Shown here one piece after another: positions 1 through 64,000 of a stretch of DNA of 64,000 nucleotides (positions are counted from its first letter, which is position 1; each line of letters begins with the position of its first letter). The position numbers were made by a program, and so were the translations under genes. Source of the stretch: Elusimicrobiota bacterium (GTDB lineage: Bacteria > Elusimicrobiota > Elusimicrobia > F11); contig JAJVIP010000009.1 of NCBI GenBank assembly GCA_022072025.1, positions 124,001 to 188,000 on the forward strand, written 5' to 3'. The notes beneath the pieces are model-generated. The model did no database searches. It was not told where the DNA came from and saw nothing but the letters and a program-made list of their open reading frames with translations.

Positions 1-1
1 C

Positions 2-277
2 GGCGACTCAAAAAAATTCGTCCAAATCGGGAATAAAAAACTTGGTCATATTTTAAACCCACGGAACGGTTGGCCGGTTCAAGGGGGCCCGAGGTCTGTT
101 ACGGTGGCGGCGTCGACCTGCACGGAGGCGGGGTTTTTCTCCACTGTGGGTATGTTGAATGGAGAACAAGCAGAAACATTTTTGAAGGAATCCGGCGTAC
201 AGCATTGGTGTCTTTCAGATAATACAGTGGGGAGGTCGCCGAAGGCGACTCGCCGAGGAGGGTCAGGAGGGTTATGA
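2..277 (+). CDS. apbE: FAD:protein FMN transferase, 3' end only
   Basis: The open frame enters from the left edge and stops with TGA at 275-277, giving the last 91 residues. ApbE-family enzymes attach FMN to threonines of periplasmic or membrane redox proteins. The stretch H-I-L-N-P-R-N-G-W-P-V matches the family signature around the conserved H-I-x-D-P-R-T-G motif, and T-E-A-G-F-F-S-T-V-G fits the usual downstream helix. The last ~17 residues are Arg/Gly-rich and do not look like family sequence. The stop overlaps the next gene's ATG (274), so it is translationally coupled to the TlpA-like thioredoxin and CcdA genes, a periplasmic redox setting that suits ApbE. The N-terminal part lies outside the window. 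Confidence 0.8.
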   Translation, partial: GDSKKFVQIGNKKLGHILNPRNGWPVQGGPRSVTVAASTCTEAGFFSTVGMLNGEQAETFLKESGVQHWCLSDNTVGRSPKATRRGGSGGL

Positions 278-783
278 ATAAGAAAATATTTCTATGCGCG
301 TTGGCATTAAATTTCGGGGGGTTTTCTCAAGCCGCCTTTATCAATGATCCAGCCCCCGCGTTTGCTCTTAAAAGCATGGACGGTAAAGAAGTCAAATTAA
401 GTGACTTTGACGGAATGGTGGTGTTGGTCAATTTTTGGGCCAGTTGGTGCCCTCCCTGTAAAAAGGAATTCCCTGAACTCAATGAATTGGCGAATGAATA
501 CAAAGGGCAGGGCGCGAAGGTGGTGGGTATCAACTTGGACAAAAGCGTAAGCCGCGTGGAGAAATTCTTGGAGAAGGTGGGAAGCAAACCCGATGCCATG
601 ATTATATTGCTCGATCCCGACTCCAAAGTGGTGGCGAACTATGTGGCGCGTTCGATGCCTTCTTCATTTATTGTCGATAAAAATGGGGTCATTCGTTATG
701 TTCATTTCGGATTCAACGATAAAGACCCTCTAAAATGGCGCAGTGAAATCAATGGCCTGTTGGCCGAAGAGAGGAAAAAATGA
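274..783 (+). CDS. TlpA/ResA-type thiol-disulfide oxidoreductase
   Basis: A 169-residue periplasmic thioredoxin-fold protein. Residues 1-20 form a Sec signal peptide (K-rich start, hydrophobic core, cleavage near S-Q-A). The active site is W-C-P-P-C with cysteines at 59 and 62, and a cis-proline loop (M-P-S-S-F-I-V-D) lies near residue 128. TlpA/ResA proteins reduce the haem-binding cysteines of apocytochrome c or other exported proteins, with electrons passed across the membrane by CcdA/DsbD. The ccdA-like gene follows with an ATGA overlap, so the pair probably forms one electron relay. The start at 274 is fixed by the signal peptide and a GGAGG-like site (268-272). Its exact client is not visible; the ResB/CcsA genes near 30 kb make cytochrome c the best guess. 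Confidence 0.9.
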   Translation: MNKKIFLCALALNFGGFSQAAFINDPAPAFALKSMDGKEVKLSDFDGMVVLVNFWASWCPPCKKEFPELNELANEYKGQGAKVVGINLDKSVSRVEKFLEKVGSKPDAMIILLDPDSKVVANYVARSMPSSFIVDKNGVIRYVHFGFNDKDPLKWRSEINGLLAEERKK

Positions 784-1490
784 GCCCCTGGATGGCGTTT
801 ACGGCTGGATTTATTTCATTTCTGTCCCCTTGTGTGTTGCCTTTGATTCCTTCCTACGTGGGCTTCATTACCGGTATGTCGTTTGCAGATTTAACGAATG
901 AAGCCAACCGGGACAAAGCTCTTCGCGTCACCATCGTCAATTCTCTTCTCTTTATAGGCGGGTTTTCGCTCGTGTTTGTGGCATTGGGCGCGACGGCAAC
1001 GGCGGTGGGAAGCGCTCTGAACCAGTACCAGAATATTATTCGTATTGTGGGCGGAATTCTCGTGGTGATTTTGGGCATCCATTTCACCGGACTCATTAAT
1101 ATTAAATTCCTTCAAATTGAAAAGCGGGTTCACCTTCAAAGCCGGCCGGTGGGATATTTGGGAGCGGTATTGATTGGAATGGCCTTTGCCGCGGGTTGGA
1201 CGCCTTGTATCGGTCCCATCTTGGGCTCTATTCTCATGGTGGCCGCCACGGAAGCGGAAATTTGGAAAGGAGTTACCATGCTTTCCTTTTATTCTTTGGG
1301 GTTTGGGCTTCCCTTTTTTATTTCAGCCGTGCTGCTCAATCGTTTTTTAACCACCTACAGGAAATTTAATCGGTACATTCCTATGATTGTCGTGGCCAGC
1401 GGCGTGTTGCTTATCATTATTGGCCTCTTGATCATGACCAACAACCTCAGTATGGTCGGCTTGGTCCTCACCGACTGGTTTTCGGATTAA
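780..1490 (+). CDS. ccdA: CcdA-type thiol:disulfide transporter
   Basis: A 236-residue integral membrane protein of the DsbD/CcdA transmembrane family with about six hydrophobic helices. The two family cysteines are present in the paired contexts L-S-P-C-V-L-P-L-I-P (C18) and W-T-P-C-I-G-P-I-L-G (C143), the inverted-repeat halves of the fold. CcdA passes reducing equivalents from cytoplasmic thioredoxin to periplasmic TlpA/ResA proteins. Its start overlaps the stop of the TlpA-like gene, so they are surely coexpressed. Length is typical for short CcdA proteins lacking the DsbD alpha and gamma domains. The gene converges on a minus-strand antiporter gene, separated by three bases. Confidence 0.93.
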   Translation: MSPWMAFTAGFISFLSPCVLPLIPSYVGFITGMSFADLTNEANRDKALRVTIVNSLLFIGGFSLVFVALGATATAVGSALNQYQNIIRIVGGILVVILGIHFTGLINIKFLQIEKRVHLQSRPVGYLGAVLIGMAFAAGWTPCIGPILGSILMVAATEAEIWKGVTMLSFYSLGFGLPFFISAVLLNRFLTTYRKFNRYIPMIVVASGVLLIIIGLLIMTNNLSMVGLVLTDWFSD

Positions 1491-1506
1491 CCGCTATTGA
1501 GCGGTT
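1489..1506. terminator. Small inverted repeat between convergent genes
   Basis: AACCGCT (1489-1495) and AGCGGTT (1500-1506) pair with a 4-base loop and span the stop codons of both converging genes. T-rich sequence follows on the plus side (GGGTTTTTGCTTTTT), so it may act as a weak terminator, but there is no classical uninterrupted U tract. Confidence 0.35.
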
Positions 1507-3500
1507 AGGAGGGTTTTTGCTTTTTCGAGTTCGTCGGGATCTCCGAGAATAACCAGAACATCGTCTGCCAAAAGCGGTGTATCGGGGCCGGGGTTGGCCA
1601 TGTGTTTTCCTCCCCGATAAATAGCCACCAAGGTGGCCCCGGTCTGTTCGCGCAATTTAATTTCGCGCACCGTTTGGCCGCAGGCACGGGAGGCTTCTCC
1701 CAATTTAACCTGATCTGTTATGTCGACCAAAAGCAGAGATCGGTCCCCTGACATCAACACCGCTTGCCGTGTGGGTTCGCTCGTGGCCAAACCTGTGATT
1801 TGATCCAATCTTTCTTCCAGCCATTCCTTTCCGTGGGCCCATCTTTTTTTAAATACATGGCGGATTCCGAGGATAAAGATGAGTCCCAAAATCGTGTACA
1901 CCGTGCCCTCCAAAAGGGGGGCGCTGGCCGCGAGAAAGGTATAAATAAGAAAATTTATTGTTAGGAAATCCAGGGCGTTATAAAACGCATGGATGTCGAT
2001 GATGTGAAGCATTGTTTTGCTTTTGGTCACCAGCAATAAAACGATGTGATTGGCGTATTTTGAAATGACCCCAAAGAGGGGCAATAGCAGAACCGCGACT
2101 CCCAACCATAAAACAATCAGGCCGGTCCTCTCCATGTTTGAGAGCGTGTAAATGTCCGTTCCCAGGAGGGTAAACCCTTTTAAGAGGCCAAACAAAGCCA
2201 CCAGAATCGCTAAATAAACACCCAATCTCAAAAGGTATCGGGAAAAAATGGCCGTCTCAAAAAGATTCGTCTGTGAAGAATTTTTTATTTTGAGATGGAC
2301 ATTTTTCAAGAAGGCTTGAAAGGCCGGAGGTGTAAGATTCCTTCCGACATCCACCAGTTGATCAGAATTTCGGATGAGATAGGGAGTCGCCAGTGTGGTG
2401 AGAGAGGAAACCATAACAGCCATCGGATAAAGGAAATCGCTGGTTATCTTTAAGGTGGCCCCCAAACTTGCAATGACAAAAGAAAATTCCCCGATTTGAG
2501 CCAAGCTCATTCCCACTTTGGCCGAGGTCTTGATATCGTAGCCGGCCAGAAAAGCGCCTCCGGCACCGCTCATGACTTTTCCAACGATGGTGACAATTGA
2601 AACAATGGCGATGGGCCCCTTGTATTCCCATAACAAGTGCGGCTGGATAAGCATGCCAGCGGACACGAAAAACAAGGCTGAAAACATGTCTCGGATTGGG
2701 TGGATCCACTCTTCAATTAGGTTGATTTCTTTGGAGGCGGCGATTACTGCGCCCGATAGAAAAGCGCCCAAAGCCACGGAGAGTTGAAACGCGTGCGCCG
2801 TCATGGCGCCGCCCAAGCAAAGACCCAGGGTCACAATTCCCAAAACCTCCTTCACTTGAAAAGCGGCCACCCAATGAATGAGTTTGGGGACGATAAAGAG
2901 ACCAACGACCAAAAAGAGTGTGATGAAAAGGCCCACGCGCAAAAACGATTCCACAATGGTGATCATTTGTGGACCGCTTTGAACGCTAAACGTCGAGAGG
3001 ATTGAAAGAATGGCAATGGCCACAATATCTTCCAGGATCAATATTCCAAAAACAACCTGGGTAAATTTTTCTCCCATCATTTTGTAGTCCATGAACACTT
3101 TCACGATAATGGTGGTGCTGCTGATGCAAAGAATCGCTCCGAGGAAAAGACTGTCCATTTTTCCCCATCCAAACGCCTTGCCGAGGGCCATCCCCAGGGC
3201 CATCATCCCCACCACTTCAAGCAGGGTGGCCAGGCCCGCCGAGAGACCCACTTTGTGAATTTTGGGAAGATTAAATTCGAGACCCAATGAAAACAAAAGG
3301 AAAACCAATCCCAGTTCCGCCATGGTGTGAATACTGTTCAAGTCGTTGATGGATGGAAATGACGCGGAATGAGGTCCCAAGATAAAACCGGCGATCAGGT
3401 ATCCAATCACCACGGGCTGATGGAAACGATGACAGAGAAGTGTCATGGCTCCGGCCGCGGCCATGACGATGGCCAAATCTTGCAACAAGTGACTGTTCAA
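1494..3500 (-). CDS. CPA2-family cation:proton antiporter with TrkA-C domain
   Basis: A 668-residue membrane protein. Residues about 1-380 are the Na+/H+ exchanger-type domain (Kef/KefB-like) with a dozen hydrophobic segments and conserved patches such as G-Y-L-I-A-G-F-I-L-G-P and G-A-F-L-S-G-A. A second hydrophobic region follows at about 430-560, and the C-terminus (about 590-665) is a TrkA-C/RCK-C regulatory domain with the usual T-G-A-T-L-V-A-I pattern. These transporters exchange K+ or Na+ for protons. No TrkA-N (NAD-binding) domain is seen, so ligand control would run through RCK-C only. Start is TTG, with AAGGG upstream. It lies 26 bases downstream of the ATPase gene on the same strand and may be cotranscribed with it. 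Confidence 0.88.
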   Translation of the reverse strand: MNSHLLQDLAIVMAAAGAMTLLCHRFHQPVVIGYLIAGFILGPHSASFPSINDLNSIHTMAELGLVFLLFSLGLEFNLPKIHKVGLSAGLATLLEVVGMMALGMALGKAFGWGKMDSLFLGAILCISSTTIIVKVFMDYKMMGEKFTQVVFGILILEDIVAIAILSILSTFSVQSGPQMITIVESFLRVGLFITLFLVVGLFIVPKLIHWVAAFQVKEVLGIVTLGLCLGGAMTAHAFQLSVALGAFLSGAVIAASKEINLIEEWIHPIRDMFSALFFVSAGMLIQPHLLWEYKGPIAIVSIVTIVGKVMSGAGGAFLAGYDIKTSAKVGMSLAQIGEFSFVIASLGATLKITSDFLYPMAVMVSSLTTLATPYLIRNSDQLVDVGRNLTPPAFQAFLKNVHLKIKNSSQTNLFETAIFSRYLLRLGVYLAILVALFGLLKGFTLLGTDIYTLSNMERTGLIVLWLGVAVLLLPLFGVISKYANHIVLLLVTKSKTMLHIIDIHAFYNALDFLTINFLIYTFLAASAPLLEGTVYTILGLIFILGIRHVFKKRWAHGKEWLEERLDQITGLATSEPTRQAVLMSGDRSLLLVDITDQVKLGEASRACGQTVREIKLREQTGATLVAIYRGGKHMANPGPDTPLLADDVLVILGDPDELEKAKTLLTAQ

Positions 3501-3526
3501 ATTTACTAGCCCTTAGTCCGAATCCG

Positions 3527-4714
3527 CTATATATCTAAGATAAGGCGGTCATCAAGTTTTGAGAAAAGGTTGATATCACGAAAGCTCACCACATAGGTAT
3601 TGTTTGTTTCATATGTTTGCGAGCCTCCATAAACAATAGCCCCTTTTTTGCAAGCAGGATTAAGTGCCCGATACATATCCAAATTCTTAAAAAATTCCTG
3701 TGCCACGGTTTGACCTGATTTAATTTCAACTGGGAAAACGTCATTTCCAAAGTCCAAAATAACGTCTATTTCATGGCCTGTATTATCTCTCCAATGAAAG
3801 AGATTGGGGCGCTTCGATTGATTAAACCGTTGTTTGATGAGCTCCATAACAACAAAAGTTTCGAACAGAGCGCCTTTTAATGGATGGTGTGCGATTGAAC
3901 GGGTGTTTTCAATGTTCATGAGATAACACGCCAATCCTGGGTCAGTGAAGTAGAGTTTTGGGGCTTTAATGAGTCGTTTGTTGAGGTTGTTGTGATGGGG
4001 TTTTACACGGAATACCAAATAACTGGCCTCTAGGACCGACATCCAATTATGGGCCGTTACGTGATTAACGCCTGCGTCAGCTGCCAAACTCGAGAAGTTA
4101 AGAATTTGCCCTGTTCTATTTGCGCATAGTCGTAAAAAAGTTTCAAACAAGGAAAGATCCTTAATATTTAATAGTGTCCGAATGTCGCGGTCAATATAGG
4201 TACTGCAGTAGGATGCCATCGCTTCAGTGGGATCTAATTTTTTGTCAAAAATTCTGGGAAAAAACCCCGTATAAATCATTTCGTCAAGATCGACTGCTTT
4301 GGGCGCTGGATAAGCTTCTGAGAATGAAAAAGGAAGAAGCGTGATTAACGAGGTTCGACCCGCCAAAGATTGGCTTACATTGGCCAAAAGCGAAAGTTGC
4401 GCGCTTCCTGTCAAGATGTATCTCCCAGACTGATTTGATTTATCCACTTCCGTTTGAATGTAGGATAATAATTCCGGCGCCCTTTGAATTTCATCAAGAA
4501 TGGCGCCATGGGCATACTCTTTTAGGAAACCATTGGGGTCTTTCTGGGCCCTTGTTCTCATTTCGGTATTTTCCAAGGAGGTGTAGGCCAACTTGGGGAA
4601 CAATTTTTTGCAGAGAGTGGTTTTCCCTGATTGCCGAGGCCCCGTGACGGTAATGACAGGATATTGGGCAAATAAATGGCGCAATTTTTTTTCGATGACG
4701 CGGTTTCGTAACAC
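3527..4714 (-). CDS. AAA_14/DUF4143 ATP-binding protein
   Basis: A 395-residue protein with the standard two-part layout of this very common but poorly understood family. The N-terminal AAA_14 domain has Walker A G-P-R-Q-S-G-K-T (25-32) and Walker B A-I-L-D-E-I-Q-R (D74, E75), with a sensor-like L-T-G-S-A-Q. The C-terminal DUF4143 region ends with E-I-D-V-I-L-D-F followed by P-V-E-I-K-S, an arrangement resembling PD-(D/E)xK nucleases. No biochemical role is firmly established, and genomes often carry many horizontally moved copies. Start is GTG with AAGAAGG immediately upstream. A perfect 10-bp inverted repeat lies just before the start, which suggests self-regulation. Confidence 0.85.
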   Translation of the reverse strand: MLRNRVIEKKLRHLFAQYPVITVTGPRQSGKTTLCKKLFPKLAYTSLENTEMRTRAQKDPNGFLKEYAHGAILDEIQRAPELLSYIQTEVDKSNQSGRYILTGSAQLSLLANVSQSLAGRTSLITLLPFSFSEAYPAPKAVDLDEMIYTGFFPRIFDKKLDPTEAMASYCSTYIDRDIRTLLNIKDLSLFETFLRLCANRTGQILNFSSLAADAGVNHVTAHNWMSVLEASYLVFRVKPHHNNLNKRLIKAPKLYFTDPGLACYLMNIENTRSIAHHPLKGALFETFVVMELIKQRFNQSKRPNLFHWRDNTGHEIDVILDFGNDVFPVEIKSGQTVAQEFFKNLDMYRALNPACKKGAIVYGGSQTYETNNTYVVSFRDINLFSKLDDRLILDI

Positions 4715-4723
4715 GCCTTCTTT

Positions 4724-4754
4724 TACAGATTTATATTTGAAATGTAAATCTGTA
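4724..4754. promoter_or_regulatory. Inverted repeat upstream of the AAA/DUF4143 gene
   Basis: TACAGATTTA (4724-4733) and TAAATCTGTA (4745-4754) form a perfect 10-bp inverted repeat with an 11-base centre, 10 bases upstream of the GTG start at 4714. As DNA this is a good operator shape; as RNA it would be an AU-rich hairpin close to the ribosome-binding site. No regulator is identified. Confidence 0.5.
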
Positions 4755-4868
4755 TTTCTTTAAAGAGGTCTCGTAATTTATGAGAGAGCAAGTGTGCCTT
4801 CGTTTGCGGATGGGCATGGCGGGGGATAAATTGAAAAACACCTTGATTTTTCAGGCCAAAAAATTAAA

Positions 4869-4897
4869 TTGATTAAATTAAAGCGTTTGAATAGAAT
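4869..4897 (+). promoter_or_regulatory. Sigma-70-type promoter for the binding protein/GGDEF operon
   Basis: TTGATT (4869-4874), a 17-base spacer, then TAGAAT (4892-4897). This predicts transcription from about 4904 and a leader near 48 bases ahead of the TTG start at 4952, which has GAGGGAG (4938-4944) seven bases before it. Confidence 0.55.
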
Positions 4898-4951
4898 CCG
4901 GGGGCTGTTCGTGGAGCCTCAATTGAAGTGCTGTGAAGAGGGAGTTGGGTT

Positions 4952-6229
4952 TTGATTGTGAACCATGGAAAAACTGAATTAAATTTTTGGGTGATGCCGA
5001 ACGCAGGGTTCGCCACGCGCGGTATTCTTGAAAAATTTATTGGTGAGTTTGAAGCCACTCATCCCCATGTCAAAATAAAATTGACCGTTCACCCCTGGTC
5101 TTTGGCGTGGAACCGCGTCATGGAGGTGATCAAGGGACGGCAGACAAAAAATATTCCTGATGTCCTCCAAGTGGGAACCACCTGGGTTACCACTCTTAGT
5201 TATTTGGGGGCGCTTGACCAAGTTCCTGAACAGCCGCTTGGGCATCGCGAACAACGTATTGCCAATTCTATTGGAGATTCGAGTCCCTTTTGTATTCCTT
5301 GGTTTGTCGATATTCGGGTGCTTTATTACCGTAAAGACGTTTTTGATTTTTTTCGGATTGACCCCAAAATACTCAATGATTGGAAAGGTTTTCAGCGGGC
5401 CTGCGCAGAAATAAAGCGAAACCTTCACAAGTCTCATCCCTTTACTCGTCTTATTGCTCCACTGGGCATTCCGGGTCAAAATCCCGGGGTGCTCATGCAT
5501 GATTTAGCTCCATGGGTGTGGCAGGCGGGGGGAGAATTCTGCTCTGAAGATCCTGAGGAAACAGATCTCAATCAAACTCCGCTTATTCAAGGATGCGAAT
5601 TTTATTTTGATCTCATCAATGAAGGATATATGCCCATTCCGAACAGCACTCTTCCCCAAGGGAATTTTTTTACCGGGCATTACGCCATGCAATTTTCAGG
5701 CAGTTGGCCTGTCGATACCTACTTGAACAAAGAGTGGACTTATGCCAATCCAGACGTGGCCGAATATACGCGGGTGCTTCCACTTCCGGAAGGGCCTCAG
5801 GGCCGTGTTACATTTTTAGGGGGCAGCAACCTGGGAGTTTCATCGCTGAGTCGAAACAAAGAAATCTCTTGGGACTTTATCCAATTTTTGTTGCACCCCG
5901 ATCGCATGACTCCGCACGCGCGCGCCATCGGTGCCCTTCCAGCCCGACTGTCGGGTTTTGATAACCTTTTCGATAAAATTCCCTCGGCAAAAGAGGTTTT
6001 TTTTAGTTCTTTTGGATATGCGCGTCGATTTCCTCGGCTGGTCGAACTTGGATCGGTTGAGCAAATTATCTACAAAATGGGCAGTCGACTTTTGGCCTCC
6101 ATTCGAGATGGATCTTATAACCACAATCACAAAAAAATTCACCAAGAAATAAATCTCGCGAACAACGAAATTAAATCTCTACTTTCCATTCATCGCTATG
6201 GGACACGCTCCAAAGAGGTGGCGGCATGA
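4952..6229 (+). CDS. Family 1 solute-binding protein without signal peptide
   Basis: A 425-residue protein resembling extracellular sugar-binding proteins of ABC importers (periplasmic-binding-protein type II fold): F-W-V-M-P-N near the N-terminus, then I-P-D-V-L-Q-V-G-T-T-W, a central L-G-G-S-N-L-G-V-S region and a C-terminal helical part. Homologues start with a Sec or lipoprotein signal; here the frame begins at TTG 4952 only a few codons before the first beta-strand, and an in-frame TGA at 4934-4936 prevents extension. The product should therefore stay in the cytoplasm. No ABC permease genes adjoin it. Instead its stop overlaps the start of a GAF-GGDEF gene (ATGA, 6226-6229), which suggests a cytoplasmic ligand sensor working with the cyclase. 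Loss of an upstream signal exon-like segment by mutation is possible, but the frame is intact and a good promoter precedes it. Confidence 0.8.
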   Translation: MIVNHGKTELNFWVMPNAGFATRGILEKFIGEFEATHPHVKIKLTVHPWSLAWNRVMEVIKGRQTKNIPDVLQVGTTWVTTLSYLGALDQVPEQPLGHREQRIANSIGDSSPFCIPWFVDIRVLYYRKDVFDFFRIDPKILNDWKGFQRACAEIKRNLHKSHPFTRLIAPLGIPGQNPGVLMHDLAPWVWQAGGEFCSEDPEETDLNQTPLIQGCEFYFDLINEGYMPIPNSTLPQGNFFTGHYAMQFSGSWPVDTYLNKEWTYANPDVAEYTRVLPLPEGPQGRVTFLGGSNLGVSSLSRNKEISWDFIQFLLHPDRMTPHARAIGALPARLSGFDNLFDKIPSAKEVFFSSFGYARRFPRLVELGSVEQIIYKMGSRLLASIRDGSYNHNHKKIHQEINLANNEIKSLLSIHRYGTRSKEVAA

Positions 6230-7758
6230 CCGCTTATCGAGCCCTGTTGCTTTATGAGGATTTATTGAGGGGTTTTCAAAACCATTTGACCAGTTCGCAG
6301 CTCGATGTTGAGGCCGCTTTTGAGTCCGGTTTTGGTTATTTGTGTTCGCGCCTTAAATTGGAACAGGCTTCTCTTTTTTGGTGGGATCCTCAGCGGCGTT
6401 GTTTGTCCATGCAATATGCTCTTCGAGCGGGAGCGTTGATGGAGGGAGAAGAGGAAATTATTATCGATGAGTCGAGTCCACTTCGCTTTCTCATTGAAGA
6501 ACGAAAACCTGTGGTCGTGTCGGAGAAAAAACCGTGGGCGGCCTTTATTCCTCTGCATGTGGGCGTGGATTTCATGGGGGCGATTCGAATTGAAAGGTCT
6601 CATAAACTCCCCCAAGGGAAAGTGTTGAGCCCACTCCCTCCGCTTCATTCGGAAAAGCGGGGGATTCAACGAAAATATCCCTTGCTTGAAGATATCGCGG
6701 ATTTGTTTTCCATTCGTTTTTTCCAGTTGACCCGTGATGAAAAACATAAAAAAAGAACCCAAGTTCTTCAGGCGGGTTCTGAGGTGGCGACGGCGGTTTT
6801 TGAGCGGCCGCGTTTGAGAGACATGTTGGAGTCCGTGTCGCGTTCAATCGTCCGTCATCTGGGGTTCGACCGGGTTCGATTTTTCCTTTTGGGTGCTGAA
6901 GGAAATAAACTTGAGGGGATCCTCGGTTTGCAAATTCCAGATATGTTGATCGATCTCAATGGAGAGTTTTATCCATTGAAGCCCGGTGTAAATTCGTTGG
7001 TTGATATGATTCTAACCTCCAAAGGACAGGCCCATGTTCATTTGGTGGGGGGACGGGTGGTTTATGTTCCACTCATCGTGAACAGTCAAGTTATTGGATG
7101 TTTGGTGGCCGATAATTTGCTCAGTCAACAATTGATTGATGAAGAGCAGATGGAAGCCCTCCGAACCTTGACTGGACAAATTGGGATGGCGGTCTTGAAC
7201 GCCCGGCTATTTGAAGATGTGGAACAACAGGCCATCACAGACGGTCTCACCAAACTCTACGTGCACCGATACTTCCAACAGCGGCTCAAGGAAGAGATTG
7301 ATCGGGCGGATCGATACTCCTACAACGTGGCCGTGATCATGATGGACGTCGATCACTTTAAAAGGCTCAACGACAGTATGGGCCATTTAACTGGGGATAA
7401 AGCGCTCGAATATCTGTCGCAAGTAATTCGGGGCAATATTCGACGAATCGATTTGGCGGCTCGGTATGGAGGAGATGAGGTGGTGTTGGTCCTCCCAGAA
7501 ATTACCGAAGAAGAGGCCTGGTTGATGGGAGAACGTCTCCTCAACGCGATTAAAGGGGGTCCCGTTCAATCGCAGAGTGGTCATTCTGTCAAGATATCAG
7601 TGACGATGGGAGCAGCCCTCTACCCATCCGATGCGAAAAATAGCCGTGATTTGATTGAGGCAGCTGACAAAGCGCTATTGTGGGCCAAAAAGAAAGAACG
7701 GGGCAGCATCTGTTTTTACCGCACCATCGCGCCCGCTCCAGTCGAAAAAACCGCCTAA
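6226..7758 (+). CDS. GAF-GAF-GGDEF diguanylate cyclase
   Basis: A 510-residue soluble signalling protein. Two GAF-like sensor domains (about 20-165 and 185-335) precede a GGDEF domain (about 340-505). The active-site loop reads R-Y-G-G-D-E-V (G-G-D-E at 415-418), with Val replacing the usual Phe/Leu; the metal- and GTP-binding G-G-D-E core is kept. An inhibitory I-site R-R-I-D (406-409) sits five residues upstream, as in feedback-regulated cyclases. Other GGDEF features (D-G-L-T-K-L, D-x-D-H-F-K, G-H-x-x-G-D) are present, so c-di-GMP synthesis is likely. It is translationally coupled to the signal-less binding protein before it. A PilZ protein at 25.4 kb is a possible c-di-GMP effector. About 190 bases of AT-rich, unstructured sequence follow. 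Confidence 0.88.
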   Translation: MTAYRALLLYEDLLRGFQNHLTSSQLDVEAAFESGFGYLCSRLKLEQASLFWWDPQRRCLSMQYALRAGALMEGEEEIIIDESSPLRFLIEERKPVVVSEKKPWAAFIPLHVGVDFMGAIRIERSHKLPQGKVLSPLPPLHSEKRGIQRKYPLLEDIADLFSIRFFQLTRDEKHKKRTQVLQAGSEVATAVFERPRLRDMLESVSRSIVRHLGFDRVRFFLLGAEGNKLEGILGLQIPDMLIDLNGEFYPLKPGVNSLVDMILTSKGQAHVHLVGGRVVYVPLIVNSQVIGCLVADNLLSQQLIDEEQMEALRTLTGQIGMAVLNARLFEDVEQQAITDGLTKLYVHRYFQQRLKEEIDRADRYSYNVAVIMMDVDHFKRLNDSMGHLTGDKALEYLSQVIRGNIRRIDLAARYGGDEVVLVLPEITEEEAWLMGERLLNAIKGGPVQSQSGHSVKISVTMGAALYPSDAKNSRDLIEAADKALLWAKKKERGSICFYRTIAPAPVEKTA

Positions 7759-7947
7759 AGTTTTTCATCTTTCTCACCTTTTTTCTTGTCGAATTCCCGC
7801 CGGAAATGCTAAAGAGACTGGCCCGTAAAAACGAACCCCTCCTTCGATCAAATTCGACTGAACATCACAGATTTTGAGAGTTTTTTCTTTTGTGAAACTT
7901 AATGGGTCCTTAAGGCGAATTTAAGACGGTTTTAAATAGAATGGAGA

Positions 7948-8931
7948 ATGGAAAACGGCATGAGCCCTAACTTTAAATTGTTAACACGGTGGACTGTCAT
8001 TGTGTTGTGCGCAATGACAGTCTTTTCTATTCCCGCCTCAGCGGCTTTTTTGGAATCACTTTGGGGCGCTCGTCCCGCCGCTTTGGCGGGGGCCTATACC
8101 GCCATTTCCGACGATGCCAATGCTCCCGCCTACAATCCCGCTGGAATTAGCCTCATTACCCAAAATGAAATCACTTTTATGTACGCTCGTCTTTTCGCGG
8201 GGGTGAACCTTTACTCTGGGGAAGACACATCCCGTCTTGGACTTGGATATTTCAGTTATGTTCCCACCATCAAAAACAAAGCCTATGGAAGTTATGCGTT
8301 CAGTTGGTCCAGTTTGGCCGCCACCAACCTTTATCGAGAAGACAGTTTCACTTTAACCGTTGCCGACTCTTATCAATTCGATTCTCTGGGCTCCGCTCCT
8401 ATTTTGTCCTATGGAGCCAATCTCAAACTCCTTCGCCGCGCGTTTTCGACCGATCAGAGAACTGATCAAGACCCCGTCTTCCAATCCGGCCGGGATTCCC
8501 AAGCTCTTACCGTCGACGCAGGCGTTATTTTTCGTCCTCATTGGCAGGTGCTTCCAGGCCTCAAGATGGGGCTTTCCGGACAAAACCTCACCGAACCCAA
8601 TATCGGCTTGGCGGACAGCGACCGCGTACCCATGCGTATTAGCGTGGGGTTGGCTTATCAGGATCGGGCGCTGCCGTTAATTAACCCTTCCGTTGAATTC
8701 AGCCGACGCGATGGTCGTACACTCATCACGGGAGCGTGGGAGGCTTGGCTCGCGCCTGAAACATTGGCGCTTCGCGTGGGGGCCAATGCCGATCAAGCGG
8801 GAGGAGGAATCGGATATCAATTTCGTCTCATGAATAAATTGGCGATGCGTTTTGACTACGCCATTTTATGGCCACTCAATATCGATGGGAGTTCGGGCAG
8901 CCACCGCGTGTCCATCTCTTCGGCATTCTAA
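7948..8931 (+). CDS. PorV/PorQ-like (UPF0164) outer-membrane barrel
   Basis: A 327-residue exported protein with a signal peptide (to about residue 33, P-A-S-A-A) and the family opening W-G-A-R-P-A-A-L-A-G-A-Y-T-A-I followed by D-D-A-N-A-P-x-Y-N-P-A-G. The remainder is alternating hydrophobic beta-strands ending in an aromatic-rich terminus (S-I-S-S-A-F), as expected of an outer-membrane barrel. PorV in Bacteroidota ferries cargo for type IX secretion; UPF0164 relatives elsewhere have no proven function. It heads a run of secreted-protein genes and is followed after 16 bases by AAGGAGGAAAGG. The start could instead be ATG at 7960. A second paralogue lies at 48.8 kb, also beside a protein with a FlgD-like C-terminal domain. 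Confidence 0.8.
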   Translation: MENGMSPNFKLLTRWTVIVLCAMTVFSIPASAAFLESLWGARPAALAGAYTAISDDANAPAYNPAGISLITQNEITFMYARLFAGVNLYSGEDTSRLGLGYFSYVPTIKNKAYGSYAFSWSSLAATNLYREDSFTLTVADSYQFDSLGSAPILSYGANLKLLRRAFSTDQRTDQDPVFQSGRDSQALTVDAGVIFRPHWQVLPGLKMGLSGQNLTEPNIGLADSDRVPMRISVGLAYQDRALPLINPSVEFSRRDGRTLITGAWEAWLAPETLALRVGANADQAGGGIGYQFRLMNKLAMRFDYAILWPLNIDGSSGSHRVSISSAF

Positions 8932-8995
8932 AGCAAGGAGGAAAGGTATGAAATTTAACAGAAGTAAAGAATTCACAAAAAATAAAGTCGATAGC

Positions 8996-9025
8996 AAGGT
9001 TGCGCGTGTATACACGAGCAACCTT
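8996..9025 (+). promoter_or_regulatory. Strong hairpin next to the ribosome-binding site of the small secreted protein
   Basis: AAGGTTGC (8996-9003) pairs with GCAACCTT (9018-9025), and between them CGTGTATACACG (9005-9016) is self-complementary, leaving one G/A mismatch. The resulting long hairpin ends one base before AAAGGAG (9027-9033), the ribosome-binding site for ATG 9041. It has no U tract, so control of translation or mRNA stability is more likely than termination. Confidence 0.6.
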
Positions 9026-9040
9026 CAAAGGAGCAGTAAG

Positions 9041-9838
9041 ATGAAAAACAAAATAAAAGCACTTGCGTTCTTCGCGGCCGCGATGGGCGTATGGTTGCCT
9101 TCACATGCATTCCAGTCGGTGGGTCGTTCGACCTTCACGGCTGGCTTGACAACGGGCGGCGTGAAAACAGCCACAGCCACCATTGTCGTCCGGGATGTGG
9201 TCAATCCTCTCACCACACCCAACCGTCCGATGATTACTTGGTCGGGCGTCAATCCTCCCAGCACAGGTTGGAAAATTGCTGATCAGCTCATGATCATCAA
9301 GTCCACCGTGACCGACGCTGGAGGCGGTGTTCAAATCTACACCCGCAACACCGAGTCCGATGCCTCACCTCGGTTCGTAGATCCGACACCATCGGACAGT
9401 TCGAATTCAGACTCCAACCCTGCTGGTTTACTCAGAGGAACCTCTGGTGATACTGGTACCGTTCTTCCTATGGCATGGAGTATCAAAGCCAACGTTCGTA
9501 CGATCGAAGGCGGAGATGTGAACACCGGTATTGGGGCTGCTGACCCAAACAATGGTCCTGCAACCGCCGTATTCAACAACAAATTCCAATGGCTCTACTT
9601 CAAGGATAAAGCGACACCAAATATCCCTGCGACCAACGCCACGGCATTTGTTGACGGCGAGCCGTTTGTCACCATGATCAAATCAGATGGTATTCACTTT
9701 GGTCAAGCCAATGGTGAATTCGCTCCGCATCCTGCGGGAGACAACACGTATGTCTACTTCCAGGCCAACTTCACTGGAGCTGTTGCTCAACAGGCGTATC
9801 AAACCACAACCATCACTGTGGAGACCTACATTCAATAA
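9041..9838 (+). CDS. Small secreted protein, pilin/adhesin-like, shared-module family
   Basis: A 265-residue exported protein of no family I recognise. Signal peptide 1-22 (K-N-K-I-K start, cleavage at S-H-A), then F-Q-S-V-G-R-S-T-F-T-A-G-L-T-T-G-G-V, a motif repeated almost exactly in the mature N-terminus of the protein at 10704. From about residue 65 to the end it aligns with the C-terminal ~170 residues of the 1306-residue protein at 12008, sharing R-F-V-D-P-T-P and D-S-N-P-A-G-L-L-R and a Y-x-Q-A-x-F ending. It lacks cysteines apart from chance ones and is rich in Thr/Asn/Gly, as in surface beta-proteins. AAGGAGGAAAGG also precedes an in-frame ATG at 8948, but that start would bury the signal peptide. 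A chaperone-like gene follows after a terminator. A secreted subunit or adhesin is the best guess. Confidence 0.75.
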   Translation: MKNKIKALAFFAAAMGVWLPSHAFQSVGRSTFTAGLTTGGVKTATATIVVRDVVNPLTTPNRPMITWSGVNPPSTGWKIADQLMIIKSTVTDAGGGVQIYTRNTESDASPRFVDPTPSDSSNSDSNPAGLLRGTSGDTGTVLPMAWSIKANVRTIEGGDVNTGIGAADPNNGPATAVFNNKFQWLYFKDKATPNIPATNATAFVDGEPFVTMIKSDGIHFGQANGEFAPHPAGDNTYVYFQANFTGAVAQQAYQTTTITVETYIQ

Positions 9839-9868
9839 GGGACTCACGTGAAAAATAAAAACATTGGC

Positions 9869-9916
9869 GAGAGGCCGGTGGAGCATTCTTGCTCCACTGG
9901 TCTCTCCCGAGTTTTT
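9869..9916 (+). terminator. Rho-independent terminator after the small secreted protein gene
   Basis: A 16-bp stem (9869-9884 with 9891-9906, two G-T pairs) and a 6-base loop, followed by CCGAGTTTTT. It sits between the small secreted protein and the chaperone-like gene and would make the first gene the most abundant transcript, as is usual for a major subunit followed by its assembly factors. Confidence 0.8.
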
Positions 9917-9933
9917 AGTTTGAGGAGTGGCTC

Positions 9934-10695
9934 ATGATAAAAAAGTTGTGGTTGATATCGGCAATGACATTGGGACTGACAAGCTCTCTCTGGGCTTTGT
10001 CTATGACTCCCAGCGTCCAGTCCTTTAATGTGAAACCCGGAGAAAGCGTCGGGGGGGAGGTTTCAGTCACGAACACTGATGGAGAAACGTTGCAGATTGT
10101 CCCTGTGACGAAAAATTGGTTCGTGTTGCCGGCCAATAAAGCCATCAAGGTCGAAGATTGGTTGAAGATGCATTCGAATTCTTTTGAATTGAAAGACGGA
10201 GAAACAAAAAAAATCAAATTTACAGTAAAGGCCCCCAAAAAGGCGCAAGGAGAATTGGTGGGCATGCTTTCGTTTAGAACCAAGTCAGATTCTCGAAGCA
10301 CGGTGGAGTTTATGTTGAGTGGCGCTGTTTATGCGGTGATTATCGGGACTGAAAAATTGTCGGGAGATATTCGGGCGATGATGGTGAACCCCTCCACAGA
10401 CAGTGTTCAAGCCGGCATTTTGGTGAGGAATACCGGGAATGTTCATTTGCGGCCTCATGGCATCATGCAAATAGCGAATGATAAGGATCAACTCGTCGCG
10501 AATGTGGAATTGGAACATGGACAGCCCACCTATCCGGGCAACGAACGGCCCTATATGGGGGTTGTCAAAGATTTGAGAATGAGCCCGGGGAAATATTGGG
10601 CCCAGATAGAATTGAAGGATTTTGATCGTGGCGTGATGATCGAAAAACGGCGTCAAAAGTTTGTTTTAACGGAAGAAAGGAAAGTGAAATTTTAG
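9934..10695 (+). CDS. Periplasmic chaperone-like Ig-fold protein
   Basis: A 253-residue exported protein (signal peptide to about residue 21, L-W-A). The first Ig-like domain (about 22-115) has P-G-E-S-V-G-G-E-V-S-V-T-N-T and a late F-x-L-K-D-G-E-T-K-K-I-K-F-T-V-K-A-P strand, the pattern of PapD/DUF916-type chaperone N-domains, including a G-x-L-V-G-M-L-S-F edge. A second beta domain follows (about 130-235). Pili chaperones donate a strand to secreted subunits. Here the neighbour upstream is a small secreted, probably beta-rich protein and the neighbours downstream carry its modules, so a chaperone for this family is a sensible inference. No usher gene is seen in the window. AGGAG lies ahead of the ATG (9924 region). 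Confidence 0.6.
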   Translation: MIKKLWLISAMTLGLTSSLWALSMTPSVQSFNVKPGESVGGEVSVTNTDGETLQIVPVTKNWFVLPANKAIKVEDWLKMHSNSFELKDGETKKIKFTVKAPKKAQGELVGMLSFRTKSDSRSTVEFMLSGAVYAVIIGTEKLSGDIRAMMVNPSTDSVQAGILVRNTGNVHLRPHGIMQIANDKDQLVANVELEHGQPTYPGNERPYMGVVKDLRMSPGKYWAQIELKDFDRGVMIEKRRQKFVLTEERKVKF

Positions 10696-10703
10696 AGATT
10701 GAC

Positions 10704-12008
10704 ATGAATAAAATGAGGCGAATTCATCATGTTCTTGTGAGGCTCTTCATGACCAGTTTGGTCGTGTTGGGCGGGTCCTTGAACACGTTCGCTTTTCAAT
10801 CTCGGGGTAAACAATCCTTTGCGGCGGGTTTGGTCACAGGGGGAGTCTCGCAAGGCAATATTCAAATTCGGCATACCCCCCTTATTCAGGTATCTGACGT
10901 TTCTAAACAGATTCTTATTATCGGGGAATCAGGAGAGGATTTCCCACCCACTCCCCCCGCTTACGAAGATCGATTAAAAACCGATTCTGATTTTGGCTCT
11001 CTCTCCGACCGACAGATTCGTGTTCATGTGTTGTATCGGTTCGTTTCAACTTTGGATCCCAGCGGGACTAACGGAGTTCCGCTCATATCATCTTTGCCCA
11101 TTGAAGGAAAGGATCCCATTTCCTTTGCCTTTGACATTGATCAGAGCGATATCAATGGCGGCTTTTTACAGTACCGCATTGTTGCCGAGCGGCTTCAGTT
11201 GACGGGTGGAAATTTGGTGGTGGTCGGTAATATCACGTTCCCTCCCACTTCAGCGAATGATCCCGAACCGTTCGTTACAGTGGGTGTTCAAGCTAATGCG
11301 AGCCAAGTATTCGGAACCTCAGGCGGACGGTTTGTCCTTCCCGACGGTAATCCAGAGGACGGAGAAACCACGCTTGATATTCCTTCGGGCCTCTTCAGCG
11401 GGCCCACCACAGTGACATTGGATGAAATCCCTCCAACGAGTCCATTGGTTCCCCAAGGACTCACCGATCCTATTCGTGTGTATCGTTTGGAATCAGAGGC
11501 TCCAATTGAGGGAGCCATGAAACTCTCGCTTTTGTATCCCGATTTCCTTTATCCGTTGGGCCAAGATGGGATCGTGGATGGAACCAATATACCTGAACGG
11601 AACTTGGCCGTGGTGTGGTGGGATGGATTTGTTTGGCGTCGTTTGGGGGGAACTGTCAATACTTTGGCGAACAGCATCTCTGTTCGTGTCAGTTTCTTTA
11701 GGATGATGGCCATTGTGGCGGCGTCGCCGCTTTCAGTTGAGGATCGGAGACCGCTTGAGAAAATTATCACTCCCAATGGGGATGGCATCAACGACAATGT
11801 TTTCTTCTCCTTCGGAGACCTCGCTTCAAACGTTAAAGTTGAAATTTTTGATATCACCAACCACTTGGTCAAAACAATTTACAGCGCCAATAGTCTTCAA
11901 TGGGACGGCCGAGATGACAGCGGGAAAACTGTCGAAAGCGGCGTCTACATATATCAATATGAAGTGGATGGAAAAACAGTGAGCGGCGTGATCGGAGTGG
12001 CGAAATAA
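10704..12008 (+). CDS. Secreted protein with FlgD-like C-terminal Ig domain
   Basis: A 434-residue exported protein. Signal peptide to about residue 30 (T-F-A), then F-Q-S-R-G-K-Q-S-F-A-A-G-L-V-T-G-G-V, matching the mature start of the protein at 9041. The middle is beta-rich, with P-S-G-L-F-S-G-P-T-T-V-T-L and later a short domain resembling ZU5-like autoproteolytic or beta folds. The last ~85 residues (I-T-P-N-G-D-G-I-N-D, V-E-I-F-D, W-D-G-R-D-D-S-G-K, V-E-S-G-V-Y-I-Y) are a FlgD-like/gliding-motility-type C-terminal domain, used elsewhere as an export or anchoring tail. Its stop TAA overlaps by one base the ATG of the giant protein, so the two are coupled. Function is unknown; a surface structural or carrier protein is likely. 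Confidence 0.72.
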   Translation: MNKMRRIHHVLVRLFMTSLVVLGGSLNTFAFQSRGKQSFAAGLVTGGVSQGNIQIRHTPLIQVSDVSKQILIIGESGEDFPPTPPAYEDRLKTDSDFGSLSDRQIRVHVLYRFVSTLDPSGTNGVPLISSLPIEGKDPISFAFDIDQSDINGGFLQYRIVAERLQLTGGNLVVVGNITFPPTSANDPEPFVTVGVQANASQVFGTSGGRFVLPDGNPEDGETTLDIPSGLFSGPTTVTLDEIPPTSPLVPQGLTDPIRVYRLESEAPIEGAMKLSLLYPDFLYPLGQDGIVDGTNIPERNLAVVWWDGFVWRRLGGTVNTLANSISVRVSFFRMMAIVAASPLSVEDRRPLEKIITPNGDGINDNVFFSFGDLASNVKVEIFDITNHLVKTIYSANSLQWDGRDDSGKTVESGVYIYQYEVDGKTVSGVIGVAK

Positions 12009-15000
12009 TGAGGAAATTTAAACTTTTATTACTTCCTTTGATGATGGGTCTTTTCACGTCCATAATCCATGCGGAGGCAACCAAAGAATTCACAAACGAT
12101 TTCGGTCTTTATAGCGGCGATCCCAAAGGAACAATTCGTATGGATTTAAAAAGTTGGGGATTTAGCGTCAATACCTTTGACGGAGAATACACCGGGTTAG
12201 CCGATGCGCCAGAGGGGAAAAAAGTCGTCAGAATGGTTTTGAACTCACAGTGGGGGGGATGGGGAGTAGCCAATGTGGATACCAACAATCCAAGCATAGT
12301 TATCTCCAGAGATTTTTCTGATTATCGAAATGCCAATGGTAGCCTGCGATTCCTTTTGAAAAGCGATAAGACTTTATGGGTTGAAATTGAACACACCGCT
12401 CAACAAGTGGTGGGTCGTGTGCCCGTTGGTAGCACGGGAAATCAATGGCAGGAAATCGTAATACCCTTGAGCTCTTTTTCCGGAGTTGATTGGACGAGGA
12501 TCCGATTTCCATTTATCATTCGCGTTCCCGATCCACCGAATGGAAATTCAAGTACCTGGCATGTTGATCATATCCGCTGGACCAAACCTGTTTCTACCAT
12601 TGAGTTACGACCGGTGGGGACATCCGGTGCGACAGGGCAGCATCGGCAATTCACGGCGGTGGGGCGAACGGCTGGTTTGGAAGAAGTCATCATTTACCCC
12701 ACTTGGAGTGTGACGGGCAGCGGGAATACCATGAATCCCTCGACGCGTTCCCGTTACTCGATTTTGACGGCAGGCACAGCCAATGGAACCGTCACCGCGA
12801 GCGATGGGGTGAGTGGCACGGCCTCCTTTACGCGGTTGACCACGCCCGCTCCCACAGAATTTGGACTGATGAGCGAAACCATCAGCGGCGCTCAACTTGA
12901 TGTTGATTCCTATCTTGGCTTGAGCACAAGCGGAGGGGGGCCGGTCAACATCACTGGACCCACGGCTGTCACCAACGACGTCCGGGAAGGGACGGTGGCG
13001 CATGCGATCACGGTGCAAAGCAATCCGGGGGGATATGCTGGTTTTTATATTCAATGGGGAGTGAATGGGACTCCTGACACGGTGGTTCGGGATATGTCCT
13101 CCTATTATGATGGTTCTATCCGTTTTTGGCTCAAAGCCCCCTCTCAATTGTCAGGGATTCTCAAAGTGGGGTTTCGATCCGGCAATGTCTCGCCTGGGAC
13201 TGAATATTCCAGCGTGGTCTTAAATGGAACCAACGCCGTTTTCAACAATAATTGGAATCCTGTGGTGATCCCACTCGCCCAATTCGCCAAGGCCGCGCCC
13301 TGGGCGGATCTCTCACGGGTCAAGGTATTTTTCTCCATGTACGTGGTAGGCAACACCAGTGGACCCAGAACCTTTTATATTGACAATCTCCGTTGGAGCA
13401 CCAATATTCCTGGGCCCTTGGCCACAATTAGCGTGACTCCCAACCCCATCAGCGTTCCGTTGAATGGCAAACGGCAATTTGTGGCTCAGGGCTTTGATGC
13501 GGCGGGGGTGGGCGTGGACATTTTTCCCACCTGGTCCGTTCCTCTCAGCGTGGGAACGGTTTCGCCAGTGCAAGGGTCGAGAACACTTCTCACCGCGGGC
13601 AATTCGGCGGCGGTGGGAAATATAACGGCCACCCAAGGTATTTCCGGAAGCGCCAATGTAACGGTCGCGAACATCACCTGGACTCAATCTTATAATGTGT
13701 ATTCCGACAATGGATCGGGTGGTTCTGTGGGGGTTTACAAGGGCGTTCATGCCGGAACCAACATGACTTTGAGTGAACAACCAGGCGGAGTTGTGGGAGA
13801 CCCAGCCACCTTCCGCCGTTCTCTTTATACCTTGGTGAACAACCCCGGCGTTCAGGACGCGGCCGCCATATGGTTCACCAATACCGATGGTAATAATGGT
13901 TCGCGTTTCATGCGCTATTTTGAAAATGGTTATCTTTCTTTTTGGGTTCGAACTTCCAAGGATTTACAAGTGGCCATTCGTTCGGCCAATATTCCAGCCG
14001 GGACTGAGCAGTCCAAATTTCGCCTGAGCGAATTGGGTATTCCGACCGATAACACGTGGCAGTACGTGGTGATCGCTCTGTCGGATTTCAAGGCGCGGCA
14101 GCCAAATTTGGATTTTGATCAGATTCAAACCTATTTCGCGATTGGCGCCGTGTCGGCCCATATTGGGGAAGTCACGAATCAAGTGTTCGATGTGGACGAT
14201 GTCAAATGGCTGACGAACAACCCGGGCGCGGTGGATGAAACGAAGATTTACGCGGGTCTCAAAGAAAAACAAGTGGCCAATGGACTGGTTCGAAGTTACA
14301 ACGGACTTGATAATGCTGTGACCTATGACCAGGCTCTCGTGGCCATGAATTACACTTATCGGAAAGACACCGCGCTCGCCAAAAAAATATTCGATGTCTA
14401 TAAATATATCCATGATAATTACCAAAACCCCAACGGACCCTTCAGCGGGTTTCATGATGATTATCAAGTCAATTCTGCCGTAGGTTCTTACAGTATTCTT
14501 AATAACAATCGCACGGCTGGCCCCAATGCTTGGATGTTATTGGCCTTAATTCATTACCGCCACGCGACCAACCTTCCCACCTATGACACCGTGATTGACA
14601 ATTTGGCGGCATGGTTGTTGGGTCTTCAAGCGGCGGATGGATCGATTCGATTTGGCCGCTTCAACGCGAATCTTCTAACCTATAAATCAACGGAGCAAAA
14701 TTTCGATTGTTACGCCGGTTTCAAGGCCTATGCCCAATTTCGTGGGAACAACGCCTACAATCTGGCGGCTGACAATATTCTCTCCTGGCTCAACAGTCAG
14801 ATGTACATCCCCAGTCAGCAGCGCTTCAAAGTAGGAATTCTGGCTGATGGCGTGACCCACAATTGGGACCGCGCGCTGGACGCTTATTCATGGGCGCCCC
14901 TGGCGCTTTCATCCTTCACCAATGTTTTGGCCACTGCTGACACAGATTTCAAAAACACCAAAACAGTCGACTTAACAGGAATCTCGGTTACCGGTTTCGA

Positions 15001-15928
15001 TTTTTCTGGACCTGTGATGAACTCAGTCGCGCCGGGAGCTGTGGCCGATAAAGATGCCGTTTGGTTGGAGGGGACCGCCCATATGGCGTTGGCCCATTAT
15101 TATGCGGAAGACACAGTGAAAGGTGATTTTTATATGCAGGAGTTGGATAAGGCAATTGTTACCACCTCGAACAATGGACAGGGAATGGCCTATGCCACCA
15201 ATGGCGGGACGGCCTATGGGTTTAACATGGACTCTTTAAATCCGGCGGCCAGTTCTTCCGCTTGGTATTTGTTCGCCAAGCGGCGTTTTAATCCGTTTCA
15301 ACCTTTTCCATTGGGCTCAATTGAATTGGTGAATGTTGGAACTCAGGTGAGAAAAAGTTCAATGACATGGACGGTTAATGTGCCGGCGAGGTGGGTCCGA
15401 GCGGACCAAGCGCTGAAACTCAAGGCGCAGGGAATTACCAGCGATGCGTGGGGAGTTCAGATTTTCACGGACAATACCCATCCCTCTTTGAATCCCCGGT
15501 TTGTGGACCCCACTCCGGGCGACAATTCAAATGGGGATTCAAACCCCGCAGGTCTTTTGCGAGAAGTTCAAGGACAATCGACCACCCCTTACAGACTCAA
15601 CATGGCTTGGAGCATCACAGACAAAGGCGATTTGGCCAGCGCTCCAGGGGCGGAAAATCCCAACGCGGGGACTCCCACATCGTATCAATGGCATTTCTTG
15701 AAAGACCGACAGACCCCCGCTATTCCAAGCTTGAACATTACGGCTTTTGCAGATGGTCAAGATGAAATCACTCTTAAAAAAACATCGGGATCTCATTTAT
15801 TTCAAGGGCCGGCCAATTATTTCCCGACGAGCGGCCCTGACTATGTGTACATGCAGGCCGACTTTATAACCGCCCCCGCGCAGACCAAGTTCTCCACGCA
15901 AGTGATCCTTGAATTTTTCTTCCAGTAA
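12008..15928 (+). CDS. Giant modular secreted protein: three CBM-like domains, alpha/alpha toroid, shared C-terminal module
   Basis: A 1306-residue exported protein (signal peptide to about residue 22). Three beta-sandwich repeats resembling carbohydrate-binding modules lie at about 25-195, 284-465 and 561-735; each ends with a similar F-x-I/V-D-x-x-R/K-W strand. Two Ig/BIG2-like linkers (about 197-283, 472-555) separate them, each with G-x-x-x-Q-F-x-A-x-G and P-T-W-S-V. Residues about 744-1100 look like an alpha/alpha toroid of the six-hairpin glycosidase type (T-Y-D-Q-A-L-V-A-M, W-M-L-L-A-L, D-A-V-W-L-E-G-T-A). The tail (1103-1306) is homologous to the whole mature protein at 9041. A polysaccharide-degrading or -binding surface enzyme is likely; catalytic residues cannot be assigned by eye. 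Confidence 0.75.
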   Translation: MRKFKLLLLPLMMGLFTSIIHAEATKEFTNDFGLYSGDPKGTIRMDLKSWGFSVNTFDGEYTGLADAPEGKKVVRMVLNSQWGGWGVANVDTNNPSIVISRDFSDYRNANGSLRFLLKSDKTLWVEIEHTAQQVVGRVPVGSTGNQWQEIVIPLSSFSGVDWTRIRFPFIIRVPDPPNGNSSTWHVDHIRWTKPVSTIELRPVGTSGATGQHRQFTAVGRTAGLEEVIIYPTWSVTGSGNTMNPSTRSRYSILTAGTANGTVTASDGVSGTASFTRLTTPAPTEFGLMSETISGAQLDVDSYLGLSTSGGGPVNITGPTAVTNDVREGTVAHAITVQSNPGGYAGFYIQWGVNGTPDTVVRDMSSYYDGSIRFWLKAPSQLSGILKVGFRSGNVSPGTEYSSVVLNGTNAVFNNNWNPVVIPLAQFAKAAPWADLSRVKVFFSMYVVGNTSGPRTFYIDNLRWSTNIPGPLATISVTPNPISVPLNGKRQFVAQGFDAAGVGVDIFPTWSVPLSVGTVSPVQGSRTLLTAGNSAAVGNITATQGISGSANVTVANITWTQSYNVYSDNGSGGSVGVYKGVHAGTNMTLSEQPGGVVGDPATFRRSLYTLVNNPGVQDAAAIWFTNTDGNNGSRFMRYFENGYLSFWVRTSKDLQVAIRSANIPAGTEQSKFRLSELGIPTDNTWQYVVIALSDFKARQPNLDFDQIQTYFAIGAVSAHIGEVTNQVFDVDDVKWLTNNPGAVDETKIYAGLKEKQVANGLVRSYNGLDNAVTYDQALVAMNYTYRKDTALAKKIFDVYKYIHDNYQNPNGPFSGFHDDYQVNSAVGSYSILNNNRTAGPNAWMLLALIHYRHATNLPTYDTVIDNLAAWLLGLQAADGSIRFGRFNANLLTYKSTEQNFDCYAGFKAYAQFRGNNAYNLAADNILSWLNSQMYIPSQQRFKVGILADGVTHNWDRALDAYSWAPLALSSFTNVLATADTDFKNTKTVDLTGISVTGFDFSGPVMNSVAPGAVADKDAVWLEGTAHMALAHYYAEDTVKGDFYMQELDKAIVTTSNNGQGMAYATNGGTAYGFNMDSLNPAASSSAWYLFAKRRFNPFQPFPLGSIELVNVGTQVRKSSMTWTVNVPARWVRADQALKLKAQGITSDAWGVQIFTDNTHPSLNPRFVDPTPGDNSNGDSNPAGLLREVQGQSTTPYRLNMAWSITDKGDLASAPGAENPNAGTPTSYQWHFLKDRQTPAIPSLNITAFADGQDEITLKKTSGSHLFQGPANYFPTSGPDYVYMQADFITAPAQTKFSTQVILEFFFQ

Positions 15929-16008
15929 AGCTTCATCGGGCATTACATGAATTTGTCACACACTTTTTTCTTGAGTGCAATGTTTGTTGATTCCCCACTG
16001 CAGTATAA

Positions 16009-18216
16009 ATGGTTAATAAATTTATGTTGACGTTACATCCACCCCATAGTCTTGGTAAGTCTTCCCGGAAGTCCCGGCAGAATCCTCCTGGTCACAAAAT
16101 CTCAAAATGGTTTGAAAGATTGGGGCTTACACTGCTGCTCTTGCTGGCCTTGGTTGCAACCTTGGATTTGTCCATGTGGAATCCCGCTTTGACGGTCCCG
16201 GCGCCAAATCCGAATGAAGCCGGTATTGAACGATTGGTTCCCTTAAAGCAATCGACGATTCCGGAAAAAATGTCTGGCGCTTTGGAAGACCACATCACGC
16301 AAGTGCTCTCCGTTCTTCAGTCAAATATCAATCCAGACACTTACCTGGCCTATAGTTTCACTGGCGACAAGCGCCTCCAATATTGGAGTGTCGTATACGA
16401 CAATTGCATTCGGGGACTTGCCCATTTGCGCACCGGTCGGGTGGATTTGGCCAAGAAAATAATTGATTATTTCATTGAGAACACCGCTGTTCACAAGATC
16501 GGGTGGGTGATTAAAAAAGGAAAGGTGGTCCGTCGATCGGGTTGGATCGTCAATATCGTCGACGCCGCTGAAGACCGCCCTGGCGGGCGCGGCATTGAAC
16601 ATATTGCTCACACCGGTCCCAATGCCTATTTGGGTATTTTGTCCATTCATATTTATCACGCGACGGGAGAAAAGAAGTATTTGAACTTTGCCCGCAAACA
16701 ATGGGGACTCTTAAAAGATCTCCAAAATGAAATTCCCAACGATCCCAATTATGGGGGGATTCGAATGGGCCCCTTGGGAAATCCCCAAAACCCCCGTGAG
16801 CAAAAGCTGGAATTTAAACCCAACAATCCGTCTTTCTATCAGTTCTACAACGGTGAACATGCCGCTGATTTTAAAGGGTTCAGCGATTTGATGGCGCAGT
16901 TGGACCCTGAACGCCGGGTGGGGTATGAACATGCTTCTGAATTAATTGAAAAGTGGGATCACAATATATACGACTCCAAGCAACATCTATTCTTCATTGG
17001 GACCACTGAAAAACGTTATTTCGATCCCAATATTGGGGAATGGGTCAATCCCGGTATCATCCCCATGTATCCGCTTGATACCAGCGCGCTCAAAATCTCC
17101 GCTTATGGCGTGGAGGGGCTTGAACAATTTGAAGTGAACGCGGCGTCAAAAATTCGAAAAGCTCTTGATGATCATTTCAAAGTCAGTGTTGAGATTCCTG
17201 GATTAAATGGAAAGCCCATCATGGTAACGGGATACGATTTTGTTGGGAACCTTGATCGCAACCGATTGATTCGTTTTGTGGAAATGGGGCCCTATGGCGA
17301 TAAAAAAGTGAAGAAAGGAATTGGGCGAAAACCCCTTCTTAGCGACGAATGGTCAAATTGGGTGGCGTTGGCCGATTTGCGACTGGCAGATGATTATAAA
17401 CGGCAGGGGGACGGGCGAAAAGAAACCATGTCCTTAAACGCTTACCATGAAAATGCGCTCGTCAATGGCATCAAAACTGCCATTCCTATTCAAGGGGGCT
17501 TGGCCTATCCTTATATCCATCCCTTGTCCACGGGGCTCAATCAGCCGGTGGGTTTTGGATGGAACACCCATCATCACCCTTATGCCATGATTGGCGGCGC
17601 AGCGCGTATTTTGGGATTGTTGAGATTCGATCCGTTTCGCGTGAATGGCGGAGACCGATCCCTTACCATGAATGTTCAGCTTCCCCATTTGGGGAAAACT
17701 GTGGAGCCTGAAAGGGCCAAACAAGTTCTTTACACAGAAGCAGAGTTGTACCTTCGCGATGCTTGGAGGGACGTTCGTGTGGCCCAAATTAATGGCCCAG
17801 GGGCCGACAAGTATTGGAGACGGGCGCTGGCCTCCGCTGAAAAAATGATTCAGGAACATCAGGATTGGATCGAAGTGGCCAAAGCCCAAAACCGGAGCCT
17901 TCGCTTGGCGACTGAGAAATTTCCTTTGTCAGGTGTGGCCAACTTAACGGTTCGTGATTTGGAGTCGGTGTATCGAAAATATTGGGCGCTGTATCATATG
18001 GGGACCGCCCATTTTATTGTGGTGATGGCCAACGCGAGTTTGCGGGATTTGGCCAGAGAAAAAGGGCGCCAAGATCAAGCTGATGCGTTGGATCTCAAAG
18101 CGAGAGAGGCCGCAAAGATGATCAAAGCCCATTTCACCTACGCGCAATCATTTGATGAAAGTGGTTGGCTCTGGCAGCCCGTTCAAGCCTTGGGAGAATA
18201 CGTCGATATCAGTTGA
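16009..18216 (+). CDS. Membrane-anchored alpha/alpha-toroid protein, glycosidase-like
   Basis: A 735-residue protein with an N-terminal cytoplasmic tail, one membrane anchor at about 44-62 (L-T-L-L-L-L-L-A-L-V-A-T-L) and a large periplasmic part. The pattern of paired helices with Y-D-N-C-I-R-G-L-A-H-L-R-T-G and A-Y-L-G-I-L-S-I-H-I-Y-H-A-T-G is that of alpha/alpha toroids (D-glucuronyl epimerase, GH and lyase folds). The helix pattern resembles the toroid of the preceding giant protein (Y-D-Q/N and L-A-K-K-I). An acidic/His-rich loop (G-I-E-H-I-A-H-T-G-P-N-A-Y) may be catalytic. The start is uncertain: ATG 16009 overlaps a TATAAAT box and has no ribosome-binding site; ATG 16024 is an alternative. 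It is the last gene of the surface locus, and its substrate is probably a polysaccharide. Confidence 0.6.
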   Translation: MVNKFMLTLHPPHSLGKSSRKSRQNPPGHKISKWFERLGLTLLLLLALVATLDLSMWNPALTVPAPNPNEAGIERLVPLKQSTIPEKMSGALEDHITQVLSVLQSNINPDTYLAYSFTGDKRLQYWSVVYDNCIRGLAHLRTGRVDLAKKIIDYFIENTAVHKIGWVIKKGKVVRRSGWIVNIVDAAEDRPGGRGIEHIAHTGPNAYLGILSIHIYHATGEKKYLNFARKQWGLLKDLQNEIPNDPNYGGIRMGPLGNPQNPREQKLEFKPNNPSFYQFYNGEHAADFKGFSDLMAQLDPERRVGYEHASELIEKWDHNIYDSKQHLFFIGTTEKRYFDPNIGEWVNPGIIPMYPLDTSALKISAYGVEGLEQFEVNAASKIRKALDDHFKVSVEIPGLNGKPIMVTGYDFVGNLDRNRLIRFVEMGPYGDKKVKKGIGRKPLLSDEWSNWVALADLRLADDYKRQGDGRKETMSLNAYHENALVNGIKTAIPIQGGLAYPYIHPLSTGLNQPVGFGWNTHHHPYAMIGGAARILGLLRFDPFRVNGGDRSLTMNVQLPHLGKTVEPERAKQVLYTEAELYLRDAWRDVRVAQINGPGADKYWRRALASAEKMIQEHQDWIEVAKAQNRSLRLATEKFPLSGVANLTVRDLESVYRKYWALYHMGTAHFIVVMANASLRDLAREKGRQDQADALDLKAREAAKMIKAHFTYAQSFDESGWLWQPVQALGEYVDIS

Positions 18217-18234
18217 AGTGCTAGACTCGGCGGC

Positions 18235-18996
18235 GTGAAACAGTCCTTCCTGTCCTCGAAAAAAGACATCTTGTCTCATCGACCCTTGGTGGTGGGTACC
18301 CTCACCAGTCAAAGCCCTTTGGGCGGACAAATCCAAAATGCAAAAACCGCTCGGATTGATTTGCTGGAGGTTCGTTTGGATGGTTATTCAGCGATGCGCG
18401 GACCTTTTCAAAAGGCTCAAGAGTTTGGGAGAAATCTGATCCGCGAAATCAAAACCCGAACCCAATTGCCGGTTCTTCTCACCTTTCGGGCCGCTGATGA
18501 AGGCGGGGCGATCAAAACCACCTCGGTGATCGAGGATTACCGTCGGGGGGAGATATTGTCCCGTCTGCTTCCTTTGGTTGAAATGATCGATGTTGAAATC
18601 CAACATGAGAAATTTGCTCATCGCATGACGGTTTTGGGACACCTTCAACAAGTGGATGTGATCCATTCGGTTCATGATTTTAAAGGGCCCGGTCACCTGG
18701 CTCAATTGAGTCAGCTCGCCCTGCGTTCGAAAAAATTGAATGGAGATGTTTTTAAAGTGGCTGTGAGCCCTCGATCGATCGCAGATTTGGAAAAATTTTT
18801 ATGGTGGGGAAAAGATCTCCCCAATAAACAGGTGGTACTCATCGGGATGGGGAAGTGGGGAATCGTTTCTCGAGTGGCCGCCTATAGTTTTGGCTCTATT
18901 TTGACTTATGGTCATTTGGGGCGTTCGGCCGCGCCTGGGCAAATTCCCGCAAAGGCTTTGAGTCAGTCGGTTCGCCATGCCTACGCCCATCCTTGA
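18235..18996 (+). CDS. aroD: Type I 3-dehydroquinate dehydratase
   Basis: A 253-residue cytoplasmic enzyme for the third step of the shikimate pathway, dehydrating 3-dehydroquinate through a lysine Schiff base. Family motifs are in order: L-L-E-V-R-L-D near residue 42, L-T-F-R with a following E-G-G near 82-92, D-V-E-I-Q in the middle, S-V-H-D-F and the F-K-V-A-V-S-P-R-S segment that holds the Schiff-base Lys. Length is normal. Start is GTG at 18235. The 3' end overlaps the exonuclease gene by 20 bases, implying cotranslation. No other shikimate genes are nearby. Confidence 0.88.
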   Translation: MKQSFLSSKKDILSHRPLVVGTLTSQSPLGGQIQNAKTARIDLLEVRLDGYSAMRGPFQKAQEFGRNLIREIKTRTQLPVLLTFRAADEGGAIKTTSVIEDYRRGEILSRLLPLVEMIDVEIQHEKFAHRMTVLGHLQQVDVIHSVHDFKGPGHLAQLSQLALRSKKLNGDVFKVAVSPRSIADLEKFLWWGKDLPNKQVVLIGMGKWGIVSRVAAYSFGSILTYGHLGRSAAPGQIPAKALSQSVRHAYAHP

Positions 18997-19600
18997 GGCG
19001 GATTATTGTGTTGTTGACACCGAGACGACCGGTGGCAAAGCCGAAGAAAACCGGATCATCGATATCGCGGTATATCACGTGCGCGATGGCATTGTGCTTG
19101 GGCAATTTCGGACGCTGCTGAACCCCGGTTGCCCCATTCCTTCCTGGATCACCGCTCTCACCGGCATCGACGACGCCATGGTTCGGGGTGCGCCTCGATT
19201 TTTGGACGTGGCGCCGGACCTAAAACGTTTTTTGGAGAAAGGCGTGTTCGTGGCTCACAATGTCCCCTTTGATTACCGTTTCATTCAATGTGAGTTTGAT
19301 CGGCTCAATGAACACTGGGAGCGTCCCGCTCTCTGTACGTTAAAGTTGGCTCGCAAACTCTACCCGGAATTGCCCTCTCGAAGTCTCGGAAATTTGTGCG
19401 AGCATTTGATGATCGATATCACCGACCGCCACCGCGCTTCGGGAGACGCTGAAGCCACCCGCTATTTATTGAAACACTTGCTCAAAGAAGTGCGCCGTCG
19501 GCATGGGATCACCACATTTAAGGAACTGAACCTTTTCTTTAAATCTCGCCGCGACCGCCACACCAAACCTGGCTTGTCCTCTTCTTCAGCAACTCTTTAG
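18977..19600 (+). CDS. DnaQ-like 3'-5' exonuclease (DEDDh)
   Basis: A 207-residue exonuclease of the DNA polymerase III epsilon/RNase T superfamily. Exo I is D-T-E-T-T-G (D14, E16), exo II includes H-N-V-P-F-D-Y-R-F, and exo III is H-R-A-S-G-D-A-E-A-T, giving the D-E-D-D-h set of catalytic residues. It has no polymerase, GIY-YIG or helicase fusion, so it may be the proofreading subunit or a stand-alone exonuclease; its short length fits either. The start overlaps the end of aroD. The gene is followed by repeat fragments rather than a clear terminator. Confidence 0.85.
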   Translation: MPTPILEADYCVVDTETTGGKAEENRIIDIAVYHVRDGIVLGQFRTLLNPGCPIPSWITALTGIDDAMVRGAPRFLDVAPDLKRFLEKGVFVAHNVPFDYRFIQCEFDRLNEHWERPALCTLKLARKLYPELPSRSLGNLCEHLMIDITDRHRASGDAEATRYLLKHLLKEVRRRHGITTFKELNLFFKSRRDRHTKPGLSSSSATL

Positions 19601-19676
19601 CATTTTGAGTTTATTCATCAGGCATTAACCGGAATGATTCAGTTGAATCGTATCTAAAGGTATTGCACAAGACGCT

Positions 19677-19708
19677 GTCGCCCCGGCCAAAAACATGCCG
19701 GGGTGACG
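19677..19708. repeat. Dispersed palindromic repeat, family A, half copy
   Basis: GTCGCCCCGGC (19677-19687) and GCCGGGGTGAC (19697-19707) form a hairpin around CAAAAACAT. It matches the right half of the family A repeats at 26671-26763, 30837-30955 and 32971-33057. Confidence 0.75.
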
Positions 19709-19751
19709 ATAAAAGATCTTTTCCGAGTTATTGCCATTGGAATATGAATCA

Positions 19752-19779
19752 AGAGATCCCTCACTCTGTTCGGGATGAC
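19752..19779. repeat. Dispersed repeat, family B fragment
   Basis: AGAGATCCCTC followed by an inserted ACTCTGTTC-like stretch and GGGATGAC resembles the ends of the family B elements at 41020-41110 and 42915-43005. It is a short fragment in the intergenic region before the HTH gene. Confidence 0.45.
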
Positions 19780-19839
19780 ATCCCGTTGGAGAACCTCGAA
19801 CGCTAAAGAGAGATTCAGAAAGACAGAGGGAAATTTATA

Positions 19840-19868
19840 TTGACATAATGTATTGTATCGTATACATT
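19840..19868 (+). promoter_or_regulatory. Promoter with overlapping operator for the HTH/nucleotidyltransferase pair
   Basis: TTGACA (19840-19845), 17-base spacer, TACATT (19863-19868). An inverted repeat AATGTAT (19847-19853) / ATACATT (19862-19868) covers the spacer and -10 box, an ideal place for the HTH protein to repress its own operon. The next ATG (19875) lies six bases after the -10 box, so the mRNA would be leaderless or nearly so. Confidence 0.7.
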
Positions 19869-19874
19869 CTGATC

Positions 19875-20378
19875 ATGTCATTTGGGCAGCAGCTATTATC
19901 CTGGCGTCGGTACCGTGGGTTGACACAATTGGAACTGTCGAAGCTGGCGAATATTCAACGTCCCTATCTCTCACGTCTTGAAATGGACAAAGCGGACCCT
20001 TCCTTGTCGTCACTTCGCCGCTTGGCTGCGGCTTTGGACGTTCGTGTTGGAACATTAATAGAAGAAACGCCTCCATTGAAATTTCTCACGAACGAACAGT
20101 TGGATCACGTGGCGCGCGGAGCCCTTCGGCCGGGAATGTATTCGGCGGGTTCTGCCACGTCGTACATTCGACCCTTATCGAGGTTATTAAAAGAGCGACG
20201 GGCGTCTTTGGGTTTGTATAAACCCAGAAAGCGGACTGCTTCGGTTTCTCCATCCTCGAATCAACAAACACTCCGGCGGATGCGGGCCGATTTGGGCCCC
20301 CATCAATGGAAAGCGCTTTTGAGGAGAATCGATAAACACGCGGTTTTCCTTTCCCCAAGAAGATATGAAGATAAGTGA
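19875..20378 (+). CDS. XRE-family HTH regulator, probable antitoxin
   Basis: A 167-residue protein. Residues about 5-60 are a Cro/CI helix-turn-helix (S-W-R-R-Y-R-G-L-T-Q-L-E-L-S-K-L-A, then Q-R-P-Y-L-S-R-L-E and P-S-L-S-S-L-R-R-L-A-A-A-L-D). The rest (60-167) is basic, with an R-R-x-R-A-D-L-G segment near the end, probably for contacting the partner. It overlaps the nucleotidyltransferase-like gene by 14 bases, the usual layout of a DNA-binding antitoxin with its toxin. ATG 19848 would add nine residues, but 19875 fits the promoter (leaderless start) and begins at the fold. No ribosome-binding site is seen. Confidence 0.75.
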   Translation: MSFGQQLLSWRRYRGLTQLELSKLANIQRPYLSRLEMDKADPSLSSLRRLAAALDVRVGTLIEETPPLKFLTNEQLDHVARGALRPGMYSAGSATSYIRPLSRLLKERRASLGLYKPRKRTASVSPSSNQQTLRRMRADLGPHQWKALLRRIDKHAVFLSPRRYEDK

Positions 20379-20991
20379 TATTGATCGGTTTTTTCAGGAA
20401 TTGGACAATCGATCGACATTGCCATTAAAAGTGCTCATCACGGGGGGGGCGGCGGCTGTCCTTTTTGGAGGAGCCCGGTCCACGCAGGACATTGATTTTG
20501 AAGTGGCATTTAAATTGACACCCGCCCAATCCAGGTCGAACTGGCCAAAATTGCAACAATGGCTGGAAGATGTTTCCCGTTCCACCGGGATTTCTCCCGA
20601 ATATTCAGATGACATTGAACGATGGTCATCGATCGCTCTCCCACAGAAGAAAAGCAAGCTCTATAAAAAAATTGGAAAGATTGAAGTGCGTGTTTTGGAT
20701 CCTGGGTTGTGGGCGATCGGAAAACTGGCGCGATTTTTAAACGAAGATGTGAGGGATATGGTCCATGTGTTTTCATTGGTTAAAACATTCCCCATCGATT
20801 TGGCGCGTCTTTGGGGCACCGCGTTGGGGATGAGCCCTCCCTCCCCTATTCAGTCAGAGTTTCGTCGACACGTCGATCACTTTTTCGATGCGCATGCAGT
20901 TCAAATCTGGGGAAGGAAAGAGTCTCCTGAAAAATTAAAGGAAATTTTCATGAAAGCGGCTCAGAAGGGGAGAGCAAAGAAGGTTGGATAA
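20365..20991 (+). CDS. Nucleotidyltransferase-fold protein, probable toxin partner
   Basis: A 208-residue protein of the MNT/AbiEii-like nucleotidyltransferase superfamily (DUF6036-like). The fold signature is L-I-T-G-G-A-A-A-V-L-F-G-G (G27-G28) followed by T-Q-D-I-D-F-E, in which D42 and D44 are the metal-binding pair. Members paired with HTH genes act as toxins (adenylating or nucleotide-adding enzymes) or as defence components; others are uncharacterised. The C-terminal half is helical (L-A-R-F-L-N-E-D-V-R-D). It overlaps the HTH gene and shares its promoter. Whether it is toxic cannot be told from sequence. Confidence 0.7.
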   Translation: MKISDIDRFFQELDNRSTLPLKVLITGGAAAVLFGGARSTQDIDFEVAFKLTPAQSRSNWPKLQQWLEDVSRSTGISPEYSDDIERWSSIALPQKKSKLYKKIGKIEVRVLDPGLWAIGKLARFLNEDVRDMVHVFSLVKTFPIDLARLWGTALGMSPPSPIQSEFRRHVDHFFDAHAVQIWGRKESPEKLKEIFMKAAQKGRAKKVG

Positions 20992-21045
20992 GTTACAATT
21001 CCGGTGTTCAGTTTAAAATTTCTTTTGGACAAGGAGTTTTTTCCC

Positions 21046-21879
21046 ATGAAGAAGTTGCCCTGGTTTACATTTGTTTTTTGTTTGGTTCCTTTCCCGGCTC
21101 TAGCGCTTAACACGGAAGCGTTTGCGGTTCATTTGAGGAAAACATTGGGTCTCGACACTCGGACCGAAATCAAAATTTCATCGACCGTAACCCCGGCAGG
21201 ATTTGGAAATCTGAATGTGGTGACCGCCAATTTGGGAGGCGCTCCTTATCCCATCTATATCACTCAGGATGAAACGAAATATTTTTGGGGGTATGCCGTT
21301 GACGCGACCATTGACCCGGACAAATCTCGGCAAATGCAAATCAATTTAAAAGGCACGCACTCTAAAGGGTCGGAGAAAGCGCCGGTCACCATTGTTGAGT
21401 ACTCCGATATGCAATGCGGTTATTGCAAGGTCGCGCACAACCTGATCAAAACCAATCTCGAAAAAAATTACAGCAAGGATCAGGTGCGGTTGGTTTTTAA
21501 ACATTTTCCCTTGAACGGGCATGAATGGTCGGAGCCTGCCGCGATCGCCAGCGAATGCGCCGCCCAACAGAAAGAACCTTTGTTCTGGGATATGCTTGAT
21601 TATTTTTTTACCAATCAGGAGAAAATAACCAAAGATAACTATAAAGAAAAAATCGCAGAAGGTTCGAAGCAATTGAATTTGGATCAAAAGAAGTTCAATG
21701 CCTGCTTGGAATCTCCAGTTGTTTTGGGAAAAATACGAGCTGATAAAAAAGAGGGGACATCCGTGGGGGTCACCTCCACCCCGGCTCTATTTATCAATGG
21801 GCGTCAGCGTCGTGGGTTAAAGGATTTTGATGACATCAAAGTGGTGATAGAGGAGAAACTCCAAGAAGTCCAACAATGA
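21046..21879 (+). CDS. DsbA/DsbC-family periplasmic thioredoxin
   Basis: A 277-residue exported protein (signal peptide to about residue 20, A-L-A). The N-terminal ~95 residues form a separate domain resembling the dimerisation domain seen before thioredoxin folds in some DsbC/DsbG and DsbA-like proteins. The thioredoxin part has D-M-Q-C-G-Y-C (C124, C127), an inserted helical segment with further Cys residues (E-C-A-A, N-A-C-L-E), and a cis-Pro loop S-T-P-A-L-F-I-N-G. Such proteins oxidise or isomerise disulfides in exported proteins. ATG 21046 is preceded by AAGGAG (21031-21036). The stop overlaps the MEMO gene start. Confidence 0.85.
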   Translation: MKKLPWFTFVFCLVPFPALALNTEAFAVHLRKTLGLDTRTEIKISSTVTPAGFGNLNVVTANLGGAPYPIYITQDETKYFWGYAVDATIDPDKSRQMQINLKGTHSKGSEKAPVTIVEYSDMQCGYCKVAHNLIKTNLEKNYSKDQVRLVFKHFPLNGHEWSEPAAIASECAAQQKEPLFWDMLDYFFTNQEKITKDNYKEKIAEGSKQLNLDQKKFNACLESPVVLGKIRADKKEGTSVGVTSTPALFINGRQRRGLKDFDDIKVVIEEKLQEVQQ

Positions 21880-23132
21880 GTGCCACCCCTCTCCCGGCGC
21901 TCAAGGCCGGCATAGAAGCCATCCAAGTTGAACACGAGGGAAAACCGGCCATTTTGCTAAGGGATCAAGAAGGCCTGGTCCCAGATCCTGTGGCTGTAAC
22001 TTTACCGGGATATTTGGTGGCCATGATGTTGGACGGACAATCCACAATCTCGGATATCCAAACTTATTTTTCAAAAAATACGGGCCAACTTATCCGACCT
22101 GAAGAAATTGAAAAATTGGTAGGAGATTTAGAGAAAGCTCAATTGCTTGAAACTTCCGCGGTTCAAAAAAAAAGGCGAGAGGTGTGGGAAGCGTTCGAGG
22201 CGAGTCCGATTCGAAAACCGGCGCACATGAAAAGCGGCTATCCCGAAAATAGATTGGATCTGGCCACCTTCCTCGGGAAATTTTTTCAGGACAGCAAAGG
22301 ACCACTCAAACAAATGGGGTCGGCGCCCAGCCGCCCCACCCCCACCTTGTTGGTGGCACCTCACATAGATTTTTTTCGAGGAGGTCCGGCCTATGCCTGG
22401 GCCTATCAGGCCTTAAGTGAATGCCAGCCTCCAGATCTCATCGTTGCGCTTGGCGTCGCGCATATGTCGCCCAATTCTCCTTGGGTGGTTACAAAAAAGG
22501 AATATGAAACGCCTTATGGACCGGTCGCCGCAAGCCCAGATTTGGTTGAGGATTTCAAGACGTCTCTTTGGTACGACATTTCATCGGATCAATGGGTTCA
22601 CCGAACGGAACATTCCCTCGAATTCCAAGCGCTGTGGCTCAAATATTTGTGGCGCGATAAGACCCCTCCCTGGGTTCCAGTCCTTTGTTCTTCCTTTGAT
22701 TCTTTTTGCTCCGATAGGGCGCCCTCCAGCATTCCCAGTGTCCATGAGGGTCTTAAAAAACTGGGGGAAAAACTGAAGGCGCGTCAAAAAGCCGGGCAGA
22801 AAATAATGATTTTGGCGGGCATTGATTTGGCGCATGTGGGGCCGAGATTTGGAGACAACGAAAAGTTGGGGCCTGAATTGGAGAAACGGGTTGAAGCGGA
22901 AGACCGCAAGTCATTGGAACTGGCCTTGAAAGGATCGGCCGATGAAATGTTTTTATCGGTGATGGAGGGAGGGCACTGGCGAAAATGGTGTGGACTTTCA
23001 GCGCTTTACACAGGGCTTCAGTTGAGTCGTTATCTCACCGATGAGCCATTGAATGGGCGCCTTTTGACCTATGGTCAAGCCCCCGACCCCGCTGGCGGGC
23101 TTGTTTCGTTCACCAGTCTTTTTTATTCATGA
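21876..23132 (+). CDS. MEMO1-family protein (AmmeMemoRadiSam protein B type)
   Basis: A 418-residue protein. Residues about 120-418 form the MEMO fold, related to class III non-haem iron dioxygenases: A-P-H-I-D-F-F-R-G-G, L-G-V-A-H-M, T-E-H-S-L-E-F-Q and D-L-A-H-V-G supply the histidine-rich metal site. The first ~100 residues are a small extra domain with a winged-helix/PqqD-like pattern (P-G-Y-L-V-A-M-M-L-D-G, then helices). In many bacteria MEMO sits with AMMECR1 and a radical-SAM protein; neither is in this window, so its partner is unknown. The reaction is not established. It overlaps the dsbA-like gene by 4 bases and shares an operon with the YihY-like gene. Confidence 0.82.
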   Translation: MSATPLPALKAGIEAIQVEHEGKPAILLRDQEGLVPDPVAVTLPGYLVAMMLDGQSTISDIQTYFSKNTGQLIRPEEIEKLVGDLEKAQLLETSAVQKKRREVWEAFEASPIRKPAHMKSGYPENRLDLATFLGKFFQDSKGPLKQMGSAPSRPTPTLLVAPHIDFFRGGPAYAWAYQALSECQPPDLIVALGVAHMSPNSPWVVTKKEYETPYGPVAASPDLVEDFKTSLWYDISSDQWVHRTEHSLEFQALWLKYLWRDKTPPWVPVLCSSFDSFCSDRAPSSIPSVHEGLKKLGEKLKARQKAGQKIMILAGIDLAHVGPRFGDNEKLGPELEKRVEAEDRKSLELALKGSADEMFLSVMEGGHWRKWCGLSALYTGLQLSRYLTDEPLNGRLLTYGQAPDPAGGLVSFTSLFYS

Positions 23133-23142
23133 AGAGATCAAT

Positions 23143-23997
23143 TTGAAGAAAGCCTGGCATTTGGTCCGCGAAACATTGTTAGAAGGGCGTAAAGATAATT
23201 TGTCTATTTTTGCGGCGGGGTTCTCGTATTATCTTCTTTTCTCCATTATTCCATTGATTGTGGTTGTGCTGACTGTTGTTGGGAAAATAATAGAAACCCA
23301 CTCAGCCAGTCTTCTTGTCGTTCAAGAATTGTCCTTTTTATTTAATGAGGAGATGGCCAATTCTTTCAAAGAATTTTTATTGGCGGCCGCCGAGATGAAA
23401 GTTTCGGAGGCGGGGATCCTGGGTTTTCTGTTGGTGATTTATGCTGCGATGGGCATTTTTTCCATTCTTCAACGCGCCATTTCCCAAATTTGGGATAAAG
23501 AAGAAAAACGAAAAGGTGGTTTTCGAGGGGTGGTCACCACGCGGCTTCATTCGGCCATTTTGTTGAGCTTGCCTATTTTTTTGGTGATGATTTGTTTTGT
23601 GATTGACACCTTATTTTCAACCTTTAAGCACACGGTTGGGCGGTATGTCTCTTTATCTTTCTTGGAGAGTTTTTATCCTCTGGTGGCCTATTTGTTTTCT
23701 TTGGGCCTCTTTGCCACCGTGTTTGTCTTTATCAATCGTTTGATTCCTGTTCGAAAACCCTCTTGGAAAGACGTCTGGGTGGGAGCTGTCATCACCATGA
23801 TTGTATTCGCTTTGGGAAAACTTATTTTTACAACACTTCTTCATTTCAGCCAGGTCAGGTCTCTCTTCGGAGCGGCGGGGTCGCTTATTTTGGTTTTAAT
23901 GTGGATTTATTTCTCGATGATGGTTTTCTTGTATGGTTCTGAATTCACGCGGATTTACGCAAAAAAACATGGTTCCGGGATGATTCTCGATGTTTGA
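23143..23997 (+). CDS. YihY/virulence-factor BrkB-family membrane protein
   Basis: A 284-residue inner-membrane protein with about six hydrophobic helices (A-A-G-F-S-Y-Y-L-L-F-S-I-I-P, a family hallmark, then L-G-F-L-L-V-I-Y, I-F-L-V-M-I-C-F and L-Y-G-S-E-F-T-R near the end). The family was once called ribonuclease BN, but that activity belongs to another protein; its role is unknown, perhaps transport. The frame extends upstream to 23071 inside the MEMO gene; TTG 23143, with GAAGAG (23131-23136) before it, gives the normal N-terminus. It overlaps the small redoxin-like gene by eight bases. Confidence 0.85.
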   Translation: MKKAWHLVRETLLEGRKDNLSIFAAGFSYYLLFSIIPLIVVVLTVVGKIIETHSASLLVVQELSFLFNEEMANSFKEFLLAAAEMKVSEAGILGFLLVIYAAMGIFSILQRAISQIWDKEEKRKGGFRGVVTTRLHSAILLSLPIFLVMICFVIDTLFSTFKHTVGRYVSLSFLESFYPLVAYLFSLGLFATVFVFINRLIPVRKPSWKDVWVGAVITMIVFALGKLIFTTLLHFSQVRSLFGAAGSLILVLMWIYFSMMVFLYGSEFTRIYAKKHGSGMILDV

Positions 23998-24337
23998 AAA
24001 AGGCCAGCTTGTTCCCGATATCATGTTGGTAGACGCACAAGGAGCACAACTTCATTTGTGGGATTTTCGTAACCGTTCCCATTTGGCCATCTTGGTTGGA
24101 CAGAAGGGAACCCATGAAGAACTGAGCCAATGGATGGCCGGAGCCGCTCAACATCAGAAAACTTGGGATTGGCTCGGCGTTAAATTTTTTGGAGTGGCCC
24201 TGTCCAATCAATCTGTGCAACCGGGCGTATATGCCATTGATCGCTTTGGAATTTTTCTTAATCAATTTGATTCGGGACCAAATGTGTGGAACGAATTGGA
24301 AAAAGAGTTTCTCTATTACGAAGCCAAGCATTGTTGA
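23990..24337 (+). CDS. Small thioredoxin/redoxin-fold protein without catalytic cysteine pair
   Basis: A 115-residue protein that opens like an AhpC/TSA redoxin (F-E-K-G-Q-L-V-P-D-I-M-L-V-D-A-Q-G, then L-W-D-F-R-N-R) but lacks the peroxidatic or CxxC cysteines; the only Cys is the last residue. It also lacks the length of a full redoxin (usually >150). It may be a regulatory or adapter version of the fold. Its start overlaps the YihY-like gene, so the pair is coexpressed. No signal peptide is seen. Function is unknown. Confidence 0.6.
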   Translation: MFEKGQLVPDIMLVDAQGAQLHLWDFRNRSHLAILVGQKGTHEELSQWMAGAAQHQKTWDWLGVKFFGVALSNQSVQPGVYAIDRFGIFLNQFDSGPNVWNELEKEFLYYEAKHC

Positions 24338-24441
24338 TCTGAAGATGAAACATTCTGGGACCTGCGCGGCTTATTCCAAAAACTGAGACGTGAAATATTT
24401 TGTAAGGTGGCGCCCCTTCCTCTCCCAAAGGGGATTTTAAG

Positions 24442-24475
24442 TCTCCCTTCGTCCGGTGAGACGGACTCTGGGAGA
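24442..24475 (+). other. Intergenic hairpin before tRNA-Tyr
   Basis: TCTCCC (24442-24447) pairs with GGGAGA (24470-24475), and GTCCG (24451-24455) with CGGAC (24462-24466). It ends the operon before the tRNA, but there is no U run, so termination is only possible. Confidence 0.4.
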
Positions 24476-24513
24476 TTTCGTTGCTCTTATAGGAAGTTTT
24501 AAGGAGCAGCTTC

Positions 24514-24597
24514 GGGTCGGTGGCAGAGCGGTCAAATGCACCAGACTGTAAATCTGGCGGGCTACGCCCTACGTAGGTTCGATTCCTACCCGGCCCA
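24514..24597 (+). tRNA. tRNA-Tyr (GTA)
   Basis: Acceptor arm GGGTCGG (24514-24520) pairs with CCGGCCC (24590-24596), with discriminator A at 24597. The D arm includes GCAGAGCGGTCAAATGC, the anticodon stem is CCAGA/TCTGG around loop CTGTAAA (anticodon GTA), a long class II variable arm follows, and the T arm is GTAGG-TTCGATT-CCTAC. CCA is not encoded. The 3' end is overlapped on the opposite strand by the end of the TrmH-type gene. Confidence 0.95.
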
Positions 24598-25318
24598 ATT
24601 TTTTGACTTTAATCATCCACGAAAAAATGGCGTGGAGGAGAGCTGTGTCCTTCTTGTTTAATTCCCAACGGTTCAGCGCTTGCCGCAGATGATCTTCTGT
24701 TTGGTTTTTGTTCCAACCTTTCAATAGCTTTGCGTTTCGAATAGCTTTGGACCCTTGATGAATCAAACGTTCTCGATTTCTCACGGATATTGTTTCTGAA
24801 TAGGGGGTGGCCTGAGTGCGCGGGGAGCTTTTTTGTTGCAGGTTGTGGGCGACCACCGCCACCGCTTGAGCCAGGTTCATGGATGGGCACTTGGGATCAG
24901 TGGGAATTCTTACAACAAAGTGACAATAGCCCAAATCTCTATTGGACAGTCCCGAACGTTCTGAACCAAAGACAATGGCCACTCGGTGGCCTTTGTGGAG
25001 ATGGGCTTGGACTTGCTTTCGAAGTTGGGTCAAGGGCATCCAACGGAAAGGGTGGGACCGGTTGGACCCGGCAGAGGTTCCAACGACCAAATGGCAGGAT
25101 TGAAGGGCTTGTTTCAGGGATTTGAATTTTTTGGCTTGAGTAACCACTTCATGCGCTTTGACGGCAGATTTTGTTTCTCGCCACGCTTTTTCATAGGGGT
25201 TCACCACCCCCAAATTTCGAAATCCAAAATTCGCCATCCCTCGAGCGGAAGCCCCAATGTTTTTTGGATTTCTTGGTTCATTAAGAATGAATTGAAGGGA
25301 CCCTGTTGATTTGTTCAT
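24569..25318 (-). CDS. TrmH/SpoU-family RNA 2'-O-methyltransferase (TrmJ-like)
   Basis: A 249-residue SPOUT methyltransferase. Signatures: N-P-x-N-I-G-A-S-A-R-G-M-A-N-F-G-F near the start, V-F-G-S-E-R-S-G-L-S-N (motif 2) and M-N-L-A-Q-A-V-A-V-V-A-H-N-L (motif 3). The spacing is that of TrmJ, which methylates position 32 of some tRNAs. The last ten residues (G-R-V-G-I-E-P-T) are read from the antisense of the tRNA-Tyr 3' end, so the natural C-terminus has probably been extended by chance or by a lost stop. ATG 25318 fits family N-termini; the frame is open to 25372. It diverges from the PilZ gene. Confidence 0.8.
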   Translation of the reverse strand: MNKSTGSLQFILNEPRNPKNIGASARGMANFGFRNLGVVNPYEKAWRETKSAVKAHEVVTQAKKFKSLKQALQSCHLVVGTSAGSNRSHPFRWMPLTQLRKQVQAHLHKGHRVAIVFGSERSGLSNRDLGYCHFVVRIPTDPKCPSMNLAQAVAVVAHNLQQKSSPRTQATPYSETISVRNRERLIHQGSKAIRNAKLLKGWNKNQTEDHLRQALNRWELNKKDTALLHAIFSWMIKVKKLGRVGIEPT

Positions 25319-25381
25319 AATGAGAGCAAAGGATATTACTTTCTGCTTGCAATCTTTTAATTGCCAGAGCATGCTTAATCC

Positions 25382-25789
25382 ATGCGTTTCGCGACAGCAC
25401 GGAAATTAACGCGGTTTTACATCATCAATCCCATTGGGGACCGGAGACTGGAGCAACGATTTGATTCCAAAGAGAGCGTTGTTTTGCGTTTTCCAGCGAC
25501 GGGGCGAGTGGGACCAGCCATTGCCTATGATATTGGCCGCCACGGTCTAAGATTGGAATATGAAACCCAGCCTACCATTGGGATAGATGTGGAAATCGCT
25601 TTTCCCAACACGCCCGATCAAATGAGAGCCTATGGCCATGTGGTGTGGGTGCGCGAACGTGCTTTCGGAAAATATTTCGAATGCGGCGTTTCCATCTCTG
25701 TTTGGCACGGCGTCATCAATGGCGAAAAATCGTGGATGTCACTCAAAGGTTTTATCCCCAAAGAAGAACGTCGAAAAAAATCCCGCTAA
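25382..25789 (+). CDS. PilZ-domain protein
   Basis: A 135-residue cytoplasmic protein made mainly of one PilZ domain. The N-terminal switch contains R-R-L-E-Q-R (residues 22-27, an R-x-x-x-R type motif), and the second c-di-GMP motif reads D-I-G-R-H-G-L-R-L, i.e. D-x-G-x-x-G instead of the usual D-x-S-x-x-G. Later strands follow the fold (A-Y-G-H-V-V-W-V). Binding of c-di-GMP is plausible, making it an effector for the GGDEF enzyme at 6.2 kb, but the altered serine lowers the certainty. It converges on folP, overlapping four bases at the end. Confidence 0.75.
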   Translation: MRFATARKLTRFYIINPIGDRRLEQRFDSKESVVLRFPATGRVGPAIAYDIGRHGLRLEYETQPTIGIDVEIAFPNTPDQMRAYGHVVWVRERAFGKYFECGVSISVWHGVINGEKSWMSLKGFIPKEERRKKSR

Positions 25790-26622
25790 AGCAGTTTCTC
25801 CGCCAGACGCACGCATTCTCGGGTTTCTTTCACGTCGTGAGTTCGAAGAATAGACGCGCCCTTCATGACGGCAAGGGCGGTGGCCGCCAACGATCCGTTC
25901 AATCGATCCTCCGGGTTTTTGAGATTAAGAATTTCGCCGATAAATGATTTCCTTGAAACTCCCACCAAAACTGGAAGTCTCAGACTGTTGAGCTGATCCA
26001 GGTTTCGAAGGATCTTCAGGTCCCATTTCCACCAAAGCATTCCAAAATTTCGGAAAAATCCGATACCCGGATCAACGACCATTCGGGAGGGCGAAACTCC
26101 CGTCCTCTCTGCGATATCAATTGATTGACGGAGTATGGCTTTAACTGCCGGAATGGGTTGAGGGGGACCCTTTTTCTTAAATCCTTTAGGATGGGCCATC
26201 AAAATGAGGCCTTTAAATTTTTTTAGCAGGGGGAGTAGGTCCGATTGCGCTTCAAGTCCAGTAATGACATTCAATAGGGACGCTCCCGCTTCGAGGCCCG
26301 CCTTGGCGGGACGGGCGCGGAATGTATCAATCGAGAGAGGGATCTGCGTGGACCGTTGTATGGCCTCTAAGCCCCAAACCAACCGACGTTCTTCTTCCTC
26401 TTCTGATATTTGGGTGGAGAGATAGGGAGCTGTGGACATGGCGCCCACGTCAATAAAGTCCGCCCCATCGTCCTCCATTTCTTTCGCCTTGTCCATCAGG
26501 GCTCTTTTGCTTAAGGGCACAGACCCCTTAAAAAAGGATTCCGGACTCAAGTTGATGATTCCCATAATCCGGGGGGGGTGGTTTTTTCCTACTTTAATTC
26601 CGGCCAGGGATGTGGTAAGCAT
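25786..26622 (-). CDS. folP: Dihydropteroate synthase
   Basis: A 278-residue TIM-barrel enzyme that joins p-aminobenzoate to dihydropterin pyrophosphate in folate synthesis (the sulfonamide target). Motifs: I-M-G-I-I-N-L-S-P-E-S-F near the N-terminus (usual form N-V-T-P-D-S-F), D-D-G-A-D-F-I-D-V-G-A, I-P-L-S-I-D-T-F, V-V-D-P-G-I-G-F and L-V-G-V-S-R-K-S-F. Length is typical. It converges on the PilZ gene and starts next to the composite repeat at 26631. Other folate-linked genes in the window are thyA and folA at the right edge. Confidence 0.92.
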   Translation of the reverse strand: MLTTSLAGIKVGKNHPPRIMGIINLSPESFFKGSVPLSKRALMDKAKEMEDDGADFIDVGAMSTAPYLSTQISEEEEERRLVWGLEAIQRSTQIPLSIDTFRARPAKAGLEAGASLLNVITGLEAQSDLLPLLKKFKGLILMAHPKGFKKKGPPQPIPAVKAILRQSIDIAERTGVSPSRMVVDPGIGFFRNFGMLWWKWDLKILRNLDQLNSLRLPVLVGVSRKSFIGEILNLKNPEDRLNGSLAATALAVMKGASILRTHDVKETRECVRLAEKLL

Positions 26623-26630
26623 GCTCCAAG

Positions 26631-26799
26631 CTTAGTACTTCTTTTCACAAATACGCTCAGGTCGTAACAACCATCGTCGCCCCGGCTATCTTTTGGCCGG
26701 GGCCCAGGTTCTTCATCAGGAACACCTGGACCCCGGCCAAAAAGCATGCCGGGGCGACGATGGATCAATACAACCGTACTTATGAAAGAGAATACTTAG
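26631..26799. repeat. MITE-like composite palindrome with a family A core
   Basis: An imperfect 25-base terminal inverted repeat (26631-26655 and 26775-26799) encloses a complete family A repeat (26671-26763). Family A here has perfect 16-base ends CCATCGTCGCCCCGGC / GCCGGGGCGACGATGG and an inner palindrome. A solitary copy of the outer arm occurs at 41146-41170. No transposase is encoded; it fills the folP/DUF6941 intergenic space. Confidence 0.7.
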
Positions 26800-26833
26800 C
26801 ACTAACGGGAAAAAAGGAGTGAATCACGGGTCT

Positions 26834-27244
26834 ATGGACGTAGAAGCCTTTTTGATATGTGACGCCGCCAATGATCAATTTGGAAAATTGAATTTATTGG
26901 GGGCTTTTGATGCCATTGTGGCCCCCTCGGCTCCTGTTGTTCATCCGCAGTTTACGGTCGTGTTGCGTATTCGGTTCAAAAAGAGTGAATCAGCCAATCA
27001 TCCCTTTCGGATCAATATCATCGATGAAGATGGGAAAACCATATTCCCCAAACCCTTTGATGGCAATGTGAACGTTCAACTTCAGGATGCGGACGACTCA
27101 GCGGTGATCAATTTAATCGTGAATATGAGGGACATTCGTTTCGAAAAGTTCGGTCGTTACTCCGTGGATTTGACGATGGATGGAAAACAACGCGGATCTT
27201 TGCCCCTTTTTGTGAAGTCCCCTCCAACTGTTGGGCGCCCTTAA
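26834..27244 (+). CDS. DUF6941-like protein
   Basis: A 136-residue cytoplasmic protein. Its opening M-D-V-E-A-F-L-I-C-D-A-A followed by G-K-L-N-L-L-G-A-F-D matches, from memory, the DUF6941 family of small beta-rich proteins of unknown function. The remainder alternates beta-strands (F-T-V-V-L-R-I-R-F, then I-N-L-I-V-N) and ends with P-L-F-V-K. ATG 26834 follows AAGGAG (26814-26819) by 14 bases; GTG 26819 would overlap that site, so it is less likely. It lies just after the composite repeat and before a strong hairpin. Confidence 0.7.
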   Translation: MDVEAFLICDAANDQFGKLNLLGAFDAIVAPSAPVVHPQFTVVLRIRFKKSESANHPFRINIIDEDGKTIFPKPFDGNVNVQLQDADDSAVINLIVNMRDIRFEKFGRYSVDLTMDGKQRGSLPLFVKSPPTVGRP

Positions 27245-27327
27245 ACTTACAATTAATGCTTCTATCTAGGCGCTATTTATGTCAGGATGCGCGAGCTTCG
27301 AAGTTGAGGTAGGAGTTGTATTCGTTT

Positions 27328-27358
27328 AACCGTGAAGCAGACGCTTCACGGTTTTTTT
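27328..27358 (+). terminator. Strong intrinsic terminator, likely attenuator of the RRM gene
   Basis: AACCGTGAAGC (27328-27338) and GCTTCACGGTT (27343-27353) form a perfect 11-bp stem with loop AGAC, running into a T7 tract (27352-27358). It ends 16 bases before the RRM ATG (27375), leaving room only for the ribosome-binding site (AGGAGG, 27365-27370). A promoter cannot fit between, so transcription of the RRM gene must pass through it. Confidence 0.8.
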
Positions 27359-27374
27359 ATGCCCAGGAGGGCCC

Positions 27375-27710
27375 ATGACAAAATTATTCGTAGGCAGTTT
27401 GCCGTTTGACACAACAGAAGAACAGTTGGGGCAGTTGTTTGTCCCGTTTGGCCAAGTCGGCAAAGCCACACTTATTAACGACCGTGAAACGGGCCGTTCC
27501 AAGGGTTTCGGATTTGTTGAAATGCCCAATGATGCCGAGGCGCAAGCGGCCATTGCCAAGTTGAATGGCAGTAATTTAGGCGGACGTTCGATTGTGGTGA
27601 ACGTGGCTCGTCCCATGGAGAAACGCAGCGGTGGAGGATTTGGCGGCGGCAACCGTGGCGGTGGAGACAGAGGCGGAAGAGGCGGTGGCGGCGGTTTCAA
27701 ACGCTGGTAA
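27375..27710 (+). CDS. RRM RNA-binding protein with Gly-rich tail
   Basis: A 111-residue protein with one RNA-recognition motif: RNP2 K-L-F-V-G-S-L-P (3-10) and RNP1 K-G-F-G-F-V-E-M (43-50). The last ~34 residues are Gly/Arg-rich (G-G-G-F-G-G-G-N-R-G-G-G-D repeats), as in bacterial and cyanobacterial cold-induced Rbp proteins. Such proteins bind single-stranded RNA and are thought to act as RNA chaperones. Its leader ends in a strong terminator hairpin, so its own expression may be controlled by antitermination; it is followed by a good terminator (27732-27767), making a single-gene unit. Confidence 0.92.
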   Translation: MTKLFVGSLPFDTTEEQLGQLFVPFGQVGKATLINDRETGRSKGFGFVEMPNDAEAQAAIAKLNGSNLGGRSIVVNVARPMEKRSGGGFGGGNRGGGDRGGRGGGGGFKRW

Positions 27711-27731
27711 GCTGATTCGTTTTTCAAAAGA

Positions 27732-27767
27732 CCCCAGTTGGTGTTTGTTCGCCAATTGGGGTTTTTT
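27732..27767 (+). terminator. Rho-independent terminator of the RRM gene
   Basis: CCCCAGTTGG (27732-27741) and CCAATTGGGG (27752-27761) pair (one G-T) over a 10-base loop, followed by T6 and TATTTTT. Confidence 0.9.
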
Positions 27768-27816
27768 ATTTTTAAGGGAACACCATAAAAAATAAAAATA
27801 TGATGGATTATCCGAA

Positions 27817-29055
27817 ATGAGTGATTCGACTCACATCCCCAATCATGTTTCTTTTCCCCTAAGAACCGATAAGCGTTCGTTTTGGGCCCTCATGCTGACC
27901 CAGTTTTGTGGGGCGTTTAACGATAACCTTGTGAAAATTGTGGTGGCTCTGTTGTTGGTGAGGTGGATGTCGGCAGAGGACGCCAAAACATGGGTGGCCG
28001 TTTCAGGGGCTGTTTTCGCGATCCCATTTTTGTTGTTTTCTCTGGCCTCAGGCCGAATCGCCGATCGCTGGAGCAAAGCTCGCGTGATGCTTTTGGCTAA
28101 GCTATTTGATTTACCGATTGTCTTGATCGTGATTGCGGGTGTTTATCTGGAACAGGTGGGGGTGCTGATGACGGGTTTGTTCCTTTTGGCCAGTCAAAGC
28201 GCCTTTTTTAGCCCGGCCAAATATGGCCTCTTGCCTGAATTGTGTTCCGAGAAAGAATTGGCCTCGTCCAATGCCCTCTTAAATGCGTCAACCTTTGTGG
28301 CCATATTGTCCGGGAGCGTGGTTGGGGCTTGGGTCAGTGGCGATTATCATCGTTTCGCCTTTCTATCAGGTTCCATCGCGCTGGCGAGTTTTGTGGGCGC
28401 ATGTTTGGTAAAAAATGGGCCCGCCATGAATCCCCAGCAATTGTTGCGCTGGAATCCTCTCCCGGATTTCTTAGCCAATTGGAAACTAATTCAACCGCAT
28501 CCCGCGCTTCGCAAAAGCATATTGGCTGTTTCATTTTTTTGGTTTGCGGGCGGAGTGACTCACCTGAACCTTTTCCTGTATGTGGATCAGGTTCTGCGTT
28601 TGCCAGAAAAAATGGCTGGTTTCCTGTTGTCCGCGGTCGTGATCGGAATCGCCACCGGTAGTCTTTTGGCGGGACGATTATCGAAAGAAAAAATTCAAAC
28701 CAAATGGGTTCCGCTCGGAAGTTGCGGTATGGGCCTGTTTTTATTGGACCTCTATTTTTCAAACGACTCATTGATTCGATCTCTCGCGGATTGTTTTCTC
28801 ATGGGGGCCTTCGCGGGTCTTTATGTTATTCCGTTCAACACCTTGATCCAACTGAGAAGCCCTGAACGGGAACGGGGACGAATTCTCTCAACAGTTGGCC
28901 TTCTTTCCTTTGTGGCCATCTTAGGCGCCAGCGCGTTCCTGTGGGCGATGGGGGGAATGGCGGGAGCGGCGCCGGACCATATTTTCTTGGCGTTGGGGGT
29001 CCTTTGTTTCGTTATGGGAGGCGTCATTTTGCAGTTTCTTCCGTCGTTAAAATGA
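27817..29055 (+). CDS. MFS transporter, LplT-like
   Basis: A 412-residue major facilitator protein with about 12 hydrophobic helices. Its opening F-C-G-A-F-N-D-N-L-V-K and the loop S-G-R-I-A-D-R-W-S-K (MFS motif A) with S-A-F-F-S-P-A-K-Y-G resemble LplT, the lysophospholipid flippase-like carrier often linked with Aas acyltransferases. No acyltransferase is fused or adjacent, so the substrate is uncertain. It is followed 10 bases later by the lipoprotein gene and may lead the cytochrome-biogenesis operon. Confidence 0.82.
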   Translation: MSDSTHIPNHVSFPLRTDKRSFWALMLTQFCGAFNDNLVKIVVALLLVRWMSAEDAKTWVAVSGAVFAIPFLLFSLASGRIADRWSKARVMLLAKLFDLPIVLIVIAGVYLEQVGVLMTGLFLLASQSAFFSPAKYGLLPELCSEKELASSNALLNASTFVAILSGSVVGAWVSGDYHRFAFLSGSIALASFVGACLVKNGPAMNPQQLLRWNPLPDFLANWKLIQPHPALRKSILAVSFFWFAGGVTHLNLFLYVDQVLRLPEKMAGFLLSAVVIGIATGSLLAGRLSKEKIQTKWVPLGSCGMGLFLLDLYFSNDSLIRSLADCFLMGAFAGLYVIPFNTLIQLRSPERERGRILSTVGLLSFVAILGASAFLWAMGGMAGAAPDHIFLALGVLCFVMGGVILQFLPSLK

Positions 29056-29065
29056 TTAGGCTACA

Positions 29066-29659
29066 ATGCAAACCGTGAATAGACGTCTCTTTCCCATTCT
29101 TTTTTTCTTGGTCTTCATTCTGGGATGTAAGCAAGACCCCATTGTGAGTTATCGCGTGGCCAAAGAAAACCTTCCAGCCTCACCCCCGTCATTGGAGAGG
29201 GCGGGGGCCCAGTCTCACCGAGAAATTGAATGGACCACCCCTTCGGGCTGGAAAGAGCAACCGCCGTCCAGTATGCGCGTGGCCAGTTTTCTTATTACAT
29301 CTTCAGATGGGCGCGAAGCGGATGTGTCGGTCATCCCCTTGTCCGGTGAAGCGGGAGGAGACTTGCCCAACATCAATCGGTGGCGTGATCAGCTGAAGTT
29401 GGGGCCGCTCAGTGAAGGCGAACTGGAAACCCAGAGCCAAATCGTTCAGGTGGGAAAACGAAAAATGCGGTTGGTCAACTTTGTGAGTGAATATCCGTTG
29501 ATCAAAGATCAATACAAACAAAGAATTTTAGCGGCGATTTTTCATCAAGGATCCCAATCCTGGTTTTTCAAGATGATGGGGGAGGACGTTTTGGTCCAAA
29601 ATTCGAAACCCGCTTTCATTCAATTCCTCTCTTCCTTAAACGTGCATGACCATGAATAA
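29066..29659 (+). CDS. Lipoprotein of a cytochrome-biogenesis operon
   Basis: A 197-residue lipoprotein: lipobox F-I-L-G-C with lipidated Cys at residue 21 and a proline/serine-rich linker. The folded part (about 45-195) begins W-T-T-P-S-G-W-K, and later has R-V-A-S-F-L-I and F-F-K-M-M-G, a small alpha/beta pattern. I do not recognise a named family. Its stop overlaps the ResB-like gene by 14 bases, so it probably acts with the ResB/CcsA haem-ligation machine, for instance on the outer face of the inner membrane. No cysteines or histidine ladder suggest direct haem binding. Confidence 0.7.
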   Translation: MQTVNRRLFPILFFLVFILGCKQDPIVSYRVAKENLPASPPSLERAGAQSHREIEWTTPSGWKEQPPSSMRVASFLITSSDGREADVSVIPLSGEAGGDLPNINRWRDQLKLGPLSEGELETQSQIVQVGKRKMRLVNFVSEYPLIKDQYKQRILAAIFHQGSQSWFFKMMGEDVLVQNSKPAFIQFLSSLNVHDHE

Positions 29660-30788
29660 ATCTTTTCGCTTCTTCAAATGGTTGGGTTCACTCCAACTCA
29701 TGTTGGTGTCGCTCAGCCTCATGATGATCTTGGTGGTGTTTGGCACACTGGCTCAAGTGCGAATCGGAACCTTCGCGGCGCAAAAAGAATACTTCAGTAG
29801 TTTTTTTGTTTTTTCAGACCCCTTTGGTTTTCGGATGCCTGTTCTCCCCGGAGGTTTTTTGGTCGGAGGACTTTGGCTGATTAATTTGGTGGCGGCTTTT
29901 TTATTCCAATTTCGTTTCGTTCAAAAAAAGATGGGGTTGATTGTGATCCATGCGGGTTTGATTTTGCTTCTCTTGGGCCAGTTTCTCACGCAGATTCTTT
30001 CTGTCGAAAGCCAAATGGCGATTGATGTGGGGCATTCGAAAAATTATTCGGAAATTCCGCGGGAGATGGAATTGGTTTTTATTATGACCTCAGACCCAGG
30101 ATTCGACGAGGTAACGGCCATACCGGAGTCCCGCCTGAGAGACGGATATTCATTTTCTGTTCCTTCGCTGCCTTTCGAGGTTCAAATTAAAAAGGTTTTT
30201 AAAAACGCGCGCCTTATGATGGCTCAGGGAAATTTTGAGCCCTTGGCCACGGAAGGCGTTGGAAAGCAAGTGGTGGCGGAATCCATCCCACCTGTCTCAA
30301 CCGACGATGAAGCCAACAATCTCACCGTTGTGCTTGAGGCCACACATCAAAATAAAACTTTGGGCACATGGCTTGTTTCAGCGGGGTTGGGGGCCCCTCA
30401 GGAGTTGAAGGTTCAAGGGCAGAGTTTTTCCATGGCGGTTCGACCGCGTCGAATTTATTATCCGTTTACGCTTCATCTCAAAGAATTTCGTCATGATGTC
30501 TACCCGGGAACCACGATTCCGAAAAATTTTTCGAGCCTTGTGCATTTGACGCATCATGAAACCCGCGAGGACCGTGATGTTCTCATCTATATGAACAATC
30601 CGCTCCGGTTTGAAGGAAATACGTTTTATCAAGCCAGTTTTGGAAAAAATGACACGCTTTCAATTTTTCAAGTGGTCCAAAACCCGGTATGGTTAACGCC
30701 CTATGTGGCCTGCATTCTCATCACATTGGGCTTGGCCATCCAATTTATGATGCATCTGATTTCATTTGTTCGAAAGAGACGTTTATAA
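29646..30788 (+). CDS. resB: ResB-like cytochrome c biogenesis protein
   Basis: A 380-residue membrane protein of cytochrome c maturation System II. It has helices at about 10-35, 70-90, 100-120 and 355-375 with a large periplasmic domain between the third and fourth, the ResB/CcsB plan. Segments such as I-H-A-G-L-I-L-L-L-L-G-Q and N-P-L-R-F-E-G-N-T-F-Y-Q-A-S-F match the family (the latter near the conserved Y-Q-S/A-S-x-x). ResB and CcsA form the synthetase that attaches haem to apocytochrome c outside the membrane. A family A repeat separates it from ccsA. ATG 29652 is an equally good start. Confidence 0.87.
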   Translation: MTMNKSFRFFKWLGSLQLMLVSLSLMMILVVFGTLAQVRIGTFAAQKEYFSSFFVFSDPFGFRMPVLPGGFLVGGLWLINLVAAFLFQFRFVQKKMGLIVIHAGLILLLLGQFLTQILSVESQMAIDVGHSKNYSEIPREMELVFIMTSDPGFDEVTAIPESRLRDGYSFSVPSLPFEVQIKKVFKNARLMMAQGNFEPLATEGVGKQVVAESIPPVSTDDEANNLTVVLEATHQNKTLGTWLVSAGLGAPQELKVQGQSFSMAVRPRRIYYPFTLHLKEFRHDVYPGTTIPKNFSSLVHLTHHETREDRDVLIYMNNPLRFEGNTFYQASFGKNDTLSIFQVVQNPVWLTPYVACILITLGLAIQFMMHLISFVRKRRL

Positions 30789-30836
30789 TATGAAATCCCG
30801 ATTTCATGTTAATTTGCAAAGAAAACAGATGATCAT

Positions 30837-30955
30837 CGTCGCCCCGGCATGTCGTTTGGCCGGGGCCCAGGTGTTGTATTTTTCTCAGAATTTATTCCAA
30901 TACGGTTTTAAAAAACAAAACCTGGGCCCCGGCCAAGAAGCGTGCCGGGGCGACG
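30837..30955. repeat. Dispersed palindromic repeat, family A, long copy
   Basis: CGTCGCCCCGGC (30837-30848) and GCCGGGGCGACG (30944-30955) are the inverted ends; inside are GGCCGGGGCCCAGGT and its complement, around a 40-base AT-rich centre. It lies between the resB- and ccsA-like genes and stops 28 bases before the ccsA start, so both genes must be read across it if they form one operon. Confidence 0.85.
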
Positions 30956-30983
30956 TCCACTTTGGTTGCGGATCAGCCTCTCT

Positions 30984-32834
30984 ATGACAGATAAAAACAA
31001 AGAAAAAAAATGGAAGTGGGTTCCGGCGGTCATTCTGTTGACGTTCATGGGCCTATGCCTCTCGTCGCTCCGTTTTGAATCCTCATCTTCTCAGTTCAAT
31101 ACATCGGATTTCGCGCGATTGCCGGTGTTGCACGGAGGGAGACTCAAACCGCTTGACTCGGTGGCTCGAACCTCTTTGATGATCCTTTCAGGAAAACAAA
31201 CGCTTCGTCATGAAGGGCGTCGTTTGCCTGCCACTCTCTGGCTTATGGAGATGTTGTTTCGGCCTGCGGTGGCCGATGGCATGGCGGTTTTCCAAATCAA
31301 TGACCCCGATGTGTTGGGTCTCATGAAAATCGAGCAAACAAAAAATCGTTTCTATTCCTTTCAAGTCTTGTTGCCTCATCTGGAATCGATTGAGGCTCAG
31401 GCCGCTCAAGCGGAGGAACTTAAACCCGAGGTTCGGTCGCGTTATCAGCGCGCGGTTGTGAATTTAAACAATCAAATGACGCTCTATCAGCGGATTCAAA
31501 ATTCACTTCAAGTCAGTGGAGAAGATCATTTGTTGGAAAGTTTGCAGCATTTTGAAACCGTGCTCATTCCTATGATTGAGGCCCATCTTAAACAACCCAA
31601 GATGAATCCTGAAGAGATGAGAGTCCTAGCAGAACACTTAAGGCGCTATCAATTTGTGGACCGAGTCGCGAATTTTTATCCGATTCCCAGCCGAATCGAA
31701 CAAAGGGGGACCGATGGTTGGGTGAGCATGGGGCGGGGGGTCATGGACCGGCGTCTGATGGCCACGTTTCATCCGGCGGTCCTGTCATATTCCGCCATGG
31801 CAGACGCTGCGCGGGCCCAAGAGGCGGGGGTGTTTAACCGCTCGCTGGCGCGGTATCAAGATTGGCTTGAGAAATCAGCTCCGGAACTAAGGTCCAAAAT
31901 GAACCATGAACTTCTTTTTAACAATTCACAGCCTTTCTATTTGTGTTTGCTCATGTACGCGACGGTTTTTTTGTTGACCTTTCTTTCTTGGCTGCTCTGG
32001 CCTCAAACCTTAAACCGGGCGGCCTTTTGGCTTTTGTTGTTTTCGTTGGGAGTTCATACGGTGGGTTTGGTGTCGCGCATGATGCTTCAGGGGCGGCCCC
32101 CGGTCACGAACCTATATTCTTCCGCGGTGTTTGTGGGATGGATGGCGGTTCTGTTGGGCGCGGGATTGGAATGGTATTTCCGCAAAGGCATTGGAAGCGC
32201 GGTTTCTTCGGTTATTGGTTTTGTCACGTTGATTATCGCGCACCACTTGGCGGCTCAAGGCGATACGTTGGAGATGATGCGCGCGGTCTTAGACTCCAAC
32301 TTTTGGTTGGCGACTCATGTGGTGGCGATCACGGTGGGTTACAGTTCCACGTTTTTGTCCGGAGCCTTGGCCATTCTTTATATTTTGCGGGAGCGGTTTG
32401 ATCCAAGGTGGAATCAATCGGCGGCGTTGACCCTTGAAAAAATGGTCTATGGCGTGGTTTGTTTTAATGTGTTTTTTAGTTTTGTGGGAACGGTTCTGGG
32501 CGGCATTTGGGCTGATCAATCTTGGGGGCGGTTCTGGGGGTGGGACCCCAAAGAAAACGGGGCGCTCATGATTGTGCTTTGGAACGCCGCTATTCTCCAC
32601 GCCCGGTGGGGCGGTTTTGCCAAACAGCGCGGTATTATGGCTTTGGCGATTTTGGGAAATGTGGTGACCGCCTTGTCTTGGTTCGGCGTCAACATGTTGG
32701 GCATTGGCCTCCACTCGTATGGGTTTATGGAGAAAGCTTTCTGGTGGATTTTGGTCTTTTCACTGAGCCAATTTGCTTTGGTGGCGCTGGCCTATTGGCC
32801 AAAACAAGGAATCGTTAGAAAAACAAAGATGTAA
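30984..32834 (+). CDS. ccsA: CcsA/ResC cytochrome c biogenesis protein with large N-domain
   Basis: A 616-residue membrane protein. The first ~310 residues hold one helix and a periplasmic domain (P-V-L-H-G-G-R-L-K-P-L-D-S-V-A-R-T is a recurring feature of long CcsA/ResC proteins in diderms); the rest is the multi-helix CcsA core. The WWD haem-handling motif is present as W-G-R-F-W-G-W-D-P-K-E, with conserved His in the neighbouring helices (A-T-H-V-V-A-I, H-S-Y-G-F). It partners with ResB upstream. A GTG at 30942 lies inside the family A repeat and is rejected. The gene end overlaps the DUF2063 gene on the opposite strand by 20 bases. Confidence 0.9.
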   Translation: MTDKNKEKKWKWVPAVILLTFMGLCLSSLRFESSSSQFNTSDFARLPVLHGGRLKPLDSVARTSLMILSGKQTLRHEGRRLPATLWLMEMLFRPAVADGMAVFQINDPDVLGLMKIEQTKNRFYSFQVLLPHLESIEAQAAQAEELKPEVRSRYQRAVVNLNNQMTLYQRIQNSLQVSGEDHLLESLQHFETVLIPMIEAHLKQPKMNPEEMRVLAEHLRRYQFVDRVANFYPIPSRIEQRGTDGWVSMGRGVMDRRLMATFHPAVLSYSAMADAARAQEAGVFNRSLARYQDWLEKSAPELRSKMNHELLFNNSQPFYLCLLMYATVFLLTFLSWLLWPQTLNRAAFWLLLFSLGVHTVGLVSRMMLQGRPPVTNLYSSAVFVGWMAVLLGAGLEWYFRKGIGSAVSSVIGFVTLIIAHHLAAQGDTLEMMRAVLDSNFWLATHVVAITVGYSSTFLSGALAILYILRERFDPRWNQSAALTLEKMVYGVVCFNVFFSFVGTVLGGIWADQSWGRFWGWDPKENGALMIVLWNAAILHARWGGFAKQRGIMALAILGNVVTALSWFGVNMLGIGLHSYGFMEKAFWWILVFSLSQFALVALAYWPKQGIVRKTKM

Positions 32835-33816
32835 TGACTCCGTTTTCGGACCATTCCTGAAACCATGCGTTGATATCGGATTCCCTGAGGCGTTCTTTCT
32901 GTTTTCTCAATAACCCGAATAATTCAGTTAAACGGCCATTACCGTCTATCAACCGTGAATATTTTAGTGCCGTCATCCCGGCATTCTTTCTGGCCGGGAT
33001 CCAGGTTTTTACTGACGGGAAAACCTGGGCCCCGGCCAAAAGATCGCCGGGGCGACGATTTAACTGAATCATTCCGGATAATATATCCAAGGCTTTTCCA
33101 AGCGGTCGCCCCGAATGAAGAAGCGATAAAAAAGAAAATTGAATGCGCGAGAGTCGACTGATGCGGACCTGTTTGTCGGGCAGGCGGTAGATGACCACGT
33201 GGCTTGTTCCTCTTCTGATTTTCTTGATTTGTTGTCGATTGATTTTTCCATCCCGCCGCCAAAGATCATCCACCGGCCAGGAGAGTTTCAGGAGTTTTAC
33301 TGAGGGATCAAACCTTAATTTTAGTTGAGGCCATTTTTGTTTGGGAATTTTATTGAGCAAAGAAGTATTTAAGGGGGGAGTGTCGTCCGCGAAAAAGGAT
33401 TGATGCGCGGCCCATTCCACCTTGGCCAATTCAGCCACAAAAGGGAATTTTTTGTTCAAAGGAGTTTGGGAGAGAAAGTGGGAAAATTTGTGGCCCACAT
33501 CATCGATACTTTTAAAGGTCGATGGATAACAGATGAGATATTTTCGCGCCCAATCATTGAATGGTCTGGTCCCCACGATATTTTTGACGGAACTATAGTT
33601 GGCCTCCAAGGCGTCGACGATTCTCGCGAAGTAAGCGTTTCCGTAAATGGACAAGCGGGTTTCACGGTTGACCGTCGGTGTTTCTCCAATGACTTGAAGG
33701 CAATGTTGAAGCGGATGCTGTTGTTTGAGAGCGGCGGTGACCCCGCGCGGATGGGTGAGCACCCATCTCATCCATTTCTGCAGGTCAGACAAGGGCGGAT
33801 GGCTGGTGGCGGGCAT
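32815..33816 (-). CDS. DUF2063 (BufC/HvfC-like) partner of the MNIO enzyme, with in-frame repeat
   Basis: A 333-residue protein. The N-terminal DUF2063 domain (about 8-110) begins L-S-D-L-Q-K-W-M-R-W-V-L and has N-R-E-T-R-L-S-I-Y-G-N-A-Y-F-A-R, the family's N-x-x-x-x-x-L-x-x-x-Y-P core; a second alpha/beta domain (about 120-250) follows. In bufferin/HvfABC operons this protein assists the MNIO enzyme, probably by binding the precursor peptide. Its start overlaps the end of the MNIO gene by 32 bases. Residues 254-282 are encoded exactly by a family A repeat (32971-33057), placed between the P-L-G-K-A-L helix and the last W-F-Q-E-W helix of the domain. The frame stays open, so the protein is probably made with an extra loop; impaired function cannot be excluded. 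Confidence 0.85.
   Translation of the reverse strand: MPATSHPPLSDLQKWMRWVLTHPRGVTAALKQQHPLQHCLQVIGETPTVNRETRLSIYGNAYFARIVDALEANYSSVKNIVGTRPFNDWARKYLICYPSTFKSIDDVGHKFSHFLSQTPLNKKFPFVAELAKVEWAAHQSFFADDTPPLNTSLLNKIPKQKWPQLKLRFDPSVKLLKLSWPVDDLWRRDGKINRQQIKKIRRGTSHVVIYRLPDKQVRISRLSRIQFSFLSLLHSGRPLGKALDILSGMIQLNRRPGDLLAGAQVFPSVKTWIPARKNAGMTALKYSRLIDGNGRLTELFGLLRKQKERLRESDINAWFQEWSENGVITSLFF
32971..33057. repeat. Family A repeat lying in frame inside the DUF2063 gene
   Basis: Ends CGTCATCCCGGC (32971-32982) and GCCGGGGCGACG (33046-33057); inner arms GGCCGGGATCCAGGTTTT and AAAACCTGGGCCCCGGCC. The unit is 87 bp, exactly 29 codons, and its first base is the first base of codon 254 of the minus-strand gene. 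The encoded peptide starts R-R-P-G-D-L-L-A-G-A-Q and ends A-G-M-T. Confidence 0.88.
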
Positions 33817-34636
33817 CGGTGAGAATCTTTCTTTGAATTTTTTCGGCGTGTTTGGCTTCTTTCCAGAGGCGTTCGAAGGGAGGAATATTGTCATCCCATT
33901 CAATGAGCGTCGGAACGCCCCCAAAACGGGCCACCGCTTTCTCATAAAGCCTCCATACGGGATTTGACACGGGATGGTCATGCGTGTCGATCAAGTGCGT
34001 TCCTTGGTCTGAATAACCGGCCAGGTGGAATTGGGCCACGCGGTTTTTTGGCACGCCATTAATGAAGTCTTCGCCTTTAAAATTGTGGTTCACGGCGCTG
34101 ACATGAATGTTGTTCACGTCCAACAAGATCAAGCAGTCCGCGCGCGTGGAGACTTCTGTCAGACATTCCCATTCCGTCATTTCAGAATGGGCGTAGGTCA
34201 CATAGCTGGACACATTTTCCAAAAGAATTTTCCGACCCAAAAAATCTTGAACTTGTTGGATTCGCTCGACCAAGTGATGGATGGTTTCTTGTGTGTAAGG
34301 AAGAGGCAACAAGTCGTGGAGGTTATGGTTTTCAACACCTGTCCAGCAGAGATGATCGGATATCCACAGGGGGTCAATGCGGCTGGCCAGGTTTTTTAAT
34401 TTTTTCAAATAGGATTTATCAATCGGATCTTTTGATCCAATGGAAAGCGACACGCCGTGCATGACGAGCGGGTAATCCCGGCGAAGGTCTTCGAGGATTT
34501 TTATCCCCCGACCTCCGGAACCCGCCGAGGTGCCCATATAGTTCTCAGATATGACCTCGAACCAGGGCACCTTCGGCCGGCGCTCCAAAATGTGGGGGTA
34601 ATGAACGGCCCGAAGGCCCAGTCCCACACCCAGCAT
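33785..34636 (-). CDS. DUF692 multinuclear non-haem iron oxidase (MNIO; BufB/HvfB-like)
   Basis: A 283-residue TIM-barrel enzyme of the DUF692/MNIO family, which uses two or three iron ions to oxidatively modify cysteines (and other residues) in ribosomal peptides. Metal-ligand motifs appear in order: H-G-V-S-L-S-I-G (H60), S-D-H-L-C-W (D94, H95), L-E-N-V-S-S-Y (E140), L-L-D-V-N-N-I-H-V-S (D173, N176, H178), N-H (H184), F-H-L-A-G-Y (H204), D-T-H-D-H-P-V (D217, H219) and I-E-W-D-D-N (E246). Length is standard. It starts 12 bases after the Cys-rich precursor gene and overlaps the DUF2063 gene, giving the order precursor-enzyme-partner. The neighbouring Cys-rich peptide is the obvious substrate. 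Confidence 0.93.
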   Translation of the reverse strand: MLGVGLGLRAVHYPHILERRPKVPWFEVISENYMGTSAGSGGRGIKILEDLRRDYPLVMHGVSLSIGSKDPIDKSYLKKLKNLASRIDPLWISDHLCWTGVENHNLHDLLPLPYTQETIHHLVERIQQVQDFLGRKILLENVSSYVTYAHSEMTEWECLTEVSTRADCLILLDVNNIHVSAVNHNFKGEDFINGVPKNRVAQFHLAGYSDQGTHLIDTHDHPVSNPVWRLYEKAVARFGGVPTLIEWDDNIPPFERLWKEAKHAEKIQRKILTDARHQPSALV

Positions 34637-34648
34637 GGCGAGCCTGTC

Positions 34649-34960
34649 CTACATGTTACATCCGCCTTGGCCTTTGCATTCATTGTGGCCTTTACAGGCA
34701 TGTTTATCTGTCTTGCATCCGCCTTTTCCTTTGCACTCGTTCATGCCTTTGCAGCCATGGTGCTCTTTTTTCATTTCTTTGGTTTGTTGTTTCTCTTTTT
34801 TCTGGGCGCGTTTCATTTTTTTCTTTTCGGCCCGTGTTTCAACTTTTTGTTTGGGGGCTTCTGTGGTGCTGGGTTCCTCGGCGCGGAGCGGGGTGTTGAC
34901 GAAGGTCAGCCCCATCAAGCCTGCCATGGCGGCGGTGATCAACTTGTTCATCTTTTTCAT
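34649..34960 (-). CDS. Cys-rich bufferin-like RiPP precursor
   Basis: A 103-residue exported peptide. Residues 1-27 are a Sec signal (M-N-K-L-I-T-A-A-M-A-G, cleavage after L-R-A). Residues 28-68 are a very charged Lys/Glu spacer, probably helical. The C-terminus holds two copies of C-K-G-x-N-E-C-K-G-x-G-G-C with cysteines at 70, 76, 82, 89, 95 and 101 (spacing 6-6-7-6-6) and His67, 68, 87 and 92. Position directly before an MNIO and a DUF2063 gene marks it as a modified, metal-binding peptide of the bufferin/HvfA kind, exported to the periplasm; copper is the known ligand for bufferins. AAGAGGAG precedes ATG 34960. A longer frame from 35017 has no ribosome-binding site and would hide the signal peptide. 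Confidence 0.85.
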   Translation of the reverse strand: MKKMNKLITAAMAGLMGLTFVNTPLRAEEPSTTEAPKQKVETRAEKKKMKRAQKKEKQQTKEMKKEHHGCKGMNECKGKGGCKTDKHACKGHNECKGQGGCNM

Positions 34961-35091
34961 TCTTATCTCCTCTTTGGTATTCAGCGACAAGGTGTTTTCG
35001 GCCTTGGCACTTTTCAACCATTCTTGTTGTTAACTCAGTCATGATACTCAAAGTGGGTGGTGCCGAAAATATTTAAACAGAAGGGGACGTC

Positions 35092-35817
35092 ATGATTGAA
35101 ATTAAAAAGTCGTCGGACCGTTTCGAAACCAAAATTGCCTGGCTGGATTCCTACCATAGTTTTAGTTTTGGCGGGCATTTCGATCCCCAAAATACCCACC
35201 ATGGGCTTCTTTTGGTGAGCAATGACGATATTATTCGTCCCGGCACGGGGTTTATGACCCATCCCCACCGTGATATGGAAATTGTCACCTGGGTTCTCTC
35301 TGGAGAGTTGGAGCACAAAGATTCAGTGGGGAACAAGGGGATCATTTATCCCGGCCTCGCTCAGCGGATGAGCGCGGGACGCGGCATTTGGCATTCCGAG
35401 ATGAATCCAAGCCAAAAACAAGAAGTTCGCTTGGTTCAAATGTGGGTGTGGCCCGACAAAGAATCCATTGATCCCAGTTATGAACAAATGGACATCAACA
35501 GAGAACTCGACAAGGGGGGCCTTGTGCCCATCGCGTCAGGCCGTGGTCATCACGCGGCCATTTCGATTCGTCAAAAAGGGGCGGTTCTTTGGGGCGGGCG
35601 GCTCAAACCCGCAGAAATGGTAAAAATCCCTGACGCTCCCTTCGTGCATCTCTATGTGGCGAAAGGAGCGGTGACTTTGGAAGGGGCCGGCGATCTATTG
35701 GAGGGAGAAGCCGCGCGCCTCGTTTCCGCCAGGTCTCCTCAATTGACGTCAGACCCCATCACCGGCGCTGAGCTGCTGATCTGGGAAATGGCGGGTCAAC
35801 TGAAGAAATTTGATTAA
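35092..35817 (+). CDS. Pirin-family protein
   Basis: A 241-residue bicupin. The N-terminal cupin has the pirin metal site and signature F-M-T-H-P-H-R-D-M-E-I-V-T-W, then S-A-G-R-G-I-W-H-S-E-M-N; the second cupin is degenerate. Pirins (YhhW, YhaK) bind iron or other metals, and some have quercetinase activity or act as redox sensors; the substrate here is unknown. It diverges from the Cys-rich precursor operon with about 130 bases between the two starts. GAAGGGG lies before ATG 35092. Confidence 0.9.
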   Translation: MIEIKKSSDRFETKIAWLDSYHSFSFGGHFDPQNTHHGLLLVSNDDIIRPGTGFMTHPHRDMEIVTWVLSGELEHKDSVGNKGIIYPGLAQRMSAGRGIWHSEMNPSQKQEVRLVQMWVWPDKESIDPSYEQMDINRELDKGGLVPIASGRGHHAAISIRQKGAVLWGGRLKPAEMVKIPDAPFVHLYVAKGAVTLEGAGDLLEGEAARLVSARSPQLTSDPITGAELLIWEMAGQLKKFD

Positions 35818-35851
35818 TAATTAGCCGGAATCGTTCAAATGATTCAGGGAA

Positions 35852-35885
35852 TTGTCACTCCCGCGAAAGCGGGGAGGACGACAAT
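35852..35885. repeat. REP-like hairpin after the pirin gene
   Basis: TTGTC (35852-35856) and GACAA (35880-35884) enclose CTCCCGC (35858-35864), loop GAAA, and GCGGGGAG (35869-35876). It resembles the left ends of the dispersed family A/B repeats and lacks a T tract, so it is more likely a REP-like element than a terminator. Confidence 0.5.
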
Positions 35886-35954
35886 GAAGTTTTCCGGGGA
35901 TAAGACTCCCTCTTTCCTCTTCCGACGATGGTGTGCTATTCTCCGGCCCCCACC

Positions 35955-36602
35955 ATGAATTTTATAAACAGACTTGAGAGATCCATCGGATGGATGGCGG
36001 TCGGCCATCTTCCAATCTATATCGTTACCGCGCAGGCCCTCCTTTATGTGTGGAGCATGATGAACCCTGAATCGTCCTCTCTGTTGCTTATGGATCCTTT
36101 GGCTGTTCAAGAAGGGGAATATTGGCGGCTTTTGACCTTCCTATTTATTGTGCCTTTCCAGAATGTGATCTTCACCTTCTTTTATCTCTACTTTCAATAC
36201 CTTTGCGGCGTGGCGTTGGAAGAAGAGTGGGGCAGTTTCCCTCTAACCCTGTTTTACCTGATTGGCGCCTTGGGGGCGCTGGCGGGATCTTTGTTGGTGG
36301 GGGGAAATACCAATGGCGCTTTTTATTTTAATGAAACCATCTTCCTGGCCTTCGCGGCGCTTTTCCCCAACTTCTCATTGCTGCTCTTTTTTGTCCTTCC
36401 GATCAAAATTAAATGGATCGCTTGGTTTACCTGGGCCCGCATCTTGTGGGGGCTTTACGAAGTTCCCATTTTGTGGAAATGGGCCATCCTGATTTCTCTC
36501 GCCAATTATTTCCTTTTCTTTTCAAAAGCTCATTTTGATCAGGTTCGGAATAGGATTCGAATTTACCGGCACCGGAAACGGCTAAAAGATTTTGAGTCCT
36601 AA
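35955..36602 (+). CDS. Rhomboid-like membrane protein, probably not a protease
   Basis: A 215-residue protein with six hydrophobic segments laid out as in rhomboids (P-I-Y-I-V-T-A-Q-A-L-L-Y, E-Y-W-R-L-L-T-F-L-F, then F-Y-L-I-G-A-L-G-A-L-A-G). The catalytic G-x-S-G is not found: the equivalent segment is N-E-T-I-F-L-A-F-A-A-L-F-P-N. The loop E-x-W-R-x-x-T is conserved. It is therefore probably an inactive rhomboid-like protein binding membrane clients. Start ATG 35955 gives a normal N-terminus; 35928 is also open. The stop precedes mutS by one base. Confidence 0.75.
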   Translation: MNFINRLERSIGWMAVGHLPIYIVTAQALLYVWSMMNPESSSLLLMDPLAVQEGEYWRLLTFLFIVPFQNVIFTFFYLYFQYLCGVALEEEWGSFPLTLFYLIGALGALAGSLLVGGNTNGAFYFNETIFLAFAALFPNFSLLLFFVLPIKIKWIAWFTWARILWGLYEVPILWKWAILISLANYFLFFSKAHFDQVRNRIRIYRHRKRLKDFES

Positions 36603-36603
36603 A

Positions 36604-39159
36604 ATGGAAACCCTCTCCGTCCCTGCCAAGCAAGCCACGCCGCTCATGCAGCAATATTTGAGCGTTAAAGAACGATACCCTGAAGAGATCTTGTTTTTCC
36701 GTTTGGGAGATTTCTACGAGATGTTTTATGAAGATGCGATGCGCGCGGCTCCGCTCTTGGAGGTGGCGCTCACTCAACGCCAATCGGTTCCCATGTGCGG
36801 GATTCCGTACCATGCCATGACCACTTATATTTCCAAACTCATCAAAGCCGGGATCAGCGTGGCCATCGCTGAACAGCTGGAAGACCCCAAAAAAACAAAA
36901 GGGATGGTCAAACGCGATGTGGTTCGGGTTGTCACGCCTGGAACGCTGGTTGAAGATGAACTTTTGCCTTCCAAGGCCAATAATTTTTTGGTGTCGATCG
37001 CGGTGTTGCCTTCGTTAAAAGGGAAACCGTCCAAGTGGGCGTTGGCGGCGGCGGATGTGTCCACCGGGAAATTGTGGGTGGGGGAAGTGGACAATGATCC
37101 GCATTGGAATGAACTCAAATCCCACCTGGCGACGCTTAGCCCAAGTGAAATTCTTTTTTTGGGAGAGGCCCATTCCATTTTGGGTCAACTGAATACGGGT
37201 CGGGCCGTGATCCGTTTGGAGCCACTTCTCCCTTCCTCTCAAAGGGGACAAAAAGTTGAGACGCTTATCGACCAAGTGACAGGCGCCATTCACAGATATT
37301 TGGAAAGAGATCATGCCGATGTGGTGAAAAGCTTGGGAAAACCGCAGGCCCTCCCGATGGTTTCCGGGAATACTTTGTTTCTCGATGAAACGGCGGTTCG
37401 ACATTTGGAATTGGTTCAATCGGCCGATCCAGGAAAAGCGGGGCCCACGCTTATTTCGGTTATCGATCAATGCGTCACTCCTTTGGGCAGTCGACTGATG
37501 CGCTGGTGGCTTCTTCATCCCTCTCGCGATTTGGAAACTGTTCGTTCTCGGCACAATCAGGTCGAAGACGTGCTTGAAAATTCAGTTGCGAGAAGTGAAT
37601 TGCGCTCCACTCTCCAAGGGGTGGCGGATATTGAACGGATATCGGTTCGAACCCAGGCCGGCACCGTTTCTCCAAGAGATTTGGAGGCGCTTCGGCATTC
37701 TCTGGGTCGCCTGCCCAAAGTCAGGGAGATCATTTCGTCCAATGTGTCTCTGGGTGATTTGGCAACAGAGATAACGGTTCCGGAAGACTTGGAGCGTGTG
37801 CTCCACCAACAATTGTCAGACACTCCTCCCGCCAAGTTGATTGACGGAGGCGTTATACGAGAAGGCGTGAGCGGTGAGCTTGATGATTTGCGCGCTTTGC
37901 GTCGCAGCGGAAAGAAATGGATTGCAGAAATGGAAGCCGCCGAAAGAGAAAAAACCGGTATCGGTTCACTCAAGGTTGGGTACAACGATGTGTTTGGTTA
38001 CTACATTGAGGTATCGAAAACCAATATTTCCAAGGTGCCCCTGGATTGGATCCGGAAACAAACGTTGGCCAATGGGGAACGCTACATCACTCCAGCGCTG
38101 AAAGAACAAGAAGAAAAAATTTTAGGGGCTGAAGAACGAATTCGAGAACTCGAAGCGCGCTTGTATGCCGAACTGATTCATCAGGTGGCGGCATTTGGAC
38201 CGACTTTGGCCAAGGTGGCATCTGGAGTGGCCCACTTGGATGTGATATCGGCTTTGGCGGAAGTGGCGGGGACTCAAGGGTATGTTCGACCCCAACTGGT
38301 GGCCTCCGATGAACTTTCTATTCAGGCCGGTTGGCATCCGGTGATCGCCAAACAAATGGGGCGGGACCGTTTTATTCCGAATGATTTGGATTTGAAATCC
38401 AATGAAAACCGCATCAGCATTATCACCGGTCCCAACATGGCAGGCAAATCCACTTTTTTACGACAAAATGCGCTCATTGTAATTTTGGCGCAAATGGGTT
38501 CGTTTGTTCCCGCCGAGAGCGCGACCATTGGTTTGGTCGACAAAATTTTTACCCGTATTGGCGCGTCGGACCGATTGGCGCAAGGGCAGTCCACGTTTAT
38601 GGTGGAAATGCAAGAGGTGGCCACGCTGATCCAAAATTGCTCCCAACAGAGTTTGCTGATATTGGATGAGGTGGGGCGTGGAACCTCCACTTACGATGGA
38701 GTATCGATCGCATGGGCTGTCATCGAACATTTGTCGAAGTTGGGGCCCCGGACCTTGTTCGCTACCCACTATTTCGAATTGACCCAGTTGGAGGGCCGCC
38801 TCCCTGGTGTGTTTAATGCGCATGCCACCGCCAAGGAATGGACGGGGTCGGATGGGCGGAAGCAAGTGGTGTTCCTTTATCAAATTCTACCGGGACCCGC
38901 GGACCGTTCTTATGGAATTCATGTGGCCGAGATGGCAGGTGTGCCTCAGGTCTGCATTGAAAAGGCGAGAGAAATTTTGAGACACCTGGAATCGGGGGAT
39001 CATCGGCTTTCGCTGGAAAAAGGAAGTCGGGCGGGGACCCAACAATTGGAGCTTTTTGCTGACCACCCCGTGCTTGCTGAGTTGCGGTCTCTTCAGGTAG
39101 AAACCTTGACGCCGCTTGAAGCACTAAACCACTTGGCCCGTTTAAAAGGAGCGCTTTGA
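36604..39159 (+). CDS. mutS: DNA mismatch repair protein MutS
   Basis: An 851-residue mismatch-recognition ATPase. Near the N-terminus the mismatch-binding domain has F-R-L-G-D-F-Y-E-M-F-Y-E-D-A (F-x-E motif), and the C-terminal ATPase has Walker A G-P-N-M-A-G-K-S-T-F, S-T-F-M-V-E-M, Walker B L-L-I-L-D-E-V-G-R-G-T-S-T-Y-D-G and A-T-H-Y-F-E. Full length. It binds mispaired bases and recruits MutL, encoded next. The two genes abut (mutL start two bases after the mutS stop). Confidence 0.98.
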   Translation: METLSVPAKQATPLMQQYLSVKERYPEEILFFRLGDFYEMFYEDAMRAAPLLEVALTQRQSVPMCGIPYHAMTTYISKLIKAGISVAIAEQLEDPKKTKGMVKRDVVRVVTPGTLVEDELLPSKANNFLVSIAVLPSLKGKPSKWALAAADVSTGKLWVGEVDNDPHWNELKSHLATLSPSEILFLGEAHSILGQLNTGRAVIRLEPLLPSSQRGQKVETLIDQVTGAIHRYLERDHADVVKSLGKPQALPMVSGNTLFLDETAVRHLELVQSADPGKAGPTLISVIDQCVTPLGSRLMRWWLLHPSRDLETVRSRHNQVEDVLENSVARSELRSTLQGVADIERISVRTQAGTVSPRDLEALRHSLGRLPKVREIISSNVSLGDLATEITVPEDLERVLHQQLSDTPPAKLIDGGVIREGVSGELDDLRALRRSGKKWIAEMEAAEREKTGIGSLKVGYNDVFGYYIEVSKTNISKVPLDWIRKQTLANGERYITPALKEQEEKILGAEERIRELEARLYAELIHQVAAFGPTLAKVASGVAHLDVISALAEVAGTQGYVRPQLVASDELSIQAGWHPVIAKQMGRDRFIPNDLDLKSNENRISIITGPNMAGKSTFLRQNALIVILAQMGSFVPAESATIGLVDKIFTRIGASDRLAQGQSTFMVEMQEVATLIQNCSQQSLLILDEVGRGTSTYDGVSIAWAVIEHLSKLGPRTLFATHYFELTQLEGRLPGVFNAHATAKEWTGSDGRKQVVFLYQILPGPADRSYGIHVAEMAGVPQVCIEKAREILRHLESGDHRLSLEKGSRAGTQQLELFADHPVLAELRSLQVETLTPLEALNHLARLKGAL

Positions 39160-39161
39160 TT

Positions 39162-40979
39162 ATGTCCCCTCGAGTTCATCAGTTGCCCGAAGATTTGGTG
39201 GCCCGCATCGCGGCGGGGGAGGTGGTGGAGCGGCCCGCCTCCATAATTAAAGAATTGGTGGAAAACAGTTTGGATGCGGGGGCTGACCACATCACGGTGG
39301 CCATTGAAGGCGCGGGACGAAGCCGTATTCTGATAGTGGACAATGGTTGCGGGATGACCAAAGAGGACGCCCTTTTGGCTCTGCGTCGCCATGCCACTTC
39401 CAAAATTTCCCGTCTGGAAGACTTGGAGGCCATTCAAACCTTCGGTTTTCGGGGTGAAGCGTTGCCCAGCATCGCCGCTGTATCGCGATTGACCTTGACC
39501 ACCAGAAGTGAAGAAGAGGAAATGGGGTGGGAGTTAAGTTTAGAAGGGGGGAAATTGGTTTCAGAAAAACGCGTGGCGCGGGAACCCGGAACCACCTTGG
39601 AGGTCCGCGACGTTTTTTTTAATACCCCGGCGCGTTTTAAATTCTTGAAGTCCGACGCAACCGAACGAGCCCAGTGTCTGCGCGTTTTGGAAGAGATGAT
39701 TTTTTCAAGTCTTGGGGTGACTTTTGAACTGCGCAATGAAAAAGGGAAACCCGTGATATTTCGAGCGACAAAAGTGTCCCAACCGGAAGATCAGCCTAAA
39801 TCGGTAAAAACTCGTTTGACTGAAGCCTGGGGCGCTCGCTGGTCTCAAAACTTGTTGCCGGTGTTTCATCAAACCGAACATTTTAAATTAAGCGGTGTTG
39901 TGACGAGGCAGGAAGGGCATCAAGCCACCTCGCGTTACCAATTTCTTTACATCAACCGTCGGCCGGTTCAAAATCGCCGCCTTTCACGCGCGGTTTATGA
40001 CGCCTATCGAGGAGGCTTGCCGTCTCTTCGTCACCCCGGCTGGGCGCTTTTCTTGGACGTCAATCCTTCCACGGTGGATGTCAATGTTCATCCCTCCAAA
40101 AGGGAAGTGAAGTTAACCCACGAAAGTGAACTTTATGGATTTTTAAACAATGCCATTAAAATGGCGTTAAGTGGAGGCGTGTCTTCTCCCTCCAAGGTTC
40201 AAGTGGGAGATTTCGGTCGTGCCAGTGATTTCGTTTCTTATCAGCAAGGCTCGTCACGCACATCGTTTTCGCCTCCGCGTTCTATGGAGGCGGCTGCGCG
40301 GCAATTGTATACGCCTTTGGACGCGCCCTCGTCTCCCTCTCAAACGCCGGTTTTCCCAACTCTCACTCCTTCTAACGAAGAACGTCCCGAATTAACTGAT
40401 TTGCGCGATCCTGAATTGGTGATCTTGGGGCAAATCAAAAAAACCTATTTGGTGGCGCAAACCCGAAATGGCCTTCTTTTGGTGGATCAACATGCGGCCG
40501 CTGAGCAAGCGGCCTATGAGCGTTTGCTTTTTAATATCAAGTCGGCCAAACGCCCGGTTCAAATGCTTTTGGTTCCTTTTACATGGGAGGTGGCCCTTTC
40601 ATTGGTTCCGCTGGTGGAGAAGAACTTGGATCTGTTGTCCAAAATGGGTTTCATGATTGAACCTTTTGGCGGGTCGACTTTCGTGGTCAAGGGGATCCCT
40701 GCTCATCTCAACAACAAGCTCGATCTCCATTCTTTGTTGGACGGGTTAAGCGACGAATTCCATTCCAATCATCGCGCTGCCGATTTGGATCATAGGCTCG
40801 CGGCCATGACGGCGTGCAAAGCGTCCATCAAAGCGGGCGATCCGCTTGATTTACCCGCCGGTTTGGCCATTATTCGCCAATTGGCGCTGTGCGAATCGCC
40901 CTTTACATGTCCGCATGGTCGTCCCACCGTTCTTCGCTTCCCCTACTCCGAGCTCGACCGCCGTTTCCGCCGGAGCTAA
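39162..40979 (+). CDS. mutL: DNA mismatch repair protein MutL
   Basis: A 605-residue GHKL-family ATPase. N-terminal motifs are I-A-A-G-E-V-V-E-R-P-A-S, V-E-N-S-L-D-A-G-A, D-N-G-C-G-M and T-F-G-F-R-G-E-A-L. The C-terminal dimerisation domain (about 410-600) begins I-L-G-Q-I-K-K-T-Y-L and includes L-L-V-D-Q-H-A-A-x-E and A-C-K-A-S-I-K-A, with C-P-H-G-R-P at the end. The endonuclease motif D-Q-H-A-x-x-E is present in the form D-Q-H-A-A-A-E-Q, so nicking activity is possible. ATG 39162 is preceded by AAAGGAG (39145-39151). Confidence 0.97.
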   Translation: MSPRVHQLPEDLVARIAAGEVVERPASIIKELVENSLDAGADHITVAIEGAGRSRILIVDNGCGMTKEDALLALRRHATSKISRLEDLEAIQTFGFRGEALPSIAAVSRLTLTTRSEEEEMGWELSLEGGKLVSEKRVAREPGTTLEVRDVFFNTPARFKFLKSDATERAQCLRVLEEMIFSSLGVTFELRNEKGKPVIFRATKVSQPEDQPKSVKTRLTEAWGARWSQNLLPVFHQTEHFKLSGVVTRQEGHQATSRYQFLYINRRPVQNRRLSRAVYDAYRGGLPSLRHPGWALFLDVNPSTVDVNVHPSKREVKLTHESELYGFLNNAIKMALSGGVSSPSKVQVGDFGRASDFVSYQQGSSRTSFSPPRSMEAAARQLYTPLDAPSSPSQTPVFPTLTPSNEERPELTDLRDPELVILGQIKKTYLVAQTRNGLLLVDQHAAAEQAAYERLLFNIKSAKRPVQMLLVPFTWEVALSLVPLVEKNLDLLSKMGFMIEPFGGSTFVVKGIPAHLNNKLDLHSLLDGLSDEFHSNHRAADLDHRLAAMTACKASIKAGDPLDLPAGLAIIRQLALCESPFTCPHGRPTVLRFPYSELDRRFRRS

Positions 40980-41019
40980 TCCTATGTTTCATAACGCAAC
41001 TCCGCCGCAACTGAAGAAT

Positions 41020-41110
41020 TTGTCATTCTGAACAAAGTGAAGAATCTCTATGGGATTATTAAATATTCTGTAGAGATCCCTCGGTCGCCACGGCGACCTC
41101 GGAATGACAA
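41020..41110. repeat. Dispersed repeat, family B
   Basis: A 91-base element with inverted ends TTGTCATTC (41020-41028) and GAATGACAA (41102-41110). Internal features are GAAGAATCTCTA and its counterpart TAGAGATCCCTC, and the palindrome GGTCGCC-ACG-GCGACC. A second copy in the opposite orientation lies at 42915-43005. Confidence 0.85.
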
Positions 41111-41145
41111 CTGAGAAACCCAGAACAAATTTATGATCCGGTGTA

Positions 41146-41170
41146 CTTAGTATTCCGTTTCATAAGTACG
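41146..41170. repeat. Solitary arm of the MITE-like element
   Basis: 25 bases (CTTAGTATTC at the left, CATAAGTACG at the right) match the reverse complement of 26775-26799 at 22 of 25 positions. It lies upstream of the histidine kinase gene and could instead be part of its promoter region. Confidence 0.6.
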
Positions 41171-41258
41171 GTAACGTATTGCGGAATAATGACGGTCCGC
41201 CGTCCCCCTGGTTAGCCCGCCATCCGGGAATTATTGTCTATCCTCTTTTTTTCTGCGT

Positions 41259-42446
41259 GTGGGGCCTTATACTTACTCCGTGCGGCCATCGAACAAGAAA
41301 AAATCATTTACCAAAATATTGCTGATTTCAGATAACGCCAAAGATGTTCTTACTCTGCGAATGACTTCGGCCGATATAAAAACCAACCCCTATGAGATCG
41401 TCGTTGCCAAGGACCTTCATGAGGGTTTATCTCTGTCTAGAAAACAGGCCTTTGGTTTGTTGTTGTTGGACCTCTCAATCAAAGGGAACAAAGGGTTGGA
41501 CGCTCTCTTGACGCTTAAAGAAAATCATTTTGAGTTGCCGATCGTTATTTTGGCGTCGCGTGAGGACCAATCGATGGCCATGGAGGCGGTTAAATGTGGG
41601 GCGCAGGATTATTTGATTAAGGGTCGACTGGAATCCAATTTGCTTGAACGAATGATTCATTATGCGATCGAAAGGCATCGTGTGATGTCCGAGATGATGG
41701 AGAAAAATCGAGAGTTGGAGCATTTGATGGCCCTTAAGTCGGAGTTTGTTTCCACCGTGTCCCATGAACTTCGCACTCCGCTCACTGTGATTCTCAACTC
41801 CTCCAACAATATGCTGGACGGAGCCATGGGAGACCTGAATGAAGAACAAAAGAAATGGGTCAAAAAAATAAACGGGCATGCGTTGCGGTTGCATGACATG
41901 ATCAACGATATTTTGGATCTGTCCAAATTGCAGGCCGGGACAACAGAAATGCGGCGCCAATGGGTGGATATTCCCGAACTTATTAGAGGGGCCATGGACA
42001 GTGTGAGTGGTTTGGCTTTGGAAAAACAGATTGAATTGAAGTATTTGGAACCCCATCAATCCTCTCCTCTTTGGGCCGATGGACAACATCTGGAACGAGT
42101 TTTCACAAACCTTTTATCCAATGGAATCAAGTACACTCCTCGCTCAGGATGTGTTTCAGTTGAAGTCAGCGAATTCCACGGGCAGATAGAATTTTGCGTG
42201 GCTGATAACGGGCCCGGCATCGCGCCCGAGCATCAGGAAATGATTTTCGAACGGTTTCGGCAAATCAGGCAAACCGAATCAAGTGACAAAGCCACCCAAG
42301 GAATTGGGTTGGGCCTCGCCATATGCAAAGAAATTGTTACTCAACACAACGGTAGAATTTGGGTGGAAAGCCAACCTGGGCAGGGAAGCCGGTTCCTCTT
42401 TTCTCTTCCCCTACAACCAGCAGAATCCAAAGCGAAGGCGGCCTGA
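41259..42446 (+). CDS. Receiver-histidine kinase hybrid
   Basis: A 395-residue cytoplasmic protein with a response-regulator receiver first (about 20-140; phospho-acceptor D71 in L-L-L-L-D-L, T/S and K equivalents further on as I-L-A-S-R and L-I-K-G), a short helical linker, then HisKA (H169 in V-S-H-E-L-R-T-P) and HATPase (N box and G boxes D-N-G-P-G-I-A and G-I-G-L-G-L-A). Such proteins respond to another kinase through their receiver and then phosphorylate a partner, here the response regulator that follows after two bases. The GTG start at 41259 lacks a clear ribosome-binding site; GTG 41280 is an alternative. Confidence 0.88.
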   Translation: MGPYTYSVRPSNKKKSFTKILLISDNAKDVLTLRMTSADIKTNPYEIVVAKDLHEGLSLSRKQAFGLLLLDLSIKGNKGLDALLTLKENHFELPIVILASREDQSMAMEAVKCGAQDYLIKGRLESNLLERMIHYAIERHRVMSEMMEKNRELEHLMALKSEFVSTVSHELRTPLTVILNSSNNMLDGAMGDLNEEQKKWVKKINGHALRLHDMINDILDLSKLQAGTTEMRRQWVDIPELIRGAMDSVSGLALEKQIELKYLEPHQSSPLWADGQHLERVFTNLLSNGIKYTPRSGCVSVEVSEFHGQIEFCVADNGPGIAPEHQEMIFERFRQIRQTESSDKATQGIGLGLAICKEIVTQHNGRIWVESQPGQGSRFLFSLPLQPAESKAKAA

Positions 42447-42448
42447 CA

Positions 42449-42835
42449 ATGGGATTGTTCAAAAATACAAAACAGAAAATTCTTGTGGTAGAGGACGAAC
42501 CCGACATCGCGGACGGTTTAAAGCTTCGTCTGGACATGGCGGGGTATGACGTGGTCTTGGCCGCTGATGGTCAAGATGGGATTTTGAAGGCCAAGAACGA
42601 AAAACCGGATTTGGTGGTGCTTGATTTGATGATTCCCAAGATGGACGGCTATGAAGTCTGCCGAATTCTGCGAAGTTCAGCCTTTACCAAAACAACTCCC
42701 ATTCTGATTTTGACCGCACTTCAAATGGTGGGAGACATCGATAAAGCCTTTGAAGTGGGCGCCAATGATTACTTAAGCAAACCCTTCACCAATGAACGCC
42801 TCCTCGCCAAAATAACAAAACTTCTCAACAAATAA
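42449..42835 (+). CDS. Single-domain response regulator
   Basis: A 128-residue stand-alone receiver (CheY-like). Acidic pair D16/E17 in V-V-E-D-E, phospho-acceptor D59 in L-V-V-L-D-L-M-I-P, the switch T89 in I-L-T-A and K111 in Y-L-S-K-P-F. No output domain, so it must act by protein contact or as a phosphate shuttle. The ATG lies two bases after the kinase stop; the two are surely partners. A longer frame starts at 42359 within the kinase gene and is rejected. Confidence 0.93.
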   Translation: MGLFKNTKQKILVVEDEPDIADGLKLRLDMAGYDVVLAADGQDGILKAKNEKPDLVVLDLMIPKMDGYEVCRILRSSAFTKTTPILILTALQMVGDIDKAFEVGANDYLSKPFTNERLLAKITKLLNK

Positions 42836-42914
42836 ATCACCCCTAAGTTATAATCCTGGCCTTGTATGATGACATTACAGTTTCTTGTTTTTTGTCAAAG
42901 AAAATCACAGTTTA

Positions 42915-43005
42915 ATGTCATCCAGAGGTCGCCGTGGCGACCGAGGGATCTCTACGGGATATTTAATAATCCTATAGAGATTCTTCACTGCGTTCAGAAT
43001 GACAA
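42915..43005. repeat. Dispersed repeat, family B, inverted copy
   Basis: Same element as 41020-41110 in the opposite orientation: it starts ATGTCATCC, has GGTCGCC-GTG-GCGACC and GAGGGATCTCTA near the left, and ends GAATGACAA (42997-43005). The two copies flank the kinase and response-regulator genes. Confidence 0.85.
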
Positions 43006-43032
43006 ACCCTTCAGTTACGGAGAATCCGCGCT

Positions 43033-43563
43033 ATGTTGTTTGTATTTAATTTATTCGCGAAACTATTAAAGGCCTTGAACAGTGAGGAGGCTCCAGCGCA
43101 ATTAGCGGCGGGGTTTGCGTTCGGCGCTTGGATGGGGCTTTTGCCCTTGACGGGTTTGTTGCCGTCCATTTTTTTGATCATTTCTTTCCTTATTAATATC
43201 AATCTCGGCTTTACGGTGATTGCCGCCGCTGTATATAAATTGTTGGCCTTTGCCATTGATCCCGTCGCGAATCAATTGGGTTTTTATGTGCTGACCAAAA
43301 TTCCCAGCCTGACGCCTTTTTGGACGGATCTCTACAATATGCCACTTGTTCCCTATACCCGGTTTAATAACACCATCGTCATGGGCAGTCTTTTGATCGG
43401 GTTTTTGTTGCTTGTTCCGAATTATTTTTTGGGGCGCGCTTTGGTGAGGTTTTATCGGACACACCTGCGAGAACGTGTTCAACAACTCAAAATTATGAAA
43501 ATTATTCGGGCCAGTTCGTTCTATAAGTACTACGAAACGTACAAAGGGATCAGCGGACAATGA
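43033..43563 (+). CDS. TIGR03546-family membrane protein
   Basis: A 176-residue inner-membrane protein with hydrophobic segments at about 24-45, 50-72, 75-90 and 115-137. The stretch G-F-A-F-G-A-W-M-G-L-L-P-L-T-G is like DUF2062 membrane proteins, and the whole pattern, together with the next gene, is what I recall as TIGR03546. In the relatively few diderm genomes that have it, it is found beside TIGR03545. Function unknown. Its stop overlaps the TIGR03545 gene by four bases. A family B repeat precedes it. Confidence 0.75.
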   Translation: MLFVFNLFAKLLKALNSEEAPAQLAAGFAFGAWMGLLPLTGLLPSIFLIISFLININLGFTVIAAAVYKLLAFAIDPVANQLGFYVLTKIPSLTPFWTDLYNMPLVPYTRFNNTIVMGSLLIGFLLLVPNYFLGRALVRFYRTHLRERVQQLKIMKIIRASSFYKYYETYKGISGQ

Positions 43564-45455
43564 GGACGATCTTGTCGTGGATCCGATGGAAATATTTTGT
43601 TCCTGTCGCCATTTTGCTGGGAGCGGTGATTATATTCTTCGCGATTTTTTTGGATCCGTTGTTGGCGCGCGGCATTGAAACGGTGGGAGGAAAGCTGAAT
43701 GGCGCCAAAGTTGAGGTGGTGGGTCTTAAAACAAAGATATTTAAAGGTCGGTTGAGCGTGGCGCGGCTTCAAGTGGCCAATCCTGATATGTTAATGCAAA
43801 ACCTGTTGGAGGCCGGGCCCTTGGTATTCCAATTGGATATTGGCGAACTTTTTGGTCGGCGCGTTATTATCAATGAAGCTACTCTGAAAGGATTGGCTTT
43901 TAATACCCCCCGAAAAACCTCCGGTGCCCTTCCCTTGAAGATGGTGTCCAAAAAAGCCGCCGAACCACCCAGTGCCACGGATCGGTTGATGGCCAAATAT
44001 CAAGAGCGTTTTAAGCTGAACATTGATGGCATCAAAGGAGAAGTGAAATCCAAAATTGATTTTGACCCCAAAGATTTGGAGATTTATAAATCAGCGGAGG
44101 CCCTCAAAGATAAGGCTCAAAACTTACCTGATGAATGGGAGCAAAGAGTTCAAGAGGTTAAAGCCGAAGATCGTCTTAAAAAAATAGAAAGTGATTTGCA
44201 GGAGATTAAAGAAACCCCCACCAGTGGAACTCAAGCTTTGACAGCCATTCCCGCCAGTCTTAAAAAATTGAATGAAGTGAAAGATCAATTGGAATCCTTA
44301 AAAAAAGAAGTCGGGACTCTTAAGGCGGAGATTCAAACCGAAACCAAAGAACTGAAAGCAGGCGTCGGAGGGCTGTCGGGAGCCAAACAGAAAGACTTGG
44401 ATGATTTAATGTCTCGGTTGAGCTTGGATTTCGCGAGTCCCGATCGTTTGGTGGAAGGCTTGCTTGGATCGAGCCTGCTTCATCGGCTTCAAACATTGTT
44501 CCATTATGTTCAATTGGCGCGGCAGCACATGCCCTCTAAAAAAGAGAAAGAATCTATTCCGCCCAAACCTCGATCCAAAGGAATGGACATTGAATTTCCA
44601 ACCCCGGACGCATTGCCTCGATTTTGGTTGATGAAAGCGGCTTTGGAAGGCGTGTACAGTGGGATTTCTGCTTCGGGAAATTTATCCAATTTGACCACTG
44701 ATCCCGCCCGCGTTGGTCATCCCTTCAAATTGGATTTAAACGGAGAACAAGGCAGCCAAAAATTCAGTCTTAAATCGGTTCTTGACCACACCAAAGAGAT
44801 AAATGCGGATAGTTTCTTACTTCAAGCCACGGGTCTTGATGTAAAGCAATTGTTCCCGGCTCTGGGCAATGGTGGGGAGGACTTTTTAGCGGGCGTGGGA
44901 AATTTTGAAATGGCTTTGAATTTGGTGGGTGATGAAGGGATTGGGGGGCAGTTGGAATTGGGACTTTCGGGGCTCAAGTTCAATGAAACCTCTTTGTTGG
45001 CCAAGGTGGGAGTACTCCAAGTCAATCCCACAGATCCAGGGGATAAATTAAAAGCCGATTTTATGAAGAGAGTGGCAAAGTCTATTGAAGCGATGAAAGA
45101 GGTCAAGATTGGGGCGTATGTGTCTGGATCCTGGAAGGATCCCCATTTAAAAATAAATTCCAATTTGGCACCTGCTTTGGGTTCTGTGATCAAAGAGTCG
45201 GTGGGACATTTGGTTAAAGACCAACGTGAACAATTGGAAGGTCGCCTGAACCAGATCCTCTCAGAAAAACAGAAAGAAGTGAGTGAAAAATTGGCCGGAA
45301 TAGATACAAAACCAAATAACACGTTGGCCGGGCTTGAAGAACAGATCTCAAAAAAGGTGTCTGAAGTAACCGGAATCAACCTAAGCCCCGCGGAGGGAGG
45401 AAATCACCCTTCGGGTGGCAAGATCCCCTCTTTGGATAAGCTCTTTAAGAAATAA
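43560..45455 (+). CDS. TIGR03545-family envelope protein
   Basis: A 631-residue protein anchored by one N-terminal helix (about 14-33, V-A-I-L-L-G-A-V-I-I-F-F-A) with its bulk in the periplasm. The first domain (G-G-K-L-N-G-A-K-V-E-V, then A-R-L-Q-V-A-N-P-D) resembles AsmA-type start sequences; a long charged coiled coil lies at about 190-290, and the C-terminal half has AsmA-like beta segments (L-E-L-G-L-S-G-L). AsmA-like proteins bridge or span the periplasm and handle lipids, so transport or assembly of envelope material together with TIGR03546 is a reasonable inference. Only partial family recognition by eye. Confidence 0.7.
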   Translation: MRTILSWIRWKYFVPVAILLGAVIIFFAIFLDPLLARGIETVGGKLNGAKVEVVGLKTKIFKGRLSVARLQVANPDMLMQNLLEAGPLVFQLDIGELFGRRVIINEATLKGLAFNTPRKTSGALPLKMVSKKAAEPPSATDRLMAKYQERFKLNIDGIKGEVKSKIDFDPKDLEIYKSAEALKDKAQNLPDEWEQRVQEVKAEDRLKKIESDLQEIKETPTSGTQALTAIPASLKKLNEVKDQLESLKKEVGTLKAEIQTETKELKAGVGGLSGAKQKDLDDLMSRLSLDFASPDRLVEGLLGSSLLHRLQTLFHYVQLARQHMPSKKEKESIPPKPRSKGMDIEFPTPDALPRFWLMKAALEGVYSGISASGNLSNLTTDPARVGHPFKLDLNGEQGSQKFSLKSVLDHTKEINADSFLLQATGLDVKQLFPALGNGGEDFLAGVGNFEMALNLVGDEGIGGQLELGLSGLKFNETSLLAKVGVLQVNPTDPGDKLKADFMKRVAKSIEAMKEVKIGAYVSGSWKDPHLKINSNLAPALGSVIKESVGHLVKDQREQLEGRLNQILSEKQKEVSEKLAGIDTKPNNTLAGLEEQISKKVSEVTGINLSPAEGGNHPSGGKIPSLDKLFKK

Positions 45456-45521
45456 AAACAGATTGGTTTTTGGAGGTGAAAGTGATTTCGCTGAAAATTA
45501 ACCCAAGCTTAAGCCGAACAT

Positions 45522-45550
45522 GAGGAGAAAGATGTGATAATTCTCCAATG
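45522..45550 (+). promoter_or_regulatory. Ribosome-binding site in a hairpin with an AUG-UGA minimal ORF
   Basis: GAGGAG (45522-45527) lies in the left arm of the hairpin GGAGAA (45524-45529) / TTCTCC (45541-45546). The loop contains ATGTGA (45532-45537), a start codon followed directly by a stop. The ATG of the next gene (45548) follows the right arm. In linear form the ribosome-binding site is about 20 bases from that ATG, far more than usual. Confidence 0.45.
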
Positions 45551-45976
45551 AAAACAACAAGATTGATTATTGTTCGCGCAGTTTTTGTTTCGTTTATAAT
45601 CCTCCCCCCTCTTTGGTGTCAATTGCCTTCTCCTGATAATTTTTCGGATGCCCTCACGGTTCTTCAAGTCCAAACGCAAACCCCTCCCGTTCGGGAAGGG
45701 CTATTGCTTGATTTAGATAAAAGGGCCAGGGCAGAAAAAATTATTCTCGATCATTTAAATGAGATTCAAAAGGAAGGCACGGTTTCAACCGCCATTGCTC
45801 TCGAGGATTATTGGATTGAAGTGTTCAATAAAGCCGGCAGGGTTGATCTTTTTCCTGAGATCAAAGAACAGTTGGCCACGGTGTTGGCGGACGCCTTGGC
45901 TCCTTATTTCAGTGGTCAATCGGTGGATGTTGAAAAGTTCACAACCGCGGCCGCTCGGTCGCTAAAATCTCAATAA
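45548..45976 (+). CDS. Small exported protein of unknown function
   Basis: A 142-residue protein with an N-terminal hydrophobic signal (L-I-I-V-R-A-V-F-V-S-F-I-I-L, likely cleaved after about residue 26, W-C-Q). The mature part is helical: L-T-V-L-Q-V-Q, L-D-L-D-K-R-A-R-A-E-K-I-I-L-D and L-A-T-V-L-A-D-A-L-A-P-Y. I do not recognise a family. It stands before the degenerate GspE-like gene (40 bases away) and after the TIGR03545 gene. Confidence 0.6.
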   Translation: MKTTRLIIVRAVFVSFIILPPLWCQLPSPDNFSDALTVLQVQTQTPPVREGLLLDLDKRARAEKIILDHLNEIQKEGTVSTAIALEDYWIEVFNKAGRVDLFPEIKEQLATVLADALAPYFSGQSVDVEKFTTAAARSLKSQ

Positions 45977-46016
45977 CGCCCTGGTAAGCCTCTCTTCTCC
46001 CCGTTATCCTTCCTTC

Positions 46017-47267
46017 ATGGAGAAGGACAAAAATAAGGAAGCAACGCCTGATATTCAAGAGCCTCTGCGTCCAGTGGTGGCTCCCATTCCTGATGCAAGT
46101 CCACGGTCCAAACCCAAGATGCCCATTGCATTGGAAAAAATCATCGCGAGTGCGACACGAAATCGCGCGAGTCAAATCTTGATTGAAAAAGAAAACAATC
46201 GCATAAAGATTCGACAGAGAATTCGAGGGGTCTTAATTTTTGATCTTTCAACCACACTCACTCCTCAAGATTCAAATCATATTTATGAGTATGTGCTCAA
46301 TTCAGGGGAGAAAAAATCGGAGGGGGGATTGGTTTGGGCTTCGCACACCCTTGTCTATTCAATAAATTCTGAGCCATATTTTTTGCGGTTTCTTTTAAGT
46401 GAGAGCAAAGGTTTTTCTCTTATGACCATTCACTTGACGAGACAGACCGAAAAGCCCTTTAACCCCACGGCCTGGGGAATGGGGCCCAATCAAGCCACTC
46501 TGTTAGAAAATTTCTTGGCTCGTTCTCATGGATTGATTCTTTTTTGTGGAACTGAAACAGATGATTTACTTTCCTCTATTCAATCCATTGGAAAACAACT
46601 TATGACTCCAGAACGACATGTGATTGTGGTGGAGGGACAATCTCAGGCGTGGTTTACAGATGTTGAACAAATGACGTCGAACAATGATCCCGCCCTTTTT
46701 ACAAAAATCCTTCGTTTGGCTTTTCGTCATGAGCCTGATTTGTTGGTGGCCCATCCCATCGAAACCAAAGAGCAAATGGAATTGTGTCTTTCCGAAGCCA
46801 TTCGCGGGCGGCTGGTATTCGCGAGGTTGTTCGCTTCGGATGTGTCCGATGCCCTTATGCAACTCCTTTCGATGGGAGTTGAGCCGCATTTGTTGGGAAC
46901 AGGACTTCTCGGAGTGGTCGCTCAAAGAACATTAAGGCTCAATTGTCCGCGATGTCAGGATAAGGAAGCAGTTTCACGTGATCGATTAAAAGATATAGGA
47001 ATTCCGTTGGGGATGCAGCCGGCCGCTTTTTTCCAAGGGAAGGGTTGCGACGCCTGTTTTCGCACGGGTTTCGACAAAGAAACCAATATTTTCGAAGTTA
47101 TTGAGATGACAGATGACTTGAGGAGTCGAATGACCAAGGATTTAAGAAGAGACGCCCTCAAATCGCTTATGAAAACATATGGATTGATGACGCTTCGCCA
47201 AATGGCTCTCCATAAAGCCATCAACGGTCAAACCTCTCTTGCTGAAGTCCTTCGCGTTACATCCTAG
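46017..47267 (+). CDS. GspE/PilT-family ATPase homologue with degenerate ATP site
   Basis: A 416-residue protein with the layout of type II secretion/type IV pilus ATPases: an N2-like domain (about 40-155) and a RecA-like C-domain. The P-loop, normally G-P-T-G-S-G-K-T-T, reads G-T-E-T-D-D-L-L-S (G172-L-I-L-F-C-G onwards), with neither Lys nor Thr, and the Walker B region is E-P-D-L-L-V-A-H-P-I-E-T-K-E instead of D-P-D-x-x-x-x-G-E-I-R-D. The four-cysteine metal site is intact (N-C-P-R-C and G-C-D-A-C), as is the C-terminal A-x-x-x-G-x-T-S-L-x-E segment. It is therefore probably a structural pseudo-ATPase rather than a motor. No other pilus or T2SS genes are in the window. Confidence 0.75.
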   Translation: MEKDKNKEATPDIQEPLRPVVAPIPDASPRSKPKMPIALEKIIASATRNRASQILIEKENNRIKIRQRIRGVLIFDLSTTLTPQDSNHIYEYVLNSGEKKSEGGLVWASHTLVYSINSEPYFLRFLLSESKGFSLMTIHLTRQTEKPFNPTAWGMGPNQATLLENFLARSHGLILFCGTETDDLLSSIQSIGKQLMTPERHVIVVEGQSQAWFTDVEQMTSNNDPALFTKILRLAFRHEPDLLVAHPIETKEQMELCLSEAIRGRLVFARLFASDVSDALMQLLSMGVEPHLLGTGLLGVVAQRTLRLNCPRCQDKEAVSRDRLKDIGIPLGMQPAAFFQGKGCDACFRTGFDKETNIFEVIEMTDDLRSRMTKDLRRDALKSLMKTYGLMTLRQMALHKAINGQTSLAEVLRVTS

Positions 47268-47322
47268 TTCACCTGTCTTTTCTGGTTTGGTTTTTTTTCC
47301 GAAGATATGGAAGAATCCCGGC

Positions 47323-48798
47323 GTGCACTTAACCGCTCGCAAATGGATGTTTTCACTCCTCCTTATCGTGGGGGCCACAATCAATGAAGCAAAGGTTTTC
47401 GCTGCCCCAACGTTTACAGCGGAAACAGGTCCTTTTCTCTCCAGTGGTCAACCGCAAATGGTCATCCCATCAACGGGAAATTATCGAATGTATTTCATTC
47501 GCGACTATCGGGTTCTTTCCGCCACCAGCACCGATGGACTCGCTTGGGGGATAGAAGCAGGGCTGCGATTGTCGTCAGCCACAACCCCGACCATCAGCGT
47601 GAGTTCCATCACCGGTTTCTCCGCTCTCAGTTTGACGGCCGGTGGCTACAGGTCATTATTCAGTGCCATTGACTCCAGCGGGGTTTATCGAATTCACAGC
47701 GCCACTTCTGCGGATGGTCTTGGTTGGGCCAATGAATCCAGCACGCGGATTGCCGCCGCTTCAACGGGAACATTCATGGGGAGCCCGCGACTCCTTAAAC
47801 TTACGAACGGGGATTGGCGGTTGTTTTTTGTGCAAAATATTAATGGCGCAGCTGATGAGGCCAATCGACAAATTTACACCAGTCTATCTTCCGATGAAGG
47901 GGTCACCTGGTCCACAACCTCCATTGTTTTATCTCAACAGGTTGGAGAAATTTGTGTTGCCACCTTAACAAACTCCCGCGTTCGTCTTCTCTATACGGCG
48001 CCTTTGACGGGTGAAACCACCAATTCGCAACTCCTCAGTGCCATCTCAGCCAATGCGAATGGAACCTCTTTTTCATTGGAAGAGGGAGTCCGATTTTCCA
48101 CGACCTCCTCCCTAGGTCCTTTATCATTTCCCGTTTTGTTCCGTTCGACTGAGACTTATCGCTGGCGGGTCTATTACGCATTCACCGCGGCGGGCTCCAC
48201 AACGCCCCACATGTATTCGGCTCTCACCTTAACGCCTGACCCGCAATCCATGTCTCCCAATTCAGCGAACCGAACCGATGTGGCCAGCGTGTTCACAATT
48301 TCAGGGGAGATTTTCTCTCCTTCCCCGACCTTAAAAATTACCAGGTCCGGTCAAACGGATGGAAATGGAACCTCCGTTTCTCGAGTTGATGATCAGACGA
48401 TTACCGCAACTTTTGATCCCGCAGGAAAAGATTTGGGCTACTGGTCTTTGGTTGTGACCAATGCGGATACTCAAACTGGAACATTGGCGAACGCTTTATA
48501 TGTGACATTCTCCGGGGGGAACATCGTCGTGACGGACAATTTGCTTCGACCCCTGAAGGGGGCCCAAACCCGGTTTGATTTAACGATTTATGATTCAGGG
48601 CGGATTTATGTTCGTCTCTATACCTTGGATGGGCGATTGATCAGAACATTGATGGACCAACAAGCCACGGTTGGAACCCATACCGTGTTTTGGGACGGGA
48701 AAAATGAATCAGGGAACCTGGTTGCCAGTGGAACCTATGTGGTGACGATTGAAGGTCCCAAATTGGAATCCGTGACAAAAATTGTGGTGATCAAATAA
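47323..48798 (+). CDS. Secreted beta-propeller-like protein with IPT and FlgD-like domains
   Basis: A 491-residue exported protein. The likely start is GTG 47323 (GGAAG upstream), giving a basic n-region and hydrophobic core with cleavage after V-F-A-A. Residues about 30-300 contain repeated blades with S-A-T-S-x-D-G-L-x-W and S-L-S-S-D-E-G-V-T-W, typical of sialidase/BNR-like propellers. An IPT/TIG-like domain (about 305-395) follows, and the last ~85 residues are a FlgD-like Ig domain (V-R-L-Y-T-L-D-G-R-L-I-R-T-L, then W-D-G-K-N-E-S-G-N and A-S-G-T-Y-V-V). It ends in the bases before the ATG of a PorV-like gene, the same pairing as at 8-12 kb. No catalytic residues assigned. Confidence 0.72.
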   Translation: MHLTARKWMFSLLLIVGATINEAKVFAAPTFTAETGPFLSSGQPQMVIPSTGNYRMYFIRDYRVLSATSTDGLAWGIEAGLRLSSATTPTISVSSITGFSALSLTAGGYRSLFSAIDSSGVYRIHSATSADGLGWANESSTRIAAASTGTFMGSPRLLKLTNGDWRLFFVQNINGAADEANRQIYTSLSSDEGVTWSTTSIVLSQQVGEICVATLTNSRVRLLYTAPLTGETTNSQLLSAISANANGTSFSLEEGVRFSTTSSLGPLSFPVLFRSTETYRWRVYYAFTAAGSTTPHMYSALTLTPDPQSMSPNSANRTDVASVFTISGEIFSPSPTLKITRSGQTDGNGTSVSRVDDQTITATFDPAGKDLGYWSLVVTNADTQTGTLANALYVTFSGGNIVVTDNLLRPLKGAQTRFDLTIYDSGRIYVRLYTLDGRLIRTLMDQQATVGTHTVFWDGKNESGNLVASGTYVVTIEGPKLESVTKIVVIK

Positions 48799-49764
48799 AT
48801 GAATATCCCGGTCAAGCGGAGCGGTTTGGGGATTTTGATTTTTCTCAGCGGTGTCGCTTCCCAAGCCACTTCGGCGGAGGTCGCTCAAACGGGAGCCCTG
48901 ACCCTTCGACGTACCGTTTCCGCGAAAGCTTCAGGAATGGGGGAAGCCTATACCGCCATTCCCGGTGACATCGAGGCCATGTCATTTAATCCGGCCGGGT
49001 TGGCCAAGCTTCCATCGCCAACTCTATCGAGTACTTATTTCAGCAGTTTTGCTGATGATCGTTTCGGAACAATCAATTATGCCCATTCGGTTCCTTTCGG
49101 CAGTGTTTTTATAGGGGGGAGTTATTTTGACGCGGGTACCATTGAACTTAATCAATCCGATGGAACCCGTGGTTCGGTTCGGGCCCAACAAGATTCATTG
49201 GGAGTGTTTGGTTTTGCTTATGGGCGCACCTTGCCCCTTTCAATTGGATTAACTGGAAAATATTTAAGGTCTGAATTGGCGGAAACGGCCTCGGCGAATG
49301 CGTATGCATTTGATGGTGGCCTTCAGTGGAAAACGCCTTTGCAAGGGTTTGTGCTGGGGGGAGCGGTTCAAAATGTGGGTTCCGACATCAAATATGAGGA
49401 AAAGGGCGACCCTCTCCCTCAAACTGTTCGGGCCGGAGCGAGTTACACGGTGGATTTTGGGAAATTGGCGTTCACCCAACGCCTGCCTTATCGGGTCATG
49501 TTGGCTGTCGATGGAATCAAAGTGAGAGACGAAGAGTCGGCGCTTCACGCGGGGCTCGAACTCAGTCACTCGCTGGACGTGTCTGGCAATACGGGTTCAG
49601 CCGCATTGCGGGGAGGGTATCGTTCGGAAGGGCGCAGTTTTGATATCGGAATTGGCTTTGTGATTGCGCAGGTGACAATGGATTACAGCGCGCGCATTAT
49701 CAGTGACTTGGATTTGTCCCACCGTTTTTCATTGGGTTACCGTTTTTCTTCAAAGAAAAATTAA
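48799..49764 (+). CDS. PorV/PorQ-like (UPF0164) outer-membrane barrel
   Basis: A 321-residue exported protein, paralogue of the one at 7948. Signal peptide to about residue 26, then A-S-G-M-G-E-A-Y-T-A-I-P-G-D-I-E-A-M-S-F-N-P-A-G-L-A, the UPF0164 opening (G-E-A-x-x-A, then N-P-A-G). The remaining sequence is beta-strands of alternating polarity and ends in an aromatic segment (F-S-L-G-Y-R-F). It starts one base after the stop of the FlgD-tailed protein; these two genes are translationally coupled. A carrier for proteins with this tail is a possible role. Confidence 0.8.
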   Translation: MNIPVKRSGLGILIFLSGVASQATSAEVAQTGALTLRRTVSAKASGMGEAYTAIPGDIEAMSFNPAGLAKLPSPTLSSTYFSSFADDRFGTINYAHSVPFGSVFIGGSYFDAGTIELNQSDGTRGSVRAQQDSLGVFGFAYGRTLPLSIGLTGKYLRSELAETASANAYAFDGGLQWKTPLQGFVLGGAVQNVGSDIKYEEKGDPLPQTVRAGASYTVDFGKLAFTQRLPYRVMLAVDGIKVRDEESALHAGLELSHSLDVSGNTGSAALRGGYRSEGRSFDIGIGFVIAQVTMDYSARIISDLDLSHRFSLGYRFSSKKN

Positions 49765-49815
49765 GACCCAATATGATACACTCCCGTCCACTCTAAACCT
49801 GCTTTCCCTCAGGAA

Positions 49816-50928
49816 ATGGCACAAGTAACCTTAAAAAATATCTGGAAAAAATACGGTGATTTGGCGGTGGTCAAGGACGTTAACCTTGTGATCCCCGACA
49901 AATCCTTCTATGTCTTGGTGGGTCCCTCCGGATGTGGAAAGTCTACAACCTTGCGGATGATCGCCGGATTGGAAGAAATTTCTCAGGGCGAAATTTATAT
50001 CGATGAACGTTTGGTCAACGGTGTTCCACCCAAAAATCGAGACATTGCTATGGTGTTCCAAAATTATGCCCTCTATCCCCACATGACCGTTTACGAAAAC
50101 ATGGCTTTTGGGCTTAAACTCCGCCGAATGCCTAAAAAAGAAATTGACGATCGCGTCAGAGAGGCCGCGGAAATTTTAGGAATCACGAACCTGTTGGAAC
50201 GACGGCCCAAAGCGCTTTCGGGAGGGCAACGGCAACGCGTCGCGGTGGGACGAGCGATTGTTCGCAAGCCCAAGGTTTTCCTTTTTGACGAACCACTTTC
50301 TAACTTGGATGCCAAAATGCGCGTGCATATGCGCCTCGAGATCGCCAAACTTCACAAACGGCTGCAAACAACCATCATTTATGTAACCCACGACCAGTTG
50401 GAGGCCATGACCCTGGCCACATCCGTAGCGCTCATGAAGGATGGAACCGTGCAGCAGGTAGCGCCCCCTCTTGAAATTTATAACAAGCCCGCCAATAAAT
50501 TCGTTGCGGGGTTTATCGGCAATCCGCCCATGAATTTTTTTGAAGTCGATGTGAAAAAAAGTGGAAGTAATCTCTCTTTGTCGATCGGTAAAAATGGAGC
50601 CAAGGGAAATTTGGAGCTTGCCAATGGCGTGAAACAGAGGCTTGAACCCTATGCAGGGAAAACAATTGTGATGGGAGTTCGTCCCGAAGATATTTATGAC
50701 AAGGTGTATTATCAAGGGAGCGGCAAGGGACGAACCGTGTCGAGCACCGTTGAAGTAGTTGAGCCCATGGGAGCTGAAAAGTATCTTTATCTTTCAGCCT
50801 TGGGGAACTCAGTGGTGGTCCGCGTAAGCCCGGACAATCAGGCCCACGTCAATCAAAATATCGATTTGGTTTTCCATCTCGAAAACGCCAAATTTTTCAA
50901 CAAAGAAACCGACGCCGTTATCCAATAA
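49816..50928 (+). CDS. ugpC: MalK/UgpC-type ABC ATPase
   Basis: A 370-residue ABC ATPase of the carbohydrate-import type. Walker A G-P-S-G-C-G-K-S-T-T (36-45), Q-loop in F-Q-N-Y-A-L-Y-P-H, signature L-S-G-G-Q-R-Q-R-V-A, Walker B F-L-F-D-E-P-L-S-N-L-D and switch His in V-T-H-D-Q. The C-terminal ~130 residues are the TOBE/OB regulatory domain of MalK-type proteins (V-M-G-V-R-P-E-D-I). Such an ATPase may serve several sugar importers at once. No permease genes are near it; the binding protein at 4952 lacks a signal peptide. It heads a long operon that ends in a LacI-family regulator and a glycoside hydrolase. Confidence 0.92.
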   Translation: MAQVTLKNIWKKYGDLAVVKDVNLVIPDKSFYVLVGPSGCGKSTTLRMIAGLEEISQGEIYIDERLVNGVPPKNRDIAMVFQNYALYPHMTVYENMAFGLKLRRMPKKEIDDRVREAAEILGITNLLERRPKALSGGQRQRVAVGRAIVRKPKVFLFDEPLSNLDAKMRVHMRLEIAKLHKRLQTTIIYVTHDQLEAMTLATSVALMKDGTVQQVAPPLEIYNKPANKFVAGFIGNPPMNFFEVDVKKSGSNLSLSIGKNGAKGNLELANGVKQRLEPYAGKTIVMGVRPEDIYDKVYYQGSGKGRTVSSTVEVVEPMGAEKYLYLSALGNSVVVRVSPDNQAHVNQNIDLVFHLENAKFFNKETDAVIQ

Positions 50929-50955
50929 ATCAACCGCGTCAATAGAGGAGTCTTT

Positions 50956-51222
50956 ATGATTATCCGTGTTCGCGTTATTCCCAAATCAACCACCTGGACC
51001 GAAATTGCTGGCCGCATCGGGTCCACGGTTCGTGTGAAATTGGCTTCATCAGATATCGACGGGGCCGCCAACGATGAATTGAAAGAATTTTTGTCGGAGT
51101 TTTTTGAGGTGAAGAATGACCATGTGAAAATTCTTCGAGGTGAAAAAGGGAAAGAAAAAACAGTGGAGATTGAAGGTCGCCCCGAAGAAGAGCTTGAAGA
51201 AGCCATGGAGTCGATCCCCTAG
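50956..51222 (+). CDS. DUF167/YggU-family protein
   Basis: An 88-residue cytoplasmic protein. The conserved V-K-L-A-S-S-D-I-D-G-A-A-N-D-E-L segment corresponds to the DUF167 core (usual form V-x-x-P-x-x-G-x-A-N), and K-I-L-R-G-E-K-G-K-E-K-T-V-E-I is the following strand. Structure known, function unknown. GAGGAG lies before ATG 50956. It lies between the MalK-type gene and ileS. Confidence 0.88.
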   Translation: MIIRVRVIPKSTTWTEIAGRIGSTVRVKLASSDIDGAANDELKEFLSEFFEVKNDHVKILRGEKGKEKTVEIEGRPEEELEEAMESIP

Positions 51223-51290
51223 CCGTTGGAATGGTTGTCGTTTCTTTTTTGTTCTGAGCCAAGATACATTCCCGCCCCCACCCTATTTTA

Positions 51291-54062
51291 ATGGACTATT
51301 CAAAAACAGTTAATTTGCTGCAGACCGACTTTCCCATGAAAGCGGATCTTCCCGTTCGAGAACCTTTGATGTTGAAGGCGTGGGAAGAATCTGGCTTGTA
51401 TGAGCGTATCCAAGAACGACATAAAGCAGACAAAACCTTTCTACTCCACGATGGGCCCCCTTACGCCAATGGGGACATCCACATGGGGCATGCGCTCGAC
51501 AAAATTCTCAAGGACTTTGTTGTGAAATACAAATCCCTGGCCGGTTTTCATGCTCCGTACAAACCAGGATGGGACTGCCACGGACTCCCCATCGAACATC
51601 AATTGTTTAAACAATTGGGAAAAAACAAACATCAAATTTCACGAACGGAATTTCGCTCAAAAGCCACAGACTATGCCTTGACGTGGGTGGACAAACAACG
51701 GATGGATTTTATCCGGCTGGGGGTTCTTGGCGATTGGAAAAATCCCTATCTCACGCTCTCCAAAGATTACGAGGCCCAAATTGTTCAGGTGTTCTTTGAA
51801 CTTCAGGAAAAGGGTTTCATTGAACGCGGCCTCAAGCCCGGCTATTGGTGTGCTTTTGATGAAACCGCTTTGGCTGAGGCGGAAGTTGAATATGCTGAAA
51901 AGAAATCTGACTCCGTTTATGTTCGGTTTCCGCTTAAAAATCAAAGCGATCACTACATCTTGATTTGGACCACCACTCCCTGGACGTTACCCGCTAACAC
52001 TGGATTGGCTTTTCATCCAGATGAAAATTATGTGACTGTTTTTTCAGGATCGGATCGTTATATTGTGGCCGAAAAGTTGAAAGACAAAGCCACGTCATTG
52101 TTGGAGAAAAAGTTTGGGTCAGCGGCGGTTCAGGGTCCTTCATTTAAAGGGAAATCGATGCTGGGGAAAGAGGCCATCAATCCGCTTCATGGTCGTACCT
52201 CGCGCGTGGTCAATGCGACCTATGTAACCATGGAAGATGGAACCGGGATTGTTCACATCGCGCCTGGCCATGGGTTGGAAGATTTCGCGGTGGGGCAAGA
52301 GTATAAGCTTGAAACGCTTTCTCCCGTTGATGAGCGCGGACTCTTTGACAAGACGGTGGGCTTGGAGGGGCTTATTGGCAAACATGTGTTAAAAGACGCC
52401 AACCAAGCCGTGATGGAAAGTTTGGGTGAGAACTTAATCGCGCATCATTCTTTTGCTCATTCCTATCCCCATTGCTGGAGATGCAAAAATCCCATCATCT
52501 TTCGTGCCACCGACCAATGGTTCTTAAAGATCAGTGACGCGTTCCGCCGCGACCTGTTGGCGGAGATCGCTCGTGTGCGTTGGGAGCCGGCCTATGGAGT
52601 TCACCGCATCAAAGGAATGGTGGAAGTTCGTCCGGATTGGTGTTTGTCTCGACAGCGGCATTGGGGAGCGCCGATCGCAATTGTTTCTTGTAAAGCCTGC
52701 AAAAAACCAATTAACAACAGAGCCTTAAACACCGCCATTGTAAAGCTCATCGAGTCTCAAGGGACCAATGCTTGGTATGAGGCGTCGCTTCATTCATTGT
52801 TGGCTGAGGCTGGGTTGACGGGTTGTCCCCATTGTGGCGGGACAGATTTTGAAAAAGAAATGGATATCCTCGACGTCTGGTTTGATTCAGGAGTCTCCTG
52901 GCGAGCGGTGGTTGAAAAGTGCTTCTCCACGCCAAAGCCGGAGACCGTCATGTATTTAGAGGGCTCGGACCAACACCGTGGCTGGTTTCAGACTTCCCTT
53001 ATTCCTTCGATGGCCCTCAACGGAAAAGCCCCTTACGACATTGTTTTGACCCATGGATTTGTTGTGGACGGGAAAGGGCACAAGATGTCCAAATCGCTGG
53101 GGAATGTGATTGCCCCTCAAGAAATCATTCAAAAATATGGGGCCGATATTCTTCGTTTGTGGGTGGCCATGAGCGACTACCGGGAAGATGTGCGTTTGTC
53201 TCAAGATATCGTGAAACATATGGTTGACGTGTACCGCCGGTTTAGGAATACCTTTCGATTTTTGTTGCAGAACACCGCTGATTTCTCTTGGAAAGAACAT
53301 CACGTTCCGTTTGAAAAGATGGAGGAGGTGGATCAGTGGATTTTGGTTTATTTTGCAGCGATGAAAGAACGGGTGATCAAAGCTTATGATGCGTTCGAGT
53401 TTCATGGGGTGTTAAACGAACTCAATCGGTTCGCTTCTGTTGAATTGTCGGGTTTTTATTTGGACGCGCTCAAGGACCGGTTGTATTGCGAATCTCTTGA
53501 TTCTCCGCTCCGGCGCAGCGCTCAAACCGCTTTTTTCCATTTAACCCGCGGCCTTTCTGTCCTTTTGTCTCCACTCTTGTCCTTCACCTCGGAAGAGGCC
53601 TATTTGGAGCTTCGAAAAAAATCAGAACCATCTTTGCCTGATAGTGTTTTCCTTGAAGATATTCACAACTTGGACTTTTCCGATCCTGATGAAAGATTGT
53701 CTGAAAAATGGGCCCATATTCTTGAGGTTCGCGGTTTGGTCAATGATGAACTGGACCGACAACGCAAGGCGGGGGTTCTTAAGTCATCGCAAGAAGCTTT
53801 GGTGACAGTGGACCCGTCAAAAATGACGGAGACCCACCGCTCACTTTTTAAGGAGAAATTAGATTGGCCCTTTATCCTTCAAATGGCGGAAGTTCATTTG
53901 GGAGCTGTGGATTCTCATGAAAACGGAATTGCCATTTCTGCCACTCGCTTTAACAAATGTGAAAGGTGTTGGCGGCATCGCGGGGATGTGGGAAAAAGCA
54001 AAGATCACCCCACAATCTGTGGTCGTTGTGAAAATGCTGTTTCCGGTTTGGTCCACCATTGA
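51291..54062 (+). CDS. ileS: Isoleucyl-tRNA synthetase
   Basis: A 923-residue class I synthetase that charges tRNA-Ile. The HIGH motif is H-M-G-H (64-67) in G-D-I-H-M-G-H-A, and K-M-S-K-S is at 598-602. The editing domain lies at about 190-390 (T-T-P-W-T-L-P-A-N-T-G, then D-G-T-G-I-V-H-I-A-P-G-H-G). The C-terminal zinc site is C-E-R-C-W plus C-G-R-C, a bacterial-type tail. Full length. No T-box or leader is visible; it begins 68 bases after the DUF167 gene. Its 3' end is followed 11 bases later by lspA. Confidence 0.98.
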   Translation: MDYSKTVNLLQTDFPMKADLPVREPLMLKAWEESGLYERIQERHKADKTFLLHDGPPYANGDIHMGHALDKILKDFVVKYKSLAGFHAPYKPGWDCHGLPIEHQLFKQLGKNKHQISRTEFRSKATDYALTWVDKQRMDFIRLGVLGDWKNPYLTLSKDYEAQIVQVFFELQEKGFIERGLKPGYWCAFDETALAEAEVEYAEKKSDSVYVRFPLKNQSDHYILIWTTTPWTLPANTGLAFHPDENYVTVFSGSDRYIVAEKLKDKATSLLEKKFGSAAVQGPSFKGKSMLGKEAINPLHGRTSRVVNATYVTMEDGTGIVHIAPGHGLEDFAVGQEYKLETLSPVDERGLFDKTVGLEGLIGKHVLKDANQAVMESLGENLIAHHSFAHSYPHCWRCKNPIIFRATDQWFLKISDAFRRDLLAEIARVRWEPAYGVHRIKGMVEVRPDWCLSRQRHWGAPIAIVSCKACKKPINNRALNTAIVKLIESQGTNAWYEASLHSLLAEAGLTGCPHCGGTDFEKEMDILDVWFDSGVSWRAVVEKCFSTPKPETVMYLEGSDQHRGWFQTSLIPSMALNGKAPYDIVLTHGFVVDGKGHKMSKSLGNVIAPQEIIQKYGADILRLWVAMSDYREDVRLSQDIVKHMVDVYRRFRNTFRFLLQNTADFSWKEHHVPFEKMEEVDQWILVYFAAMKERVIKAYDAFEFHGVLNELNRFASVELSGFYLDALKDRLYCESLDSPLRRSAQTAFFHLTRGLSVLLSPLLSFTSEEAYLELRKKSEPSLPDSVFLEDIHNLDFSDPDERLSEKWAHILEVRGLVNDELDRQRKAGVLKSSQEALVTVDPSKMTETHRSLFKEKLDWPFILQMAEVHLGAVDSHENGIAISATRFNKCERCWRHRGDVGKSKDHPTICGRCENAVSGLVHH

Positions 54063-54072
54063 TTCTGACCCG

Positions 54073-54537
54073 ATGAAATTATTCCTGATATTGTTTTTGG
54101 GTGTTCTGGGGCTGGATTGGGGAAGCAAGGCTTTGGTGCGAGCGCGACTTCCTTTGGGTGCGGAAGTTTCTATCTTTCCCTTTTTTTCGCTGACACACGT
54201 GGAAAATACGGGCATTGCTTTTGGTTTGTTTCAGGGTCGGAATTTATTTTTTTTGGTGTTGGGGTTGTCGGTCATGACAGGATTGATTATTTACGCGGTC
54301 CGTCTTCGGCATGAAGATAGATTCACGAGTTTGGTTTTGGCAGGGGTGTTGGGGGGGGCGCTGGGGAATCTCCTCGATCGAATTTTCTATGGGGCCGTTA
54401 CGGATTTCCTCGATTTTTATTGGGGTTCTCATCATTGGCCGTCCTTTAATGTGGCGGACTCGACCATCTGTGTGGGAATGGTGCTCCTCGCCTATAAAGC
54501 TTTTCAAAAATCCCCTTCAGCGGGAACCACTCACTAA
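54073..54537 (+). CDS. lspA: Lipoprotein signal peptidase
   Basis: A 154-residue membrane aspartic protease that cleaves the signal peptide of prolipoproteins after Lgt has modified the cysteine. The catalytic dyad is D111 (A-V-T-D-F) and D129 (N-V-A-D-S), with N-T-G-I-A-F-G and G-N-L-L-D-R as conserved neighbours. Four hydrophobic helices. ATG 54073 gives the standard length; the longer frame from 53917 runs back into ileS. It is immediately followed by lgt (three bases). Confidence 0.96.
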   Translation: MKLFLILFLGVLGLDWGSKALVRARLPLGAEVSIFPFFSLTHVENTGIAFGLFQGRNLFFLVLGLSVMTGLIIYAVRLRHEDRFTSLVLAGVLGGALGNLLDRIFYGAVTDFLDFYWGSHHWPSFNVADSTICVGMVLLAYKAFQKSPSAGTTH

Positions 54538-54540
54538 ATT

Positions 54541-55305
54541 ATGTTTCCCATCCTATTTCATGTGGGGCCTTTTACACTCCACACTTATGGGCTCATGGTG
54601 GCTTTGGGTTTTCTGGCAGCCCTTAAAATAACACAACGACAATTTCCGCGTTTTTCTCTCCCCATTGACCGTTTGGATTCAACGGTTCTTTTCCTCATGT
54701 TTTTTGGATTGCTTGGAGCACGGTTGATGTATTTTGCGGTGGACGACTTCACACAACTCAAAGCGGATCCCTTGTCCTTTTTCCGTGTGTGGGAAGGAGG
54801 GTTGGTGTTTTATGGGGGAGTGTTGGTTGATCTATTGGTGTTGTTGATTTTGGCGCGTGTGTATGCGGTTCCTTTTTTATCATTCACGGATGTGTTTGCG
54901 GCACCTCTTTTTCTGGGGCACGCGTTGGGTCGTTTGGGCTGTTTCGCGGCGGGGTGTTGCTATGGACGGCCCACAGACCTATTTTGGGGAGTGAGTTTTA
55001 CCCATCCGGCCACCTTGGCGCCCCGGTTTGTGTCGTTGCATCCCACTCAAATCTATGAATTTCTAGGAAATGGGGCGCTGTTTCTGGCCGCTTATGGCCT
55101 TGGTTTTCGCAGGCCAGCGAGAGGAATATTGACGGCTTTTTATGCATTTTCTTACGGGCTTTTTAGATTTTTAATGGAATTTTTGAGGGGGGATGACCGA
55201 GGTGAATTTTGGCATGGAATTTCCCCAAGTCAGTGGGTGTCCTTGGGACTGATAGTTTTGGGCGGGGGGCTTTATTTGTATGCGAAAAAAAACGACACCC
55301 GCTGA
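54541..55305 (+). CDS. lgt: Prolipoprotein diacylglyceryl transferase
   Basis: A 254-residue seven-helix membrane enzyme that transfers a diacylglyceryl group from phosphatidylglycerol to the lipobox cysteine, the first step of lipoprotein maturation. Motifs: H-T-Y-G-L-M near the start, G-A-R-L-M-Y, W-E-G-G-L-V-F-Y-G-G, and the signature G-H-A-L-G-R-L-G-C-F-A-A-G-C-C-Y-G, then H-P-T-Q-I-Y-E. The known conserved Arg and His positions are present. It works with the lspA product just upstream. The 3' end overlaps rluD by 26 bases. Confidence 0.96.
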   Translation: MFPILFHVGPFTLHTYGLMVALGFLAALKITQRQFPRFSLPIDRLDSTVLFLMFFGLLGARLMYFAVDDFTQLKADPLSFFRVWEGGLVFYGGVLVDLLVLLILARVYAVPFLSFTDVFAAPLFLGHALGRLGCFAAGCCYGRPTDLFWGVSFTHPATLAPRFVSLHPTQIYEFLGNGALFLAAYGLGFRRPARGILTAFYAFSYGLFRFLMEFLRGDDRGEFWHGISPSQWVSLGLIVLGGGLYLYAKKNDTR

Positions 55306-56233
55306 AGACACAATTAAAATTGCAGTCGAGCATGAAGGAAGGGTTGATCGGTTTTTAGCCGCGCTTTATCCCAAATGGTCGCGAACCAATCTCCAAAAAC
55401 TCATCAACAAAAGATTTGTGACGGTCGATGGTCATCCCGTATCTCCGCATCACAAATTAAAGTGTGGCCAAACTGTGGTTGTGAAATGGCCCTCTCCGCC
55501 CTCCAAAAATGTGCTCATTTCCCCTGCAAATGTCGTTCCGCTGCCCTTTCCCATCTTGTTTGAAGATGAGCACATGATCGTCGTTAACAAACCAGCCGGG
55601 CTGGTGGTTCACCCTTCGGCAGGTCACTTGGATGGCAACACGCTCGTTGAGATTTTAAGACCCAAATTTCAAGGGGGGCCTTGGCCAGAAGAAAGCCGCG
55701 CGGGGTTGGTTCACCGATTGGATCGTGATACGAGTGGTGTTATTGTACTGGCCAAAACACCCCAAGCGCACGCTCGTCTTTCAAAACAATTTGCGAACCG
55801 TCAAGCCAAGAAAACCTATCTGGCTTTGGTTAAAGGAAGTATGCCAGTGGATGAAGGAACCATTGAATCTCATTTGGCTCGCCATCCCGGGCAACGGCAA
55901 CGATTTGCTGTTTCATCCATTCGCGGACGTTGGGCCAGCACGAAATTTTCGGTGAAAGAAAGGTTTGGACCCCTCGCCACGCTTGTTGAATTGAGCCCTT
56001 TAACAGGACGGACTCACCAAATTCGGGTTCATCTGGCCAGCTACGGACATTTTATTTTGGGGGACCATGTTTATGGGGTGAAAGAAAAACAATTCGAATC
56101 TATCCATCGACATCTTCTTCATGCGGCGAGGCTGATCATTCGCCATCCTGAGACTGACGAGCTCCTCATTTTTGAGGCTTCTTTGCCAGATGATTTTCAG
56201 ACGGCCATAAAATTCATACGATCCGCCATATGA
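55280..56233 (+). CDS. rluD: RluA/RluD-family pseudouridine synthase
   Basis: A 317-residue RNA-modifying enzyme. An S4 RNA-binding domain at about 14-75 (R-V-D-R-F-L-A-A-L-Y, then S-R-T-N-L-Q-K-L-I) precedes the catalytic domain, where the signature H-R-L-D-R-D-T-S-G contains the catalytic Asp, and R-T-H-Q-I-R-V-H-L-A and G-D-H-V-Y-G follow. The N-terminal S4 domain fits RluD, which modifies 23S rRNA helix 69. The start lies inside lgt and the stop overlaps gmk by four bases. Confidence 0.93.
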   Translation: MRKKTTPAEDTIKIAVEHEGRVDRFLAALYPKWSRTNLQKLINKRFVTVDGHPVSPHHKLKCGQTVVVKWPSPPSKNVLISPANVVPLPFPILFEDEHMIVVNKPAGLVVHPSAGHLDGNTLVEILRPKFQGGPWPEESRAGLVHRLDRDTSGVIVLAKTPQAHARLSKQFANRQAKKTYLALVKGSMPVDEGTIESHLARHPGQRQRFAVSSIRGRWASTKFSVKERFGPLATLVELSPLTGRTHQIRVHLASYGHFILGDHVYGVKEKQFESIHRHLLHAARLIIRHPETDELLIFEASLPDDFQTAIKFIRSAI

Positions 56234-56841
56234 AACCAAACGGGATACCCGTTGTCATTTCAGCTCCTTCAGGAGCTGGCAAATCCACCATTGCCGCTCA
56301 GCTTGTCAAACAATGTCCCTTGGCCACGGTTTCCACTTCCTGCACCACCCGTTCCCCGCGCCCTGGTGAAAAAGACGGAATTGACTATTTCTTTATATCC
56401 ATTGATGAGTTCAAACAAAAAATTGAAAAGGGGGAATTCCTTGAATGGGCGGAAGTTCATGGTCACAGGTACGGAACTCCCATTTCCTCTTTGGAAAAAA
56501 ACTTGGAATCGGGAAAGGATGTCGTCCTTACCATTGATCCCCAAGGAGCCTTGTCGATCAAAAAGATTTATCCCAATGGGGTTTTCATTTTTGTGGTTCC
56601 GCCCACATGGGAGACATTGGTCAACCGTTTGACCAAACGCGCCACCGATGACAAAGCCACGCTTGAAATTCGTGTGGCCAATGCCCGAAAAGAATTAACC
56701 TATTTATCTCACTATGATTACTTGGTGGTGAATGACCATTTGGAGACAGCAGTTAGAACGGTTGTTTCCATCGTTGAAGCGGAACATCACAAACTGAGTC
56801 GGATTGACAAAAAATCTATTCCCATATTCAACCATGGTTAG
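56230..56841 (+). CDS. gmk: Guanylate kinase
   Basis: A 203-residue nucleoside monophosphate kinase that makes GDP from GMP and ATP. P-loop S-A-P-S-G-A-G-K-S-T (11-20), GMP-binding segment S-C-T-T-R-S-P-R-P-G-E-K-D-G-I-D-Y, then F-L-E-W-A-E-V-H-G-H-R-Y-G-T and I-D-P-Q-G-A (usual D-I-D-x-Q-G). Length is normal. Its product also feeds the GTP pool for the cyclase at 6.2 kb, though no direct link is shown. The LacI-family gene follows nine bases later. Confidence 0.96.
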   Translation: MKPNGIPVVISAPSGAGKSTIAAQLVKQCPLATVSTSCTTRSPRPGEKDGIDYFFISIDEFKQKIEKGEFLEWAEVHGHRYGTPISSLEKNLESGKDVVLTIDPQGALSIKKIYPNGVFIFVVPPTWETLVNRLTKRATDDKATLEIRVANARKELTYLSHYDYLVVNDHLETAVRTVVSIVEAEHHKLSRIDKKSIPIFNHG

Positions 56842-56850
56842 GAGTTTTCA

Positions 56851-57894
56851 ATGACCCGTCCCACTTCTTCCTCCAAAACCCGCGTACGAATGCGAGACGT
56901 GGCAGCGCGCTGCGGAGTGTCTATTTCAACAGTGTCTTTGGTCCTATCAGGGGATCCGCGAATCCCTGAAGACACGGCCCGAGCCGTCATTCAAGCGGTT
57001 AAGTCCATGGAATATCGGCCCAGTGTGTTGGCTCGAAGCTTGGCGCGGCGAACATCTAGAACCATCGCGGTTGTTCTTCCGGAATTTGCGTTTCAGAGAA
57101 ACAAACCTTTTTATTATCAAGCGCTTCAAGGGATTCATTCACAAACACAAGCGGCCGGTTACAAGATGCTGGTGGAGGCTGCCAATAAAGTGTTTTTGGC
57201 TCGACGATATTATCTCCGCATGCTTCGCGAGCAAAGCGCCGATGGACTTTTATATTTGGCTGCCACCATCAATGACAAATTCTTAAGTGATCTCGAAACC
57301 GAACCCTATCCCTTTGTATTGGTGGGGGCGTCTGCGGATGGTGTTGATCTTCCTTGCTGTAAATCGATGGATTTAGACGGTGCCAAAATGGCCGTTCAAC
57401 ATTTGATTAAGTTGGGACATAAATCGATAGGGCATATCACTGGTTCTGAAGATATTTCACATGGCCGGGACCGGAGGAACGGTTATTTTCAACAGATGAA
57501 AGATTCAGGTTTTCAAGTTAAACCAGAATGGGTTGTTCAGGGAAATTTCGACTTGGCAATGGCCGAAAAGGGAGCCCTTGAGTTGGTCAAAGCGGGTGTC
57601 ACCGCCATTTTCGCCGCCAATGATGTGATGGCCACCGCCGCGCTCAGAGCGCTTCGCACTGTGGGCAAACGCGTGCCTGAAGACATTGCTGTGGTGGGGA
57701 TGGATGATTTGGAGTTTTCTGATTGGAGCAATCCAAGATTGACAACCGTTCGCTATGACATACGCCTGATGGCCGAATTGGCCACAAAATATGTGATTCG
57801 TCGCGCGCAATCACCGATGGTTTCTTCTCAATTGTTAAACGACATGCCCGCTCCAGAGCTGATTATCCGAGAGTCCTGCGGGGCCCAAAAATAA
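56851..57894 (+). CDS. LacI-family transcriptional regulator
   Basis: A 347-residue DNA-binding protein. The N-terminal HTH (about 12-35, M-R-D-V-A-A-R-C-G-V-S-I-S-T-V-S-L-V-L) and hinge helix (R-P-S-V-L-A-R-S-L-A) are followed by a periplasmic-binding-protein-like ligand domain (A-V-V-L-P-E, G-H-I-T-G, I-F-A-A-N-D-V-M-A-T, V-A-V-V-G-M-D-D). Ligands of this family are usually sugars. It is preceded by TAGGAG and ends two bases before the glycoside hydrolase gene, which it likely controls. No clear LacI-type operator is seen nearby. Confidence 0.95.
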   Translation: MTRPTSSSKTRVRMRDVAARCGVSISTVSLVLSGDPRIPEDTARAVIQAVKSMEYRPSVLARSLARRTSRTIAVVLPEFAFQRNKPFYYQALQGIHSQTQAAGYKMLVEAANKVFLARRYYLRMLREQSADGLLYLAATINDKFLSDLETEPYPFVLVGASADGVDLPCCKSMDLDGAKMAVQHLIKLGHKSIGHITGSEDISHGRDRRNGYFQQMKDSGFQVKPEWVVQGNFDLAMAEKGALELVKAGVTAIFAANDVMATAALRALRTVGKRVPEDIAVVGMDDLEFSDWSNPRLTTVRYDIRLMAELATKYVIRRAQSPMVSSQLLNDMPAPELIIRESCGAQK

Positions 57895-57895
57895 C

Positions 57896-59812
57896 ATGAA
57901 GAATTTTCGAATCCTCCTCATGGTTATGCTTCCGTCATTTCTAATGGGAGCTGAATCCATAAAGGAGTCTTTTCCGATCGCGAATAAAGGAACAGAATTC
58001 CCCGTCAATTACAAAAAATATGGTTCTTTTTCAGGGGAAGGGACCAATGAATTCAAATACAAAATAAAAGATCGACAGGGATTGGCGCGCGCGATGGGCG
58101 CTGGGCTTTATCCAAACAATGGAGTTTCATTGGAAAAAGACCCGGTTTATTTGAAGTGGAAGGCTCGAAACAGTGGTACCTACAACCATTGGGAATATGT
58201 CAACAGTGGAAACGCGAAAAATGATTTCTATGTGTGGGTGAATGCGCGTGAAGTGGGCCCTGGAACCAAATTGTTGTTCACCGGAAAAGCCTTGGCCGAG
58301 GCGGGCCATTTGAAGCAGGCGCTCAAAGCATTTTATGCGGTGTTGATTCATTTTCCCAAAGAACCCTGCTGGTCTGAAGACCACACCTTTGTTTGGTACG
58401 TGGCAAATGAGGCTTTGGGCCAAATTGAATCATTGGTGCAACGCTATCCACGAGTGGGAATGAGATTGGTGGGGGCCCGTTTCAAAGTTAAAAATGGAAA
58501 AGATACGAACCTGAACAATGATGAATTTCAAATTTCACCCGGTCGATGGGAGAAAGTTGCTGTGGGAAAACCGGTGGATCTCACGGGTCTTAAAGTCATT
58601 CAGCAAAGGGGTTATGGACGGGTGCAATTGAAGCAATACGAAAATCATCATTGGGGACTTATGGTGAACAACAAGCCAATGATGGTTCGCGGAGTGTCTT
58701 ACACGCCCACGCCAATTGGCCAGCATATTTCCAGTCATGGCCTGAAGTGGATGTTTGATGATGAAGACGAAAATGGTCGAGTTGACATGCCGTATGAAAC
58801 ATGGGTTGATTCAAATCACAACAACAATCAAGATCCCAATGAAAATCCCGTGGGTGATTTCGAGTTGATGCGCCGCATGGGGGTGAACACCATCAGAATT
58901 TTTCGAACTGGTGATGGGATCGAGTATGACCCCTCCGTTTTCAATAAGGATATTTTGCGTGACCTTTATTCTCGATATGGTATTTCGGTCATCATGGGAG
59001 ATCTCTTGGGGGCTTACACAGTTGGATCCGGAGCGATGTGGGAAGACGGAACGGATTACACCGATCCGGTGCAGCTTGAAAATATGCGCAACATCATCTC
59101 GGCCTATGTGAAGGATCATCGGAACGAGCCATACGTACTCATGTGGCTTTTGGGTAATGAAAATATGATGGACTCTGATTATTCAGGAGTCAACGCCACT
59201 CGAACAAAAGCCTCCGTTCAAGTGGAAGCCTATCTGCGGTTTGTCAATGAAATGGCGGAGCTTATTCATCGCTTGGACCCGGATCATCCGGTGGCGGTGG
59301 GGAACCTGGACTTAACCAATTTGGATGAACATAAAAAGTACGCCCCCGCCGTTGATATATACGGAGCGAATTTTTATCGAGGGAGGAATGGTTTCGGCAC
59401 CGCTTGGACCACCATTCAGGAGTCCTTTGATCGTCCCGTTTTGATAACTGAGTTTGGGGCGGATGCCTGGGATTCACGTAAAGAACGCGAAGATCAACAG
59501 GCTCAAGCCGATTATCATCAAGGCAATTGGCAAGATATTGAATTCCATAAAGCGGGTGGGGCGGCGGAGGGCAATGCGATTGGCGGCGTCATTTTTGAGT
59601 ATGTCGATGAATGGTGGAAAAGTCATCAAGGTGGATGGGATGAACATGGGACTGAACGGGATACGGCCATGGCGTTTCCGGATGGTTGGGCGAGTGAAGA
59701 ATGGTACGGGATTATGGGTTTGGGAAATGGAACCGCGGGTTCTTTGATACGCCAGCCTAGAAAAGTGTATCAACTTTATCGAGAGGTTCTTTGGAAGGCC
59801 TATTTGAATTGA
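57896..59812 (+). CDS. GH2/clan A-type glycoside hydrolase, exported
   Basis: A 638-residue exported enzyme (signal peptide to about residue 18, M-G-A). The N-terminal ~250 residues are beta-rich. The TIM-barrel domain (about 260-620) follows: G-V-S-Y-T-P-T-P, then M-G-V-N-T-I-R-I-F, the acid/base motif L-L-G-N-E-N (E422) and the nucleophile I-T-E-F-G-A-D (E519), the clan A retaining pair. Between about 285 and 320 an Asp/Asn-rich stretch (D-D-E-D-E-N-G-R-V-D, D-S-N-H-N-N-N-Q-D-P-N-E-N) looks like calcium-binding loops. Substrate is unknown (a beta-glycan is likely). It is coupled to the LacI regulator upstream. Confidence 0.83.
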   Translation: MKNFRILLMVMLPSFLMGAESIKESFPIANKGTEFPVNYKKYGSFSGEGTNEFKYKIKDRQGLARAMGAGLYPNNGVSLEKDPVYLKWKARNSGTYNHWEYVNSGNAKNDFYVWVNAREVGPGTKLLFTGKALAEAGHLKQALKAFYAVLIHFPKEPCWSEDHTFVWYVANEALGQIESLVQRYPRVGMRLVGARFKVKNGKDTNLNNDEFQISPGRWEKVAVGKPVDLTGLKVIQQRGYGRVQLKQYENHHWGLMVNNKPMMVRGVSYTPTPIGQHISSHGLKWMFDDEDENGRVDMPYETWVDSNHNNNQDPNENPVGDFELMRRMGVNTIRIFRTGDGIEYDPSVFNKDILRDLYSRYGISVIMGDLLGAYTVGSGAMWEDGTDYTDPVQLENMRNIISAYVKDHRNEPYVLMWLLGNENMMDSDYSGVNATRTKASVQVEAYLRFVNEMAELIHRLDPDHPVAVGNLDLTNLDEHKKYAPAVDIYGANFYRGRNGFGTAWTTIQESFDRPVLITEFGADAWDSRKEREDQQAQADYHQGNWQDIEFHKAGGAAEGNAIGGVIFEYVDEWWKSHQGGWDEHGTERDTAMAFPDGWASEEWYGIMGLGNGTAGSLIRQPRKVYQLYREVLWKAYLN

Positions 59813-60150
59813 ATGGTGGAGGCCGAGCTGTCCAAGACCAAAAACGGAACACCCCATTGAGATTGATCATTGAAAGACCAGGGAATTTGGGAGTTTTCGG
59901 GCTTAAGTCGAAGGCCCCACGGTCCCCCGTAAACCAACCAGGCGGTTCCATCGCTAGAATCATCAACGCGTTGGGCCATGGCCTCCTGAAATACACCCCC
60001 CTCCTCCACGCCGGCAACATCCCACCAAAGGGTTTGTTGTGAATGAGGGGAGTTTAAGAGAAGTTTGCGAACAATTTTTTTTTCTCCTGTACCGGAAAAG
60101 ACTCGTTCGTCAGGGGCGCAATTGGGGTTTTCTTCGATCATGAGATACAT
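59800..60150 (-). CDS. Small hypothetical protein
   Basis: A possible 116-residue protein on the minus strand that fills the otherwise empty space between the glycoside hydrolase and the ABM gene. Codon use resembles neighbouring genes, and parts look folded (T-L-W-W-D-V-A-G-V, V-Y-G-G-P-W-G-L-R). No ribosome-binding site is visible before ATG 60150 (or 60141), and no family is recognised. It overlaps the hydrolase end by 13 bases. Confidence 0.45.
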   Translation of the reverse strand: MYLMIEENPNCAPDERVFSGTGEKKIVRKLLLNSPHSQQTLWWDVAGVEEGGVFQEAMAQRVDDSSDGTAWLVYGGPWGLRLKPENSQIPWSFNDQSQWGVPFLVLDSSASTIQFK

Positions 60151-60186
60151 ATTTGAAATTTACACGTTTGATGAAGGAGAATCAAA

Positions 60187-60504
60187 ATGAATACGGTTCC
60201 TGTTGTTGCAGTGATTCGTTCTAAAAATGGAAAAGAAGCTGATTTGGAGAAAATGTTGAAAGAGTTGGTGGCGGCCACGCATCAAGAAAAAGGTTGCGTT
60301 CTTTATGCCCTTCATAAAACCCCGGCGGAGAGTCACACCTTTGTGTTTATAGAGAAATGGCGATCGCAAAAGGATTTGGATGCTCATTTGGGATCTGAGC
60401 ACATTGCTCGAGCGCTGGCTCGCAAAGAAGAATTGATCGAATCGCTTGATATTTTCCCTTTGGTGGGGATTCCGATTGATAAATCAACGATGGAATCCTT
60501 CTGA
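60187..60504 (+). CDS. Antibiotic biosynthesis monooxygenase (ABM/YgiN-like)
   Basis: A 105-residue dimeric ferredoxin-like-fold protein. Pattern: V-P-V-V-A-V-I-R-S-K-N-G-K-E-A-D-L-E, L-V-A-A-T-H-Q-E-K-G-C-V-L-Y-A-L-H, then F-V-F-I-E-K-W-R-S and A-H-L-G-S-E-H-I. These cofactor-free oxygenases act on quinols or aromatic substrates (YgiN: menadiol). No biosynthetic cluster is near, so a housekeeping quinone role is likelier. AAGGAG precedes ATG 60187. Confidence 0.88.
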   Translation: MNTVPVVAVIRSKNGKEADLEKMLKELVAATHQEKGCVLYALHKTPAESHTFVFIEKWRSQKDLDAHLGSEHIARALARKEELIESLDIFPLVGIPIDKSTMESF

Positions 60505-60552
60505 GATATCGACTACAATAGGGCACAATCTAATTAAACAGAGGTAACACAC

Positions 60553-61740
60553 TTGAATAAATCAATTCGCGCTTTTTTCCACCGTATAGACTGGACAAAC
60601 ACCACCTTTCTTCTTAGTACTCCCCTCATTGGTTTGGCGGGCACCTGGTTGTGGCTCAAATCCAGCGGCTTTAATTGGGGCACTTTTGCCTTGTTTATTT
60701 TCATGACCTTCGCCACGGGGTTGGCGATCACAGCTGGATATCACCGGCTTTTCTCTCATAAAACTTATGATGCAAAGTGGCCCTATCGTCTTTTTATGCT
60801 TCTTTTTGGGGCCGCGGCCTTTGAAAATACCGCACTCCGGTGGTCCTCCGATCACCGAAACCATCACAAGTTCGTTGACACCGACCAAGATCCCTATAAC
60901 ATCAAACGCGGTTTCTTTTATGCCCATATGGGGTGGGTGATGCTTCGCTACGACAATGAGCATCGTTACGATAATGTGGCGGATTTGGAGCGGGATCCCT
61001 TGGTGATGTTTCAACACAAGCACTATGTGTGGCTGGGAATTCTTGTCGGACTTGTTTTCCCAACTTTGTTTGCCGCTATGTGGGGAGATTGGTTCGGAGG
61101 ACTTTTTTTCGCGGGGATTTTTCGAACAGTGATGAACCAACATTTCACTTTTTGCATTAACTCATTTGCGCATTTATTTGGCTCGCGACCCTATTCTGAT
61201 CAGAACACGTCTCGTGATAATTGGTTTTTGGCCTTTTTGACGTATGGCGAGGGGTACCACAATTACCATCATAAATTCCCGGCTGATTATAGAAATGGCA
61301 TTCAAAACTATCACTGGGATCCGACCAAGTGGCTTATCAAAGGGCTTGAACATTTTGGACAGACCACCAATCTTCGAAAAACGCCGAATGAAACCATTCT
61401 TCGCGCCAAACTAAAAATGGATGAACAAAGAATTCTTAAAAAAATCCAGAATGGGCAACCCATCGAGCGGCATATCCCTCAGGAGTTGGTGGTGTCGAGC
61501 CGTCAGAAAATTGAGGAGGCCTACGCGCATTTCCTCAAATTAAAAGAAGAGTATTATCGATTAAAGCAGGAAAAGATCCATTCTTTTCACGTCCAGGTGG
61601 CCCATCTCAATGAAAGATTGAATGAAATAAAAGCTGAAATTCGAAAAGCACAAGAGCGGTTTCATTTGGCCACATTGGAGTGGAGAAAAATCTGCGGAAG
61701 AGCGGGAGTTTCCTCACCCCACCTTGTTTTCAATAGCTAA
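60553..61740 (+). CDS. Membrane fatty-acid desaturase (acyl-CoA delta-9 type)
   Basis: A 395-residue di-iron membrane enzyme. The three His boxes are H-R-L-F-S-H, H-R-N-H-H and H-N-Y-H-H, spaced as in stearoyl-CoA/acyl-lipid delta-9 desaturases, with four hydrophobic helices and W-S-x-D-H-R-N-H-H-K-F-V-D-T-D-x-D-P-Y. The C-terminal ~95 residues (about 300-395) are charged and probably coiled coil (H-F-L-K-L-K-E-E-Y-Y-R-L-K), longer than usual. Oleate-type unsaturated lipids would result. Start TTG 60553 follows GAGGTAA. Confidence 0.9.
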   Translation: MNKSIRAFFHRIDWTNTTFLLSTPLIGLAGTWLWLKSSGFNWGTFALFIFMTFATGLAITAGYHRLFSHKTYDAKWPYRLFMLLFGAAAFENTALRWSSDHRNHHKFVDTDQDPYNIKRGFFYAHMGWVMLRYDNEHRYDNVADLERDPLVMFQHKHYVWLGILVGLVFPTLFAAMWGDWFGGLFFAGIFRTVMNQHFTFCINSFAHLFGSRPYSDQNTSRDNWFLAFLTYGEGYHNYHHKFPADYRNGIQNYHWDPTKWLIKGLEHFGQTTNLRKTPNETILRAKLKMDEQRILKKIQNGQPIERHIPQELVVSSRQKIEEAYAHFLKLKEEYYRLKQEKIHSFHVQVAHLNERLNEIKAEIRKAQERFHLATLEWRKICGRAGVSSPHLVFNS

Positions 61741-61782
61741 TATTTCTTATCGCATCGCTTAAATTCATTTGAGGTCTCGCTC

Positions 61783-62853
61783 ATGCCTTCAGAAATTGAG
61801 GTTTTAAACGCCCTTCGCCAAATCCAAGACCCCGATTTACACCGAGACATTGTTACCTTGGGTTTTGTGAAAAATGTGATTATCAGTGGCGGGCAGGTCT
61901 CTTTCGAAATTAACCTCACCACTCCCGCTTGCCCCGTCAAAGATCAACTTCAATCGCAGGCGAAAGAAGCCGTTCAATCCCTTCCGGGCGTTACCCAAGT
62001 CAATGTCAAAATGACAGCTGAAGTGAGACGAAGTTTGGGAGAGGACAAGTCGGCCATTCAAGGTGTCAAAAATTTTATCGCGGTGGCCAGTGGAAAAGGC
62101 GGGGTGGGAAAGTCCACTGTGGCGGTTAATTTGGCGGTGGCCATGGCCAAAACTGGCGCCAAGGTAGGACTTTTGGACGCCGATATATACGGGCCCACCA
62201 TTCCGTTGATGATGGGGCGAGAACATGGAATTGAAGTGGGGCCTGATAACGAAGTGAATCCCGCTTTTGCCCATGGGGTGAAGTATATGTCCATGGGATT
62301 TATGGCAGCGGGAGACAAACCGCTCATCTGGCGCGGTCCCATGGCCCATCATGCGCTCCAGCAGGCCCTTTTCCACACCCGATGGGGTGAATTGGACTAT
62401 TTGTTTGTTGATTTACCGCCTGGAACCGGTGATGTGCATTTGACGCTGGTCCAGTCCACCAAACTTACCGGCGCGGTCCTTGTCTCCACACCCCAAGATG
62501 TGGGGCTGACCATCTCATTAAAAACTTATCGCATGTTTGAAACCACCAAAGTCCGCATGTTGGGGTTGGTTGAAAATATGAGCTATCACATTTGTTCACA
62601 TTGCGGTGAACGCGAAGAAATTTTTGGCAATGGAGGAGCTGAAGCTGCAGCAGAGCGGCTTCACATTCCCTTTTTGGGGCGTGTTCCCTTGGACCAATTG
62701 ATTCGAGAACAGGCCGATCTGGGAAAACCAGTGGTGGCTTCTCATCCAGATTCTTCCGTGAGTCAGGCCTATATGGAAATGGCCAAAAAATTGGCGGCGC
62801 AGGTGAGCATCGCGAGTTTTGAACAACCCGTTCTCAGTATCGTTGAGGATTGA
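61783..62853 (+). CDS. mrp: Mrp/ApbC iron-sulfur carrier ATPase
   Basis: A 356-residue protein. An MIP18/DUF59 domain (about 4-80) precedes the P-loop domain with deviant Walker A G-K-G-G-V-G-K-S-T (104-112), D-A-D-I-Y-G-P, D-L-P-P-G-T-G-D and Q-D-V-G-L. The C-x-x-C pair (C-S-H-C) near residue 270 holds the transferred [4Fe-4S] cluster. Mrp loads clusters onto target enzymes. The DUF59-Mrp fusion is the normal bacterial form. The following DUF971 gene starts within two bases of its stop; DUF971 also occurs fused to or beside Mrp proteins. Confidence 0.95.
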   Translation: MPSEIEVLNALRQIQDPDLHRDIVTLGFVKNVIISGGQVSFEINLTTPACPVKDQLQSQAKEAVQSLPGVTQVNVKMTAEVRRSLGEDKSAIQGVKNFIAVASGKGGVGKSTVAVNLAVAMAKTGAKVGLLDADIYGPTIPLMMGREHGIEVGPDNEVNPAFAHGVKYMSMGFMAAGDKPLIWRGPMAHHALQQALFHTRWGELDYLFVDLPPGTGDVHLTLVQSTKLTGAVLVSTPQDVGLTISLKTYRMFETTKVRMLGLVENMSYHICSHCGEREEIFGNGGAEAAAERLHIPFLGRVPLDQLIREQADLGKPVVASHPDSSVSQAYMEMAKKLAAQVSIASFEQPVLSIVED

Positions 62854-62854
62854 G

Positions 62855-63160
62855 TTGGCGTCTCCTACGGAAATTCGGAAATTGGCTGGGGGCCGTGGAA
62901 TGAAAATGACATGGCCCGCTATGGAAGAAAAAGTTTTTTCAGCGCGTTTTTTACGACAAGAGTGCCCTTGCGCCGCTTGTCGACACGAATTGACCGGAGA
63001 ACGCTTGCTGGATCCCTCATCTGTTCCGAATGATCTCGTCATCGTATCGTCAGAAATTATTGGACAATATGCGTTGGGCTTTCAGTTCAGTGATGGACAT
63101 TCGACAGGGATTTATACCTTTGAGTACTTAAAAAATTTACATGTTCCTGTTAACTCATAG
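62855..63160 (+). CDS. DUF971-domain protein
   Basis: A 101-residue protein with the DUF971 (GBBH-like N-terminal) fold: W-P-A-M-E-E-K-V-F-S-A-R-F-L-R, C-P-C-A-A-C-R-H, then V-S-S-E-I-I-G-Q-Y-A-L-G-F-Q-F-S-D-G-H-S-T-G-I-Y-T-F-E-Y-L. The Cys cluster differs from the usual L-R-x-x-C-x-C-A-x-C pattern only slightly and could bind metal. Coupling to Mrp suggests a role in iron-sulfur cluster handling. Start TTG 62855 has GAGG at 62845-62848. Confidence 0.85.
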   Translation: MASPTEIRKLAGGRGMKMTWPAMEEKVFSARFLRQECPCAACRHELTGERLLDPSSVPNDLVIVSSEIIGQYALGFQFSDGHSTGIYTFEYLKNLHVPVNS

Positions 63161-63187
63161 GCGGGCGGCAATGGAGAGAATCTGGAT

Positions 63188-63976
63188 ATGAAACAGTATT
63201 TGACCTTATTGAATGATGTTCTCCTGAACGGGGAAGTGCGAACCGACCGAACTGGGACGGGGACGCGGAGTCTCTTTGGCGCTCAGATGCGTTTTAATTT
63301 GGCTCAAGGATTCCCTGTTTTAACCACAAAAAAACTCCATTTGAGGTCCATTATTCATGAGCTCTTATGGTTTCTTAAAGGCGAAACCAATATCAAATAT
63401 TTGCGGGATAACAAGGTGACGATTTGGGACGAGTGGGCTGATTCAGAAGGAAATTTGGGCCCGGTCTATGGTTCTCAGTGGCGAAATTGGGGAGGGCAGG
63501 GATTGGATCAGATCGCCGAGTTAATCACTCAAATCAAAAAGAATCCCCATTCTCGGCGGCACATTGTGAGCGCTTGGAATGTGTCGGACCTAAAGAAAAT
63601 GGCGCTTCCTCCTTGTCACGCTCTCTTTCAATTTTATGTTCACACGGATGGACGCCTTTCTTGCCAACTGTACCAAAGAAGCGCGGATGTATTTTTGGGG
63701 GTTCCATTTAACATCGCAAGCTATGCTTTGCTCACGATGATGGTGGCGCAGGTATGTGATCTCAAACCCGGCGATTTTGTTCATACCTTTGGCGATGTCC
63801 ATCTTTATCTCAACCATGTGGAGCAGGCCAAGGAGCAATTATCGCGCGCGCCCCGATCTTTACCCACGATAAAAATAAACCCCGAGATCAAATCTATTTT
63901 TGATTTTAAATTTGAAGATTTTACGCTAGAGAATTACGATCCTCATCCCGCCATTAAAGCCCCCATTGCCGTATGA
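63188..63976 (+). CDS. thyA: Thymidylate synthase
   Basis: A 262-residue enzyme that methylates dUMP to dTMP using methylenetetrahydrofolate, with dihydrofolate as by-product. The active-site Cys143 sits in [17 protein letters not shown]-x-Q-W-R and [15 protein letters not shown] are standard. Length matches typical ThyA. It is followed with a four-base overlap by the start of folA, which recycles the dihydrofolate, the classic pair. The short intergenic leader has GGAGAG before ATG. Confidence 0.98.
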
Positions 63977-64000
63977 GTCTCTCAATAATTTGGGCGATGA
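63973..64000 (+). CDS. folA: Dihydrofolate reductase, first codons only
   Basis: An ATG overlaps the thyA stop (ATGA) and begins M-S-L-S-I-I-W-A-M, the usual DHFR opening (I-x-x-I-x-A-M). The window ends after nine codons. The thyA-folA order supports the call. Confidence 0.65.

Follow-up and report, generated by a model that had tools for sequence, protein, structure and literature searches.

A probable bufferin operon with a BufA2-like, Cys-Lys-rich precursor in an Elusimicrobiota genome

In the characterised relatives of the system described here, a complex of an MNIO enzyme and its partner converts Cys to 5-thiooxazole (loss of 4 H, 4 Da each) and the products bind copper, as set out in PMC12668002 and PMC12452194. 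According to the latter, Buf2 precursors contain 6 or 12 Cys (Buf_6/12Cys); it also puts forward a role for the signal peptide in recognition. For the Cys-Lys captophorin group, PMC12668002 lists NACKG and HNDCK among the 5-mers tested, in another system, reports that NACKG-type 5-mers are not processed by FonBC, an enzyme of another group, and attributes to Cys-Lys MNIOs an Asp at the FonB-Phe250 site together with loss of the second leader-site Arg. In HvfB, N175, D242 and H244 are essential (PMC13419390). No published structure of any Buf2 product was found in the available portions of the literature on these peptides, and a literature search for this family in Acidobacteriota and Verrucomicrobiota turned up community surveys only.

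The window, the whole stretch of 64,000 nucleotides that was analysed, carries three genes on the minus strand, encoding a precursor, then an MNIO (DUF692) and then a DUF2063 partner. The gap between the precursor stop and the MNIO gene is 12 bases and the MNIO and DUF2063 genes overlap by 32 bases, an arrangement already given in the preliminary description, with which the coordinates agree to the base. GAGGAG stands immediately 5' of the precursor ATG (34960). The genome as a whole encodes a single MNIO and a single BufA2-like precursor, and no DoxX gene or obvious metal gene was found adjoining the operon. The features are:

34649..34960, minus strand: precursor gene (bufA2-like), 103 aa, ATG 34960, stop 34649 (NCBIfam BufA2 match; alignment with 30 homologues)
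34880..34960, minus strand: putative Sec signal peptide, aa 1-27, cleavage site placed by reading (sequence)
34910..34933, minus strand: conserved leader stretch A-A-x-A-G-L-x-x-G, aa 10-17, AAMAGLMG (alignment)
34754..34879, minus strand: highly charged linker, aa 28-69 (composition)
34715..34753, minus strand: Cys triplet 1, CKGMNECKGKGGC, aa 70-82 (pattern search)
34658..34696, minus strand: Cys triplet 2, CKGHNECKGQGGC, aa 89-101 (pattern search)
33785..34636, minus strand: MNIO (DUF692), BufB-type, 283 aa (NCBIfam BufB, Pfam PF05114, conserved residues)
32815..33816, minus strand: DUF2063 and RRE partner (BufC/PME-type 1), 333 aa, ATG 33816, stop 32815 (Pfam DUF2063; structure model)
32911..33080, no strand assigned: 170-bp dispersed genomic repeat in the partner gene, in frame (genome search; homologue comparison)

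The precursor opens with a putative Sec-type signal peptide, MKKMNKLITAAMAGLMGLTFVNTPLRA, recognised by reading, and continues with a 42-residue linker containing 52% K/R/E/D, compared with a median of 22% in homologous linkers, in keeping with the signal peptide and highly charged spacer described before. The translation also bore out the two copies of C-K-G-x-N-E-C-K-G-x-G-G-C, with Cys at 70, 76, 82, 89, 95 and 101 and a spacing of 6-6-7-6-6. A degenerate DNA pattern for CKGxNxCKGxGGC (GGC-type) matched twice in the window, both times in the precursor gene, and not once in 100 dinucleotide-preserving shuffles; the triplets are thus not a product of chance. The precursor matched the NCBIfam BufA2 model NF050166 (E=3.5e-10) with 39.9 bits, which is below the curated equivalog cut-off of 60 bits, and the model is matched by 30 of the 31 aligned precursors (the window peptide and 30 homologues). 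Five of the six Cys, encoded upstream of the MNIO, are in register with canonical BufA2, and C-K-G occurs four times, with MNIO and DUF2063 downstream. The leader contains the AAxAGLxxG stretch common to BufA2-like precursors of many phyla, in which A11 and G14 are invariant in 31 sequences; this conservation fits the published idea that the signal peptide has a part in recognition. The canonical BufA2 tail, GQGW...C, is absent from the window precursor, which terminates in GQGGCNM. It contains no EGKCG motif, supporting the earlier claim that it is distinct from the EGKCG/HvfA type, and has no Pfam match to DUF2282. The AlphaFold model of the precursor has a pLDDT of 57 and is uninformative.

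The MNIO passes the equivalog cut-off of NCBIfam BufB (NF050167; 377.8 bits, cut-off 310) and scores 365.6 bits with Pfam PF05114 (MbnB_TglH_ChrH). Its candidate metal or catalytic sites, H60, D94, H95, E140, D173, N175, H204, D217, H219, E246 and D248, are kept across homologues, with Glu at the D94 position in a few of them, and the likely equivalents of HvfB N175, D242 and H244 are retained. D249 in EWDDNIP, the Asp after the catalytic Asp, is at the FonB-Phe250 site; of 88 GGC-type enzymes, 58 have Asp there. The second leader-site Arg is missing from the window MNIO.

The preliminary description had taken C-K-G-x-N-E-C-K-G to define a new precursor class and had called for a search for the motif beside MNIO genes. 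Scanning GTDB genomes with the DNA pattern yielded at least 120 stretches; the matches listed come mostly from Acidobacteriota, Verrucomicrobiota and Planctomycetota, with further ones in Melainabacteria, Myxococcota, Pseudomonadota, Fibrobacterota and a Chlamydiae MAG. Among these listed matches, the 6-6-7-6-6 spacing is seen in 104 of the 118 precursors kept, and duplication has brought many of them to 12 Cys or more. Loci of other genomes, most from other phyla, were testable when the sequence beyond the precursor extended for at least 1.1 kb; of the 98 such loci among the listed matches, 84 have an MNIO gene as the next one downstream on the same strand, generally followed in turn by a DUF2063 gene. 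No match was obtained in viral contigs. A precursor search of plasmids returned 16 records; those examined are canonical BufA2, with no GGC-type precursor among them, and on two Pseudomonas plasmids copper-resistance or heavy-metal genes flank the BufA2-type operons. The scan upheld the association with MNIO genes, which together with the BufA2 match makes the peptide very probably an MNIO substrate, as had been proposed. The new class did not survive: the motif is widespread and matches both NCBIfam BufA2 and the Cys-Lys captophorin group, so that it is largely a catalogued bufferin subclass already. Among variants of the BufA2 core, the 6-6-7-6-6 layout is a common one, and the window peptide is BufA2-like by sequence and fits the published Cys-Lys captophorin/Buf2 group. 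Both four-triplet precursors scanned pass the BufA2 cut-off, but the shorter GGC-type versions give 37-53 bits and fall below it; the window peptide would therefore go unnamed, as probably do the other two-triplet members of the group under the current annotation threshold.

The survey also returned loci of other kinds. Some GGC-type precursor genes have no MNIO in the examined stretch (L018, L020, L063, L064, L065, L086, L088, L097), and their products are possibly modified by an enzyme encoded elsewhere. Twin-arginine-like leaders such as MERREFTKVMGAVVAG, found in several GGC-type precursors (L017:4144-4557, L092:732-1130, L088:1159-1392), suggest Tat rather than Sec export. In the Chlamydiae MAG a hybrid precursor (L113:3731-4129) combines a GGC-type first triplet with a second one whose GKGGW...C ending resembles that of canonical BufA2; the MNIO there is encoded on the other strand. 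Large proteins with one CKGSN[ET]CKGEGGC triplet near the C-terminus (L026:1305-3182, L106:6328-7998, L052:27-677), of which that of Mucilaginibacter phyllosphaerae has 626 aa and a Pfam Ferritin-like match (PF12902), could be whole-protein MNIO substrates; in L026 and L052, MNIO and DUF2063 genes follow directly. The Legionella rubrilucens match (L050:5134-5385) is a different peptide, in which Cys recurs at intervals of three residues (CKGCNGCKGC...), and it has no MNIO in its vicinity.

By analogy with the characterised relatives, we consider it highly likely that this is a bufferin operon of the BufA2/Cys-Lys captophorin kind, in which the MNIO and its partner would oxidise Cys to 5-thiooxazoles and the exported peptide would chelate copper. 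The MNIO and the DUF2063-RRE partner would bind the precursor leader in the cytoplasm and some of the Cys would be oxidised, most likely the middle one of each triplet, which stands in N-x-C-K-G; the modified peptide would then be exported, chelate copper and buffer excess metal. Among the matches listed in the homologue survey, the middle Cys is followed by K in 300 of 309 triplets and has N two residues before it in 289 of 309, whereas the first Cys is more variable (K next in 237 of 309). Since the middle Cys has the most constant context, Cys 76 and Cys 95 are predicted to be the primary modification targets. Chemistry, export route, metal and physiological role are all drawn from the relatives, and a metal-binding product, as suggested earlier, is plausible, with copper the plausible metal by the same analogy. 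Because the precursor is below the cut-off and lacks the GW...C tail, findings on BufA2 may not hold for it in every detail.

The enzyme was placed in an IQ-TREE phylogeny of 61 MNIOs, which included the window enzyme, 11 from its own class and 39 other GGC-type enzymes. The window MNIO is sister to the 11 own-class enzymes, which go with canonical BufA2 precursors (the 12 together are supported at 100/99), and the other 39 GGC-type enzymes group apart (89/83). A single clade of all GGC-type enzymes including that of the window was rejected by an AU test (p=0.027) of a grouping chosen after a first tree, with canonical BufA2 from outside the window's class sampled from plasmids only. Of 341 genomes from the phylum, 14 contain a BufA2-like gene, and among the genes examined only that of the window is GGC-type; the canonical BufA2 of its class has the consensus CYGVNxCKGxxxCGGPGHxCAGxNSCKGQGW...C. 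The window is thus an outlier in a lineage otherwise with canonical BufA2, and the explanation is either remodelling of the core within the lineage or exchange of the precursor. We tentatively entertain the possibility that tandem CKGxNxCKGxGGC triplets act as independent units for modification and metal binding, evolve through duplication and can be accepted by enzymes from the canonical BufA2 lineage; on that view, the precursor in the window would be a substrate that was reshaped or brought in while the enzyme lineage stayed the same, its sixth Cys having moved, and the partner would tolerate insertion of a mobile repeat. Two genomes of the window's class (L164, L165) have distant MNIOs (~32% identity) near longer proteins with Cys/Gly-rich tails, which resemble the TIGR04222-type putative substrates in PMC12452194.

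The partner matches Pfam DUF2063 (PF09836) with 53.8 bits and NCBIfam HvfC with 60.1 bits, below the cut-off of 142. A sequence search against the PDB gave no real match; a fold search with the model (pLDDT 82.8) matched TglI (8hi7_A) and NGO1945 (3dee). It has 333 aa, compared with about 250-260 aa for PME-type 1 proteins, because a 170-bp repeat (32911-33080) adds ~56 aa; the length would be about 277 aa without the inserted segment. The repeat lies in frame and without stops in the RRE-encoding part of bufC. It has TA at both ends, imperfect inverted terminal repeats of 22 nt and a palindromic core, GTCATCCCGGC...GCCGGGATCC. Searching the genome with it gives 60 matches, full or partial and counting the query, with the best other copy at 98% identity. 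The segment is absent from the aligned partner homologues that reach this region. Several other genomic copies are also open in one frame. The element recalls the Rickettsia palindromic elements, which insert within genes. In the model, a confident DUF2063-RRE fold is present on both sides of the insertion and residues 259-309 form a disordered loop, which suggests that the insertion apparently leaves the partner unbroken and that its function is probably retained.

A repeat striking the RRE-encoding part of bufC could also mean that the operon is decaying and the precursor no longer modified. The open reading frame kept through the insertion, the fold retained on either side of it, and the intact precursor and enzyme make this quite improbable. 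We also regard it as unlikely that the same operon handles mainly another metal or stress (mercury, gold, zinc, oxidative) or that the modification is something other than 5-thiooxazole. In favour of this reading, the operon has no copper gene beside it, and PMC12452194 records bufferin domains fused to MerC and identifies the gig (gold-induced) operons as bufferin clusters; against it, the characterised Buf1 is copper-protective. An unmodified basic protein of acid-shock-like or metallothionein-like kind, lying beside an MNIO by chance, is very improbable indeed; the NCBIfam Asr match that would favour it (20.9 bits, cut-off 50) is probably driven by K/E-rich sequence, is far weaker than the BufA2 match and is given by the window peptide alone of the 31 precursors, and adjacency to MNIO is conserved across phyla. 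Taken together, the data indicate that the operon is real, of bufferin type and probably functional, and that its precursor does not form a new class. The operon adds to a large, mostly uncharacterised group of copper-handling peptides, and what makes it of interest is that enzyme and precursor disagree in lineage and that a repeat has inserted in frame; the mismatch of enzyme lineage and precursor layout is a natural test of whether the enzyme recognises leader or core.

Compared with BufA2/Buf2 (NF050166), the operon has the same gene order, A-B-C, and an enzyme in the BufB equivalog, and the precursor shares six Cys, the first five spaced 6-6-7-6, N-x-C-K-G at Cys 2 and 5, and the AAxAGLxxG leader. 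It differs in that the sixth Cys is 6 residues past the fifth (GQGGC) and not about 13 (GQGW...C), in having CKG at Cys 1 and 4 where BufA2 has CYG/CAG, and in scoring below the curated cut-off. With the Cys-Lys captophorins (PMC12668002) it shares multiple Cys-Lys motifs, the Asp at the FonB-Phe250 site and a PME1 partner; the published NACKG and HNDCK 5-mers fit the window triplets, and the sequence features compared revealed no difference. The HvfA/oxazolin, EGKCG (Lys-Cys) captophorins likewise have a secreted Cys-rich precursor, an MNIO and a DUF2063 partner, but there the Lys precedes the Cys, whereas it follows the Cys in the window peptide, and the enzyme selectivity residues are others. 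Buf1 (DUF2282) bufferins share the operon plan and probably also the chemistry, but they have a four-Cys layout and a separate enzyme branch, and the window precursor is set apart from them by the lack of a DUF2282 match.
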